Below, piece by piece: positions 1-64,000 of a stretch of DNA of 64,000 nucleotides (positions are counted from its first letter, which is position 1; each line of letters opens with the position of its first letter). The notes under the pieces were generated by a model. It had not been told where the DNA came from, did not search any database, and saw only the letters and a program-made list of their open reading frames with translations. A program made the position numbers and the translations under genes. The DNA is from a virus, in IMG/VR virus record IMGVR_UViG_3300022919_000005, positions 1-64,000 of that record; one strand, 5' to 3'.

Positions 1-64
1 GGCGTCGGCGTCGGGGTCGGGGTCGGCGTCGGCGTCGGCGTCGGAGCAGGGTCGGGGTCAGGCG
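1..64. repeat. GGCGTC/GGGGTC hexanucleotide tandem repeat
   Basis: Short tandem hexamers (GGCGTC, GGGGTC) fill the first 45 or so bases and recur imperfectly to about 64. On the minus strand they encode the Thr-Pro and Asp-Pro dipeptide tract of the partial gene. Such repeats can slip in replication, so the linker length may vary between isolates. Confidence 0.7.
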
Positions 65-278
65 CCGAAGCGGCCTTGAAGGCATCCTCGTAAGACGTGT
101 CGGCAGCCGCCGGCGGCGCCACGACCTCGCTGGCAGGTGCGTCCGCCGCCGGTGCGGGGGTGTCAGCTGCCTTGGGCGCAGGCGCAGGGTGGTCATCCGG
201 CGCGCGCATGAAGCGTCCCTTCGAGCGCTCGGCAGCGGTCATGGTGGAACCGGCGAGCAGCATGTGGCGAAGGCGCAT
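1..278 (-). CDS. Partial virion-operon protein with Thr-Pro repeat linker
   Basis: Partial gene; it starts with ATG at 278 and runs off the left edge after 92 codons. A GGAG ribosome site lies about 9 nt upstream. The visible part begins MRLRHMLLAGSTMTAAERSK and is then rich in Ala, Pro and Asp, ending in alternating Thr-Pro dipeptides written by a GGCGTC-type hexanucleotide repeat. It follows the portal and the 75-residue gene in the leftward operon, where many phages keep a scaffold, protease or head-assembly gene. No catalytic motif is visible, so function is unknown. The Pro-rich tract looks like a flexible linker to a domain outside the window. Confidence 0.7.
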   Translation of the reverse strand, partial: MRLRHMLLAGSTMTAAERSKGRFMRAPDDHPAPAPKAADTPAPAADAPASEVVAPPAAADTSYEDAFKAASAPDPDPAPTPTPTPTPTPTPT

Positions 279-289
279 GTGGTAGTCTC

Positions 290-517
290 CTACGAGATAG
301 ACGGCGGGGTTACGGTCAGCTCGCGCAGCAAGCGCTCGAACGCGCGGGCTTCCCCTTGAGCCCGTAGCATATCGTCTCCCTCTGCGGCGACAAGGCTTTC
401 TTTCGCGCGATCACTCGATAGCCGGATCAGATCGATGGCTGCCTTGGCTGCATAATCCTGCAGCTGTGCAGCCTCGCGCAGCCGGGTCGTCAGATCAGTT
501 AGCTGCTGCTTGCTCAC
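290..517 (-). CDS. Small helical protein downstream of portal
   Basis: 75 residues, starting at GTG 517 with GGAGG six bases upstream; its first 23 bases overlap the end of the portal gene, so translation is probably coupled. The sequence is predicted almost wholly helical (leucine- and alanine-rich, many Arg and Glu) with no Cys or membrane segment. Small helical proteins after the portal are common in podovirus-like morphogenesis operons, but I do not recognise this family. Function unknown; a head-assembly accessory is only an inference from position. Confidence 0.7.
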   Translation of the reverse strand: MSKQQLTDLTTRLREAAQLQDYAAKAAIDLIRLSSDRAKESLVAAEGDDMLRAQGEARAFERLLRELTVTPPSIS

Positions 518-2666
518 CAGGGGCCTCCGATTTATCGATCATTTCCAGCGCCGTCTTGACGTGCGTGCCCTGCGCGCCGGCCTCGTTTTTCTGGGCCTGG
601 GCGACGTTCTTGAGCGCGTTGGTGGCGACTTCCTTGATCTGCGCCTCCACCATGCGGCTCTGCTGCTCGGCGACGCGTGCGGCTTCCTCGGCGCGGCCCT
701 GCTTGTTGCGCTTCGCCTGATCCGGCGAGACCAGCATGCCCTGCAGATCGCGGCTGGCGAACTTCGCCTCCACGAACGTGCGCTCGTCGATGTGGTCACG
801 CTCCTCGGGGGTGAGCGTCTGCGACAGCTGGTCGATCTGCATGCCGCGCACTTCCTTCGCGATCAGGCTGGTCGCGCCGCGGGGGATTACGTCGTAATCG
901 CCCTCGGGCGCTAGGTCGGGGTTGAACTTCTTGTTGAAGTTGACGATCGACCAGATGACCGACTGGGTGAAGCTGTCGTAATTCCGCACGATGTCCTTGA
1001 ACGGCAAAGCCGCGTCCCCACGGACGGCGCTGGCGCCGGCCGCGGTGCGCATCGGCTCGCTGGGCATCTTGCTGAAGTCGCCGCCGGTCGACGGCCCGAT
1101 GAAGGTCTCGATCTCGGCAAATTCCATGAACATCTTGGCGAGGCTCTGCAGCTCACCCAGGTGGCCCTCGATGTTGATCTCGCGCACCGCGGGGAACTGG
1201 GCGCTGGGCCCGTCGTCGTCGCGATACCACAATTTGTAAGGAACGACGCTGGTCAGGTCCTGATCGGCGCGCAGCAGCGAGGTGTTGACCTCCATGTTCG
1301 GGCCGCAGGTGATCGACGCGTTGTCGAGCGTCATGCGCACCGCCGCGCAAATCGAGAGCTGGCTGTCGCGCACGATCGCCGGCAGCCCGTTGCCGATCGG
1401 GCTGGTGTCATCCTCGTCGAAGCTGAAGGTGTGGACCGTCTGCATCTTGAGGCCCATCTTGCGCCACGCGTTGACCTCGGCCTTGATGATGTAGTTATCG
1501 ACCATCCACAGCTCGGCATCGACGTCGTCGGTGCGCATGTTTTCGGGCACGTCGGCGCCGCACTCGACCAGGGTCTGCGCGCTCACCGGACCCTTCCAGA
1601 TCACGACCTCGTACTTCTCGCGGCCGGACGCCGCCATGCTGGTGGACTCGGCGTGGATCGCCAGCCCCATCGTGCGCAGCTCGGTCTCCCACGACTTGGC
1701 CTTGTAATTCCCGTTCGGCAGCTGCGAGAGCACGAACTTGACCTGCGAGCCGTAGAAATCCTTGCGATCGGCGAGCTTGCGCAGCGCCGAGCGGCCCATG
1801 ACCTTGCGGATGAAATAGCCCTCGCCGGGCAGGTCGCGCGCGCTCATGTCGGGGAAGAAATCCCAGACCGGCAGGAACTCGTACTGCGGCTTGTACGTCG
1901 TGCGCTCGACCGGCTTGAACCCGCCGGGCACCTGATTGCCGGCGGCGTCGGTGGCTGCCGCGGCCTGCAACATCCAGCCACTGGTCTGGATTTCACGCAC
2001 GAACGGCCCCTCGAGCACGCCGAGCCCGTATTTGATCCCGCTGTCGACGATCTTGCGGTTGAGCGCGATCCAGTCGATCGTCTGGCTCCCACCAAGCTCG
2101 GTCAGCTGGTCCTTGACGAGCGCGGTGACCGCCTTGGCGGACTTTGCCGCGAGCCGCCGCACGGCCTCGTCGACCAGCTCCTGGGTGAGCTGCACCTGCT
2201 GCCCACCGGCCTGCAGCTCGGTCATCAGCTCCGTCACGGCCTGGGCGACCGCGTCGGGGCTCATGCTCGGGGAAGGCGATGCGTTCAGCTCCCAGTTGTC
2301 CTCGTTGCCGGGGAACATCAGGTTCATGAGCCGCGACAGCATCGAGACGCACTTCACGCGGGTGAGCCGCGGATACGCCTTCGAGCGGTTGGGGGACAGC
2401 TGGCGCTCAATCTCCGGGTCGTAGATGCCGAGATACTGGCGCAGGCTTTTCAGCCACTTCTGCTCGGCCGGCTGCCGCTCGCTCGAGAAGCGATCGAACA
2501 GCGACTTATACTTCGCGCCGAGCGTGCGCAGGGTCGCGCCGTTGATCACCTGCACCGGCGACGCCGGATCGGCGACGGTCAGCGCCTGACCGGGCTGGTC
2601 GTTTTCTACGACCATCTGCGCCGCCGGGATGCTCCGGTTGCCAGTATTCCCCAGTTGACCGGCCAT
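495..2666 (-). CDS. Portal (head-to-tail connecting) protein
   Basis: 723 residues. The N-terminal third carries the pattern of podovirus head-tail connecting proteins: a helical region around residues 45-85 with WLKSLRQYLGIYDPEIE, then RLTRVKCVSMLSRLMNLMFP, followed by a long mixed domain and a helical, Gln/Ala-rich C-terminal tail. Portals form the dodecameric ring at one capsid vertex through which DNA enters and leaves. The gene lies 11 nt downstream of the large terminase and upstream of small morphogenesis genes, the classical position. It is longer than the T7 portal (536 residues), as in larger podovirus-like phages. Assignment rests on pattern and gene order, not on an alignment. Confidence 0.85.
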   Translation of the reverse strand: MAGQLGNTGNRSIPAAQMVVENDQPGQALTVADPASPVQVINGATLRTLGAKYKSLFDRFSSERQPAEQKWLKSLRQYLGIYDPEIERQLSPNRSKAYPRLTRVKCVSMLSRLMNLMFPGNEDNWELNASPSPSMSPDAVAQAVTELMTELQAGGQQVQLTQELVDEAVRRLAAKSAKAVTALVKDQLTELGGSQTIDWIALNRKIVDSGIKYGLGVLEGPFVREIQTSGWMLQAAAATDAAGNQVPGGFKPVERTTYKPQYEFLPVWDFFPDMSARDLPGEGYFIRKVMGRSALRKLADRKDFYGSQVKFVLSQLPNGNYKAKSWETELRTMGLAIHAESTSMAASGREKYEVVIWKGPVSAQTLVECGADVPENMRTDDVDAELWMVDNYIIKAEVNAWRKMGLKMQTVHTFSFDEDDTSPIGNGLPAIVRDSQLSICAAVRMTLDNASITCGPNMEVNTSLLRADQDLTSVVPYKLWYRDDDGPSAQFPAVREINIEGHLGELQSLAKMFMEFAEIETFIGPSTGGDFSKMPSEPMRTAAGASAVRGDAALPFKDIVRNYDSFTQSVIWSIVNFNKKFNPDLAPEGDYDVIPRGATSLIAKEVRGMQIDQLSQTLTPEERDHIDERTFVEAKFASRDLQGMLVSPDQAKRNKQGRAEEAARVAEQQSRMVEAQIKEVATNALKNVAQAQKNEAGAQGTHVKTALEMIDKSEAPGEQAAAN

Positions 2667-2677
2667 GCCGCGACCCC

Positions 2678-4180
2678 CTACTTGAAGTGATATTGCCCGC
2701 CGAAATTGCGGGGCGGAACGAAGGCACGCCCCGTTCCGCCACTGCCGGCGTATCGCTCATTCTTCAGCACCTGTCGATGGAAGTAGCGCGCGAGGTAGCC
2801 GAACGCGTCGCCAGGGTGGCTGTAAGCGTTCTTCTCGGGGGTCGCGCCGCGCCCGGTTTCGCGGATGTTTTCCTTCTTGTCGAGGCTGTAGCGCCAGCCG
2901 CCCTTGAGCGCGCGCGTGAGCATCGGGCAGGCGCGCTCGTCGATGATCAGCCGCGGCATACCGAACGCCATCCCGGTCGCGAAATAATCGATCGCCTCGA
3001 GCCGCAGCGGCAGCCGGTTGTTGGTCTCGATCACGCACGGATAGTGCCGCTTCATCGTCGCCAGGATCGTGTTCTCGTCGTTCGCCGATCGGTTGTTCGC
3101 CGCCGGATCGGGCGCGATCGTGAAGCCGTCGGTGCGCAGGTCCGGCATGCCGCGGTTGAGGAAGGGCCGCAGGCGCTCCGAAATGAAGCGCCCGGCGCCA
3201 AGCCCGCTGGCGATCACCTCGCCGAGCACATGCAGGCGCCCCTCGAGGTCCTCCTGCCCGAAGATCATCGCCGAGCCGCCGAGCCCCGGATCATATCCAC
3301 CAACGAGGTGCAGGTTGGGATCGAAGCGCAGCGGCGACTTGGACAGGTGTACGCGGCTGTTGAACGACCCCACCACCGGCTTGCCGGCGACGCTGTATCC
3401 CCACTCGGCCTCGAGGAACTGCTTGATCCAGGCCTCGGTCTTGTTCTTGGCCTGATTGGTGTAATATTCGCGCCCGCCCGGCAGATGCTCGACGTTTTCG
3501 GCATGCGGGGAGAAGCCGCTGGGCTGCAGGAAATAGCGCGCGTTGCGCTCGTCGAACACCATGCGGTGGTGCAGCGAGACGCCCTCGCCCGGCTGGATCA
3601 CGCCAGGGCCGTTGTGCAGGTAGTCGAACCACCAGTTGTCCTCGGTGGACGGGTTGCTCGAGCCCCACATCCCCCAGTTCGTGGCGCCGCCCATGACCGC
3701 CGACGGATAGCGCCCACAGCGCGCCGAGAGCGCGTCGACAATGGCCTGGGGGATTTCCACGAACTCGTCGAGGATCGCGAACGTCACCTCGAGCGAGAGC
3801 ACGCGCGCGACGTCCTGCGGGGTGTCGAGCGGGCGGAACATCACCTCGCACTCGATGTCGTTGTAGCGCAGCACGAAGTTCTTGTCGGTGGCGTGCCATT
3901 TGCCCGCCTGCCCGTCCTTGAACCACGTAAACCAGCTGTTCAGCGTCGTATCGCGCAGCTGGGTCGAGGTGTTGCGCACGATCACCGCACGCGTCCGCCG
4001 GATGCCGTCAGGGCCCGGCTGCTGCAGCCCGGCCATATAGGCGAGCTTCATGAAGATGCCGGTCGTCTTGCCGGAGCCGACCGGGCCGACGATCCAGTCG
4101 TAGAACAGCTCTCCCGGCAGGTGGTCCTTGATGAACCGGGAGAGCGTCGGCGGCGGGGTGTAGGTAATCTGGGCTGCCAT
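2678..4180 (-). CDS. terL: Terminase large subunit
   Basis: 500 residues; the DNA-packaging motor ATPase and nuclease. The Walker A motif GPVGSGKT is at residues 32-39, and a Walker B-like segment FAILDEF places the acidic pair at about 138-139. A C-terminal RNase H-like nuclease begins near GGYDPG (Asp about 297), and further acidic residues follow in the segment TIAPDPAANNRSANDE. The ATG at 4180 shares one base with the TGA of the preceding gene (TGATG), so the two are translationally coupled. The portal gene follows. Length and motif order are normal for TerL. Small terminase candidate: the gene at 5064-5507. Confidence 0.95.
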   Translation of the reverse strand: MAAQITYTPPPTLSRFIKDHLPGELFYDWIVGPVGSGKTTGIFMKLAYMAGLQQPGPDGIRRTRAVIVRNTSTQLRDTTLNSWFTWFKDGQAGKWHATDKNFVLRYNDIECEVMFRPLDTPQDVARVLSLEVTFAILDEFVEIPQAIVDALSARCGRYPSAVMGGATNWGMWGSSNPSTEDNWWFDYLHNGPGVIQPGEGVSLHHRMVFDERNARYFLQPSGFSPHAENVEHLPGGREYYTNQAKNKTEAWIKQFLEAEWGYSVAGKPVVGSFNSRVHLSKSPLRFDPNLHLVGGYDPGLGGSAMIFGQEDLEGRLHVLGEVIASGLGAGRFISERLRPFLNRGMPDLRTDGFTIAPDPAANNRSANDENTILATMKRHYPCVIETNNRLPLRLEAIDYFATGMAFGMPRLIIDERACPMLTRALKGGWRYSLDKKENIRETGRGATPEKNAYSHPGDAFGYLARYFHRQVLKNERYAGSGGTGRAFVPPRNFGGQYHFK

Positions 4181-4440
4181 CAGTGTCGCTTGCGCAGTCC
4201 TGTCTCATAGGCCTCGCGCTGGTCGAACGCGAAATGCCGGATCATCATCGGAGCCTCGTCGTCACGCTCCGCCCCGCAGGGGCAGCCGCACAGACCGAGA
4301 TCATGCACACCTGTGTCCCATGTCGGGATGCAGTGCATCTCCGGTCTATCCGGCACGCGCAGCCCGGTCCACCCCCACTGCTCGGGGGTGAACCCTGGCG
4401 GCGTCCGATCGGCCGGGGGATCAGGCCTCGCGGTCGTCAC
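4180..4440 (-). CDS. Small Cys-containing protein between terminase genes
   Basis: 86 residues, GTG start at 4440 overlapping the end of the upstream gene by 20 nt; its stop overlaps the TerL start. A central motif, HDLGLCGCPCGAE, has three closely spaced Cys next to a His, similar to a short His/Cys segment seen in many small phage proteins of unknown role. The C-terminus is rich in Arg and His. No known enzyme domain. It may bind a metal; that is inference from the Cys cluster. Confidence 0.65.
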   Translation of the reverse strand: MTTARPDPPADRTPPGFTPEQWGWTGLRVPDRPEMHCIPTWDTGVHDLGLCGCPCGAERDDEAPMMIRHFAFDQREAYETGLRKRH

Positions 4441-4930
4441 TGTCCACCACGATCGCGTCGCTGGGGTGGAACGCGGGCTCGACCATCGCCGCGGTCAGCT
4501 CGAGGGGCTCGTCGCGCCCGACGACCTGCGGATCGCCGGCGTCGGTCGTCACCGTCTGGGCGGCTGCCGCGGCGACGCTCGTGTCGGTGGTCGGCCGCAG
4601 GCGCTGCGCCTGGGCAATCAGCTGATACCAGTCATCCTTCTCGATCGTCATCTGCGCGGTCGCGCCGGGCGCGGGGGTGCGCGCCGCCGGATCAGGGTCG
4701 CCGCGCACGGTGATCACGAAGTCGCCGTCGGCATCCAGCTGGACGTTGATATAGCCGGGATACTGGCCGGTCGGCTTGGTGAACGCTGCTTCGGTCATGC
4801 TGGTGTCTCCTGTCAGGTTGCGGAAGGCATCTAGGAACTCGGGCGGATTAAGCCAGAACGTGTCGGGGTTCATGAAGTCGGCGATCGAGCGCTCGAGCCG
4901 GAGCGGCAGCATGGCCCCGACGCGGCTCAT
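4421..4930 (-). CDS. Hypothetical protein in terminase operon
   Basis: 169 residues from ATG 4930, which overlaps the TGA of the upstream small membrane gene (ATGA), suggesting coupling. A second possible start, ATG 4798, has a much better ribosome site (AGGAG eight bases upstream) and would give 125 residues (MTEAAFTKPTGQYPGYINV onward); a shorter product or dual start is possible. The extra N-terminal segment (TFWLNPPEFLDAFRN) looks protein-like, so I keep the long form. The middle has short beta-rich patterns and the C-terminus is acidic and Ala/Thr-rich. Function unknown. Confidence 0.6.
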   Translation of the reverse strand: MSRVGAMLPLRLERSIADFMNPDTFWLNPPEFLDAFRNLTGDTSMTEAAFTKPTGQYPGYINVQLDADGDFVITVRGDPDPAARTPAPGATAQMTIEKDDWYQLIAQAQRLRPTTDTSVAAAAAQTVTTDAGDPQVVGRDEPLELTAAMVEPAFHPSDAIVVDSDDREA

Positions 4931-5064
4931 AGCCACATCGACAGCACGAGACCGGCGCTGGCACCGAGCAGCACGACAACACCGATCAGGCAGCCGATGT
5001 CGGCGCGGCCGGCGGCAGCCGCATAGGGGAACTCGAGTTCCTCGTCGTGGTGGTGCTCGTGCAT
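4927..5064 (-). CDS. 45-residue His-rich membrane protein
   Basis: A short gene of 45 codons plus stop: it starts MHEHHHDEELEFPYAAAAGR, followed by one strong transmembrane segment over the last 25 residues. The ATG at 5064 overlaps the TGA of the putative small terminase gene (TGATG), and its own stop overlaps the next start, so it sits in an unbroken chain of coupled genes. A His-rich head on one membrane helix is unusual between terminase genes. It might act in the host membrane (lysis timing, superinfection); that is speculation. Confidence 0.6.
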   Translation of the reverse strand: MHEHHHDEELEFPYAAAAGRADIGCLIGVVVLLGASAGLVLSMWL

Positions 5065-5507
5065 CAGTAATCGCTCCCGAGATTGATCTGGATGTTGAGC
5101 GTGTTCGCGTTGACCGGCCCGCCGGGTCCGCCCCCCTCGCCGCTGCCTTTCGGGTCGAAGCCAGCCCACCGAGCCGTCAGCTCGATCAGCTTGCTCTTCA
5201 CCGCAGCCGGCACCAGCGCATGGTCGGCATGCACCATCTTCCAGACCTGCTTGAGATTTTCCTCGGCGATCAGCTTCGCCTTGAGCTTGAACGACATGCC
5301 CTCCTGGCGCACCAGCTCGCACGCCCCGGCCAGCTCGCGCAGGAACACCGCGTTGGCCCGCAGCGCTGCCCATTCGCTGTCCGTATAGCCGTACTCGATC
5401 TGCAGGTCCCGCGGGCTCGCCGTCTTGAGCGCCAGCTCGATCGGCAGGGTCGGAGCCCATACCAGACTGCTGGGGTCCTTCTGGTCGAAAAGGGTGAGCG
5501 CGTTCAT
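5064..5507 (-). CDS. Putative terminase small subunit
   Basis: 147 residues and the first gene of the leftward operon. The N-terminal half has short helices with a helix-turn-helix-like stretch near TASPRDLQIEYGYTDSEW; the middle is helical; the C-terminus is Gly-rich and ends NIQINLGSDY, a tail style common in small terminases. Small terminases recognise the packaging site and regulate TerL, which is three genes downstream. Length is typical. The start ATG 5507 has no strong ribosome site but lies eight bases after an inverted repeat (5515-5536). The call rests on position and general shape and could be wrong. Confidence 0.55.
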   Translation of the reverse strand: MNALTLFDQKDPSSLVWAPTLPIELALKTASPRDLQIEYGYTDSEWAALRANAVFLRELAGACELVRQEGMSFKLKAKLIAEENLKQVWKMVHADHALVPAAVKSKLIELTARWAGFDPKGSGEGGGPGGPVNANTLNIQINLGSDY

Positions 5508-5514
5508 GCGGGTT

Positions 5515-5536
5515 GGTTATCTTATGTCGGATAACC
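5515..5536 (-). promoter_or_regulatory. Inverted repeat upstream of leftward operon
   Basis: GGTTATC (5515-5521) and GATAACC (5530-5536) form a perfect 7-bp inverted repeat with an 8-base spacer, just upstream of the first leftward start. In DNA it could be an operator; in RNA it would be a hairpin eight bases before the ATG. A TAAGAT hexamer inside it on the minus strand could be a -10 element, but I see no convincing -35. Confidence 0.4.
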
Positions 5537-5593
5537 ATGCAAGCGGCGCCGCTCCTCCCACCGCACGGAGTGCCTCCTACGGAGTTTAGAGGT

Positions 5594-5621
5594 GGCGGAG
5601 AGAGTTGACGCCCTCTCCGCC
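5594..5621. promoter_or_regulatory. 9-bp stem-loop in control region
   Basis: GGCGGAGAG (5594-5602) pairs perfectly with CTCTCCGCC (5613-5621) around a 10-base loop. There is no T-run, so a simple intrinsic terminator is unlikely. It may be a leader hairpin or operator. Confidence 0.4.
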
Positions 5622-6044
5622 GTGGGCCGCGATCGACGGAACCGATCGTGTGATGCCTCCCGCAGGGAGCCCTACAGACATCATCCGCTGGCTCGACCTA
5701 GCGCGCACGGTGGGGGCGGATCAAGCGGAAAAGGCGGGGCGGTCGTCGGCAGCGTCCAATCTGTGGGCGACCGCCCCTAGTTGCAGGACTGCCAGCACGT
5801 CAGCCTGCGGGACAACCTGTAATGCGTGGCGCTGTGGGGGCAAGCTAATTTTTACCGCCCCAAAATTTTTCAAAGAAGTTTTCGAGACGTTGAAGATTAA
5901 ACAGGGCGGAAATTATGACTAGGGCGAAAAATTCTGGAAAACCTTTGAGAGCGACCGTGTAAGAGGGGGACCCATGCTTGATCTGAAACCCCCTTGGGGG
6001 GTGCTGCCGCCGGAAAGGATTCTTTGCCGTGCCGCCCCTATCGT

Positions 6045-6073
6045 ATGACGTGTTGCGGTGTATGGCCTATAAT
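6045..6073 (+). promoter_or_regulatory. Sigma70-like promoter of the first early gene
   Basis: ATGACG (6045-6050), 17-bp spacer, perfect TATAAT (6068-6073). Transcription would start near 6080, placing the first palindrome (6107-6123) inside the 5' leader. This is the best -10 element in the window. Confidence 0.65.
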
Positions 6074-6106
6074 GATGACAGGACAAGGCGCTGTGCTTTG
6101 TCTAGT

Positions 6107-6123
6107 CGTCAGATCGTCTGACG
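6107..6123. repeat. 17-bp palindrome, copy 1 (central variant)
   Basis: CGTCAGATCGTCTGACG. The outer 7-bp arms match all other copies; one inner base differs (G for A). It ends 18 nt before the ATG at 6142. Confidence 0.9.
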
Positions 6124-6141
6124 TTTTCAAGGAATAGACAC

Positions 6142-6885
6142 ATGACTGTTATCGCAAACGCTCGCAAGGTTGCCACTGTCAAGGCTGCGCCGCTGTTCAA
6201 GGGCAAAGGCGCTACGCTGCAGAGCACGGCGCTCGCTGGTATCGCATCGGCCGCATATGCTGAAGGCAAGTCGCGAGCCGATGTCATCGTGACGCTTGTT
6301 GCCACGCTCGGTAAGAAGCCCACGGACGCACAGCTTGACGCGGCCAAGGTGGAGTACATTGTCGGCCGCACCGCCGTTCGCCTGCCCGATGGGCTCGGCA
6401 CTGTGGCGGATCGCATCGCTTATGCGCGGGACTTGATCGCGAACTACGCCTATCCCGCGCAGGATGGCGTCAAGCCCCGCGCGCTGAAGAAGGGCCAAAA
6501 GGGCCGTCGCACCCCGGAGCAGCATAAGCTGATCCGCGCAGGTGAAAGCGCATGGTCGCTTGTGAAGGCGGACGCGGGATACAGCGACGCGGCGCCGATG
6601 AAGGCAAAGACTGCCGCCGCCGCCAAGAAGCGCGGGACCAACGCGCCGGGCACGAAGGCGCAGGCCGCGCCGGGCATCACCCATAGCGAGCTGGTCAAGC
6701 CCGATGGCGCGGCGATGACGAAGGCGGACGCGGTGGAATACATCGGCGGCATGGCTAAGACGCTGGCGATGTATTGCAAGAAGCACGCAAAGGTGACGCC
6801 TGCCGCGCTCGGCACGCTGGTCAACGCGTTCCAGCGCGACGTGCTCAAAGAGCTGGCATTGATCGAAAGCACGAAGGACGCCTAA
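6142..6885 (+). CDS. Lys-rich early protein in its own transcription unit
   Basis: 247 residues, ATG 6142 with AAGGA upstream. Basic and Ala/Lys-rich; the middle (about residues 110-180) has several Lys/Arg clusters (RALKKGQKGRRTPEQHK, then AKKRG), suggesting nucleic acid binding. The N- and C-terminal parts are predicted helical. I recognise no family. It is the only gene with a dedicated strong promoter (6045-6073), a palindromic leader copy and a proper T-run terminator (6903-6935), so it is likely expressed very early or very strongly, as host-takeover or DNA-coating proteins are. That role is inference. Confidence 0.8.
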   Translation: MTVIANARKVATVKAAPLFKGKGATLQSTALAGIASAAYAEGKSRADVIVTLVATLGKKPTDAQLDAAKVEYIVGRTAVRLPDGLGTVADRIAYARDLIANYAYPAQDGVKPRALKKGQKGRRTPEQHKLIRAGESAWSLVKADAGYSDAAPMKAKTAAAAKKRGTNAPGTKAQAAPGITHSELVKPDGAAMTKADAVEYIGGMAKTLAMYCKKHAKVTPAALGTLVNAFQRDVLKELALIESTKDA

Positions 6886-6902
6886 CACACAACGCGCTAC
6901 CA

Positions 6903-6935
6903 AGCCCCGCTATCTTAGGATGGCGGGGCTTTTTT
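6903..6935 (+). terminator. Intrinsic terminator after the early gene
   Basis: AGCCCCGC (6903-6910) and GCGGGGCT (6923-6930) form a perfect 8-bp GC-rich stem with a 12-base loop, followed by a run of six T (6930-6935). This is the only textbook rho-independent terminator I see in the window. Confidence 0.9.
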
Positions 6936-6982
6936 GTGCCTGCCGCAGATCGAGGGGATCAACCTGCAACGCGCTGGCTGGT

Positions 6983-6999
6983 CGTCAGATCATCTGACG
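6983..6999. repeat. 17-bp palindrome, copy 2 (orphan)
   Basis: CGTCAGATCATCTGACG, perfect. No long gene follows; 14 nt later a nine-codon frame (7014-7040) begins, so this leader may serve a tiny peptide or be left from a lost gene. Confidence 0.9.
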
Positions 7000-7029
7000 G
7001 TTAAGCTGTGAACATGGCGGGGATTATGT

Positions 7030-7091
7030 CGACACAGTAGTCGCACATTAACGCGTGGCTGCATGATTTAAGCTGGCAACGACACAGTAGT
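7030..7091. repeat. Two direct repeats CGACACAGTAGT, 50 bp apart
   Basis: CGACACAGTAGT at 7030-7041 and 7080-7091. An inverted copy of 11 of these bases (ACTACTGTGTC) lies at 8834-8844, just ahead of the next promoter. Spacing near five helical turns would put both copies on one DNA face, as for an iteron or operator. Confidence 0.6.
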
Positions 7092-7231
7092 TTTGATTTA
7101 ACGCATGCGTCGTGTTGTCAGATGATCGCGTGAGAGAACGTGTGCGCAAACGCGGATGCGTGGGGGTTAGCGTATATAAGCACTTGCTAGGCTTCAGGTC
7201 TGGCTACCAAAAATGGCTAGTAGCATCCCAC

Positions 7232-7265
7232 AACGTGTTATTTGCTTGTTGAAATATAACGCGTT
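7232..7265. promoter_or_regulatory. AT-rich imperfect inverted repeat
   Basis: AACGTGTTATTT (7232-7243) faces AAATATAACGCGTT (7252-7265). It lies in the AT-richer gap ahead of the regulator gene and may be an operator or unwinding element. Confidence 0.35.
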
Positions 7266-7597
7266 TACAAGGGCTTGCGCGCTTTGGCCCACCTTGATGG
7301 AGAGCGATTTTCATATAGTCTAGTCAACTATCTAGAAAAGTTAAGGAATAAAGAAGATACGCACACGAGATTTTTGTCGGCAGGGCTGTAGCTCTTAAAC
7401 GCCGACCCCGCTCCACACCGATACGAAATCGAGGTGCCCCATGAGAGGCTTTCTTATATTTCCACCGGATAGTTGGCTTTATCTACAACCGGGACGCTCT
7501 AGCCCGCAGAAAACCGGGCTTCCGCACTAGACTTATTTGCTAGCCGGGATTATACCACTGCTAGCACTTAGTTGACCCTCCCACACAGCGAGACACC

Positions 7598-8422
7598 ATG
7601 TTGAGCCCCATCATCACGCTTAATCTCTGCAAGAACTACCGCGAAAACGCGTGCGGCATCACCTACAAGCAGCTGGCGGCGATCACCCGCATCCCGCTCG
7701 ATCGTGTCGCCGCGCTCGAGAGTAAGAGCAAGGACAAGGCGTGCGAACCGTGGCTCGACGAGGCTGTTCTGATTGCGCAAGCGCTCGGCATGGCGACGAT
7801 CGTGCCCCTGATCAGCACCCTGTCCCTGCGCGAGATCGATACCGGCTTCGACGTGCAGGACGACCTCGACGTCTGGCGCACTGGCTGCCGCCTGCCCTTG
7901 CGTTTCGGCCTGCGACTGGCGCTCCGGTTCGGCTTCGCGGACCCTATCCATCTGGTCCCACCCCAGCCTGTCTATCGCGAGATATGGCGCATCGCCGGCG
8001 AGGAGCGGAACAACGCGTGCCCTTGGTGTAAGGCGCCCATTGTGGGGGAGCAGGGCCATCTTCCCACCTGCCTTCCGGCGCTGCTCTACGGCGCGCGGGA
8101 TGCACCAATCTCCACCATCGGCGTCATGCCCAAGCCGCGGCGTCCGCACACCCGGCGGGAAGGATCGCGGCTGGCGCCTGGGCTCGCACCGCTGCGCGCG
8201 CGGCTCGGGCTCACGCAGGAGGAGTTCGCCAACGAGATCGGCAAGCACCCGCAATATTACGCGCGGCTCGAGCAGCTGCGTGACCCGCTGACGCAGGACC
8301 TTGCCGAGAAGATCGGGGCGCTGTTCAAGGTGCCGCTGACCGAGGTCTATATCCCCGAAACGCTGCCGCCGGTGCCGCACAGAAACGTCAGATCATCTGA
8401 CGATGTGGGAGGAGCGGCATGA
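7598..8422 (+). CDS. Double helix-turn-helix regulator with Cys/His cluster
   Basis: 274 residues. Two XRE-like helix-turn-helix regions are visible: one near residues 20-66 (TYKQLAAITRIPLDRVAALE) and a clearer one near 196-252 (RARLGLTQEEFANEIGKHP). Between them lies CPWC-x9-H-x3-C (residues 141-158), a likely zinc site. The start ATG 7598 has a weak ribosome site. The last 11 codons are written by palindrome copy 3, and the next gene overlaps the stop. It heads the palindrome-bearing rightward region, so it is a reasonable candidate to bind that repeat or the TTGGCCAA promoter operators; no direct proof. No sign of a lysogeny module beside it. Confidence 0.75.
   Translation: MLSPIITLNLCKNYRENACGITYKQLAAITRIPLDRVAALESKSKDKACEPWLDEAVLIAQALGMATIVPLISTLSLREIDTGFDVQDDLDVWRTGCRLPLRFGLRLALRFGFADPIHLVPPQPVYREIWRIAGEERNNACPWCKAPIVGEQGHLPTCLPALLYGARDAPISTIGVMPKPRRPHTRREGSRLAPGLAPLRARLGLTQEEFANEIGKHPQYYARLEQLRDPLTQDLAEKIGALFKVPLTEVYIPETLPPVPHRNVRSSDDVGGAA
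8386..8402. repeat. 17-bp palindrome, copy 3 (inside end of regulator gene)
   Basis: CGTCAGATCATCTGACG; lies within the final codons of the HTH gene and ends 16 nt before the ATG at 8419. Confidence 0.9.
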
Positions 8423-8634
8423 GATCGCTGGTCGTGCCATGCGCTCTCGCCCCGAGCGACACGCTCAACATGGAAGCCGATGGCCCGGTGACCAAGGCCG
8501 GCTGCTCGCTGCTGATTACGGTAAAGGAAGAAGGATCGGAGGCGCACGTCAAGCTCACCCCCGACAGCGCGCACAAGATGTTCCGCTACCTCGCGCTCTG
8601 GCTGCACAATGGGGACCTGTCCGATGATGCGTGA
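8419..8634 (+). CDS. Small protein, first of a paralogous pair
   Basis: 71 residues, ATG 8419 overlapping the TGA of the regulator gene, with GGGAGGAG just upstream. Beta-rich N-terminal part; the C-terminus MFRYLALWLHNGD matches the C-terminus of the next gene (LFNWLGIWLHKY). The two also share a middle pattern of a short acidic strand followed by a helix. They look like an old tandem duplication. Family and function unknown. Confidence 0.65.
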   Translation: MRSLVVPCALAPSDTLNMEADGPVTKAGCSLLITVKEEGSEAHVKLTPDSAHKMFRYLALWLHNGDLSDDA

Positions 8635-8830
8635 CCTGACCATATTCTGCGCGCAGGAGCCCGACGATGTGCTGCGCGCCAAGGTGAAGCCGGGGATAAG
8701 CGGGCCCGAGGTCGTCATCAACTTCGACAGCGTGAGCGATGGCGCACCCACCCCGGCGATGATCGCACTCGACAAGCAGCGCGCTCGCGAGCTGTTCAAC
8801 TGGCTCGGCATCTGGCTGCACAAATACTAG
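8624..8830 (+). CDS. Small protein, second of a paralogous pair
   Basis: 68 residues. ATG 8624 is chosen over an upstream GTG- or ATG-like option because GGGGAC lies eight bases before it; it overlaps the end of its paralogue by 11 nt. C-terminus ARELFNWLGIWLHKY mirrors that of the preceding gene. Function unknown. Ends before an inverted copy of the CGACACAGTAGT repeat and the 8886 promoter. Confidence 0.65.
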   Translation: MMRDLTIFCAQEPDDVLRAKVKPGISGPEVVINFDSVSDGAPTPAMIALDKQRARELFNWLGIWLHKY

Positions 8831-8885
8831 CGCACTACTGTGTCTTTTGTCGTGCCATGTCAGGGGCTTAGGAGGCGCCCAGCCC

Positions 8886-8913
8886 TTGACTTTGGCCAAA
8901 ATAAGCCTATTCT
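8886..8913 (+). promoter_or_regulatory. Promoter with embedded TTGGCCAA operator, copy 1
   Basis: TTGACT (8886-8891), 16-bp spacer, TATTCT (8908-8913). The palindrome TTTGGCCAAA (8891-8900) directly follows the -35. The transcript would carry palindrome copy 4 in its leader ahead of the gene at 8996. Confidence 0.75.
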
Positions 8914-8959
8914 AAGAATTGCCGAAGGGGCTATTGCGCCTTCCGAATATCAGCCAAAA

Positions 8960-8976
8960 CGTCAGATCATCTGACG
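8960..8976. repeat. 17-bp palindrome, copy 4
   Basis: CGTCAGATCATCTGACG, then GGTCATCAAAGGA and the ATG 19 nt downstream. Confidence 0.9.
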
Positions 8977-8995
8977 GTCATCAAAGGATCAGATC

Positions 8996-9238
8996 ATGGC
9001 CCTTCACCCTGTGCTCACCGCCGCCGACCAAGCCCGCATGTCCCCCAGCGAGCTGCTCCACTTCACCGACACGCCGGTCGCCCACATCGCCGCCTTCCGC
9101 GACTTCGAGCTGGACGCCATGCGGGAGCGCCGCCGCCGCCGCGATGCGCAGGAGATGGCCGAGCGCCGCCGCAACCGCGAGATCGCCAACTTCTTCCGCG
9201 CCGCCGCCGACGCGGTGCTCACGATGGAGGCTTGCTGA
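8996..9238 (+). CDS. Arg-rich small protein
   Basis: 80 residues, ATG 8996 after AAAGGA. A long helical stretch around residues 36-66 is very rich in Arg and Glu (MRERRRRRDAQEMAERRRNR), which suggests RNA or DNA contact or a coiled coil. First gene after the 8886 promoter and palindrome copy 4. No known family recognised. Confidence 0.65.
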   Translation: MALHPVLTAADQARMSPSELLHFTDTPVAHIAAFRDFELDAMRERRRRRDAQEMAERRRNREIANFFRAAADAVLTMEAC

Positions 9239-9239
9239 C

Positions 9240-9497
9240 ATGCGCATTGCAAGCCCAATGGAGTCGGCGCAGCTGAAGCTGACCGAGCGCGCTATTGTCC
9301 TCGCACTGCGCGGCGCCACCAAAGAGTTCGACATCCACGAGCACGCGATCCGCCATCTGGTAGAGCTGATCGACGCCCCCGACGCCGCCGCCATCGAGGC
9401 GATCGTGATCGGCTTCGCCACCGATCTGGTGGAGGCGCGGGCGGATGCGTCCCGGCTGATGCGTGCGCAGCTGCCGGACAAGATCACGGCGGATTAA
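9240..9497 (+). CDS. Small helical acidic protein
   Basis: 85 residues from ATG 9240, with GGAGG ten bases upstream; ATG 9258 is an alternative. Mostly helical, with EFDIHEHAIRHLVELIDAP and a run of Ala/Ile helix. No membrane segment or Cys. Hypothetical; second gene of the 8996 sub-operon. Confidence 0.65.
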   Translation: MRIASPMESAQLKLTERAIVLALRGATKEFDIHEHAIRHLVELIDAPDAAAIEAIVIGFATDLVEARADASRLMRAQLPDKITAD

Positions 9498-9531
9498 CCG
9501 TTCGGTAACCATCAACGCATTAGCAGGAGTT

Positions 9532-9717
9532 ATGGGCATGCCCGTATCCGACCTGATCCGGCTCGGCTCTGCCAAGCTGACGCCCCAGCAGATTGCCGAC
9601 ATGGCGCTGCAGGAGGACCAAGCGGCGCGTGCCCTCGCGCGCTACCGCACCGACCACCCCGCCATCGCCGCCCACTGGGCCGAGCGCGACGCGCTGTGCA
9701 AGCTGCTCAATCCCTAA
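9532..9717 (+). CDS. Small helical protein
   Basis: 61 residues from ATG 9532, chosen because AGGAG sits six bases upstream (an upstream in-frame ATG lacks one). The pattern SDLIRLGSAKLTPQQIADMA resembles a short helix-turn-helix or helical bundle. The stop is immediately followed by palindrome copy 5. Function unknown. Confidence 0.65.
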   Translation: MGMPVSDLIRLGSAKLTPQQIADMALQEDQAARALARYRTDHPAIAAHWAERDALCKLLNP

Positions 9718-9718
9718 A

Positions 9719-9735
9719 CGTCAGATCATCTGACG
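9719..9735. repeat. 17-bp palindrome, copy 5
   Basis: CGTCAGATCATCTGACG, one base after a stop codon; then GGTCATCAACGAAGGA and the ATG 22 nt downstream. Confidence 0.9.
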
Positions 9736-9757
9736 GTCATCAACGAAGGAAACTACG

Positions 9758-10225
9758 ATGCCGATCGACCTCACCAAACACACCGCCGACTGCCGAGCCA
9801 TCACCGACGACGACGTCATGAGCGCGACGCGCGGCCTGCAGATGACGCGCCTGCGCACCTATCAGCTCGAGGAGCTGGTTCACGTCCACGCCAAGATCGA
9901 CCTGTTCGCCAGCGCGGTCATCGTCGCCGCCGCGGCGAGCCGCCTGATGCTCACCGGCGCGTTCGACGACGAGCAGTTCAGCACCGAGGAGCTGTGGGCC
10001 ATGAAGCGCGCGCCCAGCGAGCTGTTCAACCGGCTGCTCGACAGCCTCCTGATGGAGCGCATGAGCGCCAGCTGGTACGAGGCGCTCGCGGGCGCCGCGC
10101 TGCTCCCCAGGCTCGACATCGACACGATCACCTATCCGTCGCTGGACGCATGGCGCGCTGTTGGCGACGTCATGCGCGGCGTGGTCGACGGCGTCACGAT
10201 CGAGCACGTCGAACCCAAGGGCTAA
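9758..10225 (+). CDS. Hypothetical helical protein
   Basis: 155 residues, ATG 9758 with GAAGGA upstream. Largely alpha-helical, acidic, with an Ala-rich hydrophobic helix (FASAVIVAAAASRLML) too short and interrupted to be a sure membrane span. It stands between palindrome copies 5 and 6 as a single-gene unit. I recognise no family. Confidence 0.7.
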   Translation: MPIDLTKHTADCRAITDDDVMSATRGLQMTRLRTYQLEELVHVHAKIDLFASAVIVAAAASRLMLTGAFDDEQFSTEELWAMKRAPSELFNRLLDSLLMERMSASWYEALAGAALLPRLDIDTITYPSLDAWRAVGDVMRGVVDGVTIEHVEPKG

Positions 10226-10226
10226 C

Positions 10227-10243
10227 CGTCAGATCATCTGACG
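10227..10243. repeat. 17-bp palindrome, copy 6
   Basis: CGTCAGATCATCTGACG directly after a TAA; followed by ACTTGTTAGGAGATAGATC and ATG at 10263. Confidence 0.9.
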
Positions 10244-10262
10244 ACTTGTTAGGAGATAGATC

Positions 10263-10532
10263 ATGGGCCAGCTCATGTCCCCAAACCACATGCCGATCGT
10301 CGGCCTGCTCGAAACGATCCCGGCCACCGCCCTCGTGTCCGACTGGACCCAGCACGCAAACGGCAAGCTCGAGCCCGAATATGCCGGCGGCTCGACCGTC
10401 CACTGGGATGACCAGACGCCCGGCGTCTACACCAAGCAGATCGCGGTCGACGAGGACGGGGGCCAGTGGCTCCTGTCCGCCTGCACCTTCATCGACACGT
10501 CCGTCGATGCGCTCGAGGATGACGACTCGTGA
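10263..10532 (+). CDS. Hypothetical acidic protein
   Basis: 89 residues, ATG 10263 after AGGAG. Acidic C-terminus (ALEDDDS), mixed strands, no Cys. Starts a run of coupled genes (GTGA, GTGA, ATGA and TGATG overlaps) that ends at 11455. Function unknown. Confidence 0.65.
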   Translation: MGQLMSPNHMPIVGLLETIPATALVSDWTQHANGKLEPEYAGGSTVHWDDQTPGVYTKQIAVDEDGGQWLLSACTFIDTSVDALEDDDS

Positions 10533-10642
10533 CCCGCGTGCTCGAGACCATCGCCGAGGCGGGCTACGCGCTCGCCTCCCACCCCATCCCCAGCCTGATC
10601 GTCGCGATCGTGCTGTTCGTCATCGGAGGGTCGCTGCCGTGA
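10529..10642 (+). CDS. 37-residue single-pass membrane protein
   Basis: Short gene: GTG 10529 overlaps the TGA of the previous gene (GTGA); stop at 10640-10642 overlaps the next GTG. The product has a short polar head and one transmembrane helix (SLIVAIVLFVIGGSLP at the C-terminus). Tight coupling on both sides supports it as real. Role unknown; small membrane peptides of phages often alter host envelope functions. Confidence 0.55.
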   Translation: MTRVLETIAEAGYALASHPIPSLIVAIVLFVIGGSLP

Positions 10643-10812
10643 GCAAGACCAACTCGATCCGCAAACTACCGTGCCGAACGACCCCACCGCAATACGAGGT
10701 GCGCTGCCAGACCCGCGTGCTCGGCATCGCCTATCAGCGCGGCGCGCTGTTCGAGTTCAAGGGCCACGAGCTGACCAAGCGCCAGCTCCTCGCAAAGGCG
10801 CATAAGCTATGA
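10639..10812 (+). CDS. Small basic protein
   Basis: 57 residues from GTG 10639 (overlapping the TGA before it). Basic, with two Cys in the first half and a C-terminal helix HELTKRQLLAKAHKL. Stop overlaps the next ATG. Function unknown; charge suggests nucleic acid binding. Confidence 0.55.
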   Translation: MSKTNSIRKLPCRTTPPQYEVRCQTRVLGIAYQRGALFEFKGHELTKRQLLAKAHKL

Positions 10813-11099
10813 CCCCCATCGACTACATGACCGACGCCGACAGCTGGCTCGACATGGACGTGGGCGATCATGCGATCGTGCTTGCCCATATCGAGAGCGC
10901 AGGTGGCGGACCCGGCGGCTCGATCATGGTCAGCTTCGCCGACTGGTCGAACCTCGTCATCCACAGCGACAACGCCGCGCTGATCTTCCCGCTGCTCAAG
11001 CAGGGGCTGGTCAGGATCAAGGTCGAGCGCACCGAGGACGGGCTTGAGGCGATCGCCGCATGGCGGGAGGGCGGGGCCCCGATCCCGCTGCGCAGCTGA
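10809..11099 (+). CDS. Hypothetical protein
   Basis: 96 residues, ATG 10809 overlapping the preceding TGA (ATGA). Acidic N-terminus, then alternating strands (IMVSFADWSNLVIHSDN) and a short C-terminal strand. No recognised domain. Coupled to both neighbours. Confidence 0.65.
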   Translation: MTPIDYMTDADSWLDMDVGDHAIVLAHIESAGGGPGGSIMVSFADWSNLVIHSDNAALIFPLLKQGLVRIKVERTEDGLEAIAAWREGGAPIPLRS

Positions 11100-11455
11100 T
11101 GGCGCGCGCGTCCTCGACCGAGGCGATCGTCTACCGCGAGAGTGAGCGCAAGCTCAAGGCCGCGCTGAAAGCCGCGCTGCTCGCGGTGCCGGTCGGCGAG
11201 ATGTTCCTGCTCGTGTTCGACGCAGCCGGCAATTCATCGGTCTGCCTGTACGAGAGGATCGACGCCGCGCGCGTGGTGTGCCTCGTGACCAACAACGGCG
11301 TGGTGCATCCGAAGGGCGTCAAGGACGGCTACGAGATCAAGAAAGCGCCGTTCGTCTCCGATGCTCGGATCATCCAGCTCGGTCAGCGCGAGACCGCCCG
11401 CCGCCACATGCTTGTCGTGCATGGGCTGGGCGTGCGCGCGATCGCGCTGCCCTAA
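11099..11455 (+). CDS. Hypothetical protein
   Basis: 118 residues from ATG 11099, which shares a base with the preceding TGA (TGATG). A helical N-terminus (ESERKLKAALKAALLAVPVG) is followed by beta strands (MFLLVFDAAGNSSVCLYER). No known family. The stop is followed at once by palindrome copy 7. Confidence 0.65.
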   Translation: MARASSTEAIVYRESERKLKAALKAALLAVPVGEMFLLVFDAAGNSSVCLYERIDAARVVCLVTNNGVVHPKGVKDGYEIKKAPFVSDARIIQLGQRETARRHMLVVHGLGVRAIALP

Positions 11456-11456
11456 C

Positions 11457-11473
11457 CGTCAGATCATCTGACG
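11457..11473. repeat. 17-bp palindrome, copy 7
   Basis: CGTCAGATCATCTGACG after TAA; then ACTAGCTATGGGATAACTACG and ATG 11495. The ACTAGCTAT tail is shared with copy 11. Confidence 0.9.
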
Positions 11474-11494
11474 ACTAGCTATGGGATAACTACG

Positions 11495-12031
11495 ATGCCG
11501 ATGTTTGGACCTATCCGCACCCAGGCGGACCTCACCCGCCTGATCCCCCGGCACATGCGCGCAAGCGTCGATGCCGGCGGGGCGCCAGCCTACCGCGTCA
11601 CGGCGCCGGATTACGACCGCCTGCTGGTCGACACGTTCCTCGTCGAGACGGTCATGGGCACCGGCGGGCGCGTGCCGCAGCTGCTGGGCCGGATCGTCTC
11701 GCCGAACGACCCCTCCGCCTATCCGCGCGCCAAGCTCACCAAGGAAGGCCGGCTGGTCTACGTGTGCTGGGCTGGTGGCGATACCACCGGCTACGCGGTC
11801 AGGATGCTCGCCGAGCCCACCGCGACCGTCTACCGGCATGTGATCCTGCCCAGCGATCCCCGGCACGCGATGGTCGCCGCGTTCAAGCTCGCCTGCGACA
11901 TGCGCCGCGCATGGCAGGGTGGGAAGTGCAAGATGTCTGACGCGGTGCTGGTCAAGGCGCTCGGCGTCGAGCCCTTCGGCAACGCCCCGGAGGTGCTCGA
12001 CATGGGGGACATGGCCGACCTCGAACCTTGA
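11495..12031 (+). CDS. Hypothetical protein
   Basis: 178 residues, ATG 11495. Mixed alpha/beta, with two Cys. No membrane segment. The last codons overlap the -35 of the next TTGGCCAA promoter (TTGACT at 12028), so promoter and coding sequence share bases. Function unknown. Confidence 0.65.
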   Translation: MPMFGPIRTQADLTRLIPRHMRASVDAGGAPAYRVTAPDYDRLLVDTFLVETVMGTGGRVPQLLGRIVSPNDPSAYPRAKLTKEGRLVYVCWAGGDTTGYAVRMLAEPTATVYRHVILPSDPRHAMVAAFKLACDMRRAWQGGKCKMSDAVLVKALGVEPFGNAPEVLDMGDMADLEP

Positions 12032-12056
12032 CTTTGGCCAAATAACAAGCTATAAC
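12028..12056 (+). promoter_or_regulatory. Promoter with embedded TTGGCCAA operator, copy 2
   Basis: TTGACT (12028-12033), 17-bp spacer, TATAAC (12051-12056); TTTGGCCAAA at 12033-12042. A second inverted repeat, AACAAG / CTTGTT, brackets the -10. Drives the gene at 12096. Confidence 0.8.
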
Positions 12057-12095
12057 TTGTTACAGGATAAGAGATCAACCCGATAGGAGCCCGAC

Positions 12096-12998
12096 ATGGC
12101 CGATCGAACCATCAAGCCCACCAGCCTCGATTACAACTGCACGCACGGCGACTACCGTGCCGTCTGGGGCGACGTCCGCATCCGCGCCGTGCAGGACGGT
12201 GACGTCGGCAACCCCTTCGAGGAGGAGGACGGCCACTGGCCGATAAGCGTCAGATCATCTGACGGTTTCACGGATTACGACGCCGACGGGCAGACCAGCG
12301 AGACGCGCAACCCGCTCAACCGCTTCGGCGACGCGCTGCTAGTGCATCTGCAGGTCAACATCGCCAAGATACTGGGCACCACCGTCAAGGCAATGATGAC
12401 GGATTACGAGCACACCATCGACGCCGAGCCGGTCGCATATCACCGCGACGGCAACGACCTGCGGGTGGTGATCGAGAACGAGCTAAGTGAGGTCCGCGAC
12501 AGCGAGCTGTTCGACAAGTTGGTCGAGCTTTACGAGCTGCTCGGCATCCCCGCCTATGCCAAGACGGTGCGCGGCAACTGCCAGGGCGACTGGGCCGAGG
12601 TGCTGGTCGTCGCGCCGCCCGAGATCGTCGAGAAGTTCGGCATCGACCTGATCAAGCTGCAGATGGACGCCAAGGCCGCGCTCACCATGCCCGAGCTGGG
12701 CAGCGACGATCTGCCGGCCGCGATCGCCAAGCGTGTCAACGCGCAGTGGGATGAATGGCTCGGCGACACCGCCGACCTGTACGGACATTGGGCGTGGGGC
12801 GAGTGCTACGGCTATGTGATCGACCGGATCGAGGTCGACGAGGACGGCGACGAGATCGATGCCCACGAGTGCGAGACGCTCGGCTCGTGCTGGGGCTATT
12901 ACGGCTCGGACCATGACAAGTCCGGCCTGCTCGAGAGCGCGCTCGCCGAGGCCGAGAGGTTCGTGACCGAGCCCGCCCCTGTGATGGAGGACGCATAA
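12096..12998 (+). CDS. Large acidic protein with internal palindrome
   Basis: 300 residues, ATG 12096 with AGGAG upstream. Strongly acidic throughout (many Asp and Glu), with a C-terminal motif SCWGYYGSDHD of a kind found in numerous unannotated phage proteins. Palindrome copy 8 lies in frame at 12248-12264 and encodes SVRSSDG near residue 52, without a following start codon. The N-terminal 50 residues may therefore be a small gene fused to the rest, or the frame may begin as a short peptide. High acidity could mean DNA mimicry; that is speculation. Confidence 0.7.
   Translation: MADRTIKPTSLDYNCTHGDYRAVWGDVRIRAVQDGDVGNPFEEEDGHWPISVRSSDGFTDYDADGQTSETRNPLNRFGDALLVHLQVNIAKILGTTVKAMMTDYEHTIDAEPVAYHRDGNDLRVVIENELSEVRDSELFDKLVELYELLGIPAYAKTVRGNCQGDWAEVLVVAPPEIVEKFGIDLIKLQMDAKAALTMPELGSDDLPAAIAKRVNAQWDEWLGDTADLYGHWAWGECYGYVIDRIEVDEDGDEIDAHECETLGSCWGYYGSDHDKSGLLESALAEAERFVTEPAPVMEDA
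12248..12264. repeat. 17-bp palindrome, copy 8 (inside a gene)
   Basis: CGTCAGATCATCTGACG, in frame within the 12096 gene, 152 bases after its start and with no ribosome site or start codon after it. This is the only mid-gene copy. Confidence 0.9.
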
Positions 12999-13381
12999 TG
13001 GCTGATCCTGTCTCGGTCGCCGCGTTCGACCTCGCCTTCGCCGCCATGTGCATTATCGAGGAGATCGTCGCGCCGGCGAACGACGGCGCCGGCGAGCCGT
13101 GGGATGCGTACCGCCAGCGCGTCGGCATCAACGAGGTGCGCGGGACCGTCATCAACTGCCTCGCCGCCGATTGCGACAAGGCATGGACGCGCACCAACAG
13201 GCTGTACGAGGAGGCATACGAGCGATACCAGATCGCCAAGGCCGAGAGCGGTGACGGCACCACCACGGTGCCTGCGCCCAATGACCCCGGATCGTTCGAT
13301 TACGAGTTCGTGCCCTTCTGGCTGCGCAACGCGGTCGACTGGTCCGATACCGAGACCGGGCCGCGGGTGCGGGGGTCATGA
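12998..13381 (+). CDS. Hypothetical protein
   Basis: 127 residues; ATG 12998 overlaps the upstream TAA (TAATG). Helical N-terminal half with three Cys, then a polar, Pro/Asp-rich C-terminal part. No known family. Overlaps the next gene by four bases (ATGA). Confidence 0.65.
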   Translation: MADPVSVAAFDLAFAAMCIIEEIVAPANDGAGEPWDAYRQRVGINEVRGTVINCLAADCDKAWTRTNRLYEEAYERYQIAKAESGDGTTTVPAPNDPGSFDYEFVPFWLRNAVDWSDTETGPRVRGS

Positions 13382-13713
13382 GCGCGCCGACTACCGTGCC
13401 GATCGAAAAGGTCCGGCAGCTCGCCGACAGCTATTACGAGCTGATGGTGCTCAACGACCAGAAGGCAGGCACGATGGCCCAGATGATCCGCGGGTGCATC
13501 CAAGCGCTCACCCAGGACACCAACGAGGCGGCGCGCGCACTCGAGCGGGAGCGCCGGCATCTGAAGGGCTACAAGGCGATCGTGCGCATGCACGAGCCGG
13601 CCAAGAAGGTGCGCGAGGATCGCGAGCGCGCCTTCCTCTACCTGCAGTGGCTCGCCACGCAGCTCGAAAACCAAAGCGTCAGATCATCTGACGGTATCAG
13701 CACGAAGGAATAG
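13378..13713 (+). CDS. Helical (coiled-coil) protein
   Basis: 111 residues, ATG 13378 coupled to the previous TGA. Nearly all helix, with heptad-like spacing in the middle (ARALERERRHLKGYKAIV). The final codons run through palindrome copy 9 (SVRSSDG near the end), and the stop lies three bases before the next ATG. Function unknown. Confidence 0.65.
   Translation: MSAPTTVPIEKVRQLADSYYELMVLNDQKAGTMAQMIRGCIQALTQDTNEAARALERERRHLKGYKAIVRMHEPAKKVREDRERAFLYLQWLATQLENQSVRSSDGISTKE
13677..13693. repeat. 17-bp palindrome, copy 9
   Basis: CGTCAGATCATCTGACG inside the last codons of the 13378 gene; then GGTATCAGCACGAAGGA and ATG 13717, a leader almost identical to copy 12. Confidence 0.9.
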
Positions 13714-13716
13714 GCC

Positions 13717-14643
13717 ATGTATCTTGGCGTCACCTCCCACCAGTCGGCCCCGCGCGTTGCCAGCTTCGCCGACGCCCAGCGCGCCCTCGAGCGCGCATCC
13801 ACCACCCCCACCGGCCGCGCTCGCGCTGCCAAGCCCGACGGCTTCCCGCTGGGTGGACACAGCAAGTCCGTCACCTGGGTGCGCGAGATCGACGGGGGCT
13901 CGATTGCCTTCATGCTCTACCAGACCGACGTCGTCGTGTGGGCTCCCGACAACAGCGTCCACATCGACAACTTCGGCACCGTCACCACCAGCGGCTTTGC
14001 CGCGCGCTTCCTGCCGGCCGGTATCTCGCTCAACCACACGGTCGAGAAGCGCGGCGCGTCGGGCGGCAACAAGGCGATCCAGTATCGCAGCAGCACCGAG
14101 GGCTGCGCATGGGGCTCGCGCCGCATGTGCCAGGGCGACGTCGTGCGGTTCGTGGAGGACGGCGACGTCTGGGTGCCCGACGAGGACACGCTCGATCCCA
14201 TGACCTTCCCGGTCTACGATACCAGGGCGATGCGCGATCTGGGCAAGCGCTACCACCTCAAGGATTTCGAGCTGTGGCTGTCGATGGCGCCGATGCACCT
14301 CGACCTCGAGCACGAGGGCTTCGACGTTGACGACTGCATGGCGGCGCTCGAGAAGCGCGACTTCCGCACCGCCGCTGTCCACCTGCCCACCATCACGATC
14401 CCGAACGGCTGGGGCGCGGCCGAGCGTATCAAGCCGCTGCCGATCGCCGTCGCCGACAGCAACAAGCCGATCACGCTCGGCTCGATTGGCAAGCTGCGGC
14501 TCGCCATCCTTGACGATCAGGGGCTGATGGCCGAGCAGCGGGTCACTACGATGCCGGTGCGCGAATACCGCAAGCGCATGGCGCTGGTCCGCCAGCTCGA
14601 GGGCATGGGGCTGTGCGGCGGCGATTACGGAGCAAGCTCATGA
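13717..14643 (+). CDS. Conserved-type phage hypothetical protein
   Basis: 308 residues, ATG 13717 after GAAGGA. The region around residues 60-115 has strands with VVVWAPDNSVHIDNFG and TVTTSGFAARFLPAGI, a pattern I know from unannotated proteins of many unrelated phages. The C-terminal part is alpha/beta. No catalytic motif. Single large gene after palindrome copy 9, coupled to the next small gene. Confidence 0.7.
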   Translation: MYLGVTSHQSAPRVASFADAQRALERASTTPTGRARAAKPDGFPLGGHSKSVTWVREIDGGSIAFMLYQTDVVVWAPDNSVHIDNFGTVTTSGFAARFLPAGISLNHTVEKRGASGGNKAIQYRSSTEGCAWGSRRMCQGDVVRFVEDGDVWVPDEDTLDPMTFPVYDTRAMRDLGKRYHLKDFELWLSMAPMHLDLEHEGFDVDDCMAALEKRDFRTAAVHLPTITIPNGWGAAERIKPLPIAVADSNKPITLGSIGKLRLAILDDQGLMAEQRVTTMPVREYRKRMALVRQLEGMGLCGGDYGASS

Positions 14644-14969
14644 CCGAGGGACCGCGCACCGTCACCACCGGGCTCAAGGCCGGCGACGTCGTCGCGGTCG
14701 CCCAGCTGCTCACCCCGCGCGACGGTGGGAACGATTATTGGTGGCGCACCTTCCGGGTCGTCACCAAGGTTCATTCCAGCCGGTTCGCGGCGCTGCTGAT
14801 CCTCAAGCTGCACCCCGACATGGACAAGGACCTGCGGCTGGTCGACTTTGGTGAGAACCCGTCCAAGATGGTCATCACCCAGCTCCCCGAGCCCTTCCCG
14901 CAGGGCGTCGCGGCGCTCTACATGAAGGCGCTCCACAAGGGCTGGTTCAAACCCGGCGAGGACGCCTGA
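14640..14969 (+). CDS. Hypothetical protein
   Basis: 109 residues from ATG 14640, overlapping the upstream TGA (ATGA). Beta-rich first half (TVTTGLKAGDVVAVAQLL), basic and aromatic middle, helical C-terminus. Unknown. Followed within five bases by the 14973 promoter. Confidence 0.65.
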   Translation: MTEGPRTVTTGLKAGDVVAVAQLLTPRDGGNDYWWRTFRVVTKVHSSRFAALLILKLHPDMDKDLRLVDFGENPSKMVITQLPEPFPQGVAALYMKALHKGWFKPGEDA

Positions 14970-14972
14970 CCC

Positions 14973-15001
14973 TTGACTTTGGCCAACTTCTGGCCTAGAT
15001 T
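14973..15001 (+). promoter_or_regulatory. Promoter with embedded TTGGCCAA operator, copy 3
   Basis: TTGACT (14973-14978), 17-bp spacer, TAGATT (14996-15001); TTGGCCAA immediately after the -35. The odd palindrome GATTGTAACAATC begins within the -10. Drives the AAA+ ATPase gene. Confidence 0.75.
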
Positions 15002-15046
15002 GTAACAATCAACAGCACGTTATGCTTTGATCTCTCCCACCCCAAG

Positions 15047-15063
15047 CGTCAGATCATCTGACG
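15047..15063. repeat. 17-bp palindrome, copy 10
   Basis: CGTCAGATCATCTGACG, then GGTTATCAATGAAGGA and ATG 15086. Confidence 0.9.
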
Positions 15064-15085
15064 GTTATCAATGAAGGAATATCCC

Positions 15086-16126
15086 ATGCAGATCGTCAAC
15101 ATGGACACCATGAAGGGTCTCATTCAGCAGGTCGCGATCAAGAAGCACCGCCCGCTGTTCCTGTGGGGCGCGTCGGGCATCGGCAAGTCCGAGGGCGTCG
15201 CCCAGGCAGCCGCGGAAGCCGACGGCATGCTGGTCGACATCCGGGTCAGCCAGTACGAGAGCATCGACTTCCGCGGCATCCCCGATGTGCAGGCAGGCTC
15301 GACCGTCTGGAATATGCCGGCCACCCTGCCCTTCAAGGGCAACACCCGCTTCGAGATGTTCGATCCGAACAAGCCGATCGTGCTGTTCCTCGACGAGATC
15401 AATCAGGGCGATCCGAGCGTCATGTCGGTCTGCTACCAGCTGACCAATGACGGGCGTATCGGCGAGCACGAGCTGCTCGACAACGTCGCCATCGTCGCCG
15501 CCGGCAACCGGGATCAGGATCGCGGCGCCACCAACCGCTGGCCCGCCCCGCTCGGCAACCGCGGCACGCACGCCGAGCTGGTCGCCGACATCAAGCGCTG
15601 GTCGAAGTGGGCAGGCAAGCCCGAGAGCAAGACGCCCGCCGAGCTGATCGGCTTCCTGAACTTCCGCAGCGAGCTGCTGCACACGTTCGATCCGGCCAAG
15701 CCGGTCAAGGCGTTCGCAACGCCGCGCTCGTGGTCGTTCGTCGCCGAGGATATGTTCGACACTACGATGTCGGAGGATGTGCGGATCGCTTCGATGTCGG
15801 GCTCGGTCGGCGAGGGCCCGGCGGTCGAGCTGACCGGCTTCCTCGACATCATGAAGTCGATCGTGCCGATCGAGGAGATCATCCGCAACCCCGAGGGCGT
15901 CAAGGTCGAGGAACGCATGGACCTGCAGTGGGCGATGGCCACCCACGTCGCCGGACACATGGACAAGACCAACGCCGACCAGCTCCACAAATTCCTGCGC
16001 CGGCAGGAGCCGGAGATGGTCGTGATGGCGTGGACCTTGGCGATCAACCGCGACGAGGACATCACCGACACCAACGCGTTCCTCACCGGCTACGCCACCG
16101 AGTACCGCTCGCTGTTCCAGAACTGA
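15086..16126 (+). CDS. AAA+ ATPase, MoxR/CobS-like
   Basis: 346 residues. I choose ATG 15086 because an in-frame ATG at 15071 overlaps the shared AAGGA ribosome site. Walker A GASGIGKS is at residues 28-35, Walker B LFLDEINQGD has the Asp-Glu pair at 103-104, and a sensor-1-like VAIVAAGNRDQDRG follows. This is the MoxR/CobS branch, which usually works with a von Willebrand A partner as a chaperone or metal-insertion machine. The partner is the next gene, and a DUF3150-like gene follows 3 kb later. In phages the substrate is unknown. Confidence 0.85.
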   Translation: MQIVNMDTMKGLIQQVAIKKHRPLFLWGASGIGKSEGVAQAAAEADGMLVDIRVSQYESIDFRGIPDVQAGSTVWNMPATLPFKGNTRFEMFDPNKPIVLFLDEINQGDPSVMSVCYQLTNDGRIGEHELLDNVAIVAAGNRDQDRGATNRWPAPLGNRGTHAELVADIKRWSKWAGKPESKTPAELIGFLNFRSELLHTFDPAKPVKAFATPRSWSFVAEDMFDTTMSEDVRIASMSGSVGEGPAVELTGFLDIMKSIVPIEEIIRNPEGVKVEERMDLQWAMATHVAGHMDKTNADQLHKFLRRQEPEMVVMAWTLAINRDEDITDTNAFLTGYATEYRSLFQN

Positions 16127-16158
16127 TCGGCGCCGGGGCGGCTCCGGTCGTCCCAAAC

Positions 16159-16175
16159 CGTCAGATCATCTGACG
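16159..16175. repeat. 17-bp palindrome, copy 11
   Basis: CGTCAGATCATCTGACG, then ACTAGCTATAGGACATCGCC and ATG 16196. Confidence 0.9.
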
Positions 16176-16195
16176 ACTAGCTATAGGACATCGCC

Positions 16196-17362
16196 ATGAA
16201 CGCGATCACCACCAAGCACCCGAAATTGAGCAAGGCCAAAGCACGCCTGCTCATGGATCATCCGTTCTTCGCCACGCTGCTGATCCGCAGCGAGATACAG
16301 GTCACCCGCGAGCACAACGGCAGCCCGATCGACACCGCCGCCACCGACGGCGACAACATCTTCTTCAACCCCGACTTCCTCGACCAGCTGACGGTCGACG
16401 ACACGATGTTCGTGCTGTGCCACGAGGTCGGGCATGACAGCCTGCTGCACTCGATCCGGCTCGGCGCGCGCAACCCCGAGGACTGGAACGGTGCGGCCGA
16501 TCACGCGATCAACCTGATGCTGCTCGATCAGGGCATGAAGATGCCGAGCAAGGTGCCAGGGCTCGCCGATCCGAAGTACAAGGGCCTGTCGGCCGACCGC
16601 ATCTACGACCAGCTCCGGCGCGAGAAGAAGCCCGGCGGTGGGAGCGGCAAGCCGGGCAAGCCGGGCAAGGGCGGCTCGCAGCCGGGCAACATGCTCGGCG
16701 GCGACGTGCTGCCGAACAAGGCCTCCACCCCCGAGGAAGCGGCCAAGGTCGAGCAGCGCGCCAAGCAGCGCGTCGCATCGGCTGCCAACATGGCACGCAT
16801 GGCCGGCAAGCTCACCGGCGAGCTGGCCCGCATGGTCGACGACTGCCTCGAGACCAAGGTGCTCTGGACGGACGTGCTGCGCGATTACATGACCAAGGTC
16901 GTGAAGGCGCGCGACAACTGGACGCGTCGCAACCGCCGGTTCGACAAGTTCTACCTGCCCACCCGCTTGAGCAAGCAGATGGGGCCGATCGTGTTCATCC
17001 CCGATACGTCGGGCTCGATGTTCCACGGCGACGACCTCGAGAAAATCTGTTCGGAGATGGCGCATTGCGCCGATCAGACCCAGCCCGAGCACATCCTCGT
17101 CGTGTGGGCTGACGCCGCGGTCAAGGGCGAGCAGCGCTTCGCCCCGCAGGACTTCAGCTACGCGGCGCTCGAGCCCAAGGGTGGCGGCGGCACCGACATG
17201 CGCGTGCCGCTCAAGCACGTCGAGCAGTACGACCCCCAGGTCGTGGTGCTCTGCACCGATGGCTACACGCCGTGGCCGGATGTCGCGCCGCCCTATCCGG
17301 TGATCATCGTCAACACGACGCGCACGAAGTGCCCCGACTGGGCCGAGGTGATCGAGATATGA
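16196..17362 (+). CDS. Metallopeptidase-like plus VWA domain protein (DUF2201/CobT type)
   Basis: 388 residues. The N-terminal domain carries the zinc-protease signature HEVGH at 76-80. A Gly/Lys/Pro-rich linker spans about 145-165. The C-terminal von Willebrand A domain has an intact metal-ion-dependent adhesion site, DTSGSM (Asp 270, Ser 272, Ser 274), and GGGGTDMR later. This domain order matches the DUF2201 putative metallopeptidase/VWA family that pairs with MoxR-type AAA+ ATPases such as the preceding gene. It is the likely adaptor or effector of that ATPase. The stop overlaps the start of the first of seven small paralogues. Confidence 0.85.
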   Translation: MNAITTKHPKLSKAKARLLMDHPFFATLLIRSEIQVTREHNGSPIDTAATDGDNIFFNPDFLDQLTVDDTMFVLCHEVGHDSLLHSIRLGARNPEDWNGAADHAINLMLLDQGMKMPSKVPGLADPKYKGLSADRIYDQLRREKKPGGGSGKPGKPGKGGSQPGNMLGGDVLPNKASTPEEAAKVEQRAKQRVASAANMARMAGKLTGELARMVDDCLETKVLWTDVLRDYMTKVVKARDNWTRRNRRFDKFYLPTRLSKQMGPIVFIPDTSGSMFHGDDLEKICSEMAHCADQTQPEHILVVWADAAVKGEQRFAPQDFSYAALEPKGGGGTDMRVPLKHVEQYDPQVVVLCTDGYTPWPDVAPPYPVIIVNTTRTKCPDWAEVIEI

Positions 17363-17670
17363 GGGCCGATTACGCGCTGTTCCTTGGCGATGGACAGCGC
17401 GTGCCCACCACCATGCTCGAGCAGCCGTGGTACGGCTGGGATTACGTTGAGCCCGGCACTGGCGTGGTCGATCAGGGCTGGCGTCCCCTGTTCATGGCCT
17501 GCCGCATGCGACGCGGGTGGCGTGTGTTCACGATCGACGTCGGTGTGCATTACGGCCGGGTCGGGCAGCTTCGGGTGCATGACTGGTGGAAGCCGGCCGG
17601 CACCGACGAGGTGAAGCGCTTTCCCACCATCGCCGCCGCCGAGATGTATTTGAGGATGACAGCGAAATGA
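17359..17670 (+). CDS. Tandem paralogue 1 (AAxMW-H family)
   Basis: 103 residues, ATG 17359 overlapping the VWA gene's TGA. Aromatic, beta-rich body (WRVFTIDVGVHYG) and C-terminal motif KRFPTIAAAEMYLRMTAK. It is the first of seven consecutive overlapping genes whose products end in a short helix of the form (F/Y)P(T/S)-x3-A-A-x-M-(W/I/Y)-x2-H. This copy lacks the terminal His. Function unknown; position ties it to the AAA+/VWA module. Confidence 0.7.
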   Translation: MRADYALFLGDGQRVPTTMLEQPWYGWDYVEPGTGVVDQGWRPLFMACRMRRGWRVFTIDVGVHYGRVGQLRVHDWWKPAGTDEVKRFPTIAAAEMYLRMTAK

Positions 17671-18026
17671 CCCAGCAGCTGCGTAACATCGAGGTCGGCA
17701 TGCACTACCAGTGCTGCGGCTACATCGTTGAGGGAGGCGGGGTCACCCCTGCCCCCTTCGAGGGTTGGGCGACGTTCACCCAGATCGTGCAGCAGAAGCC
17801 CGACAAGGCCATGCTGGCGATCGGCCGGCGCGTGCCGCTGGTGCAGACCGGCGCGACTACCGTGTCGAGCGCGCCGGCACCCAAGGGGCTGTTCCTCGTC
17901 TGGGACCTGCGGCGGCTGCCCAAGACGACCGCCGACGACCTGCTCAACGCGCCGGCGCCGGTGCTGACCAACCCCACCGAGGACGGCGCGGTGATGCTCG
18001 CGCTGATCAAATATGGACAGCGCTGA
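17667..18026 (+). CDS. Tandem paralogue 2
   Basis: 119 residues from ATG 17667 (ATGA overlap). Two adjacent Cys (YQCCGY) near residue 15. The C-terminal half has GLFLVWDLRRLP, then NPTEDGAVMLALIKYGQR, the divergent version of the shared end motif. Overlaps the next gene by 14 bases. Unknown function. Confidence 0.65.
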   Translation: MTQQLRNIEVGMHYQCCGYIVEGGGVTPAPFEGWATFTQIVQQKPDKAMLAIGRRVPLVQTGATTVSSAPAPKGLFLVWDLRRLPKTTADDLLNAPAPVLTNPTEDGAVMLALIKYGQR

Positions 18027-18315
18027 TCGCCCGCCCGAGTGGGACCTGCAGGAGCAGTGGGCCGCGGAACTGGGCTCGACGTTCGTGCAGGTGTGGTTCT
18101 ACGAGCGCCGCCGGCGGCGCTTCCTGCTCGAGCCCCAGGTCGACGACGACGACACGTTCCTCGAGTGCTGCAGCGAGGCGATGCGCCGGATTGGCGCGAA
18201 CCTCGCGCTGTGGGACGACGGGGAAATGTGGAATGTACTCGATCGCCGCACCGGCGACACCAAACGCTACCCCAGCAAGGAAGCTGCAGAAATGATCGCG
18301 ATCCACCGTGGCTGA
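18013..18315 (+). CDS. Tandem paralogue 3
   Basis: 100 residues, ATG 18013. An Arg cluster (YERRRRRFLLEP) lies mid-chain, then LALWDDGEMWNVLD and the end motif KRYPSKEAAEMIAIHRG. Overlaps both neighbours. Unknown function. Confidence 0.7.
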   Translation: MDSADRPPEWDLQEQWAAELGSTFVQVWFYERRRRRFLLEPQVDDDDTFLECCSEAMRRIGANLALWDDGEMWNVLDRRTGDTKRYPSKEAAEMIAIHRG

Positions 18316-18604
18316 CCCCGTCAGCTGCTCATTCTTCGACACGCTGTTCGGCGCGCAGATCAGTCAGGCCGACATCCTGCCCGCGACCGGGCTGGGTGGT
18401 ATGGCTAACCAGCTGCGCACCGCAGCGCTCAACTTCGCAGCCGAGGGTGGCGCAACGCTGTTCGCCATCCCCGATCTGGTAATCAATAACGGCTCGTGGC
18501 TTGTGTTCGAGGTCGGGACTGGGCGGTTCGCCTATTTCCGCGCCAAGGCACCCAGCCGCGACGCCGCCGAGATGTGGATGATGCACCGTGGTGAAAAGCT
18601 CTGA
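18308..18604 (+). CDS. Tandem paralogue 4
   Basis: 98 residues, GTG 18308, overlapping the previous stop by eight bases. Beta strand WLVFEVGTGRFAYFR is followed by the end motif APSRDAAEMWMMHRGEKL, the clearest form of the family. Unknown function. Confidence 0.7.
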   Translation: MADPVSCSFFDTLFGAQISQADILPATGLGGMANQLRTAALNFAAEGGATLFAIPDLVINNGSWLVFEVGTGRFAYFRAKAPSRDAAEMWMMHRGEKL

Positions 18605-18911
18605 CGCCGACGACAAGATGGTCATCTTCCTGGCCCCCAACCAGCAGCTCGACATCCGCATGATGGACCGCTCGGGCGACGCGATCTGCAACGCCGCGCG
18701 CACGCTCAAGGCCACCCATTTCGTCTGCATCGACGGCTGGTCGATCGCCGAGGACGCACCGATCTGGGGCGTGTTCGAGATGCGCCGTGCCGACCCGAAC
18801 GGCGGTGGGCCCGGCCGCTGGTCGATCCCTGACCCGATCAAGACCTATGTCGGCGCCGCGGCCGACGGCGCGATCATGTACGCGATCCACAAGTCGAGGA
18901 GTGCCGCGTGA
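18588..18911 (+). CDS. Tandem paralogue 5
   Basis: 107 residues from GTG 18588 (GTG 18591 also possible). WGVFEMRRADP in the body, then an end motif AAADGAIMYAIHKS. Overlaps the previous gene by 17 bases, and its TGA overlaps the next ATG. Unknown function. Confidence 0.65.
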   Translation: MVKSSDADDKMVIFLAPNQQLDIRMMDRSGDAICNAARTLKATHFVCIDGWSIAEDAPIWGVFEMRRADPNGGGPGRWSIPDPIKTYVGAAADGAIMYAIHKSRSAA

Positions 18912-19180
18912 TGGCCAGCAAATATATCATCGTCGTCAAGGATGGCGTGATCAAACAGCACTCGATCACCCCGCCCCAGGCACCGCGCAAGCAGCTGGTC
19001 GCGTGGCTCGGCCGATGCGTCGAGGCGGCGCGGCGTGCGGGCGTCGATCGCTATGCGTTCCGGCATGCCGAGCGCTGGTACGTCTACGCCAAGCTCTCCT
19101 CCGGCGTGTGGGCCGCTGCGCGGTCGTTTCCCACCGAGGACGGTGCGGCGATGTGGCTCCTGCACCGGAGCGCGACATGA
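18911..19180 (+). CDS. Tandem paralogue 6
   Basis: 89 residues from ATG 18911 (TGATG overlap; GTG 18908 would add one residue). Basic N-terminal half, then WYVYAKLSSGVWAAAR and end motif SFPTEDGAAMWLLHRS. Unknown function. Confidence 0.7.
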   Translation: MASKYIIVVKDGVIKQHSITPPQAPRKQLVAWLGRCVEAARRAGVDRYAFRHAERWYVYAKLSSGVWAAARSFPTEDGAAMWLLHRSAT

Positions 19181-19503
19181 TGGCGACCTATACGATCACC
19201 GCGATCGGTCCCAACCGGACGTTCGCATGCAAGGTGGCGGGAGCCCCGAACGACAGCCGGATCGCCAACTTCGCAGAGGCGAAGCACTGCCCGCTGGCGA
19301 CGCGCTATTTCCCGAGCAAGAAGGGCTGGGTGCTGTTCGACCTGCGCACTGCGGTCAAGGTGAACATGGGCGTGCGCGGCCGGAACGTCGCCGTCTGGAA
19401 GGGCATCAAGCGCCACCCCAAACTGTTCACTACCGAGGACGCCGCGGTCATGTGGGCGATGCACAAGCTGCAGGCGAACAGTCAGCTGCCGCTTGATGGT
19501 TGA
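19177..19503 (+). CDS. Tandem paralogue 7
   Basis: 108 residues, ATG 19177 (ATGA overlap, GGAG upstream). Body GWVLFDLRTAVKVNMG and end motif LFTTEDAAVMWAMHKL, followed by a short extra tail. Last of the seven-gene run; its stop overlaps the -35 of the 19500 promoter. Unknown function. Confidence 0.7.
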   Translation: MMATYTITAIGPNRTFACKVAGAPNDSRIANFAEAKHCPLATRYFPSKKGWVLFDLRTAVKVNMGVRGRNVAVWKGIKRHPKLFTTEDAAVMWAMHKLQANSQLPLDG

Positions 19504-19528
19504 CCTTCGATCCATTACGTCGTAGTAT
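19500..19528 (+). promoter_or_regulatory. Sigma70-like promoter
   Basis: TTGACC (19500-19505), 17-bp spacer, TAGTAT (19523-19528), overlapping the palindrome GTATGTTATAC. No TTGGCCAA here, unlike the other promoters. Drives the gene at 19558. Confidence 0.65.
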
Positions 19529-19557
19529 GTTATACGTTGAATAGGGAGATCACTGAC

Positions 19558-19980
19558 ATGAAGCTGTACCCCATCCCCGGAGGTCTCTGGGCCGGCACCG
19601 AGGCCGACTGGAAGAAGCAGATGAAGGCCCGCGGGCTCAACCCCAAGGACTTCGAGGCCAGTAAGACGCGCGAGGTGCCGGTCGCCAAGGCGGACCTGCT
19701 CGAGTGGCTGAACTTCTTCGCGGTCGATGTGTACCGCAACGGCGGCGCGGCCACTACGGTGCCGGAAGCTGCCGAGCCCCCGGTCGACGTCGGCGCGCTG
19801 CGCGCCCTGCATAACCCCACGGCAGCGCAGCAGGTCGCCCAGCAGCTGCAGGACCCCGGCGCCGACCGTGGGCCCCTCATGCTGCAGACCCTGTTCGACA
19901 ACGCGCCGATCGGCGCGCAGCTGCAGCTCGCTACCGCGGCGATCGACAACGCGCTCACGCAGCTCGCGCCGCGCACCTAG
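19558..19980 (+). CDS. Hypothetical protein in AAA+/VWA module
   Basis: 140 residues from ATG 19558 with AGGGAG upstream; an in-frame ATG at 19537 lacks a ribosome site and would overlap the promoter region. The N-terminus (KLYPIPGGLWAGTEADWKKQ) is aromatic and basic; the rest is helical, Ala/Gln-rich. It has its own promoter and is followed by a strong hairpin, so it is a one-gene unit. Function unknown. Confidence 0.7.
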   Translation: MKLYPIPGGLWAGTEADWKKQMKARGLNPKDFEASKTREVPVAKADLLEWLNFFAVDVYRNGGAATTVPEAAEPPVDVGALRALHNPTAAQQVAQQLQDPGADRGPLMLQTLFDNAPIGAQLQLATAAIDNALTQLAPRT

Positions 19981-19988
19981 TCCCATGT

Positions 19989-20016
19989 CACACTGCGCTA
20001 TTGGTAGCGCAGTGTG
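19989..20016 (+). terminator. Perfect 12-bp hairpin after 19558 gene
   Basis: CACACTGCGCTA (19989-20000) and TAGCGCAGTGTG (20005-20016) pair perfectly around TTGG. No T-run follows, so it may be a rho-independent-like attenuator or a 3'-end stabiliser. Palindrome copy 12 begins 11 bases later. Confidence 0.5.
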
Positions 20017-20027
20017 GCACCCCAAAG

Positions 20028-20044
20028 CGTCAGATCATCTGACG
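20028..20044. repeat. 17-bp palindrome, copy 12
   Basis: CGTCAGATCATCTGACG, then GGTTATCAGCACGAAGGA and ATG 20069. Confidence 0.9.
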
Positions 20045-20068
20045 GTTATCAGCACGAAGGAAACGACA

Positions 20069-20941
20069 ATGTCCCACGCACTTATCGAACGCGCTATGGT
20101 CATGAACCTGTCGATCGGCATCTGGCAGGGCTACCGCCTCGACCGTGACGCATCGGCCAAGGTGACCACCGACGCCGGCGCCGCATCGGACGCCGCGCGC
20201 GTCAACAAGCACCTGATCCCGAAGGCGGCGCTCGCCCCGATCGTCACCGCGCAGAACGCGATCCGCGCGCACTTCTACACCAACACGCTGCCCTGGCGCG
20301 ACAACGGCGATCGCCTGATGCCGCGCAAGATGTTCGAGACCTTCATCCCCAAGCACGAGCAGCTGGTGCAGGCGTTCAAGGACGAAGTCGAGCTGTTCCT
20401 CGCCGAGAAGTACCTCGCGGCGATCGAGCAGGCCGGGTTCCGCATGGGCGCGATGTTCAAGCGCGAGGACTATCCGCCGGCATCCGAGCTGCGCCGCAAG
20501 TTCTACGCTGACCTCGAGATCGACGCGATCACCACCGCCAACGATTTCCGGGTGCAGATCGATCAGGCCCACGTCGACAAGGTCAAGGCGGCGATGACCG
20601 CCAACGCCGAGGCGCGGCTGCAGACCGCCATGATCGATGTGTGGAAGCGCATGGCTGACGCGGTGGGCCACTTCCAGGCGAAGATGTCCGACCCCAAGGC
20701 GGTGTTCCGCGACTCGACGGTCAAGAATATCGGCGAGATGCTCGACCTGATCCCCGGCCTCAACGTGCTCGACGATCCGCAGATCGAGCAGGTGCGCGGC
20801 ATGATCATGACGGCGATCGGCGGCAAGGAAGCCAAGGAAATCCGCGAGGACGCCGCGCTGCGCGGCCAGCTCGCCGGCGACGCCGCCAAGATCATGGACG
20901 TGATGGGCGGCTTCATGAAGGCATACGGGAGCAACACCTGA
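20069..20941 (+). CDS. DUF3150-like protein of the AAA+/VWA module
   Basis: 290 residues, ATG 20069 after GAAGGA. Helix-rich; residues about 65-95 contain AIRAHFYTNTLPWRDNGDRL followed by MPRKMFETF, which resembles the characteristic segment of the DUF3150 family. That family occurs in proteobacteria and phages near CobS/CobT-type genes. The association with the AAA+ ATPase (15086) and VWA protein (16196), each with its own palindromic leader, supports a three-part system. Family assignment is from memory of the motif, not from a search. Confidence 0.65.
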   Translation: MSHALIERAMVMNLSIGIWQGYRLDRDASAKVTTDAGAASDAARVNKHLIPKAALAPIVTAQNAIRAHFYTNTLPWRDNGDRLMPRKMFETFIPKHEQLVQAFKDEVELFLAEKYLAAIEQAGFRMGAMFKREDYPPASELRRKFYADLEIDAITTANDFRVQIDQAHVDKVKAAMTANAEARLQTAMIDVWKRMADAVGHFQAKMSDPKAVFRDSTVKNIGEMLDLIPGLNVLDDPQIEQVRGMIMTAIGGKEAKEIREDAALRGQLAGDAAKIMDVMGGFMKAYGSNT

Positions 20942-21228
20942 TGCGGTACGTCAACGAGCGCCTCATGGAGGAGGCGCGTCGCCGCTACGAGAGCTTCGCG
21001 CTGCGTGACAACAAGCCGCTCGACAAAGCGTGGCTCGGGCTCGGTGCCCCGTCGGTCTACAAGCCGGCGGTGGAGGCCGGGCTCATGGCTCCGCTGCACG
21101 GCAAGGCCACGCCGCGGGTGCTCAACTGGTATCTGCTCACCGAGGCCGGGGTGAAGGCGTACCGGGAGATGTTCCCTGGCTCCGAGGAGGGCACCAGCCT
21201 CAAATACCGTGACGGGAGTTTGATCTGA
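20941..21228 (+). CDS. Small winged-helix-like protein
   Basis: 95 residues; ATG 20941 shares a base with the preceding TGA. The pattern VNERLMEEARRRYESFALRD, helices, then RVLNWYLLTEAGVKAYREM looks like a small winged helix with a final helix after a strand. Could bind DNA; not a recognised family. First of seven coupled small genes up to 22950. Confidence 0.6.
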   Translation: MRYVNERLMEEARRRYESFALRDNKPLDKAWLGLGAPSVYKPAVEAGLMAPLHGKATPRVLNWYLLTEAGVKAYREMFPGSEEGTSLKYRDGSLI

Positions 21229-21476
21229 TGGCGCTCCTCATTACACGCATCAAAGCACACCCGCCGGTGGCGCACGGCTACAAGCGGGTGTACGAGCAGT
21301 GCAAGCAGTGCGAGCGGGTCTATTACCGCGATTTCGTGCCCTTCTCGCTGTCCAACCCCATCCTGATCGCGCCGTGCGGTCACAACGTCGGGCAGCGCTG
21401 GCACGATGCGATGCACAGGGTCGAGGATCAGCTGGGCATGCGGCTCATGCTCGATCAAATGCGGGAGGATGGCTGA
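21228..21476 (+). CDS. Small zinc-ribbon-like protein
   Basis: 82 residues, ATG 21228 coupled (TGATG). CKQCERVYYRD and a later APCGH suggest a small zinc site (CxxC plus C and H). C-terminus helical. Function unknown. Confidence 0.65.
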   Translation: MALLITRIKAHPPVAHGYKRVYEQCKQCERVYYRDFVPFSLSNPILIAPCGHNVGQRWHDAMHRVEDQLGMRLMLDQMREDG

Positions 21477-21670
21477 TGCCCTACGAGTGTCAGGCGGTGC
21501 TCAAAGTGCAGCGGCGCTACAAGGTGCCGATGGTGCAGAAGTGTCAGCAGATGGCGGCGCACGTCCACGGCGGCGTCTACCTCTGCGGCACACACTGGAA
21601 CGTGCTGCACGATACGTCCACCAACGACGTGCTGAAGGCCGTCGTCGTCGTCCCCAAGCCGGAGATATGA
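21476..21670 (+). CDS. Small Cys-containing protein
   Basis: 64 residues from ATG 21476 (TGATG coupling). Cys residues lie near positions 5, 23 and 37, with CGTHWNVLH, possibly a metal site. No known family. Confidence 0.6.
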   Translation: MPYECQAVLKVQRRYKVPMVQKCQQMAAHVHGGVYLCGTHWNVLHDTSTNDVLKAVVVVPKPEI

Positions 21671-21672
21671 CC

Positions 21673-21978
21673 ATGAAGAAGCTGACGATCAAGGACGGGT
21701 ACTCGGTCCCGATCATCGCGACCGGGTCGGTCTACCTGACCGTCCAGACCCACGACGGTGAGTACGTGTTCACCGTCAACGTGCAGGTGGTCGGCGACAC
21801 CCGCCAGGAGCAGGAGGAGTTCATCTGCGATGCGCGGATCAAGCTCGCCGGCTACCTCGACATGATCAATCACTCGCTCGATCTGATCAACGAGCACGAC
21901 ACGATCCTCGCCGGCCAGACGCAGCTCATGACCGAGCTGTTCGGCAAGATGAAGGCGCTGCGGGAGGTGCTGCCATGA
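21673..21978 (+). CDS. Hypothetical protein
   Basis: 101 residues from ATG 21673, which GGAG at 21661 serves at normal spacing; ATG 21667 overlaps the previous TGA and is the alternative. A beta-rich first half (VYLTVQTHDGEYVFTVNVQV) precedes a helical second half. Unknown. Confidence 0.65.
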   Translation: MKKLTIKDGYSVPIIATGSVYLTVQTHDGEYVFTVNVQVVGDTRQEQEEFICDARIKLAGYLDMINHSLDLINEHDTILAGQTQLMTELFGKMKALREVLP

Positions 21979-22379
21979 TCCGGCGTGACAACGTCGAGTA
22001 CCACGAGGGGGTCGCCGCCGCTAAGGCGGGCAAGACGCTCGACCACAACAAATATACCGCCGGCGGTGAGCGCGCCGAGCGTTGGGCGCTGGGCTGGAAA
22101 GACACGCATGATCGCAATCGGCAGATGCTCACTCTCGATACCGTGATGGGGCCGCGGGAGATCGTCGCGCCCGGCGGTTCCTTCGACAAGACTGCCACCA
22201 TTGCGTGGGCACGGCTGCTCACCGAAACCCGTAACAAGGACTTTAAGCGGCAGCGCGACAAGTTCATGTGTGAGGCAAAGATCGAGGTGCTTTCGATCGT
22301 GCTCGCTAACGCGGTCGGCATGGCCAGCTTTTACTGGGTGATGACCGCGCGCGAGATTGTAGCCGAGGAGCAAGCCTGA
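21975..22379 (+). CDS. Hypothetical protein
   Basis: 134 residues, ATG 21975 overlapping the preceding TGA. Basic, with helices; a C-terminal hydrophobic stretch (LSIVLANAVGMASFYWVM) might be a membrane segment. Unknown function. Confidence 0.6.
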   Translation: MIRRDNVEYHEGVAAAKAGKTLDHNKYTAGGERAERWALGWKDTHDRNRQMLTLDTVMGPREIVAPGGSFDKTATIAWARLLTETRNKDFKRQRDKFMCEAKIEVLSIVLANAVGMASFYWVMTAREIVAEEQA

Positions 22380-22606
22380 TGGAAACCGGCCCCTGGTCGA
22401 GCGCCACCGAGCGCAAGACCACCTACGCGATCGCCGACGATCTGTCGGGGGTGATCCCCACCTCCGATGGCTTCGGCATCTTCACCACCGAGGGGGAGGC
22501 GCTGGCGTCGCTGATCCTGCGCCTCGAGAGCGACCTCACCGAGACGCGCGCCAGCATCGCCCGCGCCAAGCGCCGCCAGCGCGCACTGAAAAGGATCACC
22601 GCATAA
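22379..22606 (+). CDS. Small protein with C-terminal helix
   Basis: 75 residues, ATG 22379 (TGATG). A short beta hairpin at the N-terminus is followed by a long basic helix (ETRASIARAKRRQRALKRI). Likely nucleic-acid or protein binding; unrecognised. Confidence 0.6.
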   Translation: METGPWSSATERKTTYAIADDLSGVIPTSDGFGIFTTEGEALASLILRLESDLTETRASIARAKRRQRALKRITA

Positions 22607-22950
22607 TGACCGACCGTCCCCGCAACGACCGGGTCCACCAGCCCCACCGCCCGCGCCCCAACGAGACGCCCCAGCAGGAGACCGATCGCGAGATGAAGGC
22701 CCGCCTGCGCCGGATCGAGACGCGGGTCACGACCATGATGGTGCGGCTGGGCATCGACACCGAGGCCCAGAAGCCGACGTTCGATCCCGGCTCCACCCGC
22801 ATCGCCGGTGGGCGGGTCACGATCCCCAGCCCGCACAGCACGACCAAGGAAATCCTCGACGCCATCCCGGCCGGCTACGAGGGCGGGCCAGTCAACGTGT
22901 TCTTCGGCACCAAACGCGTTGCGATTATAACGAAAACGGGCGCGCTCTAA
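22606..22950 (+). CDS. Hypothetical protein
   Basis: 114 residues, ATG 22606 (TAATG coupling). Polar, His/Pro/Arg-rich start, a helix near residues 27-50, and a C-terminal VNVFFGTKRVAIITKTGAL. Unknown. Last gene before the hairpin that precedes the lysis cassette. Confidence 0.6.
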   Translation: MTDRPRNDRVHQPHRPRPNETPQQETDREMKARLRRIETRVTTMMVRLGIDTEAQKPTFDPGSTRIAGGRVTIPSPHSTTKEILDAIPAGYEGGPVNVFFGTKRVAIITKTGAL

Positions 22951-22983
22951 GGAACTTGTGCGCCGAGCTGACGTTGACCAAAT

Positions 22984-23019
22984 CCTCCACGCATGCGACT
23001 AGCTGACAACGCGTGGAGG
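22984..23019 (+). promoter_or_regulatory. Hairpin covering the ribosome site of the PAS protein gene
   Basis: CCTCCACGC (22984-22992) pairs perfectly with GCGTGGAGG (23011-23019). The right arm contains the GGAGG ribosome site for the start at 23028, so the folded leader would hide it. A TTGACC at 22974 has no good -10. It could also be a weak terminator for the upstream genes. Confidence 0.6.
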
Positions 23020-23027
23020 GTTAATTG

Positions 23028-23660
23028 GTGGCAGATAGTAGCATCGCGGTCGCGAGCATTGCGGCTACCGCTGCCGTCGTCGGCGGCGGGCTCTGGACAT
23101 TTTTGAGCAACTGGCTAAACATCGGCCAGTCGTCGCGTAAGGACGCTCTCACCCGCCTAGACGGTGAGGTTTCCAAATTGAGCGAGGAGCTGTCGACTTG
23201 TGAAGCCCGTCATGGAGTTCTTGAAACCCGACTGCGCGCCGTCGAGCAACGCAACGGGTCGTATTTTGCCCTGTGGATCAAGGACCGACATCGCCGTCTT
23301 GTGTGGCTTAATGACAAGGCGTTCCTCACACTTTTCGCCCCTCTCGGCTATGCCCGCGACGAACTCGACGGAAAGACCTTCGCCGACCTACTCGATCCCG
23401 TCGCCGCGGCCGAGATCGAAAACCTAGACCGGGTCGCGCTCGCCCACCCAGGTGCGACGCAGTCGGTGCTGGTGCAGCTCCACCCTGATCTTCAGTTCAT
23501 GGTCGTGATCAAGGTCGCGGCCATTGCCGAAAACGGTGACGTGCAGTACGAGGGCTGCGCGTATAGTCCTGGCGACCCCGACATTCGGGCAGCCAACGGC
23601 GTTCGGCGGCAGGTCGAGCAGCTGCGCCTGTCGGCGGACAACCTGATGCCAGGAGATTGA
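23028..23660 (+). CDS. Membrane-anchored PAS-domain protein ahead of the lysis genes
   Basis: 210 residues from GTG 23028, seven bases after GGAGG (TTG 23025 is possible). One N-terminal transmembrane segment (about residues 6-28), then a coiled coil (about 36-76, SKLSEELSTCEARHGVLETR), then a PAS-like domain (about 78-180) with LVWLNDKAFLTLFAPLGYAR, a typical PAS start. There is no kinase or output domain. PAS folds sense ligands, redox state or partners. It ends two bases before the endolysin start, so it may sense conditions and influence lysis. That role is inference. Confidence 0.7.
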   Translation: MADSSIAVASIAATAAVVGGGLWTFLSNWLNIGQSSRKDALTRLDGEVSKLSEELSTCEARHGVLETRLRAVEQRNGSYFALWIKDRHRRLVWLNDKAFLTLFAPLGYARDELDGKTFADLLDPVAAAEIENLDRVALAHPGATQSVLVQLHPDLQFMVVIKVAAIAENGDVQYEGCAYSPGDPDIRAANGVRRQVEQLRLSADNLMPGD

Positions 23661-23661
23661 C

Positions 23662-24405
23662 ATGCCGGAACGCCAGCAGATCGCGGACGCCCTAGCAGCC
23701 AAGGCTCGGGAGGTCGCGTTCGGCGGCAAGCTCCTCGAGCCCGACGTGGTGCTGATCGACAAGCTGGCCGACTCGCTGTTCTCCCGCTTCCCTGCCGCCG
23801 CCGCTGCGCCGCTGCCTGATGTGGGCACCGCAACGCCCAACCCGCTGCTCACCGTGCGCGCCGCCCACGAGCTGGTGCATCACGAGGCGATCGTGCGCGA
23901 GATGTATTACGACAGCGCCAAGCCGCCGGTGGCCACCTGGGCGATCGGCATCACCGCCGCGTCGGGCCACAAGGTGCTGCAGTACAAGGACAACCCGCAG
24001 TCGATCGAGATGTGCCTGCGCATCTACATCTGGCTGCTCCGCCGGGTCTACATCCCCGAGGTGATGCGCGCGACCGCCGGCATGCACCTCACCGAGCAGC
24101 AGTTCGCCGCGCTCGTGTCGTTCCACTACAACACCGGCGCGATCCTCAAGACTGACCTGATCAAGCTGCTGCGCGCTGGCAATCCACAGGCCGCGCGCAA
24201 GTTCTGGACTAGCCACTATCTCAACGGCGGCGACCTGCAGAGCCGGCGCGACAAGGAAGCCCGGCTGTTCTTCGACGGCGTGTGGGACGGCGACGGGCGC
24301 ACCGCCACCGTGCTCGGCGTCAAGAAGCCCAGCTACACGCCTGACTGGGGATCGGCGAAGAAGGTTGACATTGCGGCCGATCTGGTGCGGGCGCTCGCGG
24401 CATGA
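23662..24405 (+). CDS. Endolysin, GH24-type muramidase
   Basis: 247 residues, ATG 23662 after AGGAGA. The catalytic pattern E-x8-D of GH24 lysozymes is present (Glu 75, Asp 84) with TWAIGI after it, and LTEQQFAALVSFHYNTGA matches the conserved core. The first 65 residues are an extra helical, Ala/Pro-rich extension not found in short GH24 enzymes. No signal peptide, so export depends on the holin encoded next. Together with holin and spanins this is a complete Gram-negative lysis cassette. Confidence 0.85.
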   Translation: MPERQQIADALAAKAREVAFGGKLLEPDVVLIDKLADSLFSRFPAAAAAPLPDVGTATPNPLLTVRAAHELVHHEAIVREMYYDSAKPPVATWAIGITAASGHKVLQYKDNPQSIEMCLRIYIWLLRRVYIPEVMRATAGMHLTEQQFAALVSFHYNTGAILKTDLIKLLRAGNPQAARKFWTSHYLNGGDLQSRRDKEARLFFDGVWDGDGRTATVLGVKKPSYTPDWGSAKKVDIAADLVRALAA

Positions 24406-24836
24406 ACGTGCTCGAGTACCTCGACCGGATCGGCGAGCGCCGCCTCGAGCGCATGCGGATCGCGCCGCCCCGGCCGCGCGACACCCGCATGCTGCTCGGC
24501 GCGCTGTTCTTCATCGGCTATTACAGCTTGGTGATCATGATCATGAAGGGTCGGGAGCTGGCGCCCGACAACGCCACGCTGGTCAAGGACGCCATGCTGG
24601 TGCTCGGCCCCGTCGTGGGCATGATCGCCCAGGCGCTGTTCCGCACCGATGTGCGCGACGAGATCGCCACCAACAATACCGGCGCGGCGTTCCGCGCGCT
24701 GGGGGATCAGGCCAAGGCCACTGTCGCCGCGGCTGCCACCACCCCACCCGACGCGTCCGTTGCGGCTGCCGCCGCGGAAGTCGCCGATGCCGCAACCATG
24801 CGCGCCGATCAGATCAGGGACGAGGTCCAGCCATGA
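24402..24836 (+). CDS. Putative holin
   Basis: 144 residues, ATG 24402 overlapping the endolysin TGA. Two hydrophobic segments (about residues 31-48 and 64-80) flank a short loop, preceded by a basic N-terminus and followed by a long Ala-rich polar tail. Position between endolysin and spanins supports holin function (timed inner-membrane hole). The tail is longer than in most holins. Confidence 0.7.
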   Translation: MNVLEYLDRIGERRLERMRIAPPRPRDTRMLLGALFFIGYYSLVIMIMKGRELAPDNATLVKDAMLVLGPVVGMIAQALFRTDVRDEIATNNTGAAFRALGDQAKATVAAAATTPPDASVAAAAAEVADAATMRADQIRDEVQP

Positions 24837-25216
24837 AGCTTCCCACCACCATCGCTCGCGAGACCGTGCTCAAGGTGATCTTCTGGATCGCGGTCGGCGG
24901 GCTCGTGTTCGCCCTCGTGCTCATTGCCCAGTGCTCGATGAACGCCGACGTCAAGACCCAGGCGGACGTCAACAAGGGGCAGGCCGGCGCGGCGCAGCAG
25001 ACCGGCAAGGATGCGGTCGAGCAGCTCGGCACTACGATGTCGAACGAAATGGTCGCCGACACCACCACGAAGGAAAACGATGATGAAATCCGCAAGGCTG
25101 CTGGCTCTGACACTGCTGTCGCTCCCGATGCTCGCGCTGCCGGCCTGCGGGCTCTTTGTCGGCGCGCGTCCTTCGCTGCAAACAATCCCGCCTGCGTGCA
25201 GCAAGTACGTCCCTGA
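24833..25216 (+). CDS. Inner-membrane spanin (Rz-like)
   Basis: 127 residues, ATG 24833 overlapping the holin TGA. One N-terminal transmembrane segment (about 13-32), a periplasmic helical region, and a Cys-containing end AAGLRALCRRASF typical of Rz proteins. Works with the outer-membrane spanin whose gene starts inside its 3' end (25080), to fuse the envelope membranes at the last step of lysis. Confidence 0.8.
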   Translation: MKLPTTIARETVLKVIFWIAVGGLVFALVLIAQCSMNADVKTQADVNKGQAGAAQQTGKDAVEQLGTTMSNEMVADTTTKENDDEIRKAAGSDTAVAPDARAAGLRALCRRASFAANNPACVQQVRP

Positions 25217-25427
25217 CAGCTGGCGGAAGGGCATCGCGTCGGCGAAGCTCGCCAACGGTGGGCTCGAGATGGGCGACTGGATCGCGTTCAGCGACGCGCA
25301 GACCGGGCAGCTCGACAAGTCCAACGGCCGGCTCTCCGACGCTCTGTCGATCATCGAGAAATGCGAGACGCGCGATGCGGCGGCGGTGGCCAAGGCGACA
25401 CGGAAGAAAGTGTTGGGTATCTTCTGA
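25080..25427 (+). CDS. Outer-membrane spanin lipoprotein (Rz1-like)
   Basis: 115 residues, ATG 25080 (ATG 25083 also possible) after AAGGA. A lipoprotein signal ends in the lipobox LPAC at about residue 20-23. The gene begins inside the Rz-like gene in another frame and extends past it, a common spanin arrangement (overlap about 137 bases). Longer than lambda Rz1. Partner: the 24833 product. Confidence 0.8.
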   Translation: MMKSARLLALTLLSLPMLALPACGLFVGARPSLQTIPPACSKYVPDSWRKGIASAKLANGGLEMGDWIAFSDAQTGQLDKSNGRLSDALSIIEKCETRDAAAVAKATRKKVLGIF

Positions 25428-25430
25428 TCG

Positions 25431-25458
25431 TTGACTTTGGCCAACTATCCTCTAGGTT
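25431..25458 (+). promoter_or_regulatory. Promoter with embedded TTGGCCAA operator, copy 4
   Basis: TTGACT (25431-25436), 16-bp spacer, TAGGTT (25453-25458); TTGGCCAA immediately after the -35. Drives the gene at 25487. Confidence 0.7.
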
Positions 25459-25486
25459 GGGGGCTCAACGCTAGGAGCCCCCACCG

Positions 25487-25762
25487 ATGACCATCTCCCC
25501 CTTCACCCCACGCGAGCAGCTGGTCGCGCGGATCGAGGCGCTCGAGGCGCAGCTGCGCAAGGATCGCGACCAGTTCCTGTTCTACGGCCGGAACCATCGC
25601 GCCAAGGCGGCTGCTGGGCCCGAGGGTTCGAGCGCCTTTGTCGATGTCGCCGACACCCTTGCCAAGGCCGAGACCAACGAGCGCATGGCGATCGACATCG
25701 CGAACCTGCTCAACGACGCGAAACCGTCAGATGATCTGACGCCCAGCGCGGACGTCAGTTGA
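25487..25762 (+). CDS. Small coiled-coil protein
   Basis: 91 residues, ATG 25487. The N-terminal half is a basic/acidic helix (LVARIEALEAQLRKDRDQF) with leucine spacing; the end is encoded by palindrome copy 13. Unknown function. It stands between two promoters as a one-gene unit. Confidence 0.7.
   Translation: MTISPFTPREQLVARIEALEAQLRKDRDQFLFYGRNHRAKAAAGPEGSSAFVDVADTLAKAETNERMAIDIANLLNDAKPSDDLTPSADVS
25725..25741. repeat. 17-bp palindrome, copy 13 (central variant)
   Basis: CGTCAGATGATCTGACG: arms conserved, central base changed. It lies in the last codons of the 25487 gene and 74 nt before the next start, much farther than the other copies. Confidence 0.9.
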
Positions 25763-25788
25763 CGAAACACAGCTATCTAACCTATGCG
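25759..25788 (+). promoter_or_regulatory. Possible promoter for replication block
   Basis: TTGACG (25759-25764), 18-bp spacer, TATGCG (25783-25788). Moderate match; lies between the palindrome and the gene at 25816. Confidence 0.4.
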
Positions 25789-25815
25789 ACGTTAGGCGTT
25801 GGTTAGGAGATAGTG

Positions 25816-26115
25816 ATGACGGCGATGTTCGAGGTGCAAACGGGGGTCCCCCTGCCGGAGATCGACCGCTCGCCGAAAGGCTCGCGGCGCAAGTATCCGG
25901 TCGAGGGCATGGAGGTCGGCGCGATGTTTTTCGTGCCGAACCGCTCGTGCAAATCGGTGAGCGCGTATATCTCGCGGATCACCAAGGGCATCGCCGGCAA
26001 GTTCAGCGCACGCCACTGCTGGATGAAGCAGGCAAACGCATCGGCGCCGTGGGAGCTGTCCACCGAGGGCACTGACGGCGCAGTGGAAGGGACCGGAGTA
26101 TGGCGACTGGAATAG
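25816..26115 (+). CDS. Hypothetical protein
   Basis: 99 residues from ATG 25816 with AGGAGA upstream (GTG 25813 adds one residue). A segment MFFVPNRSCKSVSAYISRIT followed by GKFSARHCWM resembles small regulatory or DNA-binding phage proteins I cannot name. Overlaps the next gene by 16 bases. Confidence 0.65.
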   Translation: MTAMFEVQTGVPLPEIDRSPKGSRRKYPVEGMEVGAMFFVPNRSCKSVSAYISRITKGIAGKFSARHCWMKQANASAPWELSTEGTDGAVEGTGVWRLE

Positions 26116-26435
26116 CCAGCACAGCAGGCATCGACGGCGAGGTGTGGCGCCGGCTCAAAGCCAAGTTTCTGCACCAGCAGGCGGTCGCTGCACCGTCACT
26201 GCCCCGCGGCCCCGGCGATGTGCCGCTGACGCACATCCCCTGCGGCCTCGACGTCGACAAGCACCTGTCGGATGCGGCGATCTACGGCCTGTCCGCCGCA
26301 CGCATCTACCGCGCGCCAGTCGAACCGCCGCTCAAAACATTCAGCAACGCCCAGTTGATCCACGAGATGCTCGAGCGCGGCTTCGCCGTGATGAAGCTCC
26401 CGTCGGACGGCGGGCCACCAGAGAGCATCCGCTAA
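26100..26435 (+). CDS. Hypothetical protein, paralogous C-terminus 1
   Basis: 111 residues, ATG 26100 with GGAG upstream. The C-terminal FSNAQLIHEMLERGFAVMKL resembles the end of the next protein (LVQELLARGWAVFRPS), so the two genes share a duplicated helix-strand unit. Unknown function. Confidence 0.65.
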   Translation: MATGIASTAGIDGEVWRRLKAKFLHQQAVAAPSLPRGPGDVPLTHIPCGLDVDKHLSDAAIYGLSAARIYRAPVEPPLKTFSNAQLIHEMLERGFAVMKLPSDGGPPESIR

Positions 26436-26644
26436 TGGGCCAGCCCACCGCTTCCGATCCTCTCGGGCAGCAGTCCGATCCCACCAGCATCGCCGACATG
26501 CTCGAGAGCGTGATCGACGCGCGGATCGCCCTGGCGACGCGCGGCCGGTCGAGCGCCCAGTTCAACGGCGTGCCGGACTTCCATCTGGTGCAGGAGCTGC
26601 TCGCTCGCGGCTGGGCCGTGTTCCGCCCGAGTGCAAACCAGTGA
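26435..26644 (+). CDS. Small protein, paralogous C-terminus 2
   Basis: 69 residues, ATG 26435 coupled to the previous TAA. Contains FHLVQELLARGWAVFRPS, matching its upstream neighbour. Stop overlaps the GTG start of the DNA polymerase. Unknown function. Confidence 0.65.
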   Translation: MGQPTASDPLGQQSDPTSIADMLESVIDARIALATRGRSSAQFNGVPDFHLVQELLARGWAVFRPSANQ

Positions 26645-28596
26645 AGGGCCTGATCTGGGATGACGCCACGATCGCGCCGTTCGATCTCGAGGCGTCCGGC
26701 CGCAAGCCCGAGTTCGCCCTGCAGCCCTGGCGCGTTGGCCGCGGCGACGCATGGATCACCAGTGGCTCGATGCTGCGCGTCGACCCCGACAAGGGGTTCG
26801 TCAAGGTCCTAAGCCAGCTGTTCCCCACCAAGGACCAGCTCATGGTGGCGCTGCAGTGGGCGATCGACAACGACATCACCGTCTACGGCTGGAATATCGC
26901 CTACGACATCTCGATGCTGATGGCGCTGGGCCCCGACATCGCCGACCTGTGCATGCGCATCCGCTGGCTCGACGGCATGCTGATGGAGCGCCATTACGAC
27001 ATCGAGCCCGAATACGAGTTCCAGACCGCCAAGCACAAGAAGAAGTCCTATTCGCTGAAGGGCTACACCGATAGCTCCGGCGTCCTGAAGCCCGGCGCGA
27101 TGCAGCGCTGGCTGCCGCATGTGCCGCTCCACAACACCGACGTCGATTTCCACAGCACCGACCCCAAGGACCTCGCGCGGCTGCAGAAATACAACGACGG
27201 CGACAACGTCTATGCGTTCGTCATCGGCAAGATGATCTGGGCCAAGCTCACCCAGCGCCAGCGGCAGGCGGTGCTGATCCAGGCGGCGTGTCTGCCGGTG
27301 GTGGCGCAGGGCAACCTGCTGGGTCTCGTGGTCGACCAGCTGACGGTCAAGCACCTGGGCGCCAAGCTCGATCTCGACGCGCAGGCCTATCTCGCGCAGC
27401 TCGCGCCGGACGGCATGACCGAGGAAGTCGTGCGGTCGCCGGCGAAGCTCGCCGAGCTGATGTTCGACAAATGGAACCTGCCGGTCCTGAAGGAAAACAA
27501 GTCGAAGGTCGAGGGCAAGGCGAACAGCAGATCAACTGACAAGGAAGTGCTGCATGAGCTGGCGTTCCTCGATCCGCGCGCCAAGCTGATCAAGAGCTAT
27601 CGCGAGACCCTCAATGCGCGCGGCAAATTCGCCGACGGCATGCTCAACAGCGTCGCCTACAACGAGGACGGGCGCACGCACCCGGTCTCGCGGCTGTTCG
27701 GCACCTACACCGATCGCATGACCGTCGCCTCGAAGCAGGGGCGTGGGGTCAACGCGGTGCCGATCGGCTTCGCCCTGCACCAGATGAAGCGCGAGAAGGA
27801 ATTTCGCGAGGGCATCACCGTCGAGGAGGGCTTCGACATCGTGGAGTTCGACGCGGCCGGGCAGGAGTTCCGGTGGATGGCGATCGCCAGCGGCGACGCC
27901 ACGATGCTGTCGCTCTGCATGCCCGGCGAGGACCCCCACAGCTTCATGGGCGCGCAGATCGTGGCGATCGATTACCGGCAGCTGGTGCGCGATTTCCATG
28001 CCGGCAACAAGACGGCGAGCGACAACCGCTACCTGGGCAAGTTCGCCAACCTGTCGCTGCAGTACCGCACGTCGGCCAGGAAGCTGCGCAGCAAGGCGCG
28101 GGTGGACTATAACATCCCGCTCGAGATGCCGGCCGCGCACCGCATCCACGCCACCTATCAGGCGGCGTATCCCGGCGTGCCGAAATACTGGGCCCACCAG
28201 ATCGCGCTGGTGAAGGGGCTCGGCTATGTCGAGACGTTCGGCGGCAACCGGATCAACGTCGTCGGCGACTGGAACGGCAGCTTCGGCTGGTCGATGGGGT
28301 CGACGGCGATCAACGCCCGCATCCAGGGCACCGGCGCGGATCAGAAGCACCTCGCCATCGCGGTGATCAAGGATTACCTCCGGCAGATCGGCGGGCGCTT
28401 CATGTTCGATCTGCACGACGGCCTCTATTTGGCGATCCCAAGTGGTATCCGACCAAAGGCAGTTGACGTAATGAAGCAAATGTTGGATAACCTACCTTAT
28501 CAGGAGGCTTGGGGGTTCACACCCCCGGTCCCGATGCCGTGGGACTGCAAGGTCGGCAAGGCGTGGGGCCATCTCGTTGAACAGAAATTCGCATAG
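26641..28596 (+). CDS. DNA polymerase, family A (Pol I-like)
   Basis: 651 residues, GTG start 26641 overlapping the previous TGA. An N-terminal 3'-5' exonuclease is suggested by FDLEASG, GWNIAYDISML and KYNDGDN. Polymerase motif A is VEFDAAGQEFRWMA with the catalytic Asp at 404; motif B-like residues lie near 465-487; motif C is FDLHDG with Asp 593. The usual Glu after that Asp (HDE) is Gly here, a change in a normally acidic position. There is no 5'-3' exonuclease domain. It replicates the phage DNA with the primase-helicase at 37505. Confidence 0.9.
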   Translation: MKGLIWDDATIAPFDLEASGRKPEFALQPWRVGRGDAWITSGSMLRVDPDKGFVKVLSQLFPTKDQLMVALQWAIDNDITVYGWNIAYDISMLMALGPDIADLCMRIRWLDGMLMERHYDIEPEYEFQTAKHKKKSYSLKGYTDSSGVLKPGAMQRWLPHVPLHNTDVDFHSTDPKDLARLQKYNDGDNVYAFVIGKMIWAKLTQRQRQAVLIQAACLPVVAQGNLLGLVVDQLTVKHLGAKLDLDAQAYLAQLAPDGMTEEVVRSPAKLAELMFDKWNLPVLKENKSKVEGKANSRSTDKEVLHELAFLDPRAKLIKSYRETLNARGKFADGMLNSVAYNEDGRTHPVSRLFGTYTDRMTVASKQGRGVNAVPIGFALHQMKREKEFREGITVEEGFDIVEFDAAGQEFRWMAIASGDATMLSLCMPGEDPHSFMGAQIVAIDYRQLVRDFHAGNKTASDNRYLGKFANLSLQYRTSARKLRSKARVDYNIPLEMPAAHRIHATYQAAYPGVPKYWAHQIALVKGLGYVETFGGNRINVVGDWNGSFGWSMGSTAINARIQGTGADQKHLAIAVIKDYLRQIGGRFMFDLHDGLYLAIPSGIRPKAVDVMKQMLDNLPYQEAWGFTPPVPMPWDCKVGKAWGHLVEQKFA

Positions 28597-28607
28597 AGGA
28601 GCAGCAA

Positions 28608-29111
28608 ATGCCGGCTTATTTTGAACACAAGCAGACGGGCAAGCGGTACACGATCGTGTCCACCGACGCCGACAAGGGCACGATGCGCCTCAAGGGCGAG
28701 CACGCCGAGTTCGACGAACCCAACAGCGACGAGCACTTCACCAACATGGGCTATGTGAAGCGCGAGGGCGATCCCGCCACCGACGCGCCGCTGGCTGGTG
28801 GTGCCGCTCCCAAGGCTCCCCCGCCCCCGCCCGCACCCGGAGCACCTGCTGATGCTGCACCTCCTCCCCCTCCTGCGCCGGCTGCTGGCACGCCGCCGCC
28901 GCCGCCTCCTCCTGCGGGAAGCACGCCGGGCGCTCCGCCACCGCCACCGGCACCCCCAGCTCCTCCGGCAGCTCCTGTGGCAGCACCGCCTCCGCCGCCG
29001 CCCGCACCAGCCGCTCCCGCTGCTGTTCCTCCCCCTCCACCGGCAGGCGCAGTACCGCCACCGCCCCCAGCTCCGACCACGCCGCCGCCTCCCCCTCCGC
29101 CGGCGGCGTGA
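28608..29111 (+). CDS. Protein with long Pro/Ala low-complexity tail
   Basis: 167 residues, ATG 28608 with AGGAG upstream. The first 60 residues are an ordinary acidic domain (YFEHKQTGKRYTIVSTDADK). The remaining 100 are almost only Pro, Ala and Gly with runs of five to seven Pro. Such tails are rigid, extended linkers; here the tail ends the protein. The 35752 gene has similar Pro-Ala linkers. Function unknown; a binding module tethered by a stiff tail is a guess. Confidence 0.7.
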   Translation: MPAYFEHKQTGKRYTIVSTDADKGTMRLKGEHAEFDEPNSDEHFTNMGYVKREGDPATDAPLAGGAAPKAPPPPPAPGAPADAAPPPPPAPAAGTPPPPPPPAGSTPGAPPPPPAPPAPPAAPVAAPPPPPPAPAAPAAVPPPPPAGAVPPPPPAPTTPPPPPPPAA

Positions 29112-29165
29112 CACGGACCCGGCGACGCGGTATTGCCTCTCGGGTCGAGTACAGGGAGATCAGCA

Positions 29166-29462
29166 ATGCCGTCGTCGCCGGGATACAAGCGGGATTACAC
29201 CCAGGAATATAAGACCGCCAAAGCCCGCGGTGAGGTCGGCACCGGCTCGAACAGCGACAACGCCAAGCGCAAGAAACTGCGCCGCGCGCTCGAGAAGGAC
29301 GGTCGGGTTCACAAGGGCGATGGCAAGGACGTCGATCACGTCAAGGCACTGTCGAAGGGCGGTGCCAACACCAAGGCAAATGCCCGCGTGCGATCGGCTT
29401 CCACCAACCGCAGCTTCCCGCGCAACAGCGACGGGTCAATGAAACGGAACAGCCCCAAATGA
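29166..29462 (+). CDS. HNH-like endonuclease (small)
   Basis: 98 residues from ATG 29166 with AGGGAG upstream. The core DVDHVKALSKGGANTKANAR followed by S-x3-N-R matches the DH, GG, N and R pattern of small phage HNH nucleases. Very basic. Free-standing, so it may be a homing-type or recombination nuclease. Coupled to the next gene (ATGA). Confidence 0.65.
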   Translation: MPSSPGYKRDYTQEYKTAKARGEVGTGSNSDNAKRKKLRRALEKDGRVHKGDGKDVDHVKALSKGGANTKANARVRSASTNRSFPRNSDGSMKRNSPK

Positions 29463-29998
29463 TCCACGTCATGCACGACATCGAGACCCTGGCTAAGGTC
29501 TCGAACAAGCCGCTCCCCCTGTCGCTCGGCGCCGTGAAGTTCGACGGCGGGAAGATCATCGATCGCTTCCACATCCGGTTCGACACGACCGACGCCCAGC
29601 GCTTCGGGCTCGACATCGAAGCCGACACCGTCGAGTGGTGGATGCACATCGACCGCGCCGCGGCGCGCGCCCAGCTGCATGAGATGGGCACGATCGACCT
29701 GTTCGCCGGCCTCGACGGCTATTCCATGTGGATCAACCAGACGCCGGTCGACGAGCGCGGCAGCGCGTGGGGCAACGGCTCGAACTTCGACAACGCCAAG
29801 CTGAAGGGCATCTTCGACGCGGCGGGGGTGGAGTGGCCGTTCGGCTACAAGCAGGAGGAGTGCTATCGCACGATCCGCAACCGCTTCCCCGATGTGCCGT
29901 TCCTGCGCCAGGGCGTCCACCACGGCGCGCTCGACGATGCCGAGAGCCAAGCGGCGCATCTGATCATGATCAACATGCAGCACGGTCTCGGGCTGTAA
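29459..29998 (+). CDS. DEDD-type 3'-5' exonuclease
   Basis: 179 residues, ATG 29459. Motif I HDIETL (Asp 7, Glu 9), motif II within WGNGSNFDN, and motif III HHGALDDAESQA match the DEDD exonuclease fold, closest in style to Rv2179c-like exoribonucleases. May trim nucleic acid ends or degrade RNA. Coupled upstream to the HNH gene and downstream to a membrane protein. Confidence 0.8.
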   Translation: MIHVMHDIETLAKVSNKPLPLSLGAVKFDGGKIIDRFHIRFDTTDAQRFGLDIEADTVEWWMHIDRAAARAQLHEMGTIDLFAGLDGYSMWINQTPVDERGSAWGNGSNFDNAKLKGIFDAAGVEWPFGYKQEECYRTIRNRFPDVPFLRQGVHHGALDDAESQAAHLIMINMQHGLGL

Positions 29999-30243
29999 TG
30001 TCGCGCTGGGAAGCCCTGGTGGCGCACCGCAGCTGGTGTGGGAAGATGGGGCTGTTCACCTTCGCGCTCGCGATCGTGCTCTGCCTCGCCCAGCCGTGGC
30101 TGCCCACCAAGGTGCCGGTCGCGGTCGTGTTCGGGCTGCTCGGCTCGCAGATGCTCATGGCCCACCAGCTGCTCACCCAGCTCGCCGCCGCTCAAGCGCG
30201 GATCGACATGATCCGCATCGCACGCAGGGAAACGCCCGAATGA
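29998..30243 (+). CDS. Small membrane protein
   Basis: 81 residues, ATG 29998 (TAATG overlap). Two hydrophobic segments (about 18-32 and 40-56) and a basic C-terminal helix. A membrane protein between two nucleases is unexpected. Function unknown. Confidence 0.6.
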   Translation: MSRWEALVAHRSWCGKMGLFTFALAIVLCLAQPWLPTKVPVAVVFGLLGSQMLMAHQLLTQLAAAQARIDMIRIARRETPE

Positions 30244-30920
30244 AGCCGCAACCCTGGTCGCACAGCGCGCTCGAGACGTTCGAGAATTGCCCGAAGCAGT
30301 ATTATGAGACCAAGGTCGCCAAGCGCTGGCCCTATGTCGCCACCGAGGAGATGGCGTGGGGCAAGTCGGTCCATAAGAAGTTCGAGGAATATCTGCTCTA
30401 TCAGGCGCCGCTCGGGGCGGACTTGGTCACCCACCAGGACTTCCTCGATCGGTTCCTGGCGCTACCGGGCGAGCTGGCGGGCGAGGAGCGCATCGCGCTC
30501 GATCGGCACCTCAACGCCTGCAACTATTTCGGCAACCCCGAAATCTGGTATCGCGGGCAGATCGATGCGCGCAAGCGCGACCTCGCCGGCGGGCGGACCC
30601 ACATGCTCGATCACAAGACGGGCAAGGTGAAGTCGGACTTCACCCAGCTGAAGGGGTTCGCGATGTTCGAGTTCCTGACGCAGCCGCTGATCCACACGGT
30701 GACGGTCGAGTTCTACTGGACCCAGATCAAGGGTGCCAGCGGCGAGACCTACACCCGCGACATGCTGCCGAGCATGCTGCGCTTCTTCGCCGCCAAGCTA
30801 GGTCGCTACGCCGAGGCGTTCCTGACCGACACCTTCATCCCCAAGCAGTCGGGACTGTGCAACGGCTGGTGCCCGGTCACGACCTGCGAATTTTGGAAGC
30901 CGAAACGTGTCCGCACCTGA
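30240..30920 (+). CDS. PD-(D/E)XK nuclease, Cas4/RecB-like
   Basis: 226 residues, ATG 30240 coupled to the previous TGA. SHSALETFENCPKQYYETK opens a RecB/Cas4-type fold with Cys 17, WGKSVHKKF supplies the His, and RGQIDA and HMLDHKTGK supply Asp and Lys of the nuclease site. The C-terminus has CNGWCPVTTC (Cys 207, 211, 216), which with Cys 17 would form an iron-sulfur cluster. Likely processes DNA ends in recombination or replication. Confidence 0.85.
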   Translation: MKPQPWSHSALETFENCPKQYYETKVAKRWPYVATEEMAWGKSVHKKFEEYLLYQAPLGADLVTHQDFLDRFLALPGELAGEERIALDRHLNACNYFGNPEIWYRGQIDARKRDLAGGRTHMLDHKTGKVKSDFTQLKGFAMFEFLTQPLIHTVTVEFYWTQIKGASGETYTRDMLPSMLRFFAAKLGRYAEAFLTDTFIPKQSGLCNGWCPVTTCEFWKPKRVRT

Positions 30921-31314
30921 CCACCGCAACGTCCGCACGATGACGTCCGCCAAGATCAGGGCCGAAAGCATGTTCAACAGCACACCCCTCGACGATCTGC
31001 TGCGGCCGGAAATCTGGCGCCGCAAGGTGCTCGCCTCCACCACGTTCGGCATCGAGCTCCGTGGGCTCTCGGTGATCCTCGAGGAGGACTGGGACAAGTC
31101 GGCCCAGCGGGTGCAGCGCGGCATGGGAACGTGCCATCCGCTGCTCGATGAATTTTTCGCCACGCGCTTCACTCCCATGTCGACCAGCTGGATACATCAC
31201 CACCCCGAGCTGGATAAGGTCGCCGCTATGTTCGACCGCTACGTCCTGATCATGCGCGGCCATTTCGATTTTACCAAGCACCCATACGCGGATCGGCTCA
31301 AGCAGCGGACCTGA
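30907..31314 (+). CDS. Hypothetical protein
   Basis: 135 residues, GTG 30907 overlapping the nuclease gene by 14 bases. Helical, with a His-rich WIHHHPELDK and an aromatic C-terminus. No known family; might pair with the preceding nuclease because of the overlap. Confidence 0.6.
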   Translation: MSAPDHRNVRTMTSAKIRAESMFNSTPLDDLLRPEIWRRKVLASTTFGIELRGLSVILEEDWDKSAQRVQRGMGTCHPLLDEFFATRFTPMSTSWIHHHPELDKVAAMFDRYVLIMRGHFDFTKHPYADRLKQRT

Positions 31315-31327
31315 AGGGATCAACACG

Positions 31328-32128
31328 ATGAAGATGCTCTCCGGGGTGCGCAAGGCATCCAAGGCGCTCGGCGACGACGTCACATTCTCCCGCTGGGTCG
31401 TGGTCCCCGGCAAGGTCGGCAAGCCTTCCTCACCCCGGCTGCCCGGCCTCGAGCTGGACGCGGTGCGCGAGGCCCGCACGAAGTTCCGCAAGTCGGTGGT
31501 GCCGGTGCTCGCAACTGACAACGTGCTGGTGAGCGGCCACAACAACATCAAGATCGGCCGCGACGTCCGCCAGGGCGCGTTCCGGGGATACTGGATTTAC
31601 ACGCTGTCGCTCGAGGAGCGCGCGACCTGCCCGAGCAGCTGCCACCACTGGCAGAACTGCTACGGCAACAACATGCCGTTCGCGACGCGGCGCTCCCACA
31701 AGGACCCCGCCACCCTGCAGCGCGCGATCGCCGACAACATCACGCGCCTGCTGGCCGTCCGTGGGCGTGTCGGCATCCTGATCCGGCTGCACGCGCTGGG
31801 CGACTTCTTCGACCCCGGCTACGTCGCGTTCTGGGACCAGATGCTGCTCGAGCACCCGCGCCTCGCGATCTTCGGCTACACCGCGTGGCTGCGCGGGACG
31901 GCGATCGGCGATGCGGTCGATCGGCTGGTTGACTCTCACCCCGATCGTGCCATGATCCGCTTCTCCAACGGCGGCTATTCGAGCCGCTCGACGGTGCCGA
32001 TCATGGCCCAGGCGGACTGCCCGCCGGGCGCGTTCGTGTGCCCCGAGCAGACCGAGCAGTTCGAGGGTTGCGGCAAGTGCGGCGCATGCTGGTCGACGCT
32101 GAAGAACGTCGCCTTCCTGGCGCACTGA
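31328..32128 (+). CDS. GP88-like Cys-rich protein
   Basis: 266 residues, ATG 31328. Two Cys clusters: C-x3-C-x5-C at 101-111 (TCPSSCHHWQNCYGN), and CPPGAFVC plus CGKCGAC at 231-254. Between them, IRLHALGDFFDPGYVAFWDQ and a barrel-like series of strands recall the gene product 88 family and the related Gp37/Gp68 phage proteins. Such proteins look like iron-sulfur enzymes of the radical-SAM type but are uncharacterised. Family name is from memory of the motif. It lies among replication genes, so a nucleic-acid role is possible. Confidence 0.65.
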   Translation: MKMLSGVRKASKALGDDVTFSRWVVVPGKVGKPSSPRLPGLELDAVREARTKFRKSVVPVLATDNVLVSGHNNIKIGRDVRQGAFRGYWIYTLSLEERATCPSSCHHWQNCYGNNMPFATRRSHKDPATLQRAIADNITRLLAVRGRVGILIRLHALGDFFDPGYVAFWDQMLLEHPRLAIFGYTAWLRGTAIGDAVDRLVDSHPDRAMIRFSNGGYSSRSTVPIMAQADCPPGAFVCPEQTEQFEGCGKCGACWSTLKNVAFLAH

Positions 32129-32129
32129 C

Positions 32130-32339
32130 GTGGCGGTGGACTATGACAAGCGGGGGCGGGAGCTGATCAGTGCCTGCTTCATGTGGGCGAAGGCGAAGGG
32201 GTTGACGATCTGCGGGCCGGGGACGGGCATGGAGCGCACCTTCCTCGAGGTAGCGGTGCAGGATTATGCGGAGCTGAACCTCGGGTTCGCCAAGCTCAAT
32301 CCCACACAGCGGCTCAAGATCGCCGGCTTGGCGCTCTGA
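32130..32339 (+). CDS. Small protein
   Basis: 69 residues, GTG 32130 directly after the previous stop. Mixed helix with two Cys. Its TGA overlaps the next ATG. Unknown. Confidence 0.55.
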   Translation: MAVDYDKRGRELISACFMWAKAKGLTICGPGTGMERTFLEVAVQDYAELNLGFAKLNPTQRLKIAGLAL

Positions 32340-32863
32340 TGCTGCGGGACAATGGACGGTTCGCCGCGGTGACGCACCCTGCCGACCTCGAGCAGGCGCT
32401 GATCCGCTTCCGATCGATGTGCCGGTTCGAGCCGGAGACGGGGTGCGTTATATGGGTTGGGGGAACAACGTCAGGTCGCGGTCACCACGTCCGCTACGGG
32501 TCGTTCTGGTACAACGGCCGACGTTGGTTCGCCCATCGGTGGGCGGCGAAGTTTATTCGGGGCCTCACGATCGACGGCCTGCAGGTCGATCATGACTGCC
32601 CTCACATTCCAACGCCCAACACGCTGTGTGTTGAGCACGGCACGCCCCTCACGCTCGGACAGAACCGCGAGCTGCAGACCCTTCGAGCGTTCCAGGCCCG
32701 CAAGCGCGCGATCCATGTGCAGGTGGGCCTGCTCCCTTACCCCGATGGCTATGGGCCCACCGAGCCCACGCCGCCGGACCTGATCCCTTTCTTCAACCCG
32801 CCGGCGTGGCTCGGCATCCAAGGACCAGACAATGACCATGAACGTGCCGCCTGCCCTTTCTAA
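32339..32863 (+). CDS. HNH-like nuclease (HNH_3 type)
   Basis: 174 residues from ATG 32339 (TGATG). GRRWFAHRWAAKFIRGLTID, then QVDHDCPHIPTPNTLCVEHG is the HNH_3 pattern (H-R-x-A, VDH, C-x-N/C-V-x2-H) found in free-standing and homing phage nucleases. Extra C-terminal tail of 50 residues, Pro-rich. Overlaps the VRR-NUC gene by 32 bases. Confidence 0.75.
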   Translation: MLRDNGRFAAVTHPADLEQALIRFRSMCRFEPETGCVIWVGGTTSGRGHHVRYGSFWYNGRRWFAHRWAAKFIRGLTIDGLQVDHDCPHIPTPNTLCVEHGTPLTLGQNRELQTLRAFQARKRAIHVQVGLLPYPDGYGPTEPTPPDLIPFFNPPAWLGIQGPDNDHERAACPF

Positions 32864-33293
32864 GAAGGGCCCGCTCGAGACCCCGATCGACGTCTCGCGG
32901 ATCAAGAAGGAAGCCGGGGTCAAGGACCTGATCAAGCGCATCCTCAACCACTTCGGCTGGTTCACATGGATGCCGGCAGCCAATGGCTTCGGCCAGCAGG
33001 GTGTGTCGGATCACCTCGCGATCAAGTCGGGCGTGTTCCTGGCGGTCGAGGCGAAGTTCGGCACGCGCAAGCCGACGCCGGTGCAGAAGGGCTTTGCGGC
33101 GATGATCCTCGCCAACGACGCGTTCGCGTTCTGCGTCACCGAGCGCAACATCGACCACCTCGTCTGGTTCCTCGAGAGCTTCGAGGTCGCCACCCAGTGC
33201 CAGCTGAAGAACGAGCCGGTCCCCGAGGAGCACGGCGCGCGCATGCTCAACGCGATCGCCGCACTGACCGACGCTTACGCGATCGAGAAATGA
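32832..33293 (+). CDS. VRR-NUC-like nuclease
   Basis: 153 residues, ATG 32832. GVSDHLAI with Asp 60, then FLAVEAKFG (Glu 73, Lys 75) and PVQKGF give the PD-(D/E)XK core of VRR-NUC nucleases, which act on branched DNA. A third nuclease of this neighbourhood. Coupled to the next small gene (ATGA). Confidence 0.8.
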   Translation: MTMNVPPALSKKGPLETPIDVSRIKKEAGVKDLIKRILNHFGWFTWMPAANGFGQQGVSDHLAIKSGVFLAVEAKFGTRKPTPVQKGFAAMILANDAFAFCVTERNIDHLVWFLESFEVATQCQLKNEPVPEEHGARMLNAIAALTDAYAIEK

Positions 33294-33442
33294 GCGCCGT
33301 GCCGGTCGTGCATTTCAAGACGGTGGAGGGCACGGCCTGCCAGCAGCAGCGCGACCGGCGGTGGTCGAGCAAGCAGCTGACATCCACGAAAAACTGGGCA
33401 GGGGTGACCTGCGCCCACTGCCGCCGGAAGCAACCAAAATGA
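33290..33442 (+). CDS. 50-residue Cys/His protein
   Basis: 50 residues, ATG 33290. Basic, with one Cys mid-chain and CAHCRRK near the end; a small zinc site is possible. Too short for a fold call. Both ends overlap neighbouring genes, which supports translation. Confidence 0.6.
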   Translation: MSAVPVVHFKTVEGTACQQQRDRRWSSKQLTSTKNWAGVTCAHCRRKQPK

Positions 33443-35019
33443 ACATGCCCGTCCTAATCGATCCGCGCACCGAGAGCGTCGTGCTCAATGCTGCCGATCC
33501 GTGGGCATTGCGCGAGATGCTCTCGGCGCGCAGCAAGACGTTGATCCATGAGGCGTACAACTTCGCGGTGCAGCACACGCTCGAGAGCACCAAGATTCTG
33601 CGCAATCTCGGCTATGAAGTTCCGGCGCCGATCCGCTCGCAATACGCGTGGACCGGCAAGTACAAGCCATACGAACACCAGATCGAGATGGCCGAGTTCC
33701 TGACGATGCACCGCCGGTGCTTCAACCTGTCCGAGATGGGCACGATGAAAACCAACGCCTCGCTGTGGGCGGCGGACTGGCTGATGAAAACCGGCCGGGT
33801 GCGCAAGGCGCTGATCCTGGCGCCGCTGTCGACGCTCGAGAGCGTGTGGGCCAACGACATCTTCGACACGCTGCCCCACCGCACGACGGCGATCCTGCAC
33901 GGCGAGAAGGCGAAGCGGCTGAAGTACCTGTCGATCGACGCGGACTTCTATGTGCTCAACCACGACGGGCTCAAGATCGCCGATGTGCTGCAGGCGGTGA
34001 TGAAGCGCCCCGACATCGATCTGGTGATTGTCGACGAGGCGGGGATGTATCGCAACCCGCAGGCCGGCAAGTACAAATGCCTCGACAAGCTGGTCTCCTC
34101 GCGGCCGGACATGCGGCTCTGGCTGATGACGGGGACGCCGTGCCCGAACGCTCCCACCGATGCGTGGGGGCTCGCCAAGCTGGTCTCCCCGGAGCGGGTG
34201 CCGAAGTTCGCCGGCGCGTTCAAGAACGAAACGATGATGAAGGTCTCGAGCTTCCGCTGGGTGCCGCGCGTCGATGCGTTCGAGAAGGCCTATGCTGCCA
34301 TGCAGCCGGCGATCCGGTTCAAGAAGAAGGACTGCATCGACCTGCCGCCGGTCACCACCCGCGACATGAGCGCCGCGCTGACGCCCGCGCAGGCGGCGAC
34401 GGTGAAGCAGCTCAAGGACCACATGACAACGACTGGCTCGAACGGGGCCAAGATCACCGCGGCGAACGCGGCCGACCAGATCGGCAAGATGCGGCAGGTG
34501 CTGTGCGGCGCGCTGAAGGACCCGACGTCCGGCGTCTACTTCCCGATCCCGCACGCGCCGCGCCTGCAGGCGCTGATGGAAACGATCGATCAGGCGAGCG
34601 CCAAGGTGATCGTGATCGTGCCGTTCAAGGGCATCATCCGGGTGCTCGAGGCCGAGCTGAACAAGCACAACTACACGACGGCGGTGGTCAACGGCGACGT
34701 GCCGATGAACAAGCGCACGGCGATCTTCGAGGCGTTCAAGAAGCAGTCCGATCCGCGCGTCCTGCTCTGCCACCCGGCGGTCATGGCCCACGGCCTCAAC
34801 CTGACCGAGGCGGACATGCTGATCTTCTACGCACCGATCTACTCGAACGACGAGGTCGAGCAGGTCAACGAGCGCTTCAACCGCGCCGGGCAGACGCGCA
34901 AGATGACGATCGTGCGGCTCGGTGCGCACCCGCTCGAGTGGGCGATCTACAAGATGACCGACACCAAGGCCCAGGGGCAGAACAGCATTCTCGAGCTGTA
35001 CGAGATCGCCCGCAGCTGA
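33439..35019 (+). CDS. SNF2-family ATPase/helicase with unusual motifs
   Basis: 526 residues from ATG 33439 (ATGA coupling). A two-lobe SNF2 ATPase: YEHQIEMAEF opens it; motif I is NLSEMGTMKTN (Lys 104), replacing the usual G-x-GKT with GTMKT; motif II is VDEAG (199-202), Gly for His; motif III LMTGTP; motif VI NERFNRAGQTRK. Both odd motifs keep the key Lys, Asp and Glu, so it may still hydrolyse ATP. Likely remodels or unwinds DNA in replication. Confidence 0.85.
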   Translation: MNMPVLIDPRTESVVLNAADPWALREMLSARSKTLIHEAYNFAVQHTLESTKILRNLGYEVPAPIRSQYAWTGKYKPYEHQIEMAEFLTMHRRCFNLSEMGTMKTNASLWAADWLMKTGRVRKALILAPLSTLESVWANDIFDTLPHRTTAILHGEKAKRLKYLSIDADFYVLNHDGLKIADVLQAVMKRPDIDLVIVDEAGMYRNPQAGKYKCLDKLVSSRPDMRLWLMTGTPCPNAPTDAWGLAKLVSPERVPKFAGAFKNETMMKVSSFRWVPRVDAFEKAYAAMQPAIRFKKKDCIDLPPVTTRDMSAALTPAQAATVKQLKDHMTTTGSNGAKITAANAADQIGKMRQVLCGALKDPTSGVYFPIPHAPRLQALMETIDQASAKVIVIVPFKGIIRVLEAELNKHNYTTAVVNGDVPMNKRTAIFEAFKKQSDPRVLLCHPAVMAHGLNLTEADMLIFYAPIYSNDEVEQVNERFNRAGQTRKMTIVRLGAHPLEWAIYKMTDTKAQGQNSILELYEIARS

Positions 35020-35055
35020 CCTTAATGCGAACGTCTCGCAGTTTGGCCAAAAGCG

Positions 35056-35083
35056 TTGACTTACTTGGCCAAACCGCTACAAC
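35056..35083 (+). promoter_or_regulatory. Promoter with two TTGGCCAA sites, copy 5
   Basis: TTGACT (35056-35061), 16-bp spacer, TACAAC (35078-35083). One TTGGCCAA lies in the spacer (35065-35072) and a second, TTTGGCCAAA, just upstream (35042-35051). Drives the gene at 35111. Confidence 0.75.
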
Positions 35084-35110
35084 GAAACATATCAATGGAA
35101 GGACAGCCTA

Positions 35111-35539
35111 GTGGCACCAGCTAACCTTGGTCGGGTCGTGCAGGCGTTTGACGCCATCCGCAACGCACGCCTGGAAAAACAGCGGAAGTGGGAAGCGGAG
35201 GAGGAAGCTCTAAAGGCCGACGAGGGCAAGCTCAAGCAGGTCATGCTCCACCTCCTCAACGTCAACGGCGCGCAGTCGATCAGGACCGATCACGGCACTG
35301 TCTACCGCACCGAGAAGATCAAGGCAGGCGCGGCCGACTGGGCTGCGATCTGGACTTGGATGCAGGCGAACGACGCGATGGACCTGCTCGAGCGCCGGCT
35401 CAAGACGACGTTCATCAAGGAATACATGGAGGCACATGACGGCGCGATCCCACCGGGCATCAATGTCCACCGTGAATACGAGGTCACCGTCCGGCGACCG
35501 AACACAGCAACGAAGGGAGTAGCAGATGGCGAAGGATAA
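35111..35539 (+). CDS. Phage conserved-type coiled-coil protein
   Basis: 142 residues, GTG 35111. The N-terminal half is a helix rich in Lys and Glu (LEKQRKWEAEEEALKADEGK); then TDHGTVYRTEKIKAGAADW and a C-terminal IPPGINVHREYEVTVRR. This pattern occurs in many unannotated phage proteins near replication genes, and recalls but does not match Gp157-type proteins. Overlaps the next gene by 14 bases. Confidence 0.7.
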   Translation: MAPANLGRVVQAFDAIRNARLEKQRKWEAEEEALKADEGKLKQVMLHLLNVNGAQSIRTDHGTVYRTEKIKAGAADWAAIWTWMQANDAMDLLERRLKTTFIKEYMEAHDGAIPPGINVHREYEVTVRRPNTATKGVADGEG

Positions 35540-35738
35540 ACCCGCCCCCACGACCCTGCGCGAGTGGCGCCTCGAGCGCTCCGGCGGCGGCATGACCGCT
35601 TACGGAACGAACATCGACACCAACGAGCAGGACCGGATCACCAACATCTCTGTGGTGGTCCCGCCCGACAACCCGGTGCTCCACGAGGTCCATGCTCACG
35701 ACAAGCACGGCACCGTCCACCGCCTGATCTTCGCATAA
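35526..35738 (+). CDS. Small protein
   Basis: 70 residues, ATG 35526. N-terminal Lys/Pro, then beta strands (NISVVVPPDN) and a His-rich end. Unknown. Confidence 0.6.
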   Translation: MAKDKPAPTTLREWRLERSGGGMTAYGTNIDTNEQDRITNISVVVPPDNPVLHEVHAHDKHGTVHRLIFA

Positions 35739-35751
35739 GAGGGAAATACCA

Positions 35752-37365
35752 ATGTCCGATCTCGTACTCGCCGACCAGTGGGACCCGAACAGCAACGCAC
35801 CGCTGCCGGCTCATATCGCCAATGCCCTGGGTGACCTGGGGACCAACATCACCGAGCGCGATCGCGTTCCGTCGCTCTCCTACGAGGGCAAGAACTGGAC
35901 GATCGTCAAGGACGGCAACAAGACCAAGCTGCAGGCCGCGAACAGCGATGGCGACATCGTGCCGATCCCGGTGATGCGCACGGTCGTGCTCGAATACAAC
36001 GCCAACCGCGGCCGGGCCTATTACGAGGGCACCTATGACCCGTCGAAGGCCGGCGCTCCGAAGTGCTGGTCGGCCGACGGCGTCGCCCCCGACACGACCG
36101 TGACCGAGAAGCAGTCGGCGCTGTGCAACGGCTGCCCGATGTCCATCAAGGGCTCGAAGGTCGCCGAAGGCCGCGAGATGGTCGCCTGCTCCTCGCACCG
36201 CATGATCGCGCTCGCCCCGGCGTTCGCGCTCAAAGAGGACCCGCTGCGCCTCAAGATCGCCGTCACCAGCGACTATGACAAGGAAGTCGTCGAGCACGGC
36301 TGGTTCGCGTTCAACCAGTACACCAACTACCTGAAGTCGCGCGGCATCTCGCACACGGCGCTGGTGGTGACCAAGATCAAGTTCGATCCGAACGTCGCCT
36401 ATCCGAAGCTGCTGTTCGCGCTCGACCGGCTGCTCACCCCGGTGGAAATCGAGGACGTCAAGGGGCTGCTCGCCAACCCCAAGGTCAAGGACCTGCTGGC
36501 CGAGAAGTGGACCGCCGCTGGCAGCAACGGCACGCTGTCGAACGACAGCGACATCAAGCCGCACGGTCTCGAGGGCGCGTACCTCGACGGCTGGCAGGCC
36601 CACCCCGATGCCGCCGGCTACAGCTGGAAGGGCGCCGAAGTGCTGCTCAACGCCGACGTCGCCGCCAAGTATCCGGCACCCGTCGCGCCGCCCGCGCCGG
36701 TCGCGCCGCCGGCTGCTCCTGTCGAAGCTGCCGCTCCGCCGGTCCCGGCCGCGGCGATGGTGATCGACAACGACACCGGCACCCAGGTGGGCAAGCCGAC
36801 CGATCCGGCGCACATCGCGCACGCCGGCACCGCGGCCGAAGTGTGGTGGAACGGCACGGACTGGGTGAAGCCCTGGATCGTTGAGAAGGCTGCCGAGCCG
36901 GCTGCTCCCCCGCCGCCGCCCGCGCCGCCGCCGGCACCCGAGCCCGAGGCTCCGCATGTCGTGGCAGCACGGCCTGCGCCGACCGACCCGACGCACATCG
37001 CCCACGCCGGCACCGCGGCTGAAGTGTGGTGGGACGGCACGGACTGGGTGAAGCCCTGGGTGACCGGCGCCGAAGTGGTTGCGGCTCCTCCTCCGCCGCC
37101 GCCCGCCGCACCGCCTGCTCCGGTCGCCCCGGAACCGGCACCGCACGACGCTCTGGCGGTCGCTGCCAGCGACGGCTGGGCGGTCCACCCCGACAGCCCG
37201 GCGCACTGGTTCAAGGGCACCGAGGTGCTGACGATCGCGGCGGTCGAGGCGCTCTATCCGGCAGGCGTCGGCCCGGCCGCGAGCCCGCCGGCGGCACCGG
37301 CGACGACCGGCACCGCAGCGGACATCCCCCCGGATGTCGCGGCCTTGCTGGCGCAGTGGGCGTAA
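35752..37365 (+). CDS. Cys-cluster protein with duplicated C-terminal modules
   Basis: 537 residues, ATG 35752. The N-terminal 300 residues are a folded domain with four Cys at 105, 125, 128 and 146 (C-x19-C-x2-C-x17-C), a probable metal site. The C-terminal 240 residues repeat two units: (H)IAHAGTAAEVWW-x-GTDWVKPW twice, and GW-x-(A/V)HPD...KG(A/T)EVL...YPA twice, joined by Pro-Ala linkers. Its place between an early small gene and the primase-helicase suggests a replication or host-DNA role. Family not recognised. Confidence 0.7.
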   Translation: MSDLVLADQWDPNSNAPLPAHIANALGDLGTNITERDRVPSLSYEGKNWTIVKDGNKTKLQAANSDGDIVPIPVMRTVVLEYNANRGRAYYEGTYDPSKAGAPKCWSADGVAPDTTVTEKQSALCNGCPMSIKGSKVAEGREMVACSSHRMIALAPAFALKEDPLRLKIAVTSDYDKEVVEHGWFAFNQYTNYLKSRGISHTALVVTKIKFDPNVAYPKLLFALDRLLTPVEIEDVKGLLANPKVKDLLAEKWTAAGSNGTLSNDSDIKPHGLEGAYLDGWQAHPDAAGYSWKGAEVLLNADVAAKYPAPVAPPAPVAPPAAPVEAAAPPVPAAAMVIDNDTGTQVGKPTDPAHIAHAGTAAEVWWNGTDWVKPWIVEKAAEPAAPPPPPAPPPAPEPEAPHVVAARPAPTDPTHIAHAGTAAEVWWDGTDWVKPWVTGAEVVAAPPPPPPAAPPAPVAPEPAPHDALAVAASDGWAVHPDSPAHWFKGTEVLTIAAVEALYPAGVGPAASPPAAPATTGTAADIPPDVAALLAQWA

Positions 37366-37374
37366 CAACCCGCA

Positions 37375-37409
37375 GGGAGGGCGGCGAGCGACTGGCTTGC
37401 CGCCCTTCC
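37375..37409 (+). terminator. Long GC-rich hairpin after 35752 gene
   Basis: AGGGCGGCGAGC (37378-37389) pairs with GCTTGCCGCCCT (37395-37406) around GACTG; three further pairs extend the stem. No T-run follows. Likely a terminator or stabiliser between the 35752 gene and the primase. Confidence 0.55.
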
Positions 37410-37504
37410 AATTCTGGATCATATTGACGCCCCCACCCGCTTGGCCGGGACGGGCGCAGCGGGGATCATCGGGTGATTAAATTACAGCGCGCTGGGGTTC
37501 GTTC

Positions 37505-40500
37505 ATGACCCCCGGCAAATTCCTCCGCCTGATCTGGCCAACCACCGGCTTCTATTGCATCGCGCATCCGTTCACCCCGCCGGGTTCGAGCGTTACGGTC
37601 TACGCACACAAAGTGTTCGCGACGATCGGCGAAGCAGTCACTCACGTCGCAGAGCAACAGAACACCGCGGACACCTATTTCGCGATCCTGACCCTGCGCG
37701 ATGAAAAGATTTGGGACCCCGACAAGGTAGATTACAAGACGCAGCAGAAGGGCGCGTGGGCCGTTCGGACCCAGCCGAACATGCTGGCGTCGAAGTGCAT
37801 CTTCTTCGATCTCGACGTCGGCAGCGAGGCGATCAAGTACGCGACGCAGGCCGAAGCTCTGGCTGGACTGGTGAAGTTCATCGCCGACACTGGGCTGCCC
37901 ATGCCCACTACAGTGTCGTCGGGCGGCGGCGTCCACGTCTATTGGCACTTCGACAACGAAGTCGCCGCGCTCGAGTGGCGCGACATCGCGTTCAACATGC
38001 GCCAGCTCGCCGAGACGCTGGGCCTGAAGATCGACCCCACCCGCACGATCGACACCAGCTCGGTGCTCCGCGTGCCGAGCACCTACAACTGGAAGGACCG
38101 GGCCAACCCCCGGCTCGTACAGGTCCTGCAGGAGGGCGTGGTCACCGCGGTCGCGACGTTCAAGCAGCTGGTCTCCGACGCGCTGATCAAGCACGGCGTC
38201 ATCGCCCAGCACGCCCCGCTCAAGGCGGCGATGCAGCCGGCGATCGCCAACCCGTTCGGCGAGCAGCGGATCAACGACTTCGGCCCGCCGCCGACGTTTC
38301 AGGAGGTGGTGGCAGCGTGCCGCCAGATGGCCGAGATCGTGCGGTCGCAGGGCGAGCCCGGCCATCCGCACTACGGCCAGCTCGACAACACCGCGTGGTA
38401 TCGTGGGATGCTCGGCGTCGTGACGCACGTCGAGGACGGCGACAACTGGGCGCGCAAGCTGACCGACCTCCACCCGCGCGACAACGCGGACATCGAAGCC
38501 AAGCTCCTGCAGCTGAAGCAGTTCGCCCCGGCGCGCTGCGAGACGCTGCGGCAGTTCATGCCCTGGAAGGAAACGCCGTGCCTGAAGTGCAAGTTCTACT
38601 CGGGCGGGGTGCAGGACCCGAGCGTGCCGAACCCGCTGGCGGCGACGCGCAAGAGCACCGTGGCACCGGCTCCTGGCAACGTGTCGCTGCCTCCACCTCC
38701 GCCGCCGGCTGGCGCTGGTTCACCGGCTGGGCCTTCGCTCCCCATGTCGCTCATGGCGCCGAACGCCAAGATCATGGCGGCGATGATCCCCAACCCCCCG
38801 AAGCCCTATGAGCGGCTGAAGGCGGGCGGGATCGCCGTCACCAAGGTGGACAAGGACGGCAACAGCTCGACCAACATCATCTACGCCCACGACCTCTATC
38901 CGCTGAAGCGGCTGGTCAACGGCGACACGCTGATGGAGCAGCAGGTGTGGCGCGCGACGCTCCCACGCTCGGGCGCCAAGGACTTCACGATCGACGCGGA
39001 CGTGCTCTACGACGCGCGGAAGTTCAGCACCGCGATCGCCAATAATGGCATCTACCCCAACAAGGCGGACATCCCCGCACTGCAGGATTATATGGTCGCA
39101 TACATCTCACAGCTTCAGCGCGATCTCGACGCCGACGCCCAGCTGGCGCACCTTGGCTGGACCGACGGCTATCGCCAGTTCGTGCTCCCCGACAAGGTCC
39201 TGTTCGAGGACGGCTCGGTCAAGAACAGCGCGCTGACCGACGGCGCGAAGCGCGCCACCCAGTTCATCAACAAGCGCGGCGACATGGCCACCCAGGTGGG
39301 CCTGCTCGGCTTCTACAACCACGCCGACTACATCCCGAACCAGTTCGTCATCCTCAACGCCCTGGCGTCGATCATCTTCTACGCCACCGGCAACCACGGC
39401 ATCGTCGTCAACATGAGCGGCGACAGCGGCGCGTCCAAGTCGACCACCCTCTACACCGCGGCCGGGCTGTGGGGTGACCCCACCCTGTGGCCGATCAACG
39501 GCACCAACCGCGGCGCCACCGCCAACGCGCGCTCGCAGCGCATCGTCACGAACGCCAACCTGCCCACCCCGGTCGACGAGATCACCCATCTCCCGGCCAA
39601 GGAAGCGATCGACCTCGTGATGAACATCACCCAGCCGGGCCACCGCCTGCGCCTCGCGACGGACGGCAACGAGAAGGCGACCACCGACAATTACAAGTCG
39701 GCGATCATGATCGCGACCGCCAACAGCTCGCTGCATGCCCTGCTGTCGACCGACAACGCCGCCGGCACCGCGGGCTCGATGCGCGTGTTCGAGATGAAGT
39801 TCATGCCGCAGCGGGTCCACACCAAGGCGGAAGCCGACGAGTTCCTGCGCCAGATCAGGCTGCACTACGGCCATCTCGGCGAGGTGTTCGCCCAGGTGGT
39901 GGTGCGCAACCGCGTCGCGATCGAGCGCCGGGTGCAGACGGTCATGAAGGAAATCGACATCGCCGGCAGCATCCAGTCGAGCGAGCGCTTCTGGTCGGCC
40001 GACATCGCCGCCGCGCTGGTCGCCGGCGAGCTGGGCAACGCGCTGGGGATCATCCCATACGACGTTGCTGCAATCCGGCAGTGGGCGCTGGGCCAGCAAA
40101 TTCCGTTCATGCGCGGCGTGGTCAAAGAGGAATACCGCGATCCGCTGGCGGTGCTGACCGACTACATCGCCGAGAAGCACGGCTCGATCGTCGTGATCGA
40201 CCGGGCCACCTCGATCGGCACCAACACCACCGGGCAGCCCGCCGTCGCCAACGACAGCTACGCGGTCAACAGCCCCCACGGCAGCCTGCTCGGCCATTAC
40301 GACATGCGCGCCGGCGTCATGTATCTGCTCAAGCAGGGGTTCAAGGATCACTGCAACCGGGTGGGCGGTTCCTCGAGCCGCATCCTCGACGAGCTGAACC
40401 AGCCCCGCAACGGGCCAGGAGCGGCGCAGGGGCCCATCATCGTCGACCGGGCGGTGCGTCGCACCCTGGGCGCCGGCACGACGCTGGCGAAGGGTCAGGC

Positions 40501-40618
40501 GTGGTGCTTCGCGGTGAACATGAACCACCCCGAGATGTCGGGCACCAAGCCAGTCGTCGCCGCGGCCGGCGGCACCCCCACCAGCGCGCCAGCTGGGCAA
40601 CTGAAGGCAGTGCCATGA
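37505..40618 (+). CDS. Primase-polymerase fused to DUF927-like helicase
   Basis: 1037 residues, ATG 37505. The N-terminal region has a PrimPol-type catalytic pattern: FFDLDVG with Asp 102 and 104, SSGGGVHVYW with His 144, and a later DTSSVLRVPSTYNWKD. A Pro-rich linker follows at about 400. The C-terminal half has the DUF927 (helicase-like) pattern, with Walker A NMSGDSGASKST near residue 646 and VDEITHL after it. Both activities in one chain would start and unwind phage replication forks, with the polymerase at 26641. Domain names are inferred from motifs. Confidence 0.8.
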   Translation: MTPGKFLRLIWPTTGFYCIAHPFTPPGSSVTVYAHKVFATIGEAVTHVAEQQNTADTYFAILTLRDEKIWDPDKVDYKTQQKGAWAVRTQPNMLASKCIFFDLDVGSEAIKYATQAEALAGLVKFIADTGLPMPTTVSSGGGVHVYWHFDNEVAALEWRDIAFNMRQLAETLGLKIDPTRTIDTSSVLRVPSTYNWKDRANPRLVQVLQEGVVTAVATFKQLVSDALIKHGVIAQHAPLKAAMQPAIANPFGEQRINDFGPPPTFQEVVAACRQMAEIVRSQGEPGHPHYGQLDNTAWYRGMLGVVTHVEDGDNWARKLTDLHPRDNADIEAKLLQLKQFAPARCETLRQFMPWKETPCLKCKFYSGGVQDPSVPNPLAATRKSTVAPAPGNVSLPPPPPPAGAGSPAGPSLPMSLMAPNAKIMAAMIPNPPKPYERLKAGGIAVTKVDKDGNSSTNIIYAHDLYPLKRLVNGDTLMEQQVWRATLPRSGAKDFTIDADVLYDARKFSTAIANNGIYPNKADIPALQDYMVAYISQLQRDLDADAQLAHLGWTDGYRQFVLPDKVLFEDGSVKNSALTDGAKRATQFINKRGDMATQVGLLGFYNHADYIPNQFVILNALASIIFYATGNHGIVVNMSGDSGASKSTTLYTAAGLWGDPTLWPINGTNRGATANARSQRIVTNANLPTPVDEITHLPAKEAIDLVMNITQPGHRLRLATDGNEKATTDNYKSAIMIATANSSLHALLSTDNAAGTAGSMRVFEMKFMPQRVHTKAEADEFLRQIRLHYGHLGEVFAQVVVRNRVAIERRVQTVMKEIDIAGSIQSSERFWSADIAAALVAGELGNALGIIPYDVAAIRQWALGQQIPFMRGVVKEEYRDPLAVLTDYIAEKHGSIVVIDRATSIGTNTTGQPAVANDSYAVNSPHGSLLGHYDMRAGVMYLLKQGFKDHCNRVGGSSSRILDELNQPRNGPGAAQGPIIVDRAVRRTLGAGTTLAKGQAWCFAVNMNHPEMSGTKPVVAAAGGTPTSAPAGQLKAVP

Positions 40619-40962
40619 GCGAGCCCCAGCCGCACCCCTTCGAGCAGATGCCCACCGACCATGTGGGCTGGAACCGCAAGCATTTCGAGTATGCCGGGCA
40701 CAACTATTCGCTGCTGGTGATCGACACGCTCAAGGCCGACCTGACGGGCAAGATGTCCTCCATGATCTCGATGCTCGACAGCGGCGTGATGAAGGGCCCC
40801 TGGAAGTCGCACCACCACCTGACGGTGCCCTGCCGCCTCACGGTCGACGCTGCGGTCAGGATCATCGATCAGATGTCCCATGTGTACCGTGACGGGACCT
40901 GGGAGGGCGCCGAAGAAGCGCGCGCGGCAGTGCGCAAGGCGATCGGCGCGGCGGCGTCATGA
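40615..40962 (+). CDS. Hypothetical protein
   Basis: 115 residues, ATG 40615 coupled to the primase TGA. Contains HHHLTVPCRLTVDAAVRIID and a helical acidic end. Unknown; position suggests a replication-linked accessory. Confidence 0.65.
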   Translation: MSEPQPHPFEQMPTDHVGWNRKHFEYAGHNYSLLVIDTLKADLTGKMSSMISMLDSGVMKGPWKSHHHLTVPCRLTVDAAVRIIDQMSHVYRDGTWEGAEEARAAVRKAIGAAAS

Positions 40963-41249
40963 GCCATCCCTGCGCGATCCCTGGCTGCACGCGGCCGGCA
41001 AAGGACCACCAGCTCATGTGCTGGCCGCACTGGTGCCGGGTGCCCAAGGTGCTCAACCGGGCGATTTTCGCCGCCGCGCGCGACCTGCGCTCCGATCCGG
41101 CCGCGTACCGCAAGGTGCGCGACGAGGGGGTCGCCGCCGTGGTCGCCAAGGAAGCCGCCGGCGGGGCCACCGACACGGCGACCTGCATCGTGCCGAACTG
41201 CCGCAAGCGCGCGCCGGCAAGTGAGCTGTTCTGTGCCGCGCATCGGTAG
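40959..41249 (+). CDS. Small protein with two zinc-finger-like segments
   Basis: 96 residues, ATG 40959 (ATGA). HPCAIPGC plus MCWPHWC at the start, and TATCIVPNC plus LFCAAHR at the end, form two similar Cys/His units around a helix, likely two metal sites by internal duplication. Unknown function; nucleic-acid binding is plausible. Confidence 0.65.
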   Translation: MSHPCAIPGCTRPAKDHQLMCWPHWCRVPKVLNRAIFAAARDLRSDPAAYRKVRDEGVAAVVAKEAAGGATDTATCIVPNCRKRAPASELFCAAHR

Positions 41250-41613
41250 CTGGATCGGCCGCGGCATGGAGGACGTGCCCGGCAAGCCGTTCGGGTGGGC
41301 GTACCACATGGAGCGGGACGAGATCAGGAAGCACGTCCATCGCAAGAACGACGGCACCCTGCGCGGCGCGCACCGCTTCATGCGCTCCCACCGGGGTATG
41401 GGCGTCGAGTTCCGGGTGACGGCGATCCAAGATCGCATCCACAAGTACCGGCCGACCCTGCGCGAGCGGCAGCTGAAGCTCGGCGTCAAGCAGCCACGTC
41501 CTACACCGCGTTTCACACAGGAGGAGCTTGCGCTGATCGCCGAAAGGTTCGAGGGTGCCAACGACCCGATCGGTCAATCGATCCACGCGAAAGCATCGAG
41601 CTATGAGCCTTGA
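41221..41613 (+). CDS. Basic hypothetical protein
   Basis: 130 residues if begun at GTG 41221; GTG 41233 and ATG 41266 are alternatives, and the true start is uncertain. Basic and helical, with RKNDGTLRGAHRFMRSHRG. Probably binds nucleic acid. Overlaps both neighbours. Confidence 0.55.
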   Translation: MSCSVPRIGSWIGRGMEDVPGKPFGWAYHMERDEIRKHVHRKNDGTLRGAHRFMRSHRGMGVEFRVTAIQDRIHKYRPTLRERQLKLGVKQPRPTPRFTQEELALIAERFEGANDPIGQSIHAKASSYEP

Positions 41614-41899
41614 CGACCGCCTGCGCCCGCACCTAGCCACGCTGGCGTGCCGCGCCGCCACCCCGACCTCGATCCTCGCCCACTGCGTCGTCTATACCGG
41701 CTGGTGGGCTTCCGGCCGCGGCGCGCTGCCGCTGGCGATCGCCATGTCGCTCGAGGCGATCGTGCTGTCGCTGGTGATCATCGATAAGCAGAACGTGGAC
41801 GCGGCCCAGGATCACGCGTGGCAGAAGCGCGTGTTCACCGAGCTGCTCGACAAGCTCCCCGACGCCCGCCCCACCGTCGCCGATTCGGACGCGGTTTAG
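41603..41899 (+). CDS. Membrane protein, last rightward gene
   Basis: 98 residues from ATG 41603, overlapping the previous gene by 11 bases. Two hydrophobic segments (about 22-36 and 42-60) followed by DKQNVDAAQDHAWQKR and a charged helix. Slightly similar in layout to small bacterial membrane proteins with a QN-motif, but not identifiable. Its stop overlaps the stop of the leftward gene by three bases; no terminator separates the two convergent operons. Confidence 0.6.
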   Translation: MSLDDRLRPHLATLACRAATPTSILAHCVVYTGWWASGRGALPLAIAMSLEAIVLSLVIIDKQNVDAAQDHAWQKRVFTELLDKLPDARPTVADSDAV

Positions 41900-42384
41900 C
41901 GGTAGCGCCGGGTGAACGTGTCGTCGGTCTCCACGACCGCCGGGCCCGCCGCCGGCAGCTGGAAGCCCTGGTAGCCGCCGGCGCCGAGCGTGCTGCCCAG
42001 CGCCGAGCCGATCAGCGAGCGATACGGGGTCAGCGCGGTGCGGGTGAGCACCTTGTTCTGCGTGGTGGTGAGCCCGGTCTCGGCGCCGATCTGCCCGATC
42101 TGCGCGCGCGCCAGCGGCTGCACGATGCTGGCCTGTTCGCCGAGCAGCCGGGTTTGCGCCCCCTGCTGGGCGATCTGCGCGGCGCTCTCGCCCGGCAGGA
42201 GCCCGGCGCGGGTGCGATCGAGGTTCGCGGCAGCCGCCCCCACCAGGGCGCCCGTATCGGCCTGACGCGACTGGGTCTGCGCCTGACTGGTGCCGGCGTC
42301 CGCCTGCTGCTGCAGCAGGGCGTATTTGCGGGCCAGGAAATAGTTCATGTCTACCGGCTGTGCCCGGTCGAGGATGCCTGCCAT
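41896..42384 (-). CDS. Hypothetical virion-operon protein
   Basis: 162 residues from ATG 42384, with AAGGAC upstream; a longer upstream frame runs into the next gene and lacks a ribosome site. Ala/Gln-rich, helical N-terminal half, Gly-rich end. Last gene of the leftward structural block. Unknown. Confidence 0.65.
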   Translation of the reverse strand: MAGILDRAQPVDMNYFLARKYALLQQQADAGTSQAQTQSRQADTGALVGAAAANLDRTRAGLLPGESAAQIAQQGAQTRLLGEQASIVQPLARAQIGQIGAETGLTTTQNKVLTRTALTPYRSLIGSALGSTLGAGGYQGFQLPAAGPAVVETDDTFTRRYR

Positions 42385-42394
42385 CGTCGTGTCC

Positions 42395-44293
42395 TTAGAC
42401 GCTCGAGTTGTAGTTGTAGCTCGTGCTGTTGGAGGTGCTGTCGCTGGTGGAGTTGCTGCCGCTGTTCGATGCCGAGTTGCTGATACCATAGCTCTCGCTG
42501 CTGGAAACGCTACCCGAGAAGTTGACGGCGTTGAGCGCCGCGGCGCCGATCTGCGCGCTGACCTGGGCCCCCACCTTGGCGGCATCGAGCGCGAGCGAAC
42601 GCGTGGTAATGTACAGCTCTGCGTTGGCCTTGGCCGCGGACACGCCGATCTCGGCGATGCGCTGGTTCTGGTCGAGCGTGGCCTGCCACTGCTTGGTCAG
42701 CACCTCGTTGTACGTGCCCGCCGCCTGCACCTGGGCGCGATACGCGTCCGCCACCACGCCGGCCGTCTTGGTGATCCCCTCCACGCGCGCGGACTCGCCG
42801 GCGACGGCTGCGCGGTAGCCGTCGTACTCGGCCGTCTTGGCGGCGATCAGGCCCTGGAACGCGGCGATCCGGCTCTCGATCTGCCGGGCGTTGGCGTTGA
42901 CGCGCGCGGTGAACGCCTCGACCTGCGACTGGTAGACCTGCTGCTTGGTCTGCTCCGCCTGCACGGTGGCGCGGAACCCCTCCACGCCGGCGGTGTACGC
43001 GTTGACCTGGGCGGTATAGCCGCGGACCTGCTCGCCGAACACCATGACCTTGGTGCGCTCGATCTCCGCCTTCGCCTGGATGCCGGCGATCTGCGCCTTG
43101 TAGATTTCGACGCCCGACAGCGCCGCGTCAATCTGGGCGCGGTACTGGTCGACCAGCGCGCGGTTGATCGATGCCTTGGCCTCCTCGGCGGCGATCTCGG
43201 CGCGGTACGCATCGACCTTGGCGATCTCGGCGCGGATGCGTGCCTCGTAGACCTGCACCTTCCCCCGATAGGCGTCGGTCATCGCCTGGAACGCCTGCAC
43301 CTTGGCGTTGTAGATTTGCACGCCGGCCTCGGTGGCATAGCGGGTGGCCTCGAACACGCGCTGCTCGACGGCGTTGGTATAATCCATGAGCCGGCTCTCG
43401 AGCTGCACGGCAGTGGTCAGCGCGTGCTTCACATTGTCCAGCTGCAGCTCGGCCGACTTGATCATCACCTCGCGGCTGTGCCCACGGTTGTTGGCGTCGC
43501 TCTCGGTGATGATCCGCGCGCGCGCGTCGAGGTAGATGCCCGGCGGTAGCGAGAAGCCGAGCCCCTCCATCTTGTCGAGGGCGAGGATGCTGTCCGCCGC
43601 GCTGCGCGCCTCGCGCTCCCGGCCGCGATCCCAGATGGCGTTCTCCACCTCCTGGGTCAGCCCGGTGCCGCCGGTGCGGATGCGGTCCTCGAGCGTCGAC
43701 TTCAGGCCGGTCAGCAGGCCGGAGGTGTACTGCGCGCCGGGGGTGTATTCGCGGATCGATGGCTCGACGGCGGTCAGCACCGGGTCGGCCGCGTCGAACG
43801 TGGGCATGGTCATGCCGCCGAACTTGGTGACGTTCAGGGACAGCAGGTCCGGCACGCTCGGCAGGGTGATCGAGAGCGTGGGGTCCTCGAAGTCGAGGTT
43901 GACGCCCGGCGCGTCGGGGATCGTGCCCACGAACGGGGCAGGCGCGGTGCCGTAGCTGATCGTGGGCGGGTTGTCGTCGAACGGCGCGATCTGCAGGTCG
44001 CCTACCTCGAGCACGCCGGTGAACGCGGCGGGAAAGCCGGGCGCGACCCAGACCGGCTTGTCGAGCGTGGGGAGCGCGGGGATCGAGATGGCCGGGGCGC
44101 TGCCGCCGACCGGGAACACCGGCGTGATCACCGGCGCGACCAGCGAGAGCACCGAGCCCGTCAGGTTGGTCACGAAGCTGTCGACCGCCGCCATGCGGCT
44201 CTGCGCGTAGGCCACCATGCCGCCGGCCGTGCCGAGCAGCGACTGGGTCAGGCGCCCGGTCGTGTCGTTCGGAATGTAGCCAACGGTGCTCAT
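42395..44293 (-). CDS. Long coiled-coil appendage or fibre protein
   Basis: 632 residues, ATG 44293. The N-terminal 160 residues are Pro/Val-rich. Residues about 280-570 are a very long helical region with repeated units such as VQVYEARIRAEIAKVDAYRA, where Tyr or Phe recur every 7 or 14 positions. The last 35 residues are almost only Ser, Asn and Thr. This suits an extended trimeric fibre or tail protein. Location among virion genes supports a particle component. Confidence 0.7.
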   Translation of the reverse strand: MSTVGYIPNDTTGRLTQSLLGTAGGMVAYAQSRMAAVDSFVTNLTGSVLSLVAPVITPVFPVGGSAPAISIPALPTLDKPVWVAPGFPAAFTGVLEVGDLQIAPFDDNPPTISYGTAPAPFVGTIPDAPGVNLDFEDPTLSITLPSVPDLLSLNVTKFGGMTMPTFDAADPVLTAVEPSIREYTPGAQYTSGLLTGLKSTLEDRIRTGGTGLTQEVENAIWDRGREREARSAADSILALDKMEGLGFSLPPGIYLDARARIITESDANNRGHSREVMIKSAELQLDNVKHALTTAVQLESRLMDYTNAVEQRVFEATRYATEAGVQIYNAKVQAFQAMTDAYRGKVQVYEARIRAEIAKVDAYRAEIAAEEAKASINRALVDQYRAQIDAALSGVEIYKAQIAGIQAKAEIERTKVMVFGEQVRGYTAQVNAYTAGVEGFRATVQAEQTKQQVYQSQVEAFTARVNANARQIESRIAAFQGLIAAKTAEYDGYRAAVAGESARVEGITKTAGVVADAYRAQVQAAGTYNEVLTKQWQATLDQNQRIAEIGVSAAKANAELYITTRSLALDAAKVGAQVSAQIGAAALNAVNFSGSVSSSESYGISNSASNSGSNSTSDSTSNSTSYNYNSSV

Positions 44294-44340
44294 GTGCGGA
44301 AACCCCTTCGCTCGCGGGATACGCTATCGCGCGTTATTGC

Positions 44341-45984
44341 TCAAGCCGGCACGATCTCGGCGGTCCCCGGCTCCACGCCGTCCTTCGACGGGGTCCACCG
44401 GATGGTCGCGATCTGCGTCAGCTCCTGGGCGCCGCCGGCATGCGCGGGTGCGCGCGGCACCGTGCGCGGCGGGGTCGCGGCCGGCGCGACGTCATCGACC
44501 GCCACCTCCTCCTCGAGCAGCTCGTCGAGCAGCTTGCCCATGCCGGGGACGCCGCGGCCGGTCAGCGCGAGCGGGCTGGCAGGCTCCTGGCCGCTGTCCG
44601 TCCAGCCGGGCGCGGCGGCGAAGCGCCAGTCGAGCGAGCGCGCATCGAGCGGCAGCTCCACCCCGATCGAGACGTCAGGGCTGCCGGTGCCGTCGCCCGG
44701 TGCCTTGAAGCGCTCGATCCGCCCCTGCCCCTGCGTCGTCACCCGTACCACCTGATAGGCGCCGTCGGCAAATTCCCGCGCGCGGATCATGAGCGTGACC
44801 CCGGTCTCGGTCTCGTATTCCATCGTCGGATCGTCGACCTCGAACGCCGAGCCCACGGCACCCGGTGGCGGGTTGTGCTGCTTGACGTTGGCGGACCCGA
44901 CCCAGACCTCGATGTCGATCGCGGTGGGCGGGACGTTCTTGACCGCCGGGTCCTTCGGCCGCGCGACGAACCCCGCGCCATAGAAGCGCTTGCCGCCGGC
45001 CGCGTCCTCGAGCGCGATCTGGCGCTGTATCCCGACCTTCTCGCCGCCCAGCAGCGGGGTGAGCCGGCTGTCCTCGCCCGGCTCGACGGAGAGCGCCTCG
45101 TATGGCTTGTCGCCGGCGACACGCAGGGCAACGACTGGCAGCATGTCGAGATAGTCCCGCTTTTCACGGAAGTGCAGCTCGATGTCCTCGTAATAGGCGG
45201 GGGTGCCGGGCGAGAAGTCATGCCCCACGCCGGCCGTGCGCGCGACGCGGAACGTGTCGTACCACGCCACATATTCGCTGCCGCCGAAGATGTCGGTGCG
45301 GGTGTAGCCGCCGATCAGCACGCTGTAGGTGCCGCCATAGCCGGGATACTGCGCAGCCGTCGCGACATTCTCGGGGTTGTCGAACGCCAGCTGCATCGCC
45401 GCCTCGGCAGCCGCCTGACTGGGGAAGAAGCGCTCGCCGATCAGGCCCTGCGATCCTGGCACATATTGCGTCACGACATATTCGGAATAGTCGGCCGCGC
45501 CGGTCCCCTCGCGGAACGGCTCGACGTTGATCGTGTCGTCAGAGCCGTAGGGATAGGTGATGTCCTCGGGCGGCACCGCGGGGTGATATTTGGTGCTCTC
45601 CTCGATCCGGTAGATGTCGGCGACGTCGAACTTCTTGGGCGTGAACAGCACGTCGATCGCCAGCGCCGGCGACTGCGGCGGCTTGGTCTCGCTGGTCGTC
45701 TCGGTGGTGGTCGTCGTCGAGCGCGGGGCGACGCGGACGTAGACCGTCTCCTGGCCCTGGTTGTAGACGTAGCGCATCATCCCACCGTCCGGCAGCGACT
45801 GGTGCATGTGGGAGCCCGACTGCTCGCTGATCTGGCGAGCCTGCCGGGCCTTCGACTGGAACTGGGTGATCGCGGCGCGGTGCTGGTTGAACAGCGCCAG
45901 CGCCGCGGGGCTGCCGGGCTCTACGCCCTCGAGCACGACCTTGGTCGGGGTCTCGCCGGGCGGCGTGGTGAGGCGGCTATACAC
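44341..45984 (-). CDS. Hypothetical virion protein
   Basis: 547 residues, GTG 45984 (overlap of eight bases with the upstream gene). Mixed strands with Tyr-rich stretches (QYVPGSQGLIGERFF, GGYTRTDIFGGSEYVAWY), then an acidic, Pro-rich C-terminus. Probably a structural tail or appendage protein. Unrecognised. Confidence 0.65.
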   Translation of the reverse strand: MYSRLTTPPGETPTKVVLEGVEPGSPAALALFNQHRAAITQFQSKARQARQISEQSGSHMHQSLPDGGMMRYVYNQGQETVYVRVAPRSTTTTTETTSETKPPQSPALAIDVLFTPKKFDVADIYRIEESTKYHPAVPPEDITYPYGSDDTINVEPFREGTGAADYSEYVVTQYVPGSQGLIGERFFPSQAAAEAAMQLAFDNPENVATAAQYPGYGGTYSVLIGGYTRTDIFGGSEYVAWYDTFRVARTAGVGHDFSPGTPAYYEDIELHFREKRDYLDMLPVVALRVAGDKPYEALSVEPGEDSRLTPLLGGEKVGIQRQIALEDAAGGKRFYGAGFVARPKDPAVKNVPPTAIDIEVWVGSANVKQHNPPPGAVGSAFEVDDPTMEYETETGVTLMIRAREFADGAYQVVRVTTQGQGRIERFKAPGDGTGSPDVSIGVELPLDARSLDWRFAAAPGWTDSGQEPASPLALTGRGVPGMGKLLDELLEEEVAVDDVAPAATPPRTVPRAPAHAGGAQELTQIATIRWTPSKDGVEPGTAEIVPA

Positions 45985-47068
45985 GCCGCTGCATGACGAT
46001 CGGCACGAACTCGAGCGTGTCCAGATCGAAGTCCTGCCCGGCCGAGATCAGCTCGAAGGCGAAATAGCGCTCGCGCAGCCCCTTGCCCATGTGGACCTTG
46101 GTCGAGCGCATGTTGCGCGGGCTCGCGGCATAATCGTAGCGGTCGCCCTCCGCGGTGATGACCCGCAGGATGAAGTCGCCGTCCTTGCGCGTGGCGATGT
46201 AGGCGCCCTTCAGCCGCGACAGCAGCGTGCCGCCGAACTGCATGTAGCCGCTCTTGATCCGCGCGATGATGTCAGCGCCGTCGTCGTCGTCGCCCTGCAG
46301 CTCGAACAGCCCGGCGTCCGACGCGCCAAGATAGCGGTTGCCCATCCGCGCGAAGCTGTTGAACACGTAATCGTCGTATTCGGTGACCGCGCCGGTGCGC
46401 GTGTTCATCGCCCAGGTCGTGAAGCTGCCGTCCGGTGCGAGGTAGCCGGCCTCGATCGAGACCCCCTCCACCATCGTGGGCTGGAACAGCATGCGCAGCT
46501 CGAACTCGGGATCGAGGTGGACGCCGTCCTCGAGCGCGACGTGGAGCAGCAGCTGCGGGGTCAGCTCGGCGCCCACCTCGAGCGTCTCGTCGATGCCGGC
46601 GATCGCCAGCATGCGTGCCAGCAGCGCCTCGTCGAGCCCCAGCGCCTCGGTGACATCGGCGCCGAAGAAGTTGCCCAGCGCCGTCGCCAGCCGGAAGCCC
46701 TGCGCGATCGCCAGCCGGTACGTGCCGTTGCCCGCCAGCGCCGATGTCATGCCCAGCCGCTCGGTCAGCTGCATCGCCAGCTGCAGCGCCTGGGTCTGCC
46801 CGATCGAGACGCCGTCCACCACGGCGACCTGCCGCGCCTGATACAGCGCCGAGAGCACGGCGAACGCGTCCGAGAGGAGCACCTGCCCGATCTCGTTGGC
46901 GACCAGCAGCGGCCGGATGCGCAAACGCTCGCGGAGGATCACCCCGTAGAGGGCGTCCAGTCGCGGCGAGATGCGGATGGCGTCGATGCTGCGCGCGCTC
47001 TGCGCCCTGACCGACGTATCGATCAGGGCGAGCTTGAGCTGTTCAACCAGTACGTCGTCGTGGATCAC
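45977..47068 (-). CDS. Virion protein, tail or appendage type
   Basis: 363 residues, GTG 47068 after GGAAGGG. Helical first half, beta-rich second half ending GLRERYFAFELISAGQDFDL, a pattern I know from phage structural proteins of unknown role. Followed by the 547-residue gene. Confidence 0.7.
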   Translation of the reverse strand: MIHDDVLVEQLKLALIDTSVRAQSARSIDAIRISPRLDALYGVILRERLRIRPLLVANEIGQVLLSDAFAVLSALYQARQVAVVDGVSIGQTQALQLAMQLTERLGMTSALAGNGTYRLAIAQGFRLATALGNFFGADVTEALGLDEALLARMLAIAGIDETLEVGAELTPQLLLHVALEDGVHLDPEFELRMLFQPTMVEGVSIEAGYLAPDGSFTTWAMNTRTGAVTEYDDYVFNSFARMGNRYLGASDAGLFELQGDDDDGADIIARIKSGYMQFGGTLLSRLKGAYIATRKDGDFILRVITAEGDRYDYAASPRNMRSTKVHMGKGLRERYFAFELISAGQDFDLDTLEFVPIVMQRRV

Positions 47069-47086
47069 TGCCGGCCCTTCCGGCGG

Positions 47087-47584
47087 TTAGACCGACGAAG
47101 CGTTGAAGGTGTAGGTGAGCAGCAGCTGATCGTCGTCGACCACCTGCTTGGGGCTGCCGAAGCGCGCGGCCGAGAGCAGGATGCCCGCAGTCGAGCTTTT
47201 GGCGCTGTTCGACACGAGGAACGCGCCGTAGATCGTCTTGGTCGCGTTCATCGTGAACGTCGCCTTGTTGGCGCTGTTCGTGATGCTCTGCGCCGACGCG
47301 GCTGCCTCGACATATTCCTGGCGCGTCGCCTCGTCGTAAGCCGTGCTCTCGGTGGAGGCGGCGGTGATCGTGGCGGCGGTGACGGTGGCGATCGGCGTGT
47401 AGTTCGCCTCGAACAGGCCCAGGAACCACGTTCCCACCTGCGAGCCCGAGTGGAACACCGTGTTGAGGATGTGGTCGAGACCCTCGTTGGTGACGATATT
47501 CGTCACGTCCTCGCGGTCGATCACCTCGCCCCCGCGGATGTGTTCGATGTGGAAGCGACCGCCCACCTGTAGCCCGTTATCCAT
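47087..47584 (-). CDS. Phage structural-type protein
   Basis: 165 residues from ATG 47584 with AAGGGG six bases upstream. VTNIVTNEGLDHILNTVFHS followed by TWFLGLFEANYTPIA is a common pattern of small structural proteins in tailed phages. Beta-rich. Probably a minor virion protein. Confidence 0.7.
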   Translation of the reverse strand: MDNGLQVGGRFHIEHIRGGEVIDREDVTNIVTNEGLDHILNTVFHSGSQVGTWFLGLFEANYTPIATVTAATITAASTESTAYDEATRQEYVEAAASAQSITNSANKATFTMNATKTIYGAFLVSNSAKSSTAGILLSAARFGSPKQVVDDDQLLLTYTFNASSV

Positions 47585-47586
47585 GC

Positions 47587-48633
47587 TCAACCCCTTTGCG
47601 AAGCGCGGATGATTTCGGCATCCACATAATCACCAATCCGCGTGTTCGCGCTGGGCCCGCCAGCACTATTCACGGCAGCGAGGTAGCTGTTAGCACCTTG
47701 GTCCTCGCGATACAACGCCGCTGCGCTGGTGCCGGCCGGGAACAGCGTGCGATCCTGCGTCAGGTTATAGACCTCGCCGCTATCGAGCCCCAGACAGATG
47801 CCGCCCGTCGTCATGAACAGCGGGGCCTCGCCCTCGGGGATCGGCGCGCTGCGGGCGCGCGGGTGGGCTTTCGATACCGGCACCACCACCGAGCTGCCCT
47901 TGATCACGCCGGTGTTGGCGACGACGTTCTGGCGCAGGCCGTCTGACAGCGTGCCGGACAGGAACAGCAGCTGCGCGGTGGTGCCCACGTAGAGCCCGTC
48001 GCCCACGGCCCGCACCATCGTGATGTCGTGCTCGGTCTGGATGAAGTTCTTGGTCCGGTCGATCAGGTCGTAAAGATACAGCTCGGTCGCCCAGAGCACG
48101 CGGCCGGCGCCGAGATAGATGCGCCCCTTGTAGGTTTCCAGCTCGGTCGCGTGCGGCGGCGCGGTCAGGTTGCGGCCGGCGATCGGCCCGAGCGTGTCGG
48201 TCGGCGTCACGACCGGCGAGACCCAGATACCATTGGCGTCCTCGGACCCCCAGCGCTCGAGCACGTTGTTGACGATCTTGCCGCTGAAGCTGCGGCTCGA
48301 GCAGTAGATCGTGGACGCGACGGCGGTGTAGCTGATCGGATCGTCGCCGACCTCCGCCAGCCCGACGAAGCTGTAGTCGGGGAACAGGAAGCCCAGCGTG
48401 CCCTCGCGCACCACGAGCGTCCGGTCCTCGAGCGTGAACAGGCTGTGATGCCGCGTGGATTTGCGCCGCACGAACCCGCGCCGGCGGCGCAGCTGGCCCA
48501 CATCGTCGAGGTCGACGTTCACCGCGGCCTCGAGATCGGTGATGGCAAGGCGCTCGGCCGAGACGGTGTTCTTGATGCCGTTGAACGTGCCGAGCACGAT
48601 CGACTGGGGAAGCTCGGGGGGTGCGCTCGCCAT
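47587..48633 (-). CDS. Large beta-rich virion protein
   Basis: 348 residues from ATG 48633 (TAATG coupling, AAGGA upstream). An N-terminal NGIKNTVSAERL, then RRRGFVRRKSTRHHSLF, then repeated short strand units through the rest, which may form a propeller-like fold. No enzyme motif. Similar style to phage stabilisation or tail proteins; a virion component. Confidence 0.7.
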   Translation of the reverse strand: MASAPPELPQSIVLGTFNGIKNTVSAERLAITDLEAAVNVDLDDVGQLRRRRGFVRRKSTRHHSLFTLEDRTLVVREGTLGFLFPDYSFVGLAEVGDDPISYTAVASTIYCSSRSFSGKIVNNVLERWGSEDANGIWVSPVVTPTDTLGPIAGRNLTAPPHATELETYKGRIYLGAGRVLWATELYLYDLIDRTKNFIQTEHDITMVRAVGDGLYVGTTAQLLFLSGTLSDGLRQNVVANTGVIKGSSVVVPVSKAHPRARSAPIPEGEAPLFMTTGGICLGLDSGEVYNLTQDRTLFPAGTSAAALYREDQGANSYLAAVNSAGGPSANTRIGDYVDAEIIRASQRG

Positions 48634-48905
48634 TAGCGTTCCTTCAGGCGCAGCGGCCGGGTCCAATCGTCGATGCGGCCCTCGCTGCTGGTGATCCGGT
48701 TGGTGATCTGCACCACCTCGCCGGCCGCGCCGCCCCGCGCCCAGAACGTCGTGAAGCCGCCGTCGATCGACTCGTCGAACAGCTCGAGGGTCGCGCTCTC
48801 GAACAGGTAGATCGACGCGGTGATCGTCTCGCCGGACGACAGCCATGCAGACCAGTCGAACTGGAAATCCAGAACAGCGTTGGGGTCCTTCGATGTCCAG
48901 CTCAT
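48633..48905 (-). CDS. Small Ig-like virion protein
   Basis: 90 residues, ATG 48905 with GGGGGA upstream. KDPNAVLDFQFDWSAWL then GEVVQITNRITSSEGRIDDW matches a common small beta-sandwich protein of phage structural operons. Coupled to the next gene. Confidence 0.7.
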   Translation of the reverse strand: MSWTSKDPNAVLDFQFDWSAWLSSGETITASIYLFESATLELFDESIDGGFTTFWARGGAAGEVVQITNRITSSEGRIDDWTRPLRLKER

Positions 48906-48915
48906 GTCAATCCCC

Positions 48916-50106
48916 CTAGCGCGTCCGTGCCGGAACTACCACGACCTTGGTGCGCGACGCAACGACCGCCACCCGGCCCGACGGCGGGTTCGGCAGCACG
49001 ATCTCGACCTTGTCGCGCGCCGGCACTACCGTGACGCGATCGCCGGGCGCTTGGTGCCCCTGGTCGGCCATGACGCCCAGCGCGTTGCTCGTTGCCGCGC
49101 TGTAGCCGGCGAAGCGCCCCAGCGCCGTCATCACGCCGGCAGCCGTGCTCGATGCGACAGCGACGCCCCGCGCGCCGCCCAGCCCGGTCGATGCCCCCAC
49201 CGCCGCGCTCGAGGCGCTGGCAATCCCGCGCGCCGCGCCGATCGCGGACATCCGGCCGATCGCCAGCGACAGAGCCGCGGCGGTGCCGATCGTATCCTTC
49301 CCGCCCGTCGCGCGGCCGATCGCCAGTGACGCGCCGATCGCGCGGCCCGCCGCCGGAGCCAGCGCGGCGCCGCGGCCGGTCACCGTGGAGGTCGCAGCAG
49401 CGCTGCCCGTCATGCCCTGGAACGCCACCCCCACGGCGATCGCGGTGGAGGTAGCGGCGGCGATCCCGCGGCCGGGGATCGCGATCAGGCTGTACGCCTG
49501 CGCGGTGCCGCGCGCCTGCCCGGTGCCGACGGCATTGCGGACGCGCGCGGCATAGCCGAACGCCACGCTGACAGCTTGCGCGACGCCCTGGCTGGCGAAC
49601 ACCGACTGCCCGCGCCCATACGCGATAGCTTCGCCGGACGCGCGGCCGACCGACGCAGTCGGGACATAGCTGCCTGCGCCGATCGCTGTCGCGGCAGCCG
49701 CGGCGGTGCCGATCGATCCCAGCGTGCCAGTGCCCCGGCCGGTCGCCGCACCGAGCGCGCCGGCGAAGCCGTTGATCCCGATGATGCCGGTCGCTGCGCC
49801 GCTCGATCCTGCGGCGCTGGTGCCTGCGGCGGTGCCCACCATCGCGAGCGTCCCGATCGCGCCGCCCGCGCCGGTCGCCGTCGAGGTCGCGCTGGCCGTG
49901 CCGGCTGCGGGGCGGAACGTATCAGGGACGGCAATCGCGGTGCCGAGTGCCGACGCGGTACCGATCACGCTGTTTATGCCGAGCGCGATCACGCGCCCGG
50001 TCGCTGTGGAGGTGGCTGCCGCCGCGCCCTGGCCCGACGTGGTCAGCCCCCGCTTGCGCGGGCCGTCACCGATCGGAGTGTCACTAAGCGGTCCAAAGCC
50101 GAGCAT
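48916..50106 (-). CDS. Gly/Ala-repeat virion protein
   Basis: 396 residues, ATG 50106 after AAGGAA. About 300 residues are repeats of the form G-x-A-x-A-x-S-x-A-x-G with Gly/Ala at fixed spacing (for example GTASATSTATG, GSAAATSTVTG). The last 60 residues are Val/Arg-rich. Such periodic sequences can form a beta-helix or beta-roll. In a virion this could be a fibre shaft or decoration. Family unknown. Confidence 0.7.
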   Translation of the reverse strand: MLGFGPLSDTPIGDGPRKRGLTTSGQGAAAATSTATGRVIALGINSVIGTASALGTAIAVPDTFRPAAGTASATSTATGAGGAIGTLAMVGTAAGTSAAGSSGAATGIIGINGFAGALGAATGRGTGTLGSIGTAAAAATAIGAGSYVPTASVGRASGEAIAYGRGQSVFASQGVAQAVSVAFGYAARVRNAVGTGQARGTAQAYSLIAIPGRGIAAATSTAIAVGVAFQGMTGSAAATSTVTGRGAALAPAAGRAIGASLAIGRATGGKDTIGTAAALSLAIGRMSAIGAARGIASASSAAVGASTGLGGARGVAVASSTAAGVMTALGRFAGYSAATSNALGVMADQGHQAPGDRVTVVPARDKVEIVLPNPPSGRVAVVASRTKVVVVPARTR

Positions 50107-50148
50107 CGTCGTTCCTTTACCGACTGCGCGGCATCAGCCAGCCGACCG

Positions 50149-51657
50149 TTAGCCGAATTTCATAAACATGAGGTTGCTGTACAGCTCCTCCGACCCGTCC
50201 GATACCTGCACGCCCAGCCCGTCGCCACCGGAATAGGCCACCACGTAGTATATCTGCAATTCGATGATCGCCGGCTCGAGCAGCGTGAAGAAACCTTCGA
50301 CATGGCAATTCATCTGAATTGTGTCCGATGGCCACGACATGATGTTCGCGCCGTCCACGATGGTGATGCCGTGCGTGATGTCCCGAAGTCTGGCCCTTGT
50401 CTGCTGCGTCCGGTAGCAGGACGTCAGGGCCGAGACCGAATAGTCGCCAGGGGGCAGCGTGATCTGGTTGCCTGCAAGCGACGCGCCGGGGATCGTGTTC
50501 GTCTTGATCGTGTTGATGTCGCGTGTGCGCCAGCCGCCCGGCGAGTTCGCCGAACCACCGCCTGTGCCGCTTGCCTTGCGATCTTGGAAATTGGCGTAGG
50601 TGATCCCCGTCCCACCGCCGCCGTTCGACCCTGCGATCCTGACGAGGACGCCGCCGCTGTCGTGGGCGGCATCCAGATCGGCCGATACAGCCGTGGGACT
50701 CGCCGATCCATTCTCGGTGAACAGCGTGAGCCGCCGCGGCGAGTTGGAGTTCGTCGTGCCGGCAGCCGTGGCCCGCTTTGTCGCGCCGGTGACGGGGAAG
50801 TCGAAATTGCTCTGTGCCAGCCCGAACATGCCGACGAGCAGGCTGTTGTCGCCGCCCGTACCGCTTAGGGTCAGCGGGTCGGCAGCGCTCTCCTGAAAGC
50901 TGGCCAGCACGGCAGGCAAGCCGTTGGCGTTCGCGATCTCGATGATGCCGACCTGCCCGCCGTTGGGGCCATACGAGAACGGCGTCTGCGCCGCGGTCTC
51001 GCCCGATCCGGCCACCTTGTACGCGACGAACAGGCCATCGCGCGCGACGCCATTGGTCGACAGGACCATCGCATAGCCATTGGACACGCCAGGGTTCGCG
51101 TTCCAGTGGAGCCCCATAGCGATCAGGAGGTTGCCTGCCGTGGGGGCGAACGGCAAGGTCACCGTGCCGCTGGCGTTCGCTACGATCGCTGCGCTCTGAA
51201 CATGCGTCGGCGTGACCGCCACCGCCGCGCCGCCCGCGTCGATCCAGTCGACATCCCCGTCATCCGCCGAGACCTTGCCGAGCACCTGTCCGGCGTCGCC
51301 GCCGGGCGGGAGCGCCGCGCCGCCGCTCGTCAGCGCCTCGATGGTGGACGCGCCGAGCGTGTTATAGACCTGCGTGAGCCCGACAGGGAAATTGACCGCG
51401 GCGTTGCCGTTCGACGACGCGATCACCGTGGTGCGCGTCAGCGTGTTGGCCGAGCTGTAGACACCGACGCCGGTCTCCCAGTTGGCGGTGGGGCGCCCGT
51501 CACCATCGACGCCCTGGATCGTGTAATCGACCTGATCGCCGACCGTGAACGCGCTGGAAAAGCGCCGATACCCCTGCACCGCGCCGGTGAGCGCAAAGGG
51601 GCCAGTTCCACTGCTCGTGCTGGCCTCGAGCACGCGATCCGCAAAAACCTTAGCCAC
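50149..51657 (-). CDS. Putative tail fibre protein
   Basis: 502 residues from GTG 51657, chosen for GGGAGA upstream (a longer in-frame start overlaps the previous gene further). The N-terminus VAKVFADRVLEASTSSGTG is typical of fibre proteins that attach to the particle. The body is rich in beta, Gly and Ser, and the end (GLGVQVSDGSEELYSNLMF) resembles receptor-binding C-terminal domains. Likely host-recognition fibre. Confidence 0.75.
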   Translation of the reverse strand: MAKVFADRVLEASTSSGTGPFALTGAVQGYRRFSSAFTVGDQVDYTIQGVDGDGRPTANWETGVGVYSSANTLTRTTVIASSNGNAAVNFPVGLTQVYNTLGASTIEALTSGGAALPPGGDAGQVLGKVSADDGDVDWIDAGGAAVAVTPTHVQSAAIVANASGTVTLPFAPTAGNLLIAMGLHWNANPGVSNGYAMVLSTNGVARDGLFVAYKVAGSGETAAQTPFSYGPNGGQVGIIEIANANGLPAVLASFQESAADPLTLSGTGGDNSLLVGMFGLAQSNFDFPVTGATKRATAAGTTNSNSPRRLTLFTENGSASPTAVSADLDAAHDSGGVLVRIAGSNGGGGTGITYANFQDRKASGTGGGSANSPGGWRTRDINTIKTNTIPGASLAGNQITLPPGDYSVSALTSCYRTQQTRARLRDITHGITIVDGANIMSWPSDTIQMNCHVEGFFTLLEPAIIELQIYYVVAYSGGDGLGVQVSDGSEELYSNLMFMKFG

Positions 51658-52096
51658 GCGCGCTTCTCCCAAACAACGCCTTCAGCGTGCGATCCCGCGC
51701 CTCGCCCATCCGCGCGCGCACGAACGGCACTGCCGTCTCGCTATTGGCGTAGCAGTCCTCGACCGCGTCCGACATGGATTTCTGCAGCTCGGCGGCAGCC
51801 GGCGCCAGGATGCTCGACTTGAACGACACTGCGATGCCCACCGCCTCGACGATCTTGGGGAGCATGTCACCCGGCAGCTGCGACGGCAGCCCGCGCTCGG
51901 TGAGCCAGCGGTGGGAGTAGAGCTGGGCCGAGACCGGGATGCTGCGCGTCGCGGTGCGCGCCATGTGCATCGTGATCTCGGCGTCCTCGAGCGACTTGGG
52001 CTGCGGCAGGTGAGGAGCAACCCGCCCCCACGCCCGCCACAGCCCGCCTGCATCGCCGTCCTCGAGCAGCTGCCGGAACTCGGCGGTGCCCTGCAT
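51650..52096 (-). CDS. Hypothetical virion-operon protein
   Basis: 148 residues, ATG 52096 (TGATG coupling). Helical, with HMARTATRSIPVSAQLYSH and a C-terminal FVRARMGEARDRTLKALFG. Position next to the fibre gene suggests an assembly or chaperone role, but no family is recognised. Confidence 0.65.
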   Translation of the reverse strand: MQGTAEFRQLLEDGDAGGLWRAWGRVAPHLPQPKSLEDAEITMHMARTATRSIPVSAQLYSHRWLTERGLPSQLPGDMLPKIVEAVGIAVSFKSSILAPAAAELQKSMSDAVEDCYANSETAVPFVRARMGEARDRTLKALFGRSARG

Positions 52097-52524
52097 CAGT
52101 CGAGCGTGAGCGTCGTTGCCGTGGTGAGGCGCGGCGTCACGCCGTTACCTGCCACGACGTTGGGCGTTACCACGCCGCTCATGTGGATCGCCGCGGCGCC
52201 GCCGCCCGTCTTGCCGGTCGAGAAGTGCGTGATCGTGCCCGCGCCGCCGGTGCCTGCCGGGAAGTCGACGTTCGCCGCCGGCGAGACCGAGTTGTTGGTG
52301 ACCGTCCAGCCGACGTTCGTGCGCGCGACGCTGACGCGGGCGTAGCTGGTGTACGCGACCTCGCTGGTCGACATCGTGCCGGACTCGCCGGGATCGGCCG
52401 TGTGCAGCGCGACGGCGATATTTGCCTGGGGCGCAGCCGCGGCATTGTCCGCCATGTTGGCCCATGCAGTGGCGTTGAAGATCAACGCGAGAATGGCGTT
52501 TTCTGCCGTGTCCGAAAAAGACAT
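52096..52524 (-). CDS. Small structural protein, beta-rich
   Basis: 142 residues, ATG 52524. A helical start (ENAILALIFNATAWANMADN), then VALHTADPGESGTM, VARTNVGW and FPAGTG. This is a known pattern of phage structural proteins. Likely virion. Confidence 0.75.
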   Translation of the reverse strand: MSFSDTAENAILALIFNATAWANMADNAAAAPQANIAVALHTADPGESGTMSTSEVAYTSYARVSVARTNVGWTVTNNSVSPAANVDFPAGTGGAGTITHFSTGKTGGGAAAIHMSGVVTPNVVAGNGVTPRLTTATTLTLD

Positions 52525-52539
52525 GCCCCAAGCTCCCTA

Positions 52540-55500
52540 TCAGTATCCGAAGTTGGCATAGCCCGTAAGGGCGCGGCCGGCAATGTCCTTCGCCTTGACC
52601 CCCAGCGGCGTGCTCGTTGCGCGCGCCGTCGCGGTCGTCGTCGCCTGCCGCTTCAGCGCGCCCGGCACGCTCGGCAGCACGGCGAAGGCCGGGTTGTCCT
52701 GATCGAACTTCTGCGCGTCCGCCACCAGCTCGCGGGCGCGCTCGGTGTCGCCGGTGCGCAGCGCCTTGACGATCCCCGACCGCAGGACGTTCGCCTCGCG
52801 CGTGATGACCACCCGGCGGCTCGCCTGATCGCCGCGCGCCTCGCTGTATTCCGCCTTCTCGGACGGGTTGAAGCCAAGCAGCTGCCACAGGATCGAGCTG
52901 GCCTTGGGCGTGATCGGCAGCTTGGTGCCCTTGGTGTCGACATAGCCCTGGGTCGTCATGCGGTACGCCTCGGTGGGACCCTTGAACGCGACCGGCAGGA
53001 ACGCCTTCATGCCCCCCACGACATCGCCGCGGCCGAACGCTTCCCCGCCATCGGCGAGGTTGAGCAGCATGTCCGGCGATGCGCCGGCGCTGCGCCCGAG
53101 CGTGGCCTGCACCGCTTCGCGCCACGAGCGCTTGTCGCCCAGCAGCTGCGAAAAGGGCAGCAGATCGGCCTCGCCCACGCGGCTCGAGATGTCGAAGCCG
53201 GCGGCGCGCGGCAGCCCGCGAGCGACCACCTCGGCGACATCCTTGCCCAGGACGTCCGCCAGGAAGCCGCGCCAGCTGGCCGTCGCGTCATAGGGATCGT
53301 CGTCGTTGTCGGCCGTGTCGACCAGCTTACCGATCGCCGTCGCGAACACCGACGCGAAGGGCAGCCCCAGCGTGCCGGCGAGCCCGGTGATCGCGGTCAG
53401 GTGCCCGAGCAGATAGGTGCGGCTCTCCTGCCGGCGCTGCGTCGCGCTCTCGGTGCTCTCCCCGGCGCGCGGCGCGGCGATCGCGTTGCCGACCTCGGAA
53501 AACAGCTTCTCGGTCATCTGCGCCGAATAGGTCATGAACTGGGTCAGCAGCGGCGTCACCGGGCCGGCGAAGCCCTGCTTGCCCATCTGGCGCGCGGTAT
53601 TCCAGCTCTGATAGTCGAACATCGAGTTGGACACGACATTCTGGGCGTATTTGGCGCTCTCCTGCACGTTTTCCCCACCGTGCAGATCGGCAGCCGCCAG
53701 CGACGTGATCAGGCGGCTGGCGGTCTCCGTGTACATGCCGATCGCCGACGCGTACTTCAGCGCGACGTCGGTGCCCTTGCGCAGCTTGCCGCCGCCGCCG
53801 TTGTTGCGCGCGACCGCCTCGAGCGCGAACGCCGACGCGCCGATGTCGAGCGAGCCGGTGGCGATCATGTGGCGCAGGAACCCGGTCTCGCGCGGCGACA
53901 GCCCTGCCTTGGTCAGCACGTTTTCGGTCAGCGTGATGTCGGCGGCGTGCTTCCACCCCTGCGCGCGGGCCTCCGATGCGGCTGCCTTCAGGATCGCAAA
54001 CGCCTTGGGCGTCGCCCGGCGGACGGCATGGAACGACTTGGCATAGCCGTTCTTCTTCGCCAGCTCGGGGATGCCGTTGGTGCCGACCTGCATCAGCTGG
54101 ATCATGCCGTAGGCGGGCGAGAAGCCCAGGAAATAGGCGTGGCCGAACGCGCGCAGCCGGTCGAACCCGGTGGCGTTTTCGTTGAGCGGGTTGCGCGCCT
54201 CGCGCTTCTTGATCTCGGTCAGCAGGTCAGCCGCCAGATAGGCGTCCTGATCGTTGCCGGCGACGCGCGCCTCGGCGACCTGGGCCCGCATCTCCATGTG
54301 TGAGTTGGTCAGCTTGGCAGCCTGCGACATGCCGGCGATCGCGTTCGAGCCCACGTTCCAGCGGTGGGCGAAGTTGCGCGTCATGTCGGGGTCGAAGCCG
54401 GGGATCGTGTAACGCGCTGTCAGGACCTTGCTCACCGAGCTGTCCGGCATGCTGGCGATCCACGTATCGCGCGCGATCTGCACCGCGGTGTCGCGCTGTG
54501 CGGCGAGCGCCGACTTCTCGGCCTGGGTCATCTCGGGCTCGGGCACATAGCGCGGATCGTTTTCGATCGCCTGGATGTAGCTGCGCACATAGCTCGGCAT
54601 GCTGTCGCCGGTGCCGAAGTTGTCCGCGCGCTCACGCGGCCCGGCCTCGATCTTGCTGTCGGCGTCGAGCCAGCCCTGCTGCTTGAGCCCGAGCATGAGC
54701 TGCTCGAAGGCGCGGGTCTGCTGCACCGTCTCGAAGCGGATCGAGAGCTTCGGCCGGCGGTTGTCCGCCGAAATCTCGGCGTTGCGGAAGCCGGCAGCCT
54801 CGAGCGCCTCGGCGACGTGCCGCTGCGCGACCGGGTCTACTGTGCCATCGTCGAGCTTGCGGATCGTCGCCGCCCCGTAATTGTCGCCGAAGCGGCCGAG
54901 ATGGAAATACGGCGCGCGCGCCATGCCCTTCAGCGACTCATAGGTCGCCGCGATCTTCGCCTCGATCGGCGCGATGTGCTGCAGGAGCCCGCGCTGCTCG
55001 CTCGGCGTGCCCACCTCGGCCTCGCCCTTCTTCTGGTTGACGAACGCGGTGATCGCCTTGAGCTGGTCCTGCACTGCGCCCTGCCAGTAAGCGTGCGTCT
55101 CCTCGGCGGTCGACAGGTTCGGCAGCGTCATGAACACGTCGGCCGGGTTGACGCTGGCGCCCTCGACGCCGAGCGCGAACTCGCGATCGACCGCAACAAT
55201 GTGGTGCAGCTCGGTCGCCATGCGGGCGTAATTGAGCGTCTCGTTGCGCCGGCGGAACTCGTTGAACATCTTGATCCCCGCGCCGTCGCCGCGCGAGAGA
55301 TCGTTCTTCATCTTGACCAGCTCGCCGTGCAGCCGCTTCAGCGCCGGCAGGTTCGGATCATCCTTCAGGTGCTCGTGATCGTCGAACGCCTTGTCGGGGT
55401 CGAGCTGGAACTGGGTGGTCGACAGCATGAGCTGGTTGACCATGTTCGCCGCCTTCGGGTTCGCGCGCTCGAGCTGCTCGAAGTTCTGCACCGCCTGGGC

Positions 55501-58500
55501 GCCCATCGTGGCCATGCGCCCGCGCACAGCGTCCTGCTGGCGCTGGGCGTTCGAGTTGTCGACCATCGCCGGCAGGATGTTGCCGAACGCGCGATCGAGG
55601 TCGTTGCGGCTGCGCCAGCCGAGCAGCACGCGGCGCACGCCCACGGCCTTGTCGGCGAGGTTGATCCCCGTCGCCGCGCGCTCCGCCAGATCGGCAGCCG
55701 CGATCGTGGCGGTGTTGGCGTCCATGACCGAGCGCGCGCCGGAGCCCGACGCCGCGGGGGCCTCGAGCGTGGCGGTCGCGTCGGCGTCGGGATCGTTGCG
55801 GGCATAGGCCGGGGCCAGCTCGCGCGCATCGAGCGCCAGGACCTGCTCGGACACGCGCAGCAGCTCGGTGAGCGCGGTGTCCTGCTTCGGGTCGAGCCCC
55901 AGCAGATTGCGCATCACCTCGACGAAACGGCTGAACACCGACTGCTTCGGCTTGTACGCGATCGTCTGCAGGTAGCGCTGCATCTCGGGGTTCGTCAGCC
56001 CCCACGCCAGCACCTCGTCGACATTGGCGAGCGAGTTGGTCTGGCGCTCGTAATACTGCTGCTCGAACGCCGACAGGTTGCCGGCCGCGGCGCGCGCGTT
56101 GAAGTGCTGCACGATCGCGTTGCGCAGATCGGTCATGTCCTTGCGTGCCTGACCGAGCTTGGTGTCCGCGCTCCGCACGAACTGCCCCTCATTCATGACG
56201 CGCATGGTCACCGCGTGGAGCATCTCGTGCGCCACCAGCTGGTAGTTGACGCCCTGGCTCTCACCCATCGCCGTGCCCTTGACGTAGACCGTCGTCGTGT
56301 TCGGGTCATAGCGGAACACCGTCAGCGCCTTCACGCCGGGGTTGTTGAGCCGGATCGGCACGGAGTCGCCCGGCCGCACGACCTTGAACTCGAAGCGGTG
56401 CCCGTTCGCCTCGATCTGCTTCGCCAGCGCCATGACGCGGGTCATGACCTCGCGGGTCGCCGGGCTGGGTGCGTTGGCCGCGACGAAATCGCCGGCCTCG
56501 GCGAAGCTCTTGCCGTCGAGCCCGGCCTCGAGCGCGGGATCGGCATGGCCGAACACGCCGAGCGCCTGGGCCTCGGTGACCTCCTGCGACTGCTTGCCCC
56601 GCCAGAAATCCTTGCGGTACTGCGCAGCGCGGCGGTCATCCATGCCGCGCCCGGCCGCGAAGCCGTCGCGCGTCGTCGGCAGGTCCATCTTGAGCAGGCG
56701 CTCGAGCACGCTGGTGTCGTAAGCGGCGTGGGCGATCCCGCCGAACTTCGACATGAGCAGCGCCACGCGGCTGACCTCGCCGGCGTCGAGCATCTCGTGG
56801 AACTTGGCTGCGCGCGCCGCCGTGATCCCACCGTCCTCGAGCGTCTGATCGATCAGGTTGCGCAGCTCGTATGCGCGCACGGCCTCGGCGTTCCGGCGGC
56901 GGCTCTCCGTCTTGGTCGGCCCGCGCTCGGGGGTGTTCATCTCGCGGAAGATCGGCTGCCCGCGCACCGGCAGGGGCGAGAGCACGCGCTCGGGGCTCGG
57001 GGTCTGGCGGAACAGCGTCTTGCCGCCCTGCGCGTCCGCGAGCGCCTGCCCGACCTCCGCCGCCGGCGCACCGTCGCGGATCATGCGGCGGAGCATCGAG
57101 ACGTCGGTGTCCTTGACGTTCGACAGGTCGACCGTGTCGAGCAGGGAGTTGAGCCCCTGCTGCTGAATTTGCCCTGGCGACAGCTCGGTGCGCGCGACCG
57201 ATGCGCGGTCCACAGCCACGCCGGTGCGGCGCGCGTCGATCCGTGCCTGCGCTGCCTGCGCGCCGGCGCCGTTAGCGGTCGTCTCATTCTCGACGACGTT
57301 GCGCGCCCACGCCTTGCCGGCGGCATGCGCGGCGAGGTCCTCGAAGCTGGTGTATGTCGCGGCGGGTCCGCCGATCTGCTCGTTGACGCCCGCCTGGAAC
57401 GCAGCGGTCCCGGCAGCGGCATAGCCCTGCTCGACAGCGGCCTGCTGCACATCGGCCGCGCCCTCGGGGGTGCGCAGGAACGTCGCGCGGCCGAGCGGCG
57501 TGATGTCCATCGCGTCGTTGTCGGTGACCAGCCCCATCGTGCGCGCGAGCTTTTCGTTCTGCGACACAGCCGCGTTCGAGGTGTCGGTCGCGATCGCGCG
57601 GAACACCGTCGCCTGGGCCTGTTGCAGGTTGGCGGGCGTGAACGCCAGCGCGGCGCCGGAGCGGTTGCGCGTGATCCCCGCGGCCTTCTTCAGCTCCTCC
57701 CACTGCTGGGCGAACGCCGGATCGTTGGCTGCCGGCGCGGTCTCCACGACGTCGGGTGCGACCGCTTCTGTCGTGCTCGTGGCGACCGGGACCGGCGCGG
57801 GCGCGACCGGCGCGGAGGGCGCCGCGGCCTCCGCCTGAAGCGCGGTGAGGCGCTCCTGCTCGATCGTGTTGGACTTCGCCGTCGGCTCGAGCGCGTCGTC
57901 GAGCAGGCCCAGCCGCTGTGCCAGCTTGGTGACATTCGAGGCGGTGTTCTGGTTCACGAACACCTCGTCGTAGACCTTGGTCACCAGCTCCTGCGGGCTC
58001 GTCGCGGTGAGCTTCTGGGTGAAGCTGCCGCGGATGCCGTCCTTCAGCTCGGTCAGGCGCTGCTGGAAATCGCCGGTCGGCGCGATGTCGCCGGCGGCTT
58101 CCTGATAGCGCGTGGCGATCTCCTCGTCGGCAGCCGCCTTGACCTCGGGCGACGCGTCCTTGGCCTTCGAGGCTGCCTGCAGCTCGGCGAGGGGATCGTC
58201 GTTGAACAGGCGCAGCGCGGGCGCCGCGACCGGGGTCGCCAGATCGCCGCCGGGGACCATGCCCTGCTGCGCCGCGGCGATCGCCGTCGGGCTCGCGCCA
58301 GTGAGGTCCAGACGCGGCTGTGCGCCGGCGAAGGGCACGCCGGCGGGCACGGCGCCCCGGAGCGCGGCCTCGGCCTCGGGGCTGACCTGGGTGCCGATCG
58401 CGGGCAGGTCCACCGGCGACAGGTTGTCGGTGAAGCGCTGACCCAGCTCGAGCTGCGTCTCCGGCGGGACCGTGGACAGCGCGGGGTCGAGCCCCAGCTG

Positions 58501-59538
58501 CGGGAGCGCCGACGCCGGGGTCTCCACGACGGGCTGGTCTTGGAACGGCAGCGCGGGCTGCTGCTCGGTGGCGGTGCCGCCGGTGAGATCGAGGCTCGGC
58601 TGGAAGCCCTCCTGATCCTGCGGGGTAAGCTGCAGCTCGTTGCCACGCGCTGCGGACCCGGCGAGCGCGGCGTCGACATGCGCCATGATGTCGTCGGTCG
58701 TGACGTCGGCCGCGGGCTTGACGTTGACCGCCGTGCGCCGGAAGCCGCCGCCTGCGCCGAGCACGCCGCCGACCGCGAAGGCGGTGACCGCTGCGTTGAC
58801 ATATTCGCCGGCGGCATCGGCGCTCGAGACGTCGAGCCCGGCGGCATAGCGCTCGCCGACCTGCTGCCCTGCTTCCGTCACGGCCTCGACCCCGCCGGCC
58901 TTCAGGACCGACTTGGCGGTGCGCGCGAGGAAGCCGCCGGTCTGCTTGGCGGCGAGCCCGCCGATCAGGCCCCCGATGCCGGGCAGGTAGCGATCCACGA
59001 GGATGTCCGACGCTGCCTGGGGGACGGCGACGGCCAGCGCGCGCTCGGCGGCGTCCTGCGACAGCGAGCCCGTTTCCTGCACCGCGCGATCGACGTTGGC
59101 AGCCGAGAATTGGGGCACGCCGCCCGCGATCGCACCCGCGACAGCACCGGGAGCACCGCCGACGAGGGCACCGCCCACGCCGCCGACAACCCCGCCGACC
59201 ATGTACGGCAGCGAGGCAGCGAGGTTTTCACCGACGAAACGGCTGATACCGACCCGACCGGAGGTCAGATCGTCGACATTGGCGGGCGCGGCCTGGGCGG
59301 CTGCCGCGGCGCTGCTGCGCAAGCCCTGCTGGTAGAACGCCTCGTCTGGCGCGGTGAGCGTGCCGGTGAGCTTCTGTGCCTGATACGGCAGGCCGTAGCG
59401 CACCTGCCCGATCGCGCCCTGCGCGGCGGCGCCGAGCACGGCACCGAGACCGGGGCGTTCCGGCGCGGCCGGGGCAGCACTGCGCGCGAGCGCGGCGACG
59501 ACATCGTCACCGACTTCGACGTTACCGATCTTGGGCAT
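52540..59538 (-). CDS. Giant internal virion protein with metallopeptidase motif
   Basis: 2332 residues, ATG 59538 (TAATG coupling). The longest gene in the window. The N-terminal part has Gly/Ala-rich hydrophobic stretches (GGVVGGVGGALVGG), a long Pro/Ala middle, a zinc-protease signature HEMLH at 1104-1108, a long helical part, and a C-terminal region with FLGFSPAYGMIQLMQVG that resembles large polyvalent phage proteins (LPD38-like). Such proteins are carried in the capsid and injected with the DNA. No RNA polymerase motifs, so not an N4-type virion polymerase. Function inferred from size, order and motif. Confidence 0.75.
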   Translation of the reverse strand: MPKIGNVEVGDDVVAALARSAAPAAPERPGLGAVLGAAAQGAIGQVRYGLPYQAQKLTGTLTAPDEAFYQQGLRSSAAAAAQAAPANVDDLTSGRVGISRFVGENLAASLPYMVGGVVGGVGGALVGGAPGAVAGAIAGGVPQFSAANVDRAVQETGSLSQDAAERALAVAVPQAASDILVDRYLPGIGGLIGGLAAKQTGGFLARTAKSVLKAGGVEAVTEAGQQVGERYAAGLDVSSADAAGEYVNAAVTAFAVGGVLGAGGGFRRTAVNVKPAADVTTDDIMAHVDAALAGSAARGNELQLTPQDQEGFQPSLDLTGGTATEQQPALPFQDQPVVETPASALPQLGLDPALSTVPPETQLELGQRFTDNLSPVDLPAIGTQVSPEAEAALRGAVPAGVPFAGAQPRLDLTGASPTAIAAAQQGMVPGGDLATPVAAPALRLFNDDPLAELQAASKAKDASPEVKAAADEEIATRYQEAAGDIAPTGDFQQRLTELKDGIRGSFTQKLTATSPQELVTKVYDEVFVNQNTASNVTKLAQRLGLLDDALEPTAKSNTIEQERLTALQAEAAAPSAPVAPAPVPVATSTTEAVAPDVVETAPAANDPAFAQQWEELKKAAGITRNRSGAALAFTPANLQQAQATVFRAIATDTSNAAVSQNEKLARTMGLVTDNDAMDITPLGRATFLRTPEGAADVQQAAVEQGYAAAGTAAFQAGVNEQIGGPAATYTSFEDLAAHAAGKAWARNVVENETTANGAGAQAAQARIDARRTGVAVDRASVARTELSPGQIQQQGLNSLLDTVDLSNVKDTDVSMLRRMIRDGAPAAEVGQALADAQGGKTLFRQTPSPERVLSPLPVRGQPIFREMNTPERGPTKTESRRRNAEAVRAYELRNLIDQTLEDGGITAARAAKFHEMLDAGEVSRVALLMSKFGGIAHAAYDTSVLERLLKMDLPTTRDGFAAGRGMDDRRAAQYRKDFWRGKQSQEVTEAQALGVFGHADPALEAGLDGKSFAEAGDFVAANAPSPATREVMTRVMALAKQIEANGHRFEFKVVRPGDSVPIRLNNPGVKALTVFRYDPNTTTVYVKGTAMGESQGVNYQLVAHEMLHAVTMRVMNEGQFVRSADTKLGQARKDMTDLRNAIVQHFNARAAAGNLSAFEQQYYERQTNSLANVDEVLAWGLTNPEMQRYLQTIAYKPKQSVFSRFVEVMRNLLGLDPKQDTALTELLRVSEQVLALDARELAPAYARNDPDADATATLEAPAASGSGARSVMDANTATIAAADLAERAATGINLADKAVGVRRVLLGWRSRNDLDRAFGNILPAMVDNSNAQRQQDAVRGRMATMGAQAVQNFEQLERANPKAANMVNQLMLSTTQFQLDPDKAFDDHEHLKDDPNLPALKRLHGELVKMKNDLSRGDGAGIKMFNEFRRRNETLNYARMATELHHIVAVDREFALGVEGASVNPADVFMTLPNLSTAEETHAYWQGAVQDQLKAITAFVNQKKGEAEVGTPSEQRGLLQHIAPIEAKIAATYESLKGMARAPYFHLGRFGDNYGAATIRKLDDGTVDPVAQRHVAEALEAAGFRNAEISADNRRPKLSIRFETVQQTRAFEQLMLGLKQQGWLDADSKIEAGPRERADNFGTGDSMPSYVRSYIQAIENDPRYVPEPEMTQAEKSALAAQRDTAVQIARDTWIASMPDSSVSKVLTARYTIPGFDPDMTRNFAHRWNVGSNAIAGMSQAAKLTNSHMEMRAQVAEARVAGNDQDAYLAADLLTEIKKREARNPLNENATGFDRLRAFGHAYFLGFSPAYGMIQLMQVGTNGIPELAKKNGYAKSFHAVRRATPKAFAILKAAASEARAQGWKHAADITLTENVLTKAGLSPRETGFLRHMIATGSLDIGASAFALEAVARNNGGGGKLRKGTDVALKYASAIGMYTETASRLITSLAAADLHGGENVQESAKYAQNVVSNSMFDYQSWNTARQMGKQGFAGPVTPLLTQFMTYSAQMTEKLFSEVGNAIAAPRAGESTESATQRRQESRTYLLGHLTAITGLAGTLGLPFASVFATAIGKLVDTADNDDDPYDATASWRGFLADVLGKDVAEVVARGLPRAAGFDISSRVGEADLLPFSQLLGDKRSWREAVQATLGRSAGASPDMLLNLADGGEAFGRGDVVGGMKAFLPVAFKGPTEAYRMTTQGYVDTKGTKLPITPKASSILWQLLGFNPSEKAEYSEARGDQASRRVVITREANVLRSGIVKALRTGDTERARELVADAQKFDQDNPAFAVLPSVPGALKRQATTTATARATSTPLGVKAKDIAGRALTGYANFGY

Positions 59539-60641
59539 TATTCAGGCTCCTGCAGGCCCTGCAGCGCAAGCCCCGACATATTCGCACCGGCCAGCGTCGC
59601 CAGATAGTTGGCGTATTTCGAGGTCGCGTTGGCGATCGCGGTGTCCTGCGCGGGACCGGGCGCGATCTTGGTGGCTGCCGCGAGGTCCGCCTTGTACGTG
59701 GCGTCGACCGCCGATGCGGCTGCACCGACGACCTTGTCCTTGCTGGTCTGGCCCTGCTTCACCGTCGCCGGGATCAGCTCGCCGAGCCCCTTGATCTCGT
59801 TGAAGGTGGCCCCGCCCTGCAGCGCCTGCGCGATGGTCTGGCTAAGGGCGTCCTGCGCGGTGATCGGCGTGGCCTCGGCCATGCGCCCCTGCATCATCGC
59901 CTGGGTCACCGCCGTGCCGCTGCGGGGGTCTGCGCCGGCGGCGATCGCCGCGTCGACCTGCTGCTTGCGCGTGGTGGGGCTGACCGCCGCGGCTGCCTTG
60001 ACGCCGGCCGCGGTGCTGCCCTTGGACCCGAACAGCCCACCGATGAAGCTCTGGACGCCGCCGGGGCCCATGACCGCGTTGCCGAGCGCGTCATCCGCGG
60101 CGAGCGGCCGGGCCACCAGATCGCCGGCCGCGCCGACGGCGTAGCGCCCGATGCCGCCCACGACGTTGCCGGCCGCACGCAGGGGATCGCCGGCGGCGAC
60201 GCTGTCGCTCACGCCCTGCGCCGTCGCGACGCGCGCGGCGTTGATCCCCGGAAAGCTGGTCTGCAGGAACGCGCTGGCCCGATCGAGCAGGCCGGCGCCA
60301 GGAGCCGCCGCGCTGGGGGTCATGGCGCGCATGAGCCGCGCCGCGCTGGGCGCCGGGACATCCTGGGTGACCGGACCCTGCACGAGCGAGACCGGCGGGA
60401 CATAGGACATGCCGCGACCGGCCGGCGGGGTGAACGCGTTGGCGCGCGCGAGCGCGATCGCCGCCGAGCTGGCGGCGATGTCATCGGGGCTCGAGCGCGT
60501 CATCTTCGACGGCACCACCACGACCGGATCGGCGATGCGGGACATCCCACGGCCTGCGGGAGGGAGGAAGGCGCCGGCGCGCGCGCGATCGATGATGATG
60601 GCGTTCTGGCGCCGCAGCGCGGTTTCGTCTTTGGTCGCCAT
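59538..60641 (-). CDS. Internal virion protein with duplicated N-terminal motif
   Basis: 367 residues, ATG 60641. The motif RARA-x-AF-x-PPAGRGMS occurs twice near the N-terminus (about residues 18-34 and 65-79). The rest is Ala/Gly-rich with helices. Its stop overlaps the start of the giant protein, so the two may be made together and both enter the capsid or the host. Unrecognised family. Confidence 0.7.
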   Translation of the reverse strand: MATKDETALRRQNAIIIDRARAGAFLPPAGRGMSRIADPVVVVPSKMTRSSPDDIAASSAAIALARANAFTPPAGRGMSYVPPVSLVQGPVTQDVPAPSAARLMRAMTPSAAAPGAGLLDRASAFLQTSFPGINAARVATAQGVSDSVAAGDPLRAAGNVVGGIGRYAVGAAGDLVARPLAADDALGNAVMGPGGVQSFIGGLFGSKGSTAAGVKAAAAVSPTTRKQQVDAAIAAGADPRSGTAVTQAMMQGRMAEATPITAQDALSQTIAQALQGGATFNEIKGLGELIPATVKQGQTSKDKVVGAAASAVDATYKADLAAATKIAPGPAQDTAIANATSKYANYLATLAGANMSGLALQGLQEPE

Positions 60642-60642
60642 G

Positions 60643-61410
60643 TCAGCTTTCCCAGCTAAATCCGCCGCGCCCGAAACCCCAGCCGGTCGGTGCGAACATC
60701 TTCATCATAGCCGTTTTGCGCGCTTGCGCCACATGCACCTCGAACATCTGCCGGAACTCCTCGGCGCGCTTCGGGTTGCCGGCGTCGTCATCGACGATGC
60801 GCAGCGCCAGATATGCCGCCCAGTCGAGCATCTCGATGTGGTGATCCTCGGGGATTTCCGGGGTCGCGTTGAGGTTGGCGAGCACCAGGGGCTCGATCGG
60901 CTTGCGTACGACGCGCAGGCGCAGCGTCTCGCCCTCCTGCCGGGCGGTCGGGGTCGGATAGACCCGCAGGCTGATCTGGCTGAAGCTGTCGCCGTCGATG
61001 CTGTTGAGCGCCTCGTCGGTCGAGAAGGCGAGCGTCGGGCCCGGCTGGTGCCCCTCCCACTGCGCGGGGTCGTGCCAGCGCTCGGTGGGCGCGCGATACA
61101 TCGAGAAGATCGAGTGGCCCACGCGGGTGAGGTCAGCGCGCTGCGCCGCGTTCTTGGCGGACATGACCGAGATCACCGACGGGTGGACGGAGTAGACGTC
61201 CTTGCCGGCGACCAGCGTGATCAGGGTCGCCTCGTCGGTCGTGGAGTCGCGAAGGATCAGGCCCTTCACGGCGAAGCGCCGCTGCGCCTCGTTGATGTAG
61301 GTGACCAGCGTCTGGTCCTCCCACAAATAATCGCTCGAACCGCCCACACGGTCCGAGCGATCATTCAGGATCGATCCCCGCAGCAGCGCCAAAAGCTCCC
61401 GCAGTATCAT
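60643..61410 (-). CDS. Head-tail adaptor-like protein
   Basis: 255 residues, ATG 61410. LWEDQTLVTYINEAQRRFA is a common start of phage adaptor-type proteins (DUF6682-like). Strands in the middle and a helical end with Met/Phe. Probably joins portal and tail. Family name from motif memory. Confidence 0.75.
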   Translation of the reverse strand: MILRELLALLRGSILNDRSDRVGGSSDYLWEDQTLVTYINEAQRRFAVKGLILRDSTTDEATLITLVAGKDVYSVHPSVISVMSAKNAAQRADLTRVGHSIFSMYRAPTERWHDPAQWEGHQPGPTLAFSTDEALNSIDGDSFSQISLRVYPTPTARQEGETLRLRVVRKPIEPLVLANLNATPEIPEDHHIEMLDWAAYLALRIVDDDAGNPKRAEEFRQMFEVHVAQARKTAMMKMFAPTGWGFGRGGFSWES

Positions 61411-61428
61411 GACCCAGCCCCCAAACGG

Positions 61429-62247
61429 TTAAACCCGGCGGTAGGGGTACTTGCTCCGCTGTCGATAGGAAAGGACTTTCTGGCTCTCGCGATCCACGAC
61501 CGGGGCCGACATGACCGCGTCGTCGAGCACGCCGAGCAGGAAGTCAGGCACGTCGACCTTCTCGCCCGGCACGATCTGGTAAGACCGGCCGTTGTGCCCG
61601 ATGAACAGGCCCGTCGGCGGGATGCTCTCGTTTTCCTCGAGCACGATCGTGACGACGTCGAAGCCGGCCTTCTTGAACAGGCCCTTGTGCTCTTTCGACA
61701 TCTCGCCGGCATACTTCTGCGGCGCGTCGAGCGGGACCCGCCCGGCCGTATCTTCCGGGGCTGCGTTGGCCATCACCTGGGTGATGTTCTGCGCGCCGCC
61801 GAGAATCTGCTTCAGCAGGTCGGACATTTCCTTGACCTGACCCTGCAGCACGGAGTTGGCCTCCTCCTGCGCGTCGAGGCGCTCCTGCAGCTTGGTTTCC
61901 TTGGCGGCTGCTGCGGGGTCCGCAACAGGCGGCTCGGCGGGCGGCGCGGGCGGCGGCGGCGGGGCGATGCCGGCGGCACCCTCCTGCGCGCGCTCGGCCG
62001 GCGTGCGGTTGTCGCCGTTGTCGCCCGGCGCCGCGCCCAGCTGGCTGGTCACCATGCCCAGGGGCGGCTGCTGCTCCATGTGGCCCTCGGCCTCCTCGAA
62101 CGACTTGGCGAGCGCCTCGGCGCGCTGATCAGCCGCTTCCTTGCCGCGCTCGCGCACTGCTTCGGAGAGCTTCGGATGGGTGAGGTCGTAATAGCCGCCG
62201 CCCGTCGGGGTGATCTTTACGCCCTTGATCTCGTATGCGTCGCTCAT
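61429..62247 (-). CDS. Coiled-coil virion or scaffold-like protein
   Basis: 272 residues, ATG 62247 coupled to the previous TGA. N-terminal beta unit, helical acidic stretch, then a Pro-rich linker, a coiled coil (KLQERLDAQEEANSVLQGQV), and a basic C-terminus. Layout recalls scaffolds, but it follows rather than precedes the capsid gene. Function unknown. Confidence 0.65.
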   Translation of the reverse strand: MSDAYEIKGVKITPTGGGYYDLTHPKLSEAVRERGKEAADQRAEALAKSFEEAEGHMEQQPPLGMVTSQLGAAPGDNGDNRTPAERAQEGAAGIAPPPPPAPPAEPPVADPAAAAKETKLQERLDAQEEANSVLQGQVKEMSDLLKQILGGAQNITQVMANAAPEDTAGRVPLDAPQKYAGEMSKEHKGLFKKAGFDVVTIVLEENESIPPTGLFIGHNGRSYQIVPGEKVDVPDFLLGVLDDAVMSAPVVDRESQKVLSYRQRSKYPYRRV

Positions 62248-62513
62248 GTTGCGGGGCCCTTTGCGTCTTTGGCGAATTTGTCGAAAGCGGACGAATACTC
62301 GTCTGCCGGAAGCGCGATGTCCATAGCCTTCTCGATGAAGGTCAGGGTCTGATCCTTGGTGTCGAAGATGTATTCGACCGAGGGGTCCTTCCAGGGGCCG
62401 CTGGGGCCGTCCTTGGAGTCGCGCGCCCGGTTCGCTTCTTCGATCTTGGGGTCGGTGGCGGTGACCTTGTAGCCCTCACGCTCACGCTCGATGCGGATGC
62501 TGTTATAGCCCAT
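62244..62513 (-). CDS. Small protein in capsid operon
   Basis: 89 residues from ATG 62513; a GGGGG stretch lies nine bases upstream. ATG 62534 would add seven residues but has no ribosome site. A basic strand (NSIRIEREREGYKVTATD) then acidic helices. Likely a structural or assembly accessory. Unknown. Confidence 0.6.
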   Translation of the reverse strand: MGYNSIRIEREREGYKVTATDPKIEEANRARDSKDGPSGPWKDPSVEYIFDTKDQTLTFIEKAMDIALPADEYSSAFDKFAKDAKGPAT

Positions 62514-62545
62514 ACAAGATAGCCCCCGCCCCATTATTCGTTGGC

Positions 62546-62567
62546 GGGTGGGGCGCGAACCCCACCC
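62546..62567 (-). promoter_or_regulatory. Hairpin after 62574 gene
   Basis: GGGTGGGG (62546-62553) pairs with CCCCACCC (62560-62567) around CGCGAA. On the minus strand it follows the small head gene. No T-run, so attenuation or mRNA stabilisation is more likely than full termination. Confidence 0.5.
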
Positions 62568-62573
62568 AGCCTG

Positions 62574-62885
62574 TTACCGTGCGAACCAGACGAGCGCGTC
62601 GGCTGCGCCGTTCATCGCCGCAGAGACGATGAAGCCGCGATCGGTGAGCACGATGGCCGACGTCGTGTCGAGCGTCATGGTGCCCGCCGTGACCGTCTTG
62701 ATCGTCTCGGTGGCGAGCATGCCATCGATCTTCTCGTGCTTGATGACGTCGGTCTTGTTGAACACCGTCACGAACTTCGGACGCCAGCCGCAGGTGACCG
62801 AGAGCGCCGTGCCGTCGCCGGTGGCAATGCCGCATGCGCTCTGTGCGATGCCTGCGCTGTCGCGCGAAACCTTACCCGTTGCCAT
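62574..62885 (-). CDS. Putative head decoration or minor capsid protein
   Basis: 103 residues, ATG 62885. Beta-rich; WRPKFVTVFNKTDVIKHEKI and DALVWFAR at the end match a class of small phage structural proteins. It directly follows the major capsid gene and is bracketed by hairpins. Decoration role is inferred. Confidence 0.65.
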   Translation of the reverse strand: MATGKVSRDSAGIAQSACGIATGDGTALSVTCGWRPKFVTVFNKTDVIKHEKIDGMLATETIKTVTAGTMTLDTTSAIVLTDRGFIVSAAMNGAADALVWFAR

Positions 62886-62916
62886 GATCTTCTACCCCTT
62901 CAGGAATGTGCCAAAT

Positions 62917-62938
62917 CGGGAGGGTGTGACCCCTCCCG
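62917..62938 (-). promoter_or_regulatory. Hairpin between capsid and next gene
   Basis: CGGGAGGG (62917-62924) pairs with CCCTCCCG (62931-62938) around TGTGAC. It lies just after the capsid stop on the minus strand. No T-run. May set the high ratio of capsid to downstream products by stabilising or partly terminating the message. Confidence 0.5.
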
Positions 62939-62950
62939 ACCGTGACGAAC

Positions 62951-63988
62951 TTAGTTGGTGCTGGCGACCTCGAGGCGGACCATGAAGGCCTCCTGAAGGA
63001 TGACCGTGGCCGTCCACAGCTTCCAGCCCACGGTGCCGCGCTGACCGAGCGGATCGCCGGCAGCAGGCTTCGGATTGACGACCATCGGGGTCATCGCCGA
63101 GTGGCCCTTCAGCGGCACGATCCCGAAGGCGTCGCGCGCGAAGTAGAGCACCGGATAGACGTCGATGTTGACGCCGTTGTTGGCGCGCATCGTCGGGGCG
63201 GTCGCGACCACCACGCCGGCACCCTCGAAGGGCTTGGCGACGGTCGTTGCGATGTAGCGGACCTGCTCGACCGAGCCGATCTCGCCCTCCCACGGCGTCT
63301 GGTGGGGGCCGTAATCGGCCGTGACCTTGAAGCCCTGCATCTCGCGGATGTCGGTCTCGAGGTCGGGGTGAACCACCGCAACATAGCCGGCCTCGACCGA
63401 CTTGGTGTTGAAGTCCGGCGTCGAGGCAACCACCGAAGTGATCTTCTTCGCGTTCTGGCGGTTCAGCGCCGTGGTCACGCGCCGCTGATCGGCGAGCGTG
63501 ATCTTGGCGGCGACCAGCGACCGGCTCGCGACCTGATTGGCGTAGAACACGTTCGTGCCCGCCTTCAGGACGTTGAAGCGCAGCGTCTCGACCGTCTCCG
63601 CGGCGTTTTCACCGAGCAGGTCGGTGGCTTCCGCCAGGATGTTGTCGGGGTGCGTGTCGTTGACGACGTCCGTGATGGTCACGAAATCGCCGTACTGCGC
63701 CAGCTGGACGGTGTAGTCCTGATTGGCGAGCATGCGACCGTCGGGCGTGACGCCCTCGACCAGCGGCGTGGTTGCCAGCGGCGTGTAGAAGGTGCCCGAG
63801 CCGTTACCCGCCGAGCCGGTCGCGCCGGCCAGGAAGTAGCGGCGGAACTTCGCCGTCTGGGTGCTGTTCGTCGGCATCGGGTACGTCTGGCCGAACTTCT
63901 CGAAAACGAGCAGCGGCAGAGCACGCTTCAGCATGCGAACCACGGCCCAAGCCGCGAGCGAAGGAGAGATGTCGCCGTAATTTACCAT
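62951..63988 (-). CDS. Major capsid protein, N4 gp56 family
   Basis: 345 residues, ATG 63988. YGDISPSLAAWAVVRMLKRA, then LLVFEKFGQTYPMPTN and TAKFRRYF form the characteristic start of the N4 gp56 major capsid family (HK97-type fold). Length agrees with the family. It builds the icosahedral head. It starts 12 bases from the right edge; upstream genes (portal side) continue outside, or at the left edge if the genome is permuted. Confidence 0.9.
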   Translation of the reverse strand: MVNYGDISPSLAAWAVVRMLKRALPLLVFEKFGQTYPMPTNSTQTAKFRRYFLAGATGSAGNGSGTFYTPLATTPLVEGVTPDGRMLANQDYTVQLAQYGDFVTITDVVNDTHPDNILAEATDLLGENAAETVETLRFNVLKAGTNVFYANQVASRSLVAAKITLADQRRVTTALNRQNAKKITSVVASTPDFNTKSVEAGYVAVVHPDLETDIREMQGFKVTADYGPHQTPWEGEIGSVEQVRYIATTVAKPFEGAGVVVATAPTMRANNGVNIDVYPVLYFARDAFGIVPLKGHSAMTPMVVNPKPAAGDPLGQRGTVGWKLWTATVILQEAFMVRLEVASTN

Positions 63989-64000
63989 GAGCCGAGCCCC

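Follow-up and report, generated by a model that had tools for sequence, protein, structure and literature searches.

A predicted membrane-tethered PAS protein encoded beside the endolysin in otherwise unrelated phages

The window, by which we mean the whole 64,000-base stretch of DNA analysed here (taken from a 64,754-base virus record), carries directly before its endolysin gene a gene for a small protein that combines a predicted membrane helix, a coil, and a PAS domain, and comparable genes adjoin non-homologous endolysins in other phages. The fold of the protein, its architecture and conserved residues, the purifying selection on its gene, its neighbourhood with non-homologous endolysins, and an insertion that it shares with its phage relatives are all established by computation. 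The protein is most likely a membrane-tethered, probably cytoplasmic, lysis-timing module. A preliminary description of this DNA had drawn attention to a PAS domain encoded next to the endolysin; that observation is confirmed, and is stronger than its author knew. If the proposal is true, phages would have in such PAS proteins, encoded beside no fewer than four endolysin families, a general device coupling lysis to host state. To our knowledge, very few systems with signal-responsive lysis timing exist, T4 lysis inhibition through RI and T being one. The idea of a transmembrane (TM)-coil-PAS lysis protein is directly testable because isolated carriers exist (phi14:2 on Cellulophaga baltica).

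The PAS gene and the lysis cassette of the window

The PAS gene, the parts of its product, and the region of its translation start are the following.

23025/23028-23660, plus strand: gene for the TM-coil-PAS protein, 210 aa; GTG start at 23028, with TTG at 23025 possible; stop codon TGA at 23658-23660
23037-23117, plus strand: helix at the N-terminus predicted to span the membrane, residues 4-30; much Gly and Ala, containing VVGGGLWTFL, with K/R in its C flank and none in its N flank
23136-23252, plus strand: predicted coiled-coil helix, residues 37-75; helix at low pLDDT, heptad-like sequence
23265-23567, plus strand: PAS domain, residues 80-180, from Pfam, AlphaFold, Foldseek, and the family alignment
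23577-23642, plus strand: helix predicted at the C-terminus, residues 184-205; an output domain is absent
22981-23022, plus strand: inverted repeat or RNA hairpin over the Shine-Dalgarno (SD) sequence of the PAS gene; arms 22981-22992 and 23011-23022, 92% complementary

The PAS assignment is supported by three lines of evidence. The window protein matches Pfam PAS_4 (PF08448) over residues 80-172 with 24.8 bits (E=2.6e-5), above the curated cut-off of 23.1 bits, and a 70% identical relative from the viral contig L001 scores 28.9 bits. AlphaFold2, run with an alignment of 11 sequences, predicts strands at residues 81-85 and 90-94, helices at 96-106, 118-121, and 124-139, and strands at 145-150, 157-166, and 172-179; this is the b-b-a-a-a-b-b-b order, with a five-stranded sheet and flanking helices, that both AlphaFold and Foldseek recover in the window protein. 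Block pLDDT values over residues 81-180 are mostly 73-90, with one block at 65, and the overall pTM is 0.50; a run with two sequences also gave the PAS order, the 11-sequence run being the better. Foldseek against the PDB returned 172 matches at E<=1e-3, and essentially all of the matches listed are PAS domains, including 3fc7 (TM-score 0.80 of the target, rmsd 2.4). The structure prediction proposed as a check in the preliminary description thus recovers a PAS fold, with the agreement of Foldseek.

The remaining parts of the architecture described earlier hold to different degrees. Residues 8-26 form the only hydrophobic segment, weak in hydrophobicity and with much Gly and Ala, in keeping with the single transmembrane helix claimed, so that the membrane tether stands as a prediction. 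The helix at residues 37-75 does resemble a coiled coil, as had been proposed, but is predicted at low confidence. The absence of an output domain is borne out, as only the predicted helix 184-205 follows the PAS domain in the 210-aa protein; Pfam finds no helix-turn-helix DNA-binding domain in the approximately 30 residues that are left there.

The gene was earlier placed two bases before the endolysin; with the endolysin ATG at 23662, the actual gap is a single base (23661). It is preceded by an SD sequence, GGAGG, at 23015-23019, with 8 bases between its end and the GTG. Compared with the L001 copy over 208 codons, there are 55/37/128 differences at codon positions 1/2/3, a third-position excess showing that the reading frame is under purifying selection and excluding an open reading frame that arose by chance. 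RNA folding of 61 nt around the SD gives -24.3 kcal/mol (z -3.75), and the SD accessibility of 0.05 is the second lowest among about 51 starts in the window. A hairpin covers the SD region of L001 too; its sequence is unrelated and its folding energy not below that of its shuffles (z -1.2). Because this counterpart is not significant, we go no further than naming the window hairpin a candidate gate of translation, or operator, for the PAS gene. Scans at the PAS gene for sigma-70 promoters and for intrinsic terminators gave nothing above chance. A second SD-occluding hairpin is present in the window, upstream of the ORF at 25813.

The genes 3' of the PAS gene look like a complete lysis cassette, in which the holin and spanin calls are made from anatomy and position. 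PAS-less genes at the equivalent place in three other contigs are included below.

23662-24405, plus strand: endolysin, GH24 Phage_lysozyme, 247 aa; Pfam PF00959 E=1.4e-9, phrog_7 endolysin E=1.5e-15
24402-24836, plus strand: holin-like protein, 144 aa; two apparent TM segments, position; no family match
24833-25216, plus strand: Rz-like i-spanin candidate, 127 aa; N-terminal TM, position; weak match to phrog_739 Rz-like, E=0.06
25083-25427, plus strand: Rz1-like o-spanin candidate; has an LPAC lipobox and is read in a different frame from Rz, which it overlaps; no family match
L003 4714-5043, L004 3785-4114, L006 4678-4992: TM-coil proteins without PAS, before endolysins, 104-109 aa

Relatives of the 144-aa holin-like protein adjoin related endolysins in L003-L005. 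The TM-coil proteins of L003, L004, and L006, which match no Pfam family above cut-off, precede relatives of the window endolysin, and their presence at this place raises the prospect that PAS is optional; the comparison suggests a PAS domain added onto a common type of TM-coil lysis accessory. We also note a perfect 9-bp GC hairpin at 25458-25483, just 3' of the Rz1-like gene.

Relatives of the PAS protein and their gene neighbourhoods

In L001, the gene for the 70% identical protein overlaps the start of an endolysin gene, and it is the sole gene of the L001 stretch detectably shared with the window. The two endolysins are just 25% identical, the putative holins are unrelated, and the terminase of L001 is that of a different phage group; with no second shared gene, what these otherwise unrelated phages have in common is the PAS gene and its position. 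A phage genome collection searched with the window protein, its PAS part, and its N-terminal part gave no significant matches. With the L001 protein as query, only a weak match pointing to phi14:2 (E=4) came up, which later proved informative. PHROGs searches with the PAS protein gave sub-threshold matches only, and in the GTDB genome pattern searches one (A1) found nothing and another (A3) two short PAS matches and nothing else. When the PAS sequence alone served as query, about 14 additional phage proteins were recovered, 189-218 aa long and composed of TM, coil, and PAS; they are mostly of Bacteroidota type and include Cellulophaga phage phi14:2.

The same gene order, which the preliminary description proposed to look for in other phages, is found in L001, phi14:2, L030/L040, and L041. 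The phi14:2 PAS gene overlaps the start of a GH19 endolysin gene, those of L030/L040 lie directly before an M15 peptidase gene, and that of L041 directly before a GH108 gene; the junction is abutting or overlapping in the window, L001, phi14:2, L030, L041, and L038. In Chryseobacterium phages MA9V-1/2 the PAS gene is directly 3' of GH108 and PG-binding genes, in L037 and L038 it precedes DUF5675, and in L042 it precedes a spanin-like lipoprotein with a C-terminal TM. No recognised lysis gene adjoins it in the L033/34/35 clade, L047, L050, or L051; a DUF5675 gene is present a few genes downstream in the last of these. Counting near-identical loci once and excluding L020 and L053, which are at contig ends, 13 independent loci have visible flanks, and the neighbour is a recognised endolysin (GH24, GH19, GH108, M15 peptidase) in 6/13, DUF5675 in 2/13, spanin-like in 1/13, and none of these in 4/13. 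The probability of at least 6/13 abutting an endolysin is about 2e-5, given an assumed rate of 5% per random gene and with the proviso that loci may have inherited their position by shared ancestry. The four loci without an adjoining lysis gene indicate that lysis need not be the sole context of the PAS gene. DUF5675 itself occurs near PAS and spanin-like genes (L037 829-1257, L038 6572-6988, L051 8584-9012), and could be a lysin or lysis protein not yet recognised as such.

Two further candidates, phi18:3 gp090 and phi19:1 gp108, were considered as relatives from Foldseek and from their closeness to endolysins; neither matches PAS_4, and for this reason both are omitted from all counts. In BFVD they resemble the modelled PAS protein in fold, and they lie near endolysins (L016 39102-39620; L018 6203-6925); they are possible distant PAS-like lysis proteins.

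Several observations bear on whether these proteins share a phage ancestry. W83, K85, D86, N95, G115, D134, and G176 are invariant in the 16 members, and position 162 has K in 15 members and R in the remaining one. The spacing from N95 to G115 is 21 residues in 15/16 phage proteins (window, L001, and 13 others) and 17 in MA9V-2, whereas in 35 bacterial PAS hits obtained with the same kind of profile it is 17-18, with one at 20, one truncated, and none at 21. The longer spacing corresponds to a 4-residue insertion with a Pro (around P105 in the window protein), and its distribution (15/16 phage, 0/35 bacterial) suggests that the TM-coil-PAS proteins are one phage-specific lineage. When profiles of the window/L001 pair and of the Bacteroidota-type group are compared, they align from the coil into the PAS domain with a probability of 95%. 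We considered whether the window/L001 pair could be an independent recruitment of a host PAS domain, as the pair sits on a long branch of the family and a bacterial kinase PAS outscores the window protein on the family HMM (53 bits against 19); however, the phage-type insertion is present in this pair too and makes such a recruitment less likely. Among 398 proteobacterial genomes sampled, all of one phylum, there is no stand-alone homologue, and the only two matches, both weak, are parts of open frames 929 and 1003 residues long.

Candidate ligand and comparison with known systems

The hallmarks of LOV and haem PAS domains are missing from the window protein: there is no LOV adduct cysteine in E-alpha, its only Cys residues being C58 and C177, and no haem-binding His in F-alpha, as helix 124-139 contains none. 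Across the 16-member family no Cys or His is conserved. The best-matching solved-structure sequences for the family profile are those of VqmA (6UGL, 6KJU, 6IDE; E about 3.5e-4), and the VqmA of phage VP882 (7DWM) matches it at E=0.15 in one search, with K, D, N, D, K, and G invariant in the alignment. The VqmA PAS domain binds the autoinducer DPO (PMC8694187, PMC8284805), which is reported to be coordinated by two side chains of VqmA, one apparently a lysine (PMC8694187). The KD...N...D...K...G pattern is common to VqmA, VP882 VqmA, and the window family; it is also widespread among bacterial PAS domains of the same type, and so does not demonstrate that DPO is the ligand. The coordinating lysine of VqmA is presumably K101, the one aligned with the near-invariant lysine of the family, and this correspondence in the alignment is suggestive only, a hint at a ligand. 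That the window PAS protein is a sensor, of redox or of a ligand as the preliminary description suggested, is a hypothesis.

VqmA differs from the window protein in being a transcription factor with a DNA-binding domain and no TM, where the window protein has a TM and no DNA-binding domain. As a phage PAS sensor affecting the lytic decision, VqmA acts on transcription, and a PAS domain of this type feeds into that decision (PMC8284805, PMC12802170). The LuxR-family gene of VP882, gp56, lies outside the lysis cassette, and the window PAS gene inside one.

The closest precedent in arrangement is g078 of phi14:2, a crAss-like phage of a marine flavobacterium. This 'PAS fold protein' (YP_008242302; 209 aa) has, like the window protein, a TM, a coil, a PAS domain, and the phage-type insertion, and its gene is directly before an endolysin gene, with overlapping stop and start; it is about 19% identical to the window protein and its endolysin is GH19, not GH24. 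It is annotated, and is discussed in no paper that we found. Our searches of an open-access library turned up no paper describing such a protein among phage lysis genes. The earlier remark that no PAS sensor fixed in a lysis cassette was known is half right, given this outcome on the one hand and the annotated phi14:2 gene before its endolysin on the other.

Other lysis proteins are similar in part. XhlA/hemolysin-like and other TM-coil accessories are likewise small membrane-anchored coils beside the endolysin, but in XhlA the TM is C-terminal, and the window protein has an N-terminal TM and an extra PAS domain; Pfam XhlA gives no match to it at E<=10. The T4 holin T and antiholin RI offer a functional analogy as a signal-responsive lysis timer, and no sequence similarity of the window protein to either was found. 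In T4 the T and RI domains are periplasmic.

Proposed role and alternatives

We propose that the window gene product is a phage-specific TM-coil-PAS protein that forms an inner-membrane dimer with a cytoplasmic PAS domain, is co-translated with the endolysin, and sets the holin step, a proposal to which we give an even chance of being right. The Gly-rich N-terminal helix would anchor the protein in the inner membrane, and the coil and PAS domain would drive dimerisation with PAS exposed to the cytoplasm; the adjoining endolysin gene is probably co-translated. PAS would then respond to a small molecule or partner protein and signal its state along the coil to the helix in the membrane; this helix could pack against the holin or against itself, so that the PAS protein would set when or whether the holin step fires. 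In a broader form, put forward tentatively, phages of distant hosts would share membrane PAS sensors in their lysis cassettes, through which a host metabolite or signal gates the holin post-translationally, bypassing transcription; by analogy with VqmA, the ligand is possibly a small polar ring compound.

Alternatively, PAS could be a ligand-free scaffold, a dimerisation or partner head on an antiholin- or holin-helper-like TM-coil accessory that senses nothing. PAS domains often dimerise, the LOV and haem hallmarks are absent, and the PAS-less proteins of L003, L004, and L006 suggest that the essential working part may be the membrane helix with its coil. Nonetheless, the invariant polar residues of W-x-K-D type and the VqmA-aligned lysine exceed the apparent need of a pure scaffold, and we regard this explanation as somewhat unlikely.

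A role apart from lysis seems improbable, in which the protein is a decoy (moron) directed against host PAS sensor kinases or cyclases and its gene a passenger in the late operon. The PAS domain does resemble that of bacterial kinases, which reach 74.5 bits against the phage profile, the GC3 of the gene (0.71, with 0.90 in neighbouring genes) is compatible with later acquisition, and some phages carry the PAS gene apart from lysis genes; however, the phage-specific insertion and long divergence indicate an old phage lineage, and repeated adjacency to different endolysin families would not be expected of a freely moving moron.

The cytoplasmic placement of PAS in the lysis-timing proposal is probably correct, as judged from the charges flanking the TM, with 0-1 K/R on the N side and 2-5 on the C side in 16/16 members. 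The positive-inside rule can fail, and since lambda Rz violates it, being C-out despite positive charges after its TM, charge-based topology is weak for such proteins. The opposite topology (N-in/C-out), with a periplasmic globular domain as in the T4-type class III holin T or a spanin-like protein, would suit the resemblance to T in size and layout (about 210-218 aa, one N-terminal TM), the precedent of Rz, and two Proteus phage holins found by Foldseek at E=0.02, but the PAS matches are far better, the W-x-K-D type of PAS resembles that of bacterial sensor proteins, the window already has holin-like and Rz/Rz1-like genes, and with the uniform flank charges we consider it improbable.

Elsewhere in the window, an AAA_5 (MoxR-like) ATPase gene and then a gene for a DUF2201 putative metallopeptidase/VWA protein form a MoxR-VWA-type pair at 15071-17362. 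These are followed at 17586-19503 by six consecutive small ORFs with a similar end motif (for example AAEMWMMHRGEK, GAIMYAIHKS, GAAMWLLHRS, AAVMWAMHKL), which from this motif look like a tandem paralogue family. A highly proline/alanine-rich protein with long PPPPPAP runs is encoded at 28608-29111, directly 3' of the DNA polymerase gene, and the largest ORF of the window, of 2332 aa, occupies 52540-59538 on the minus strand.
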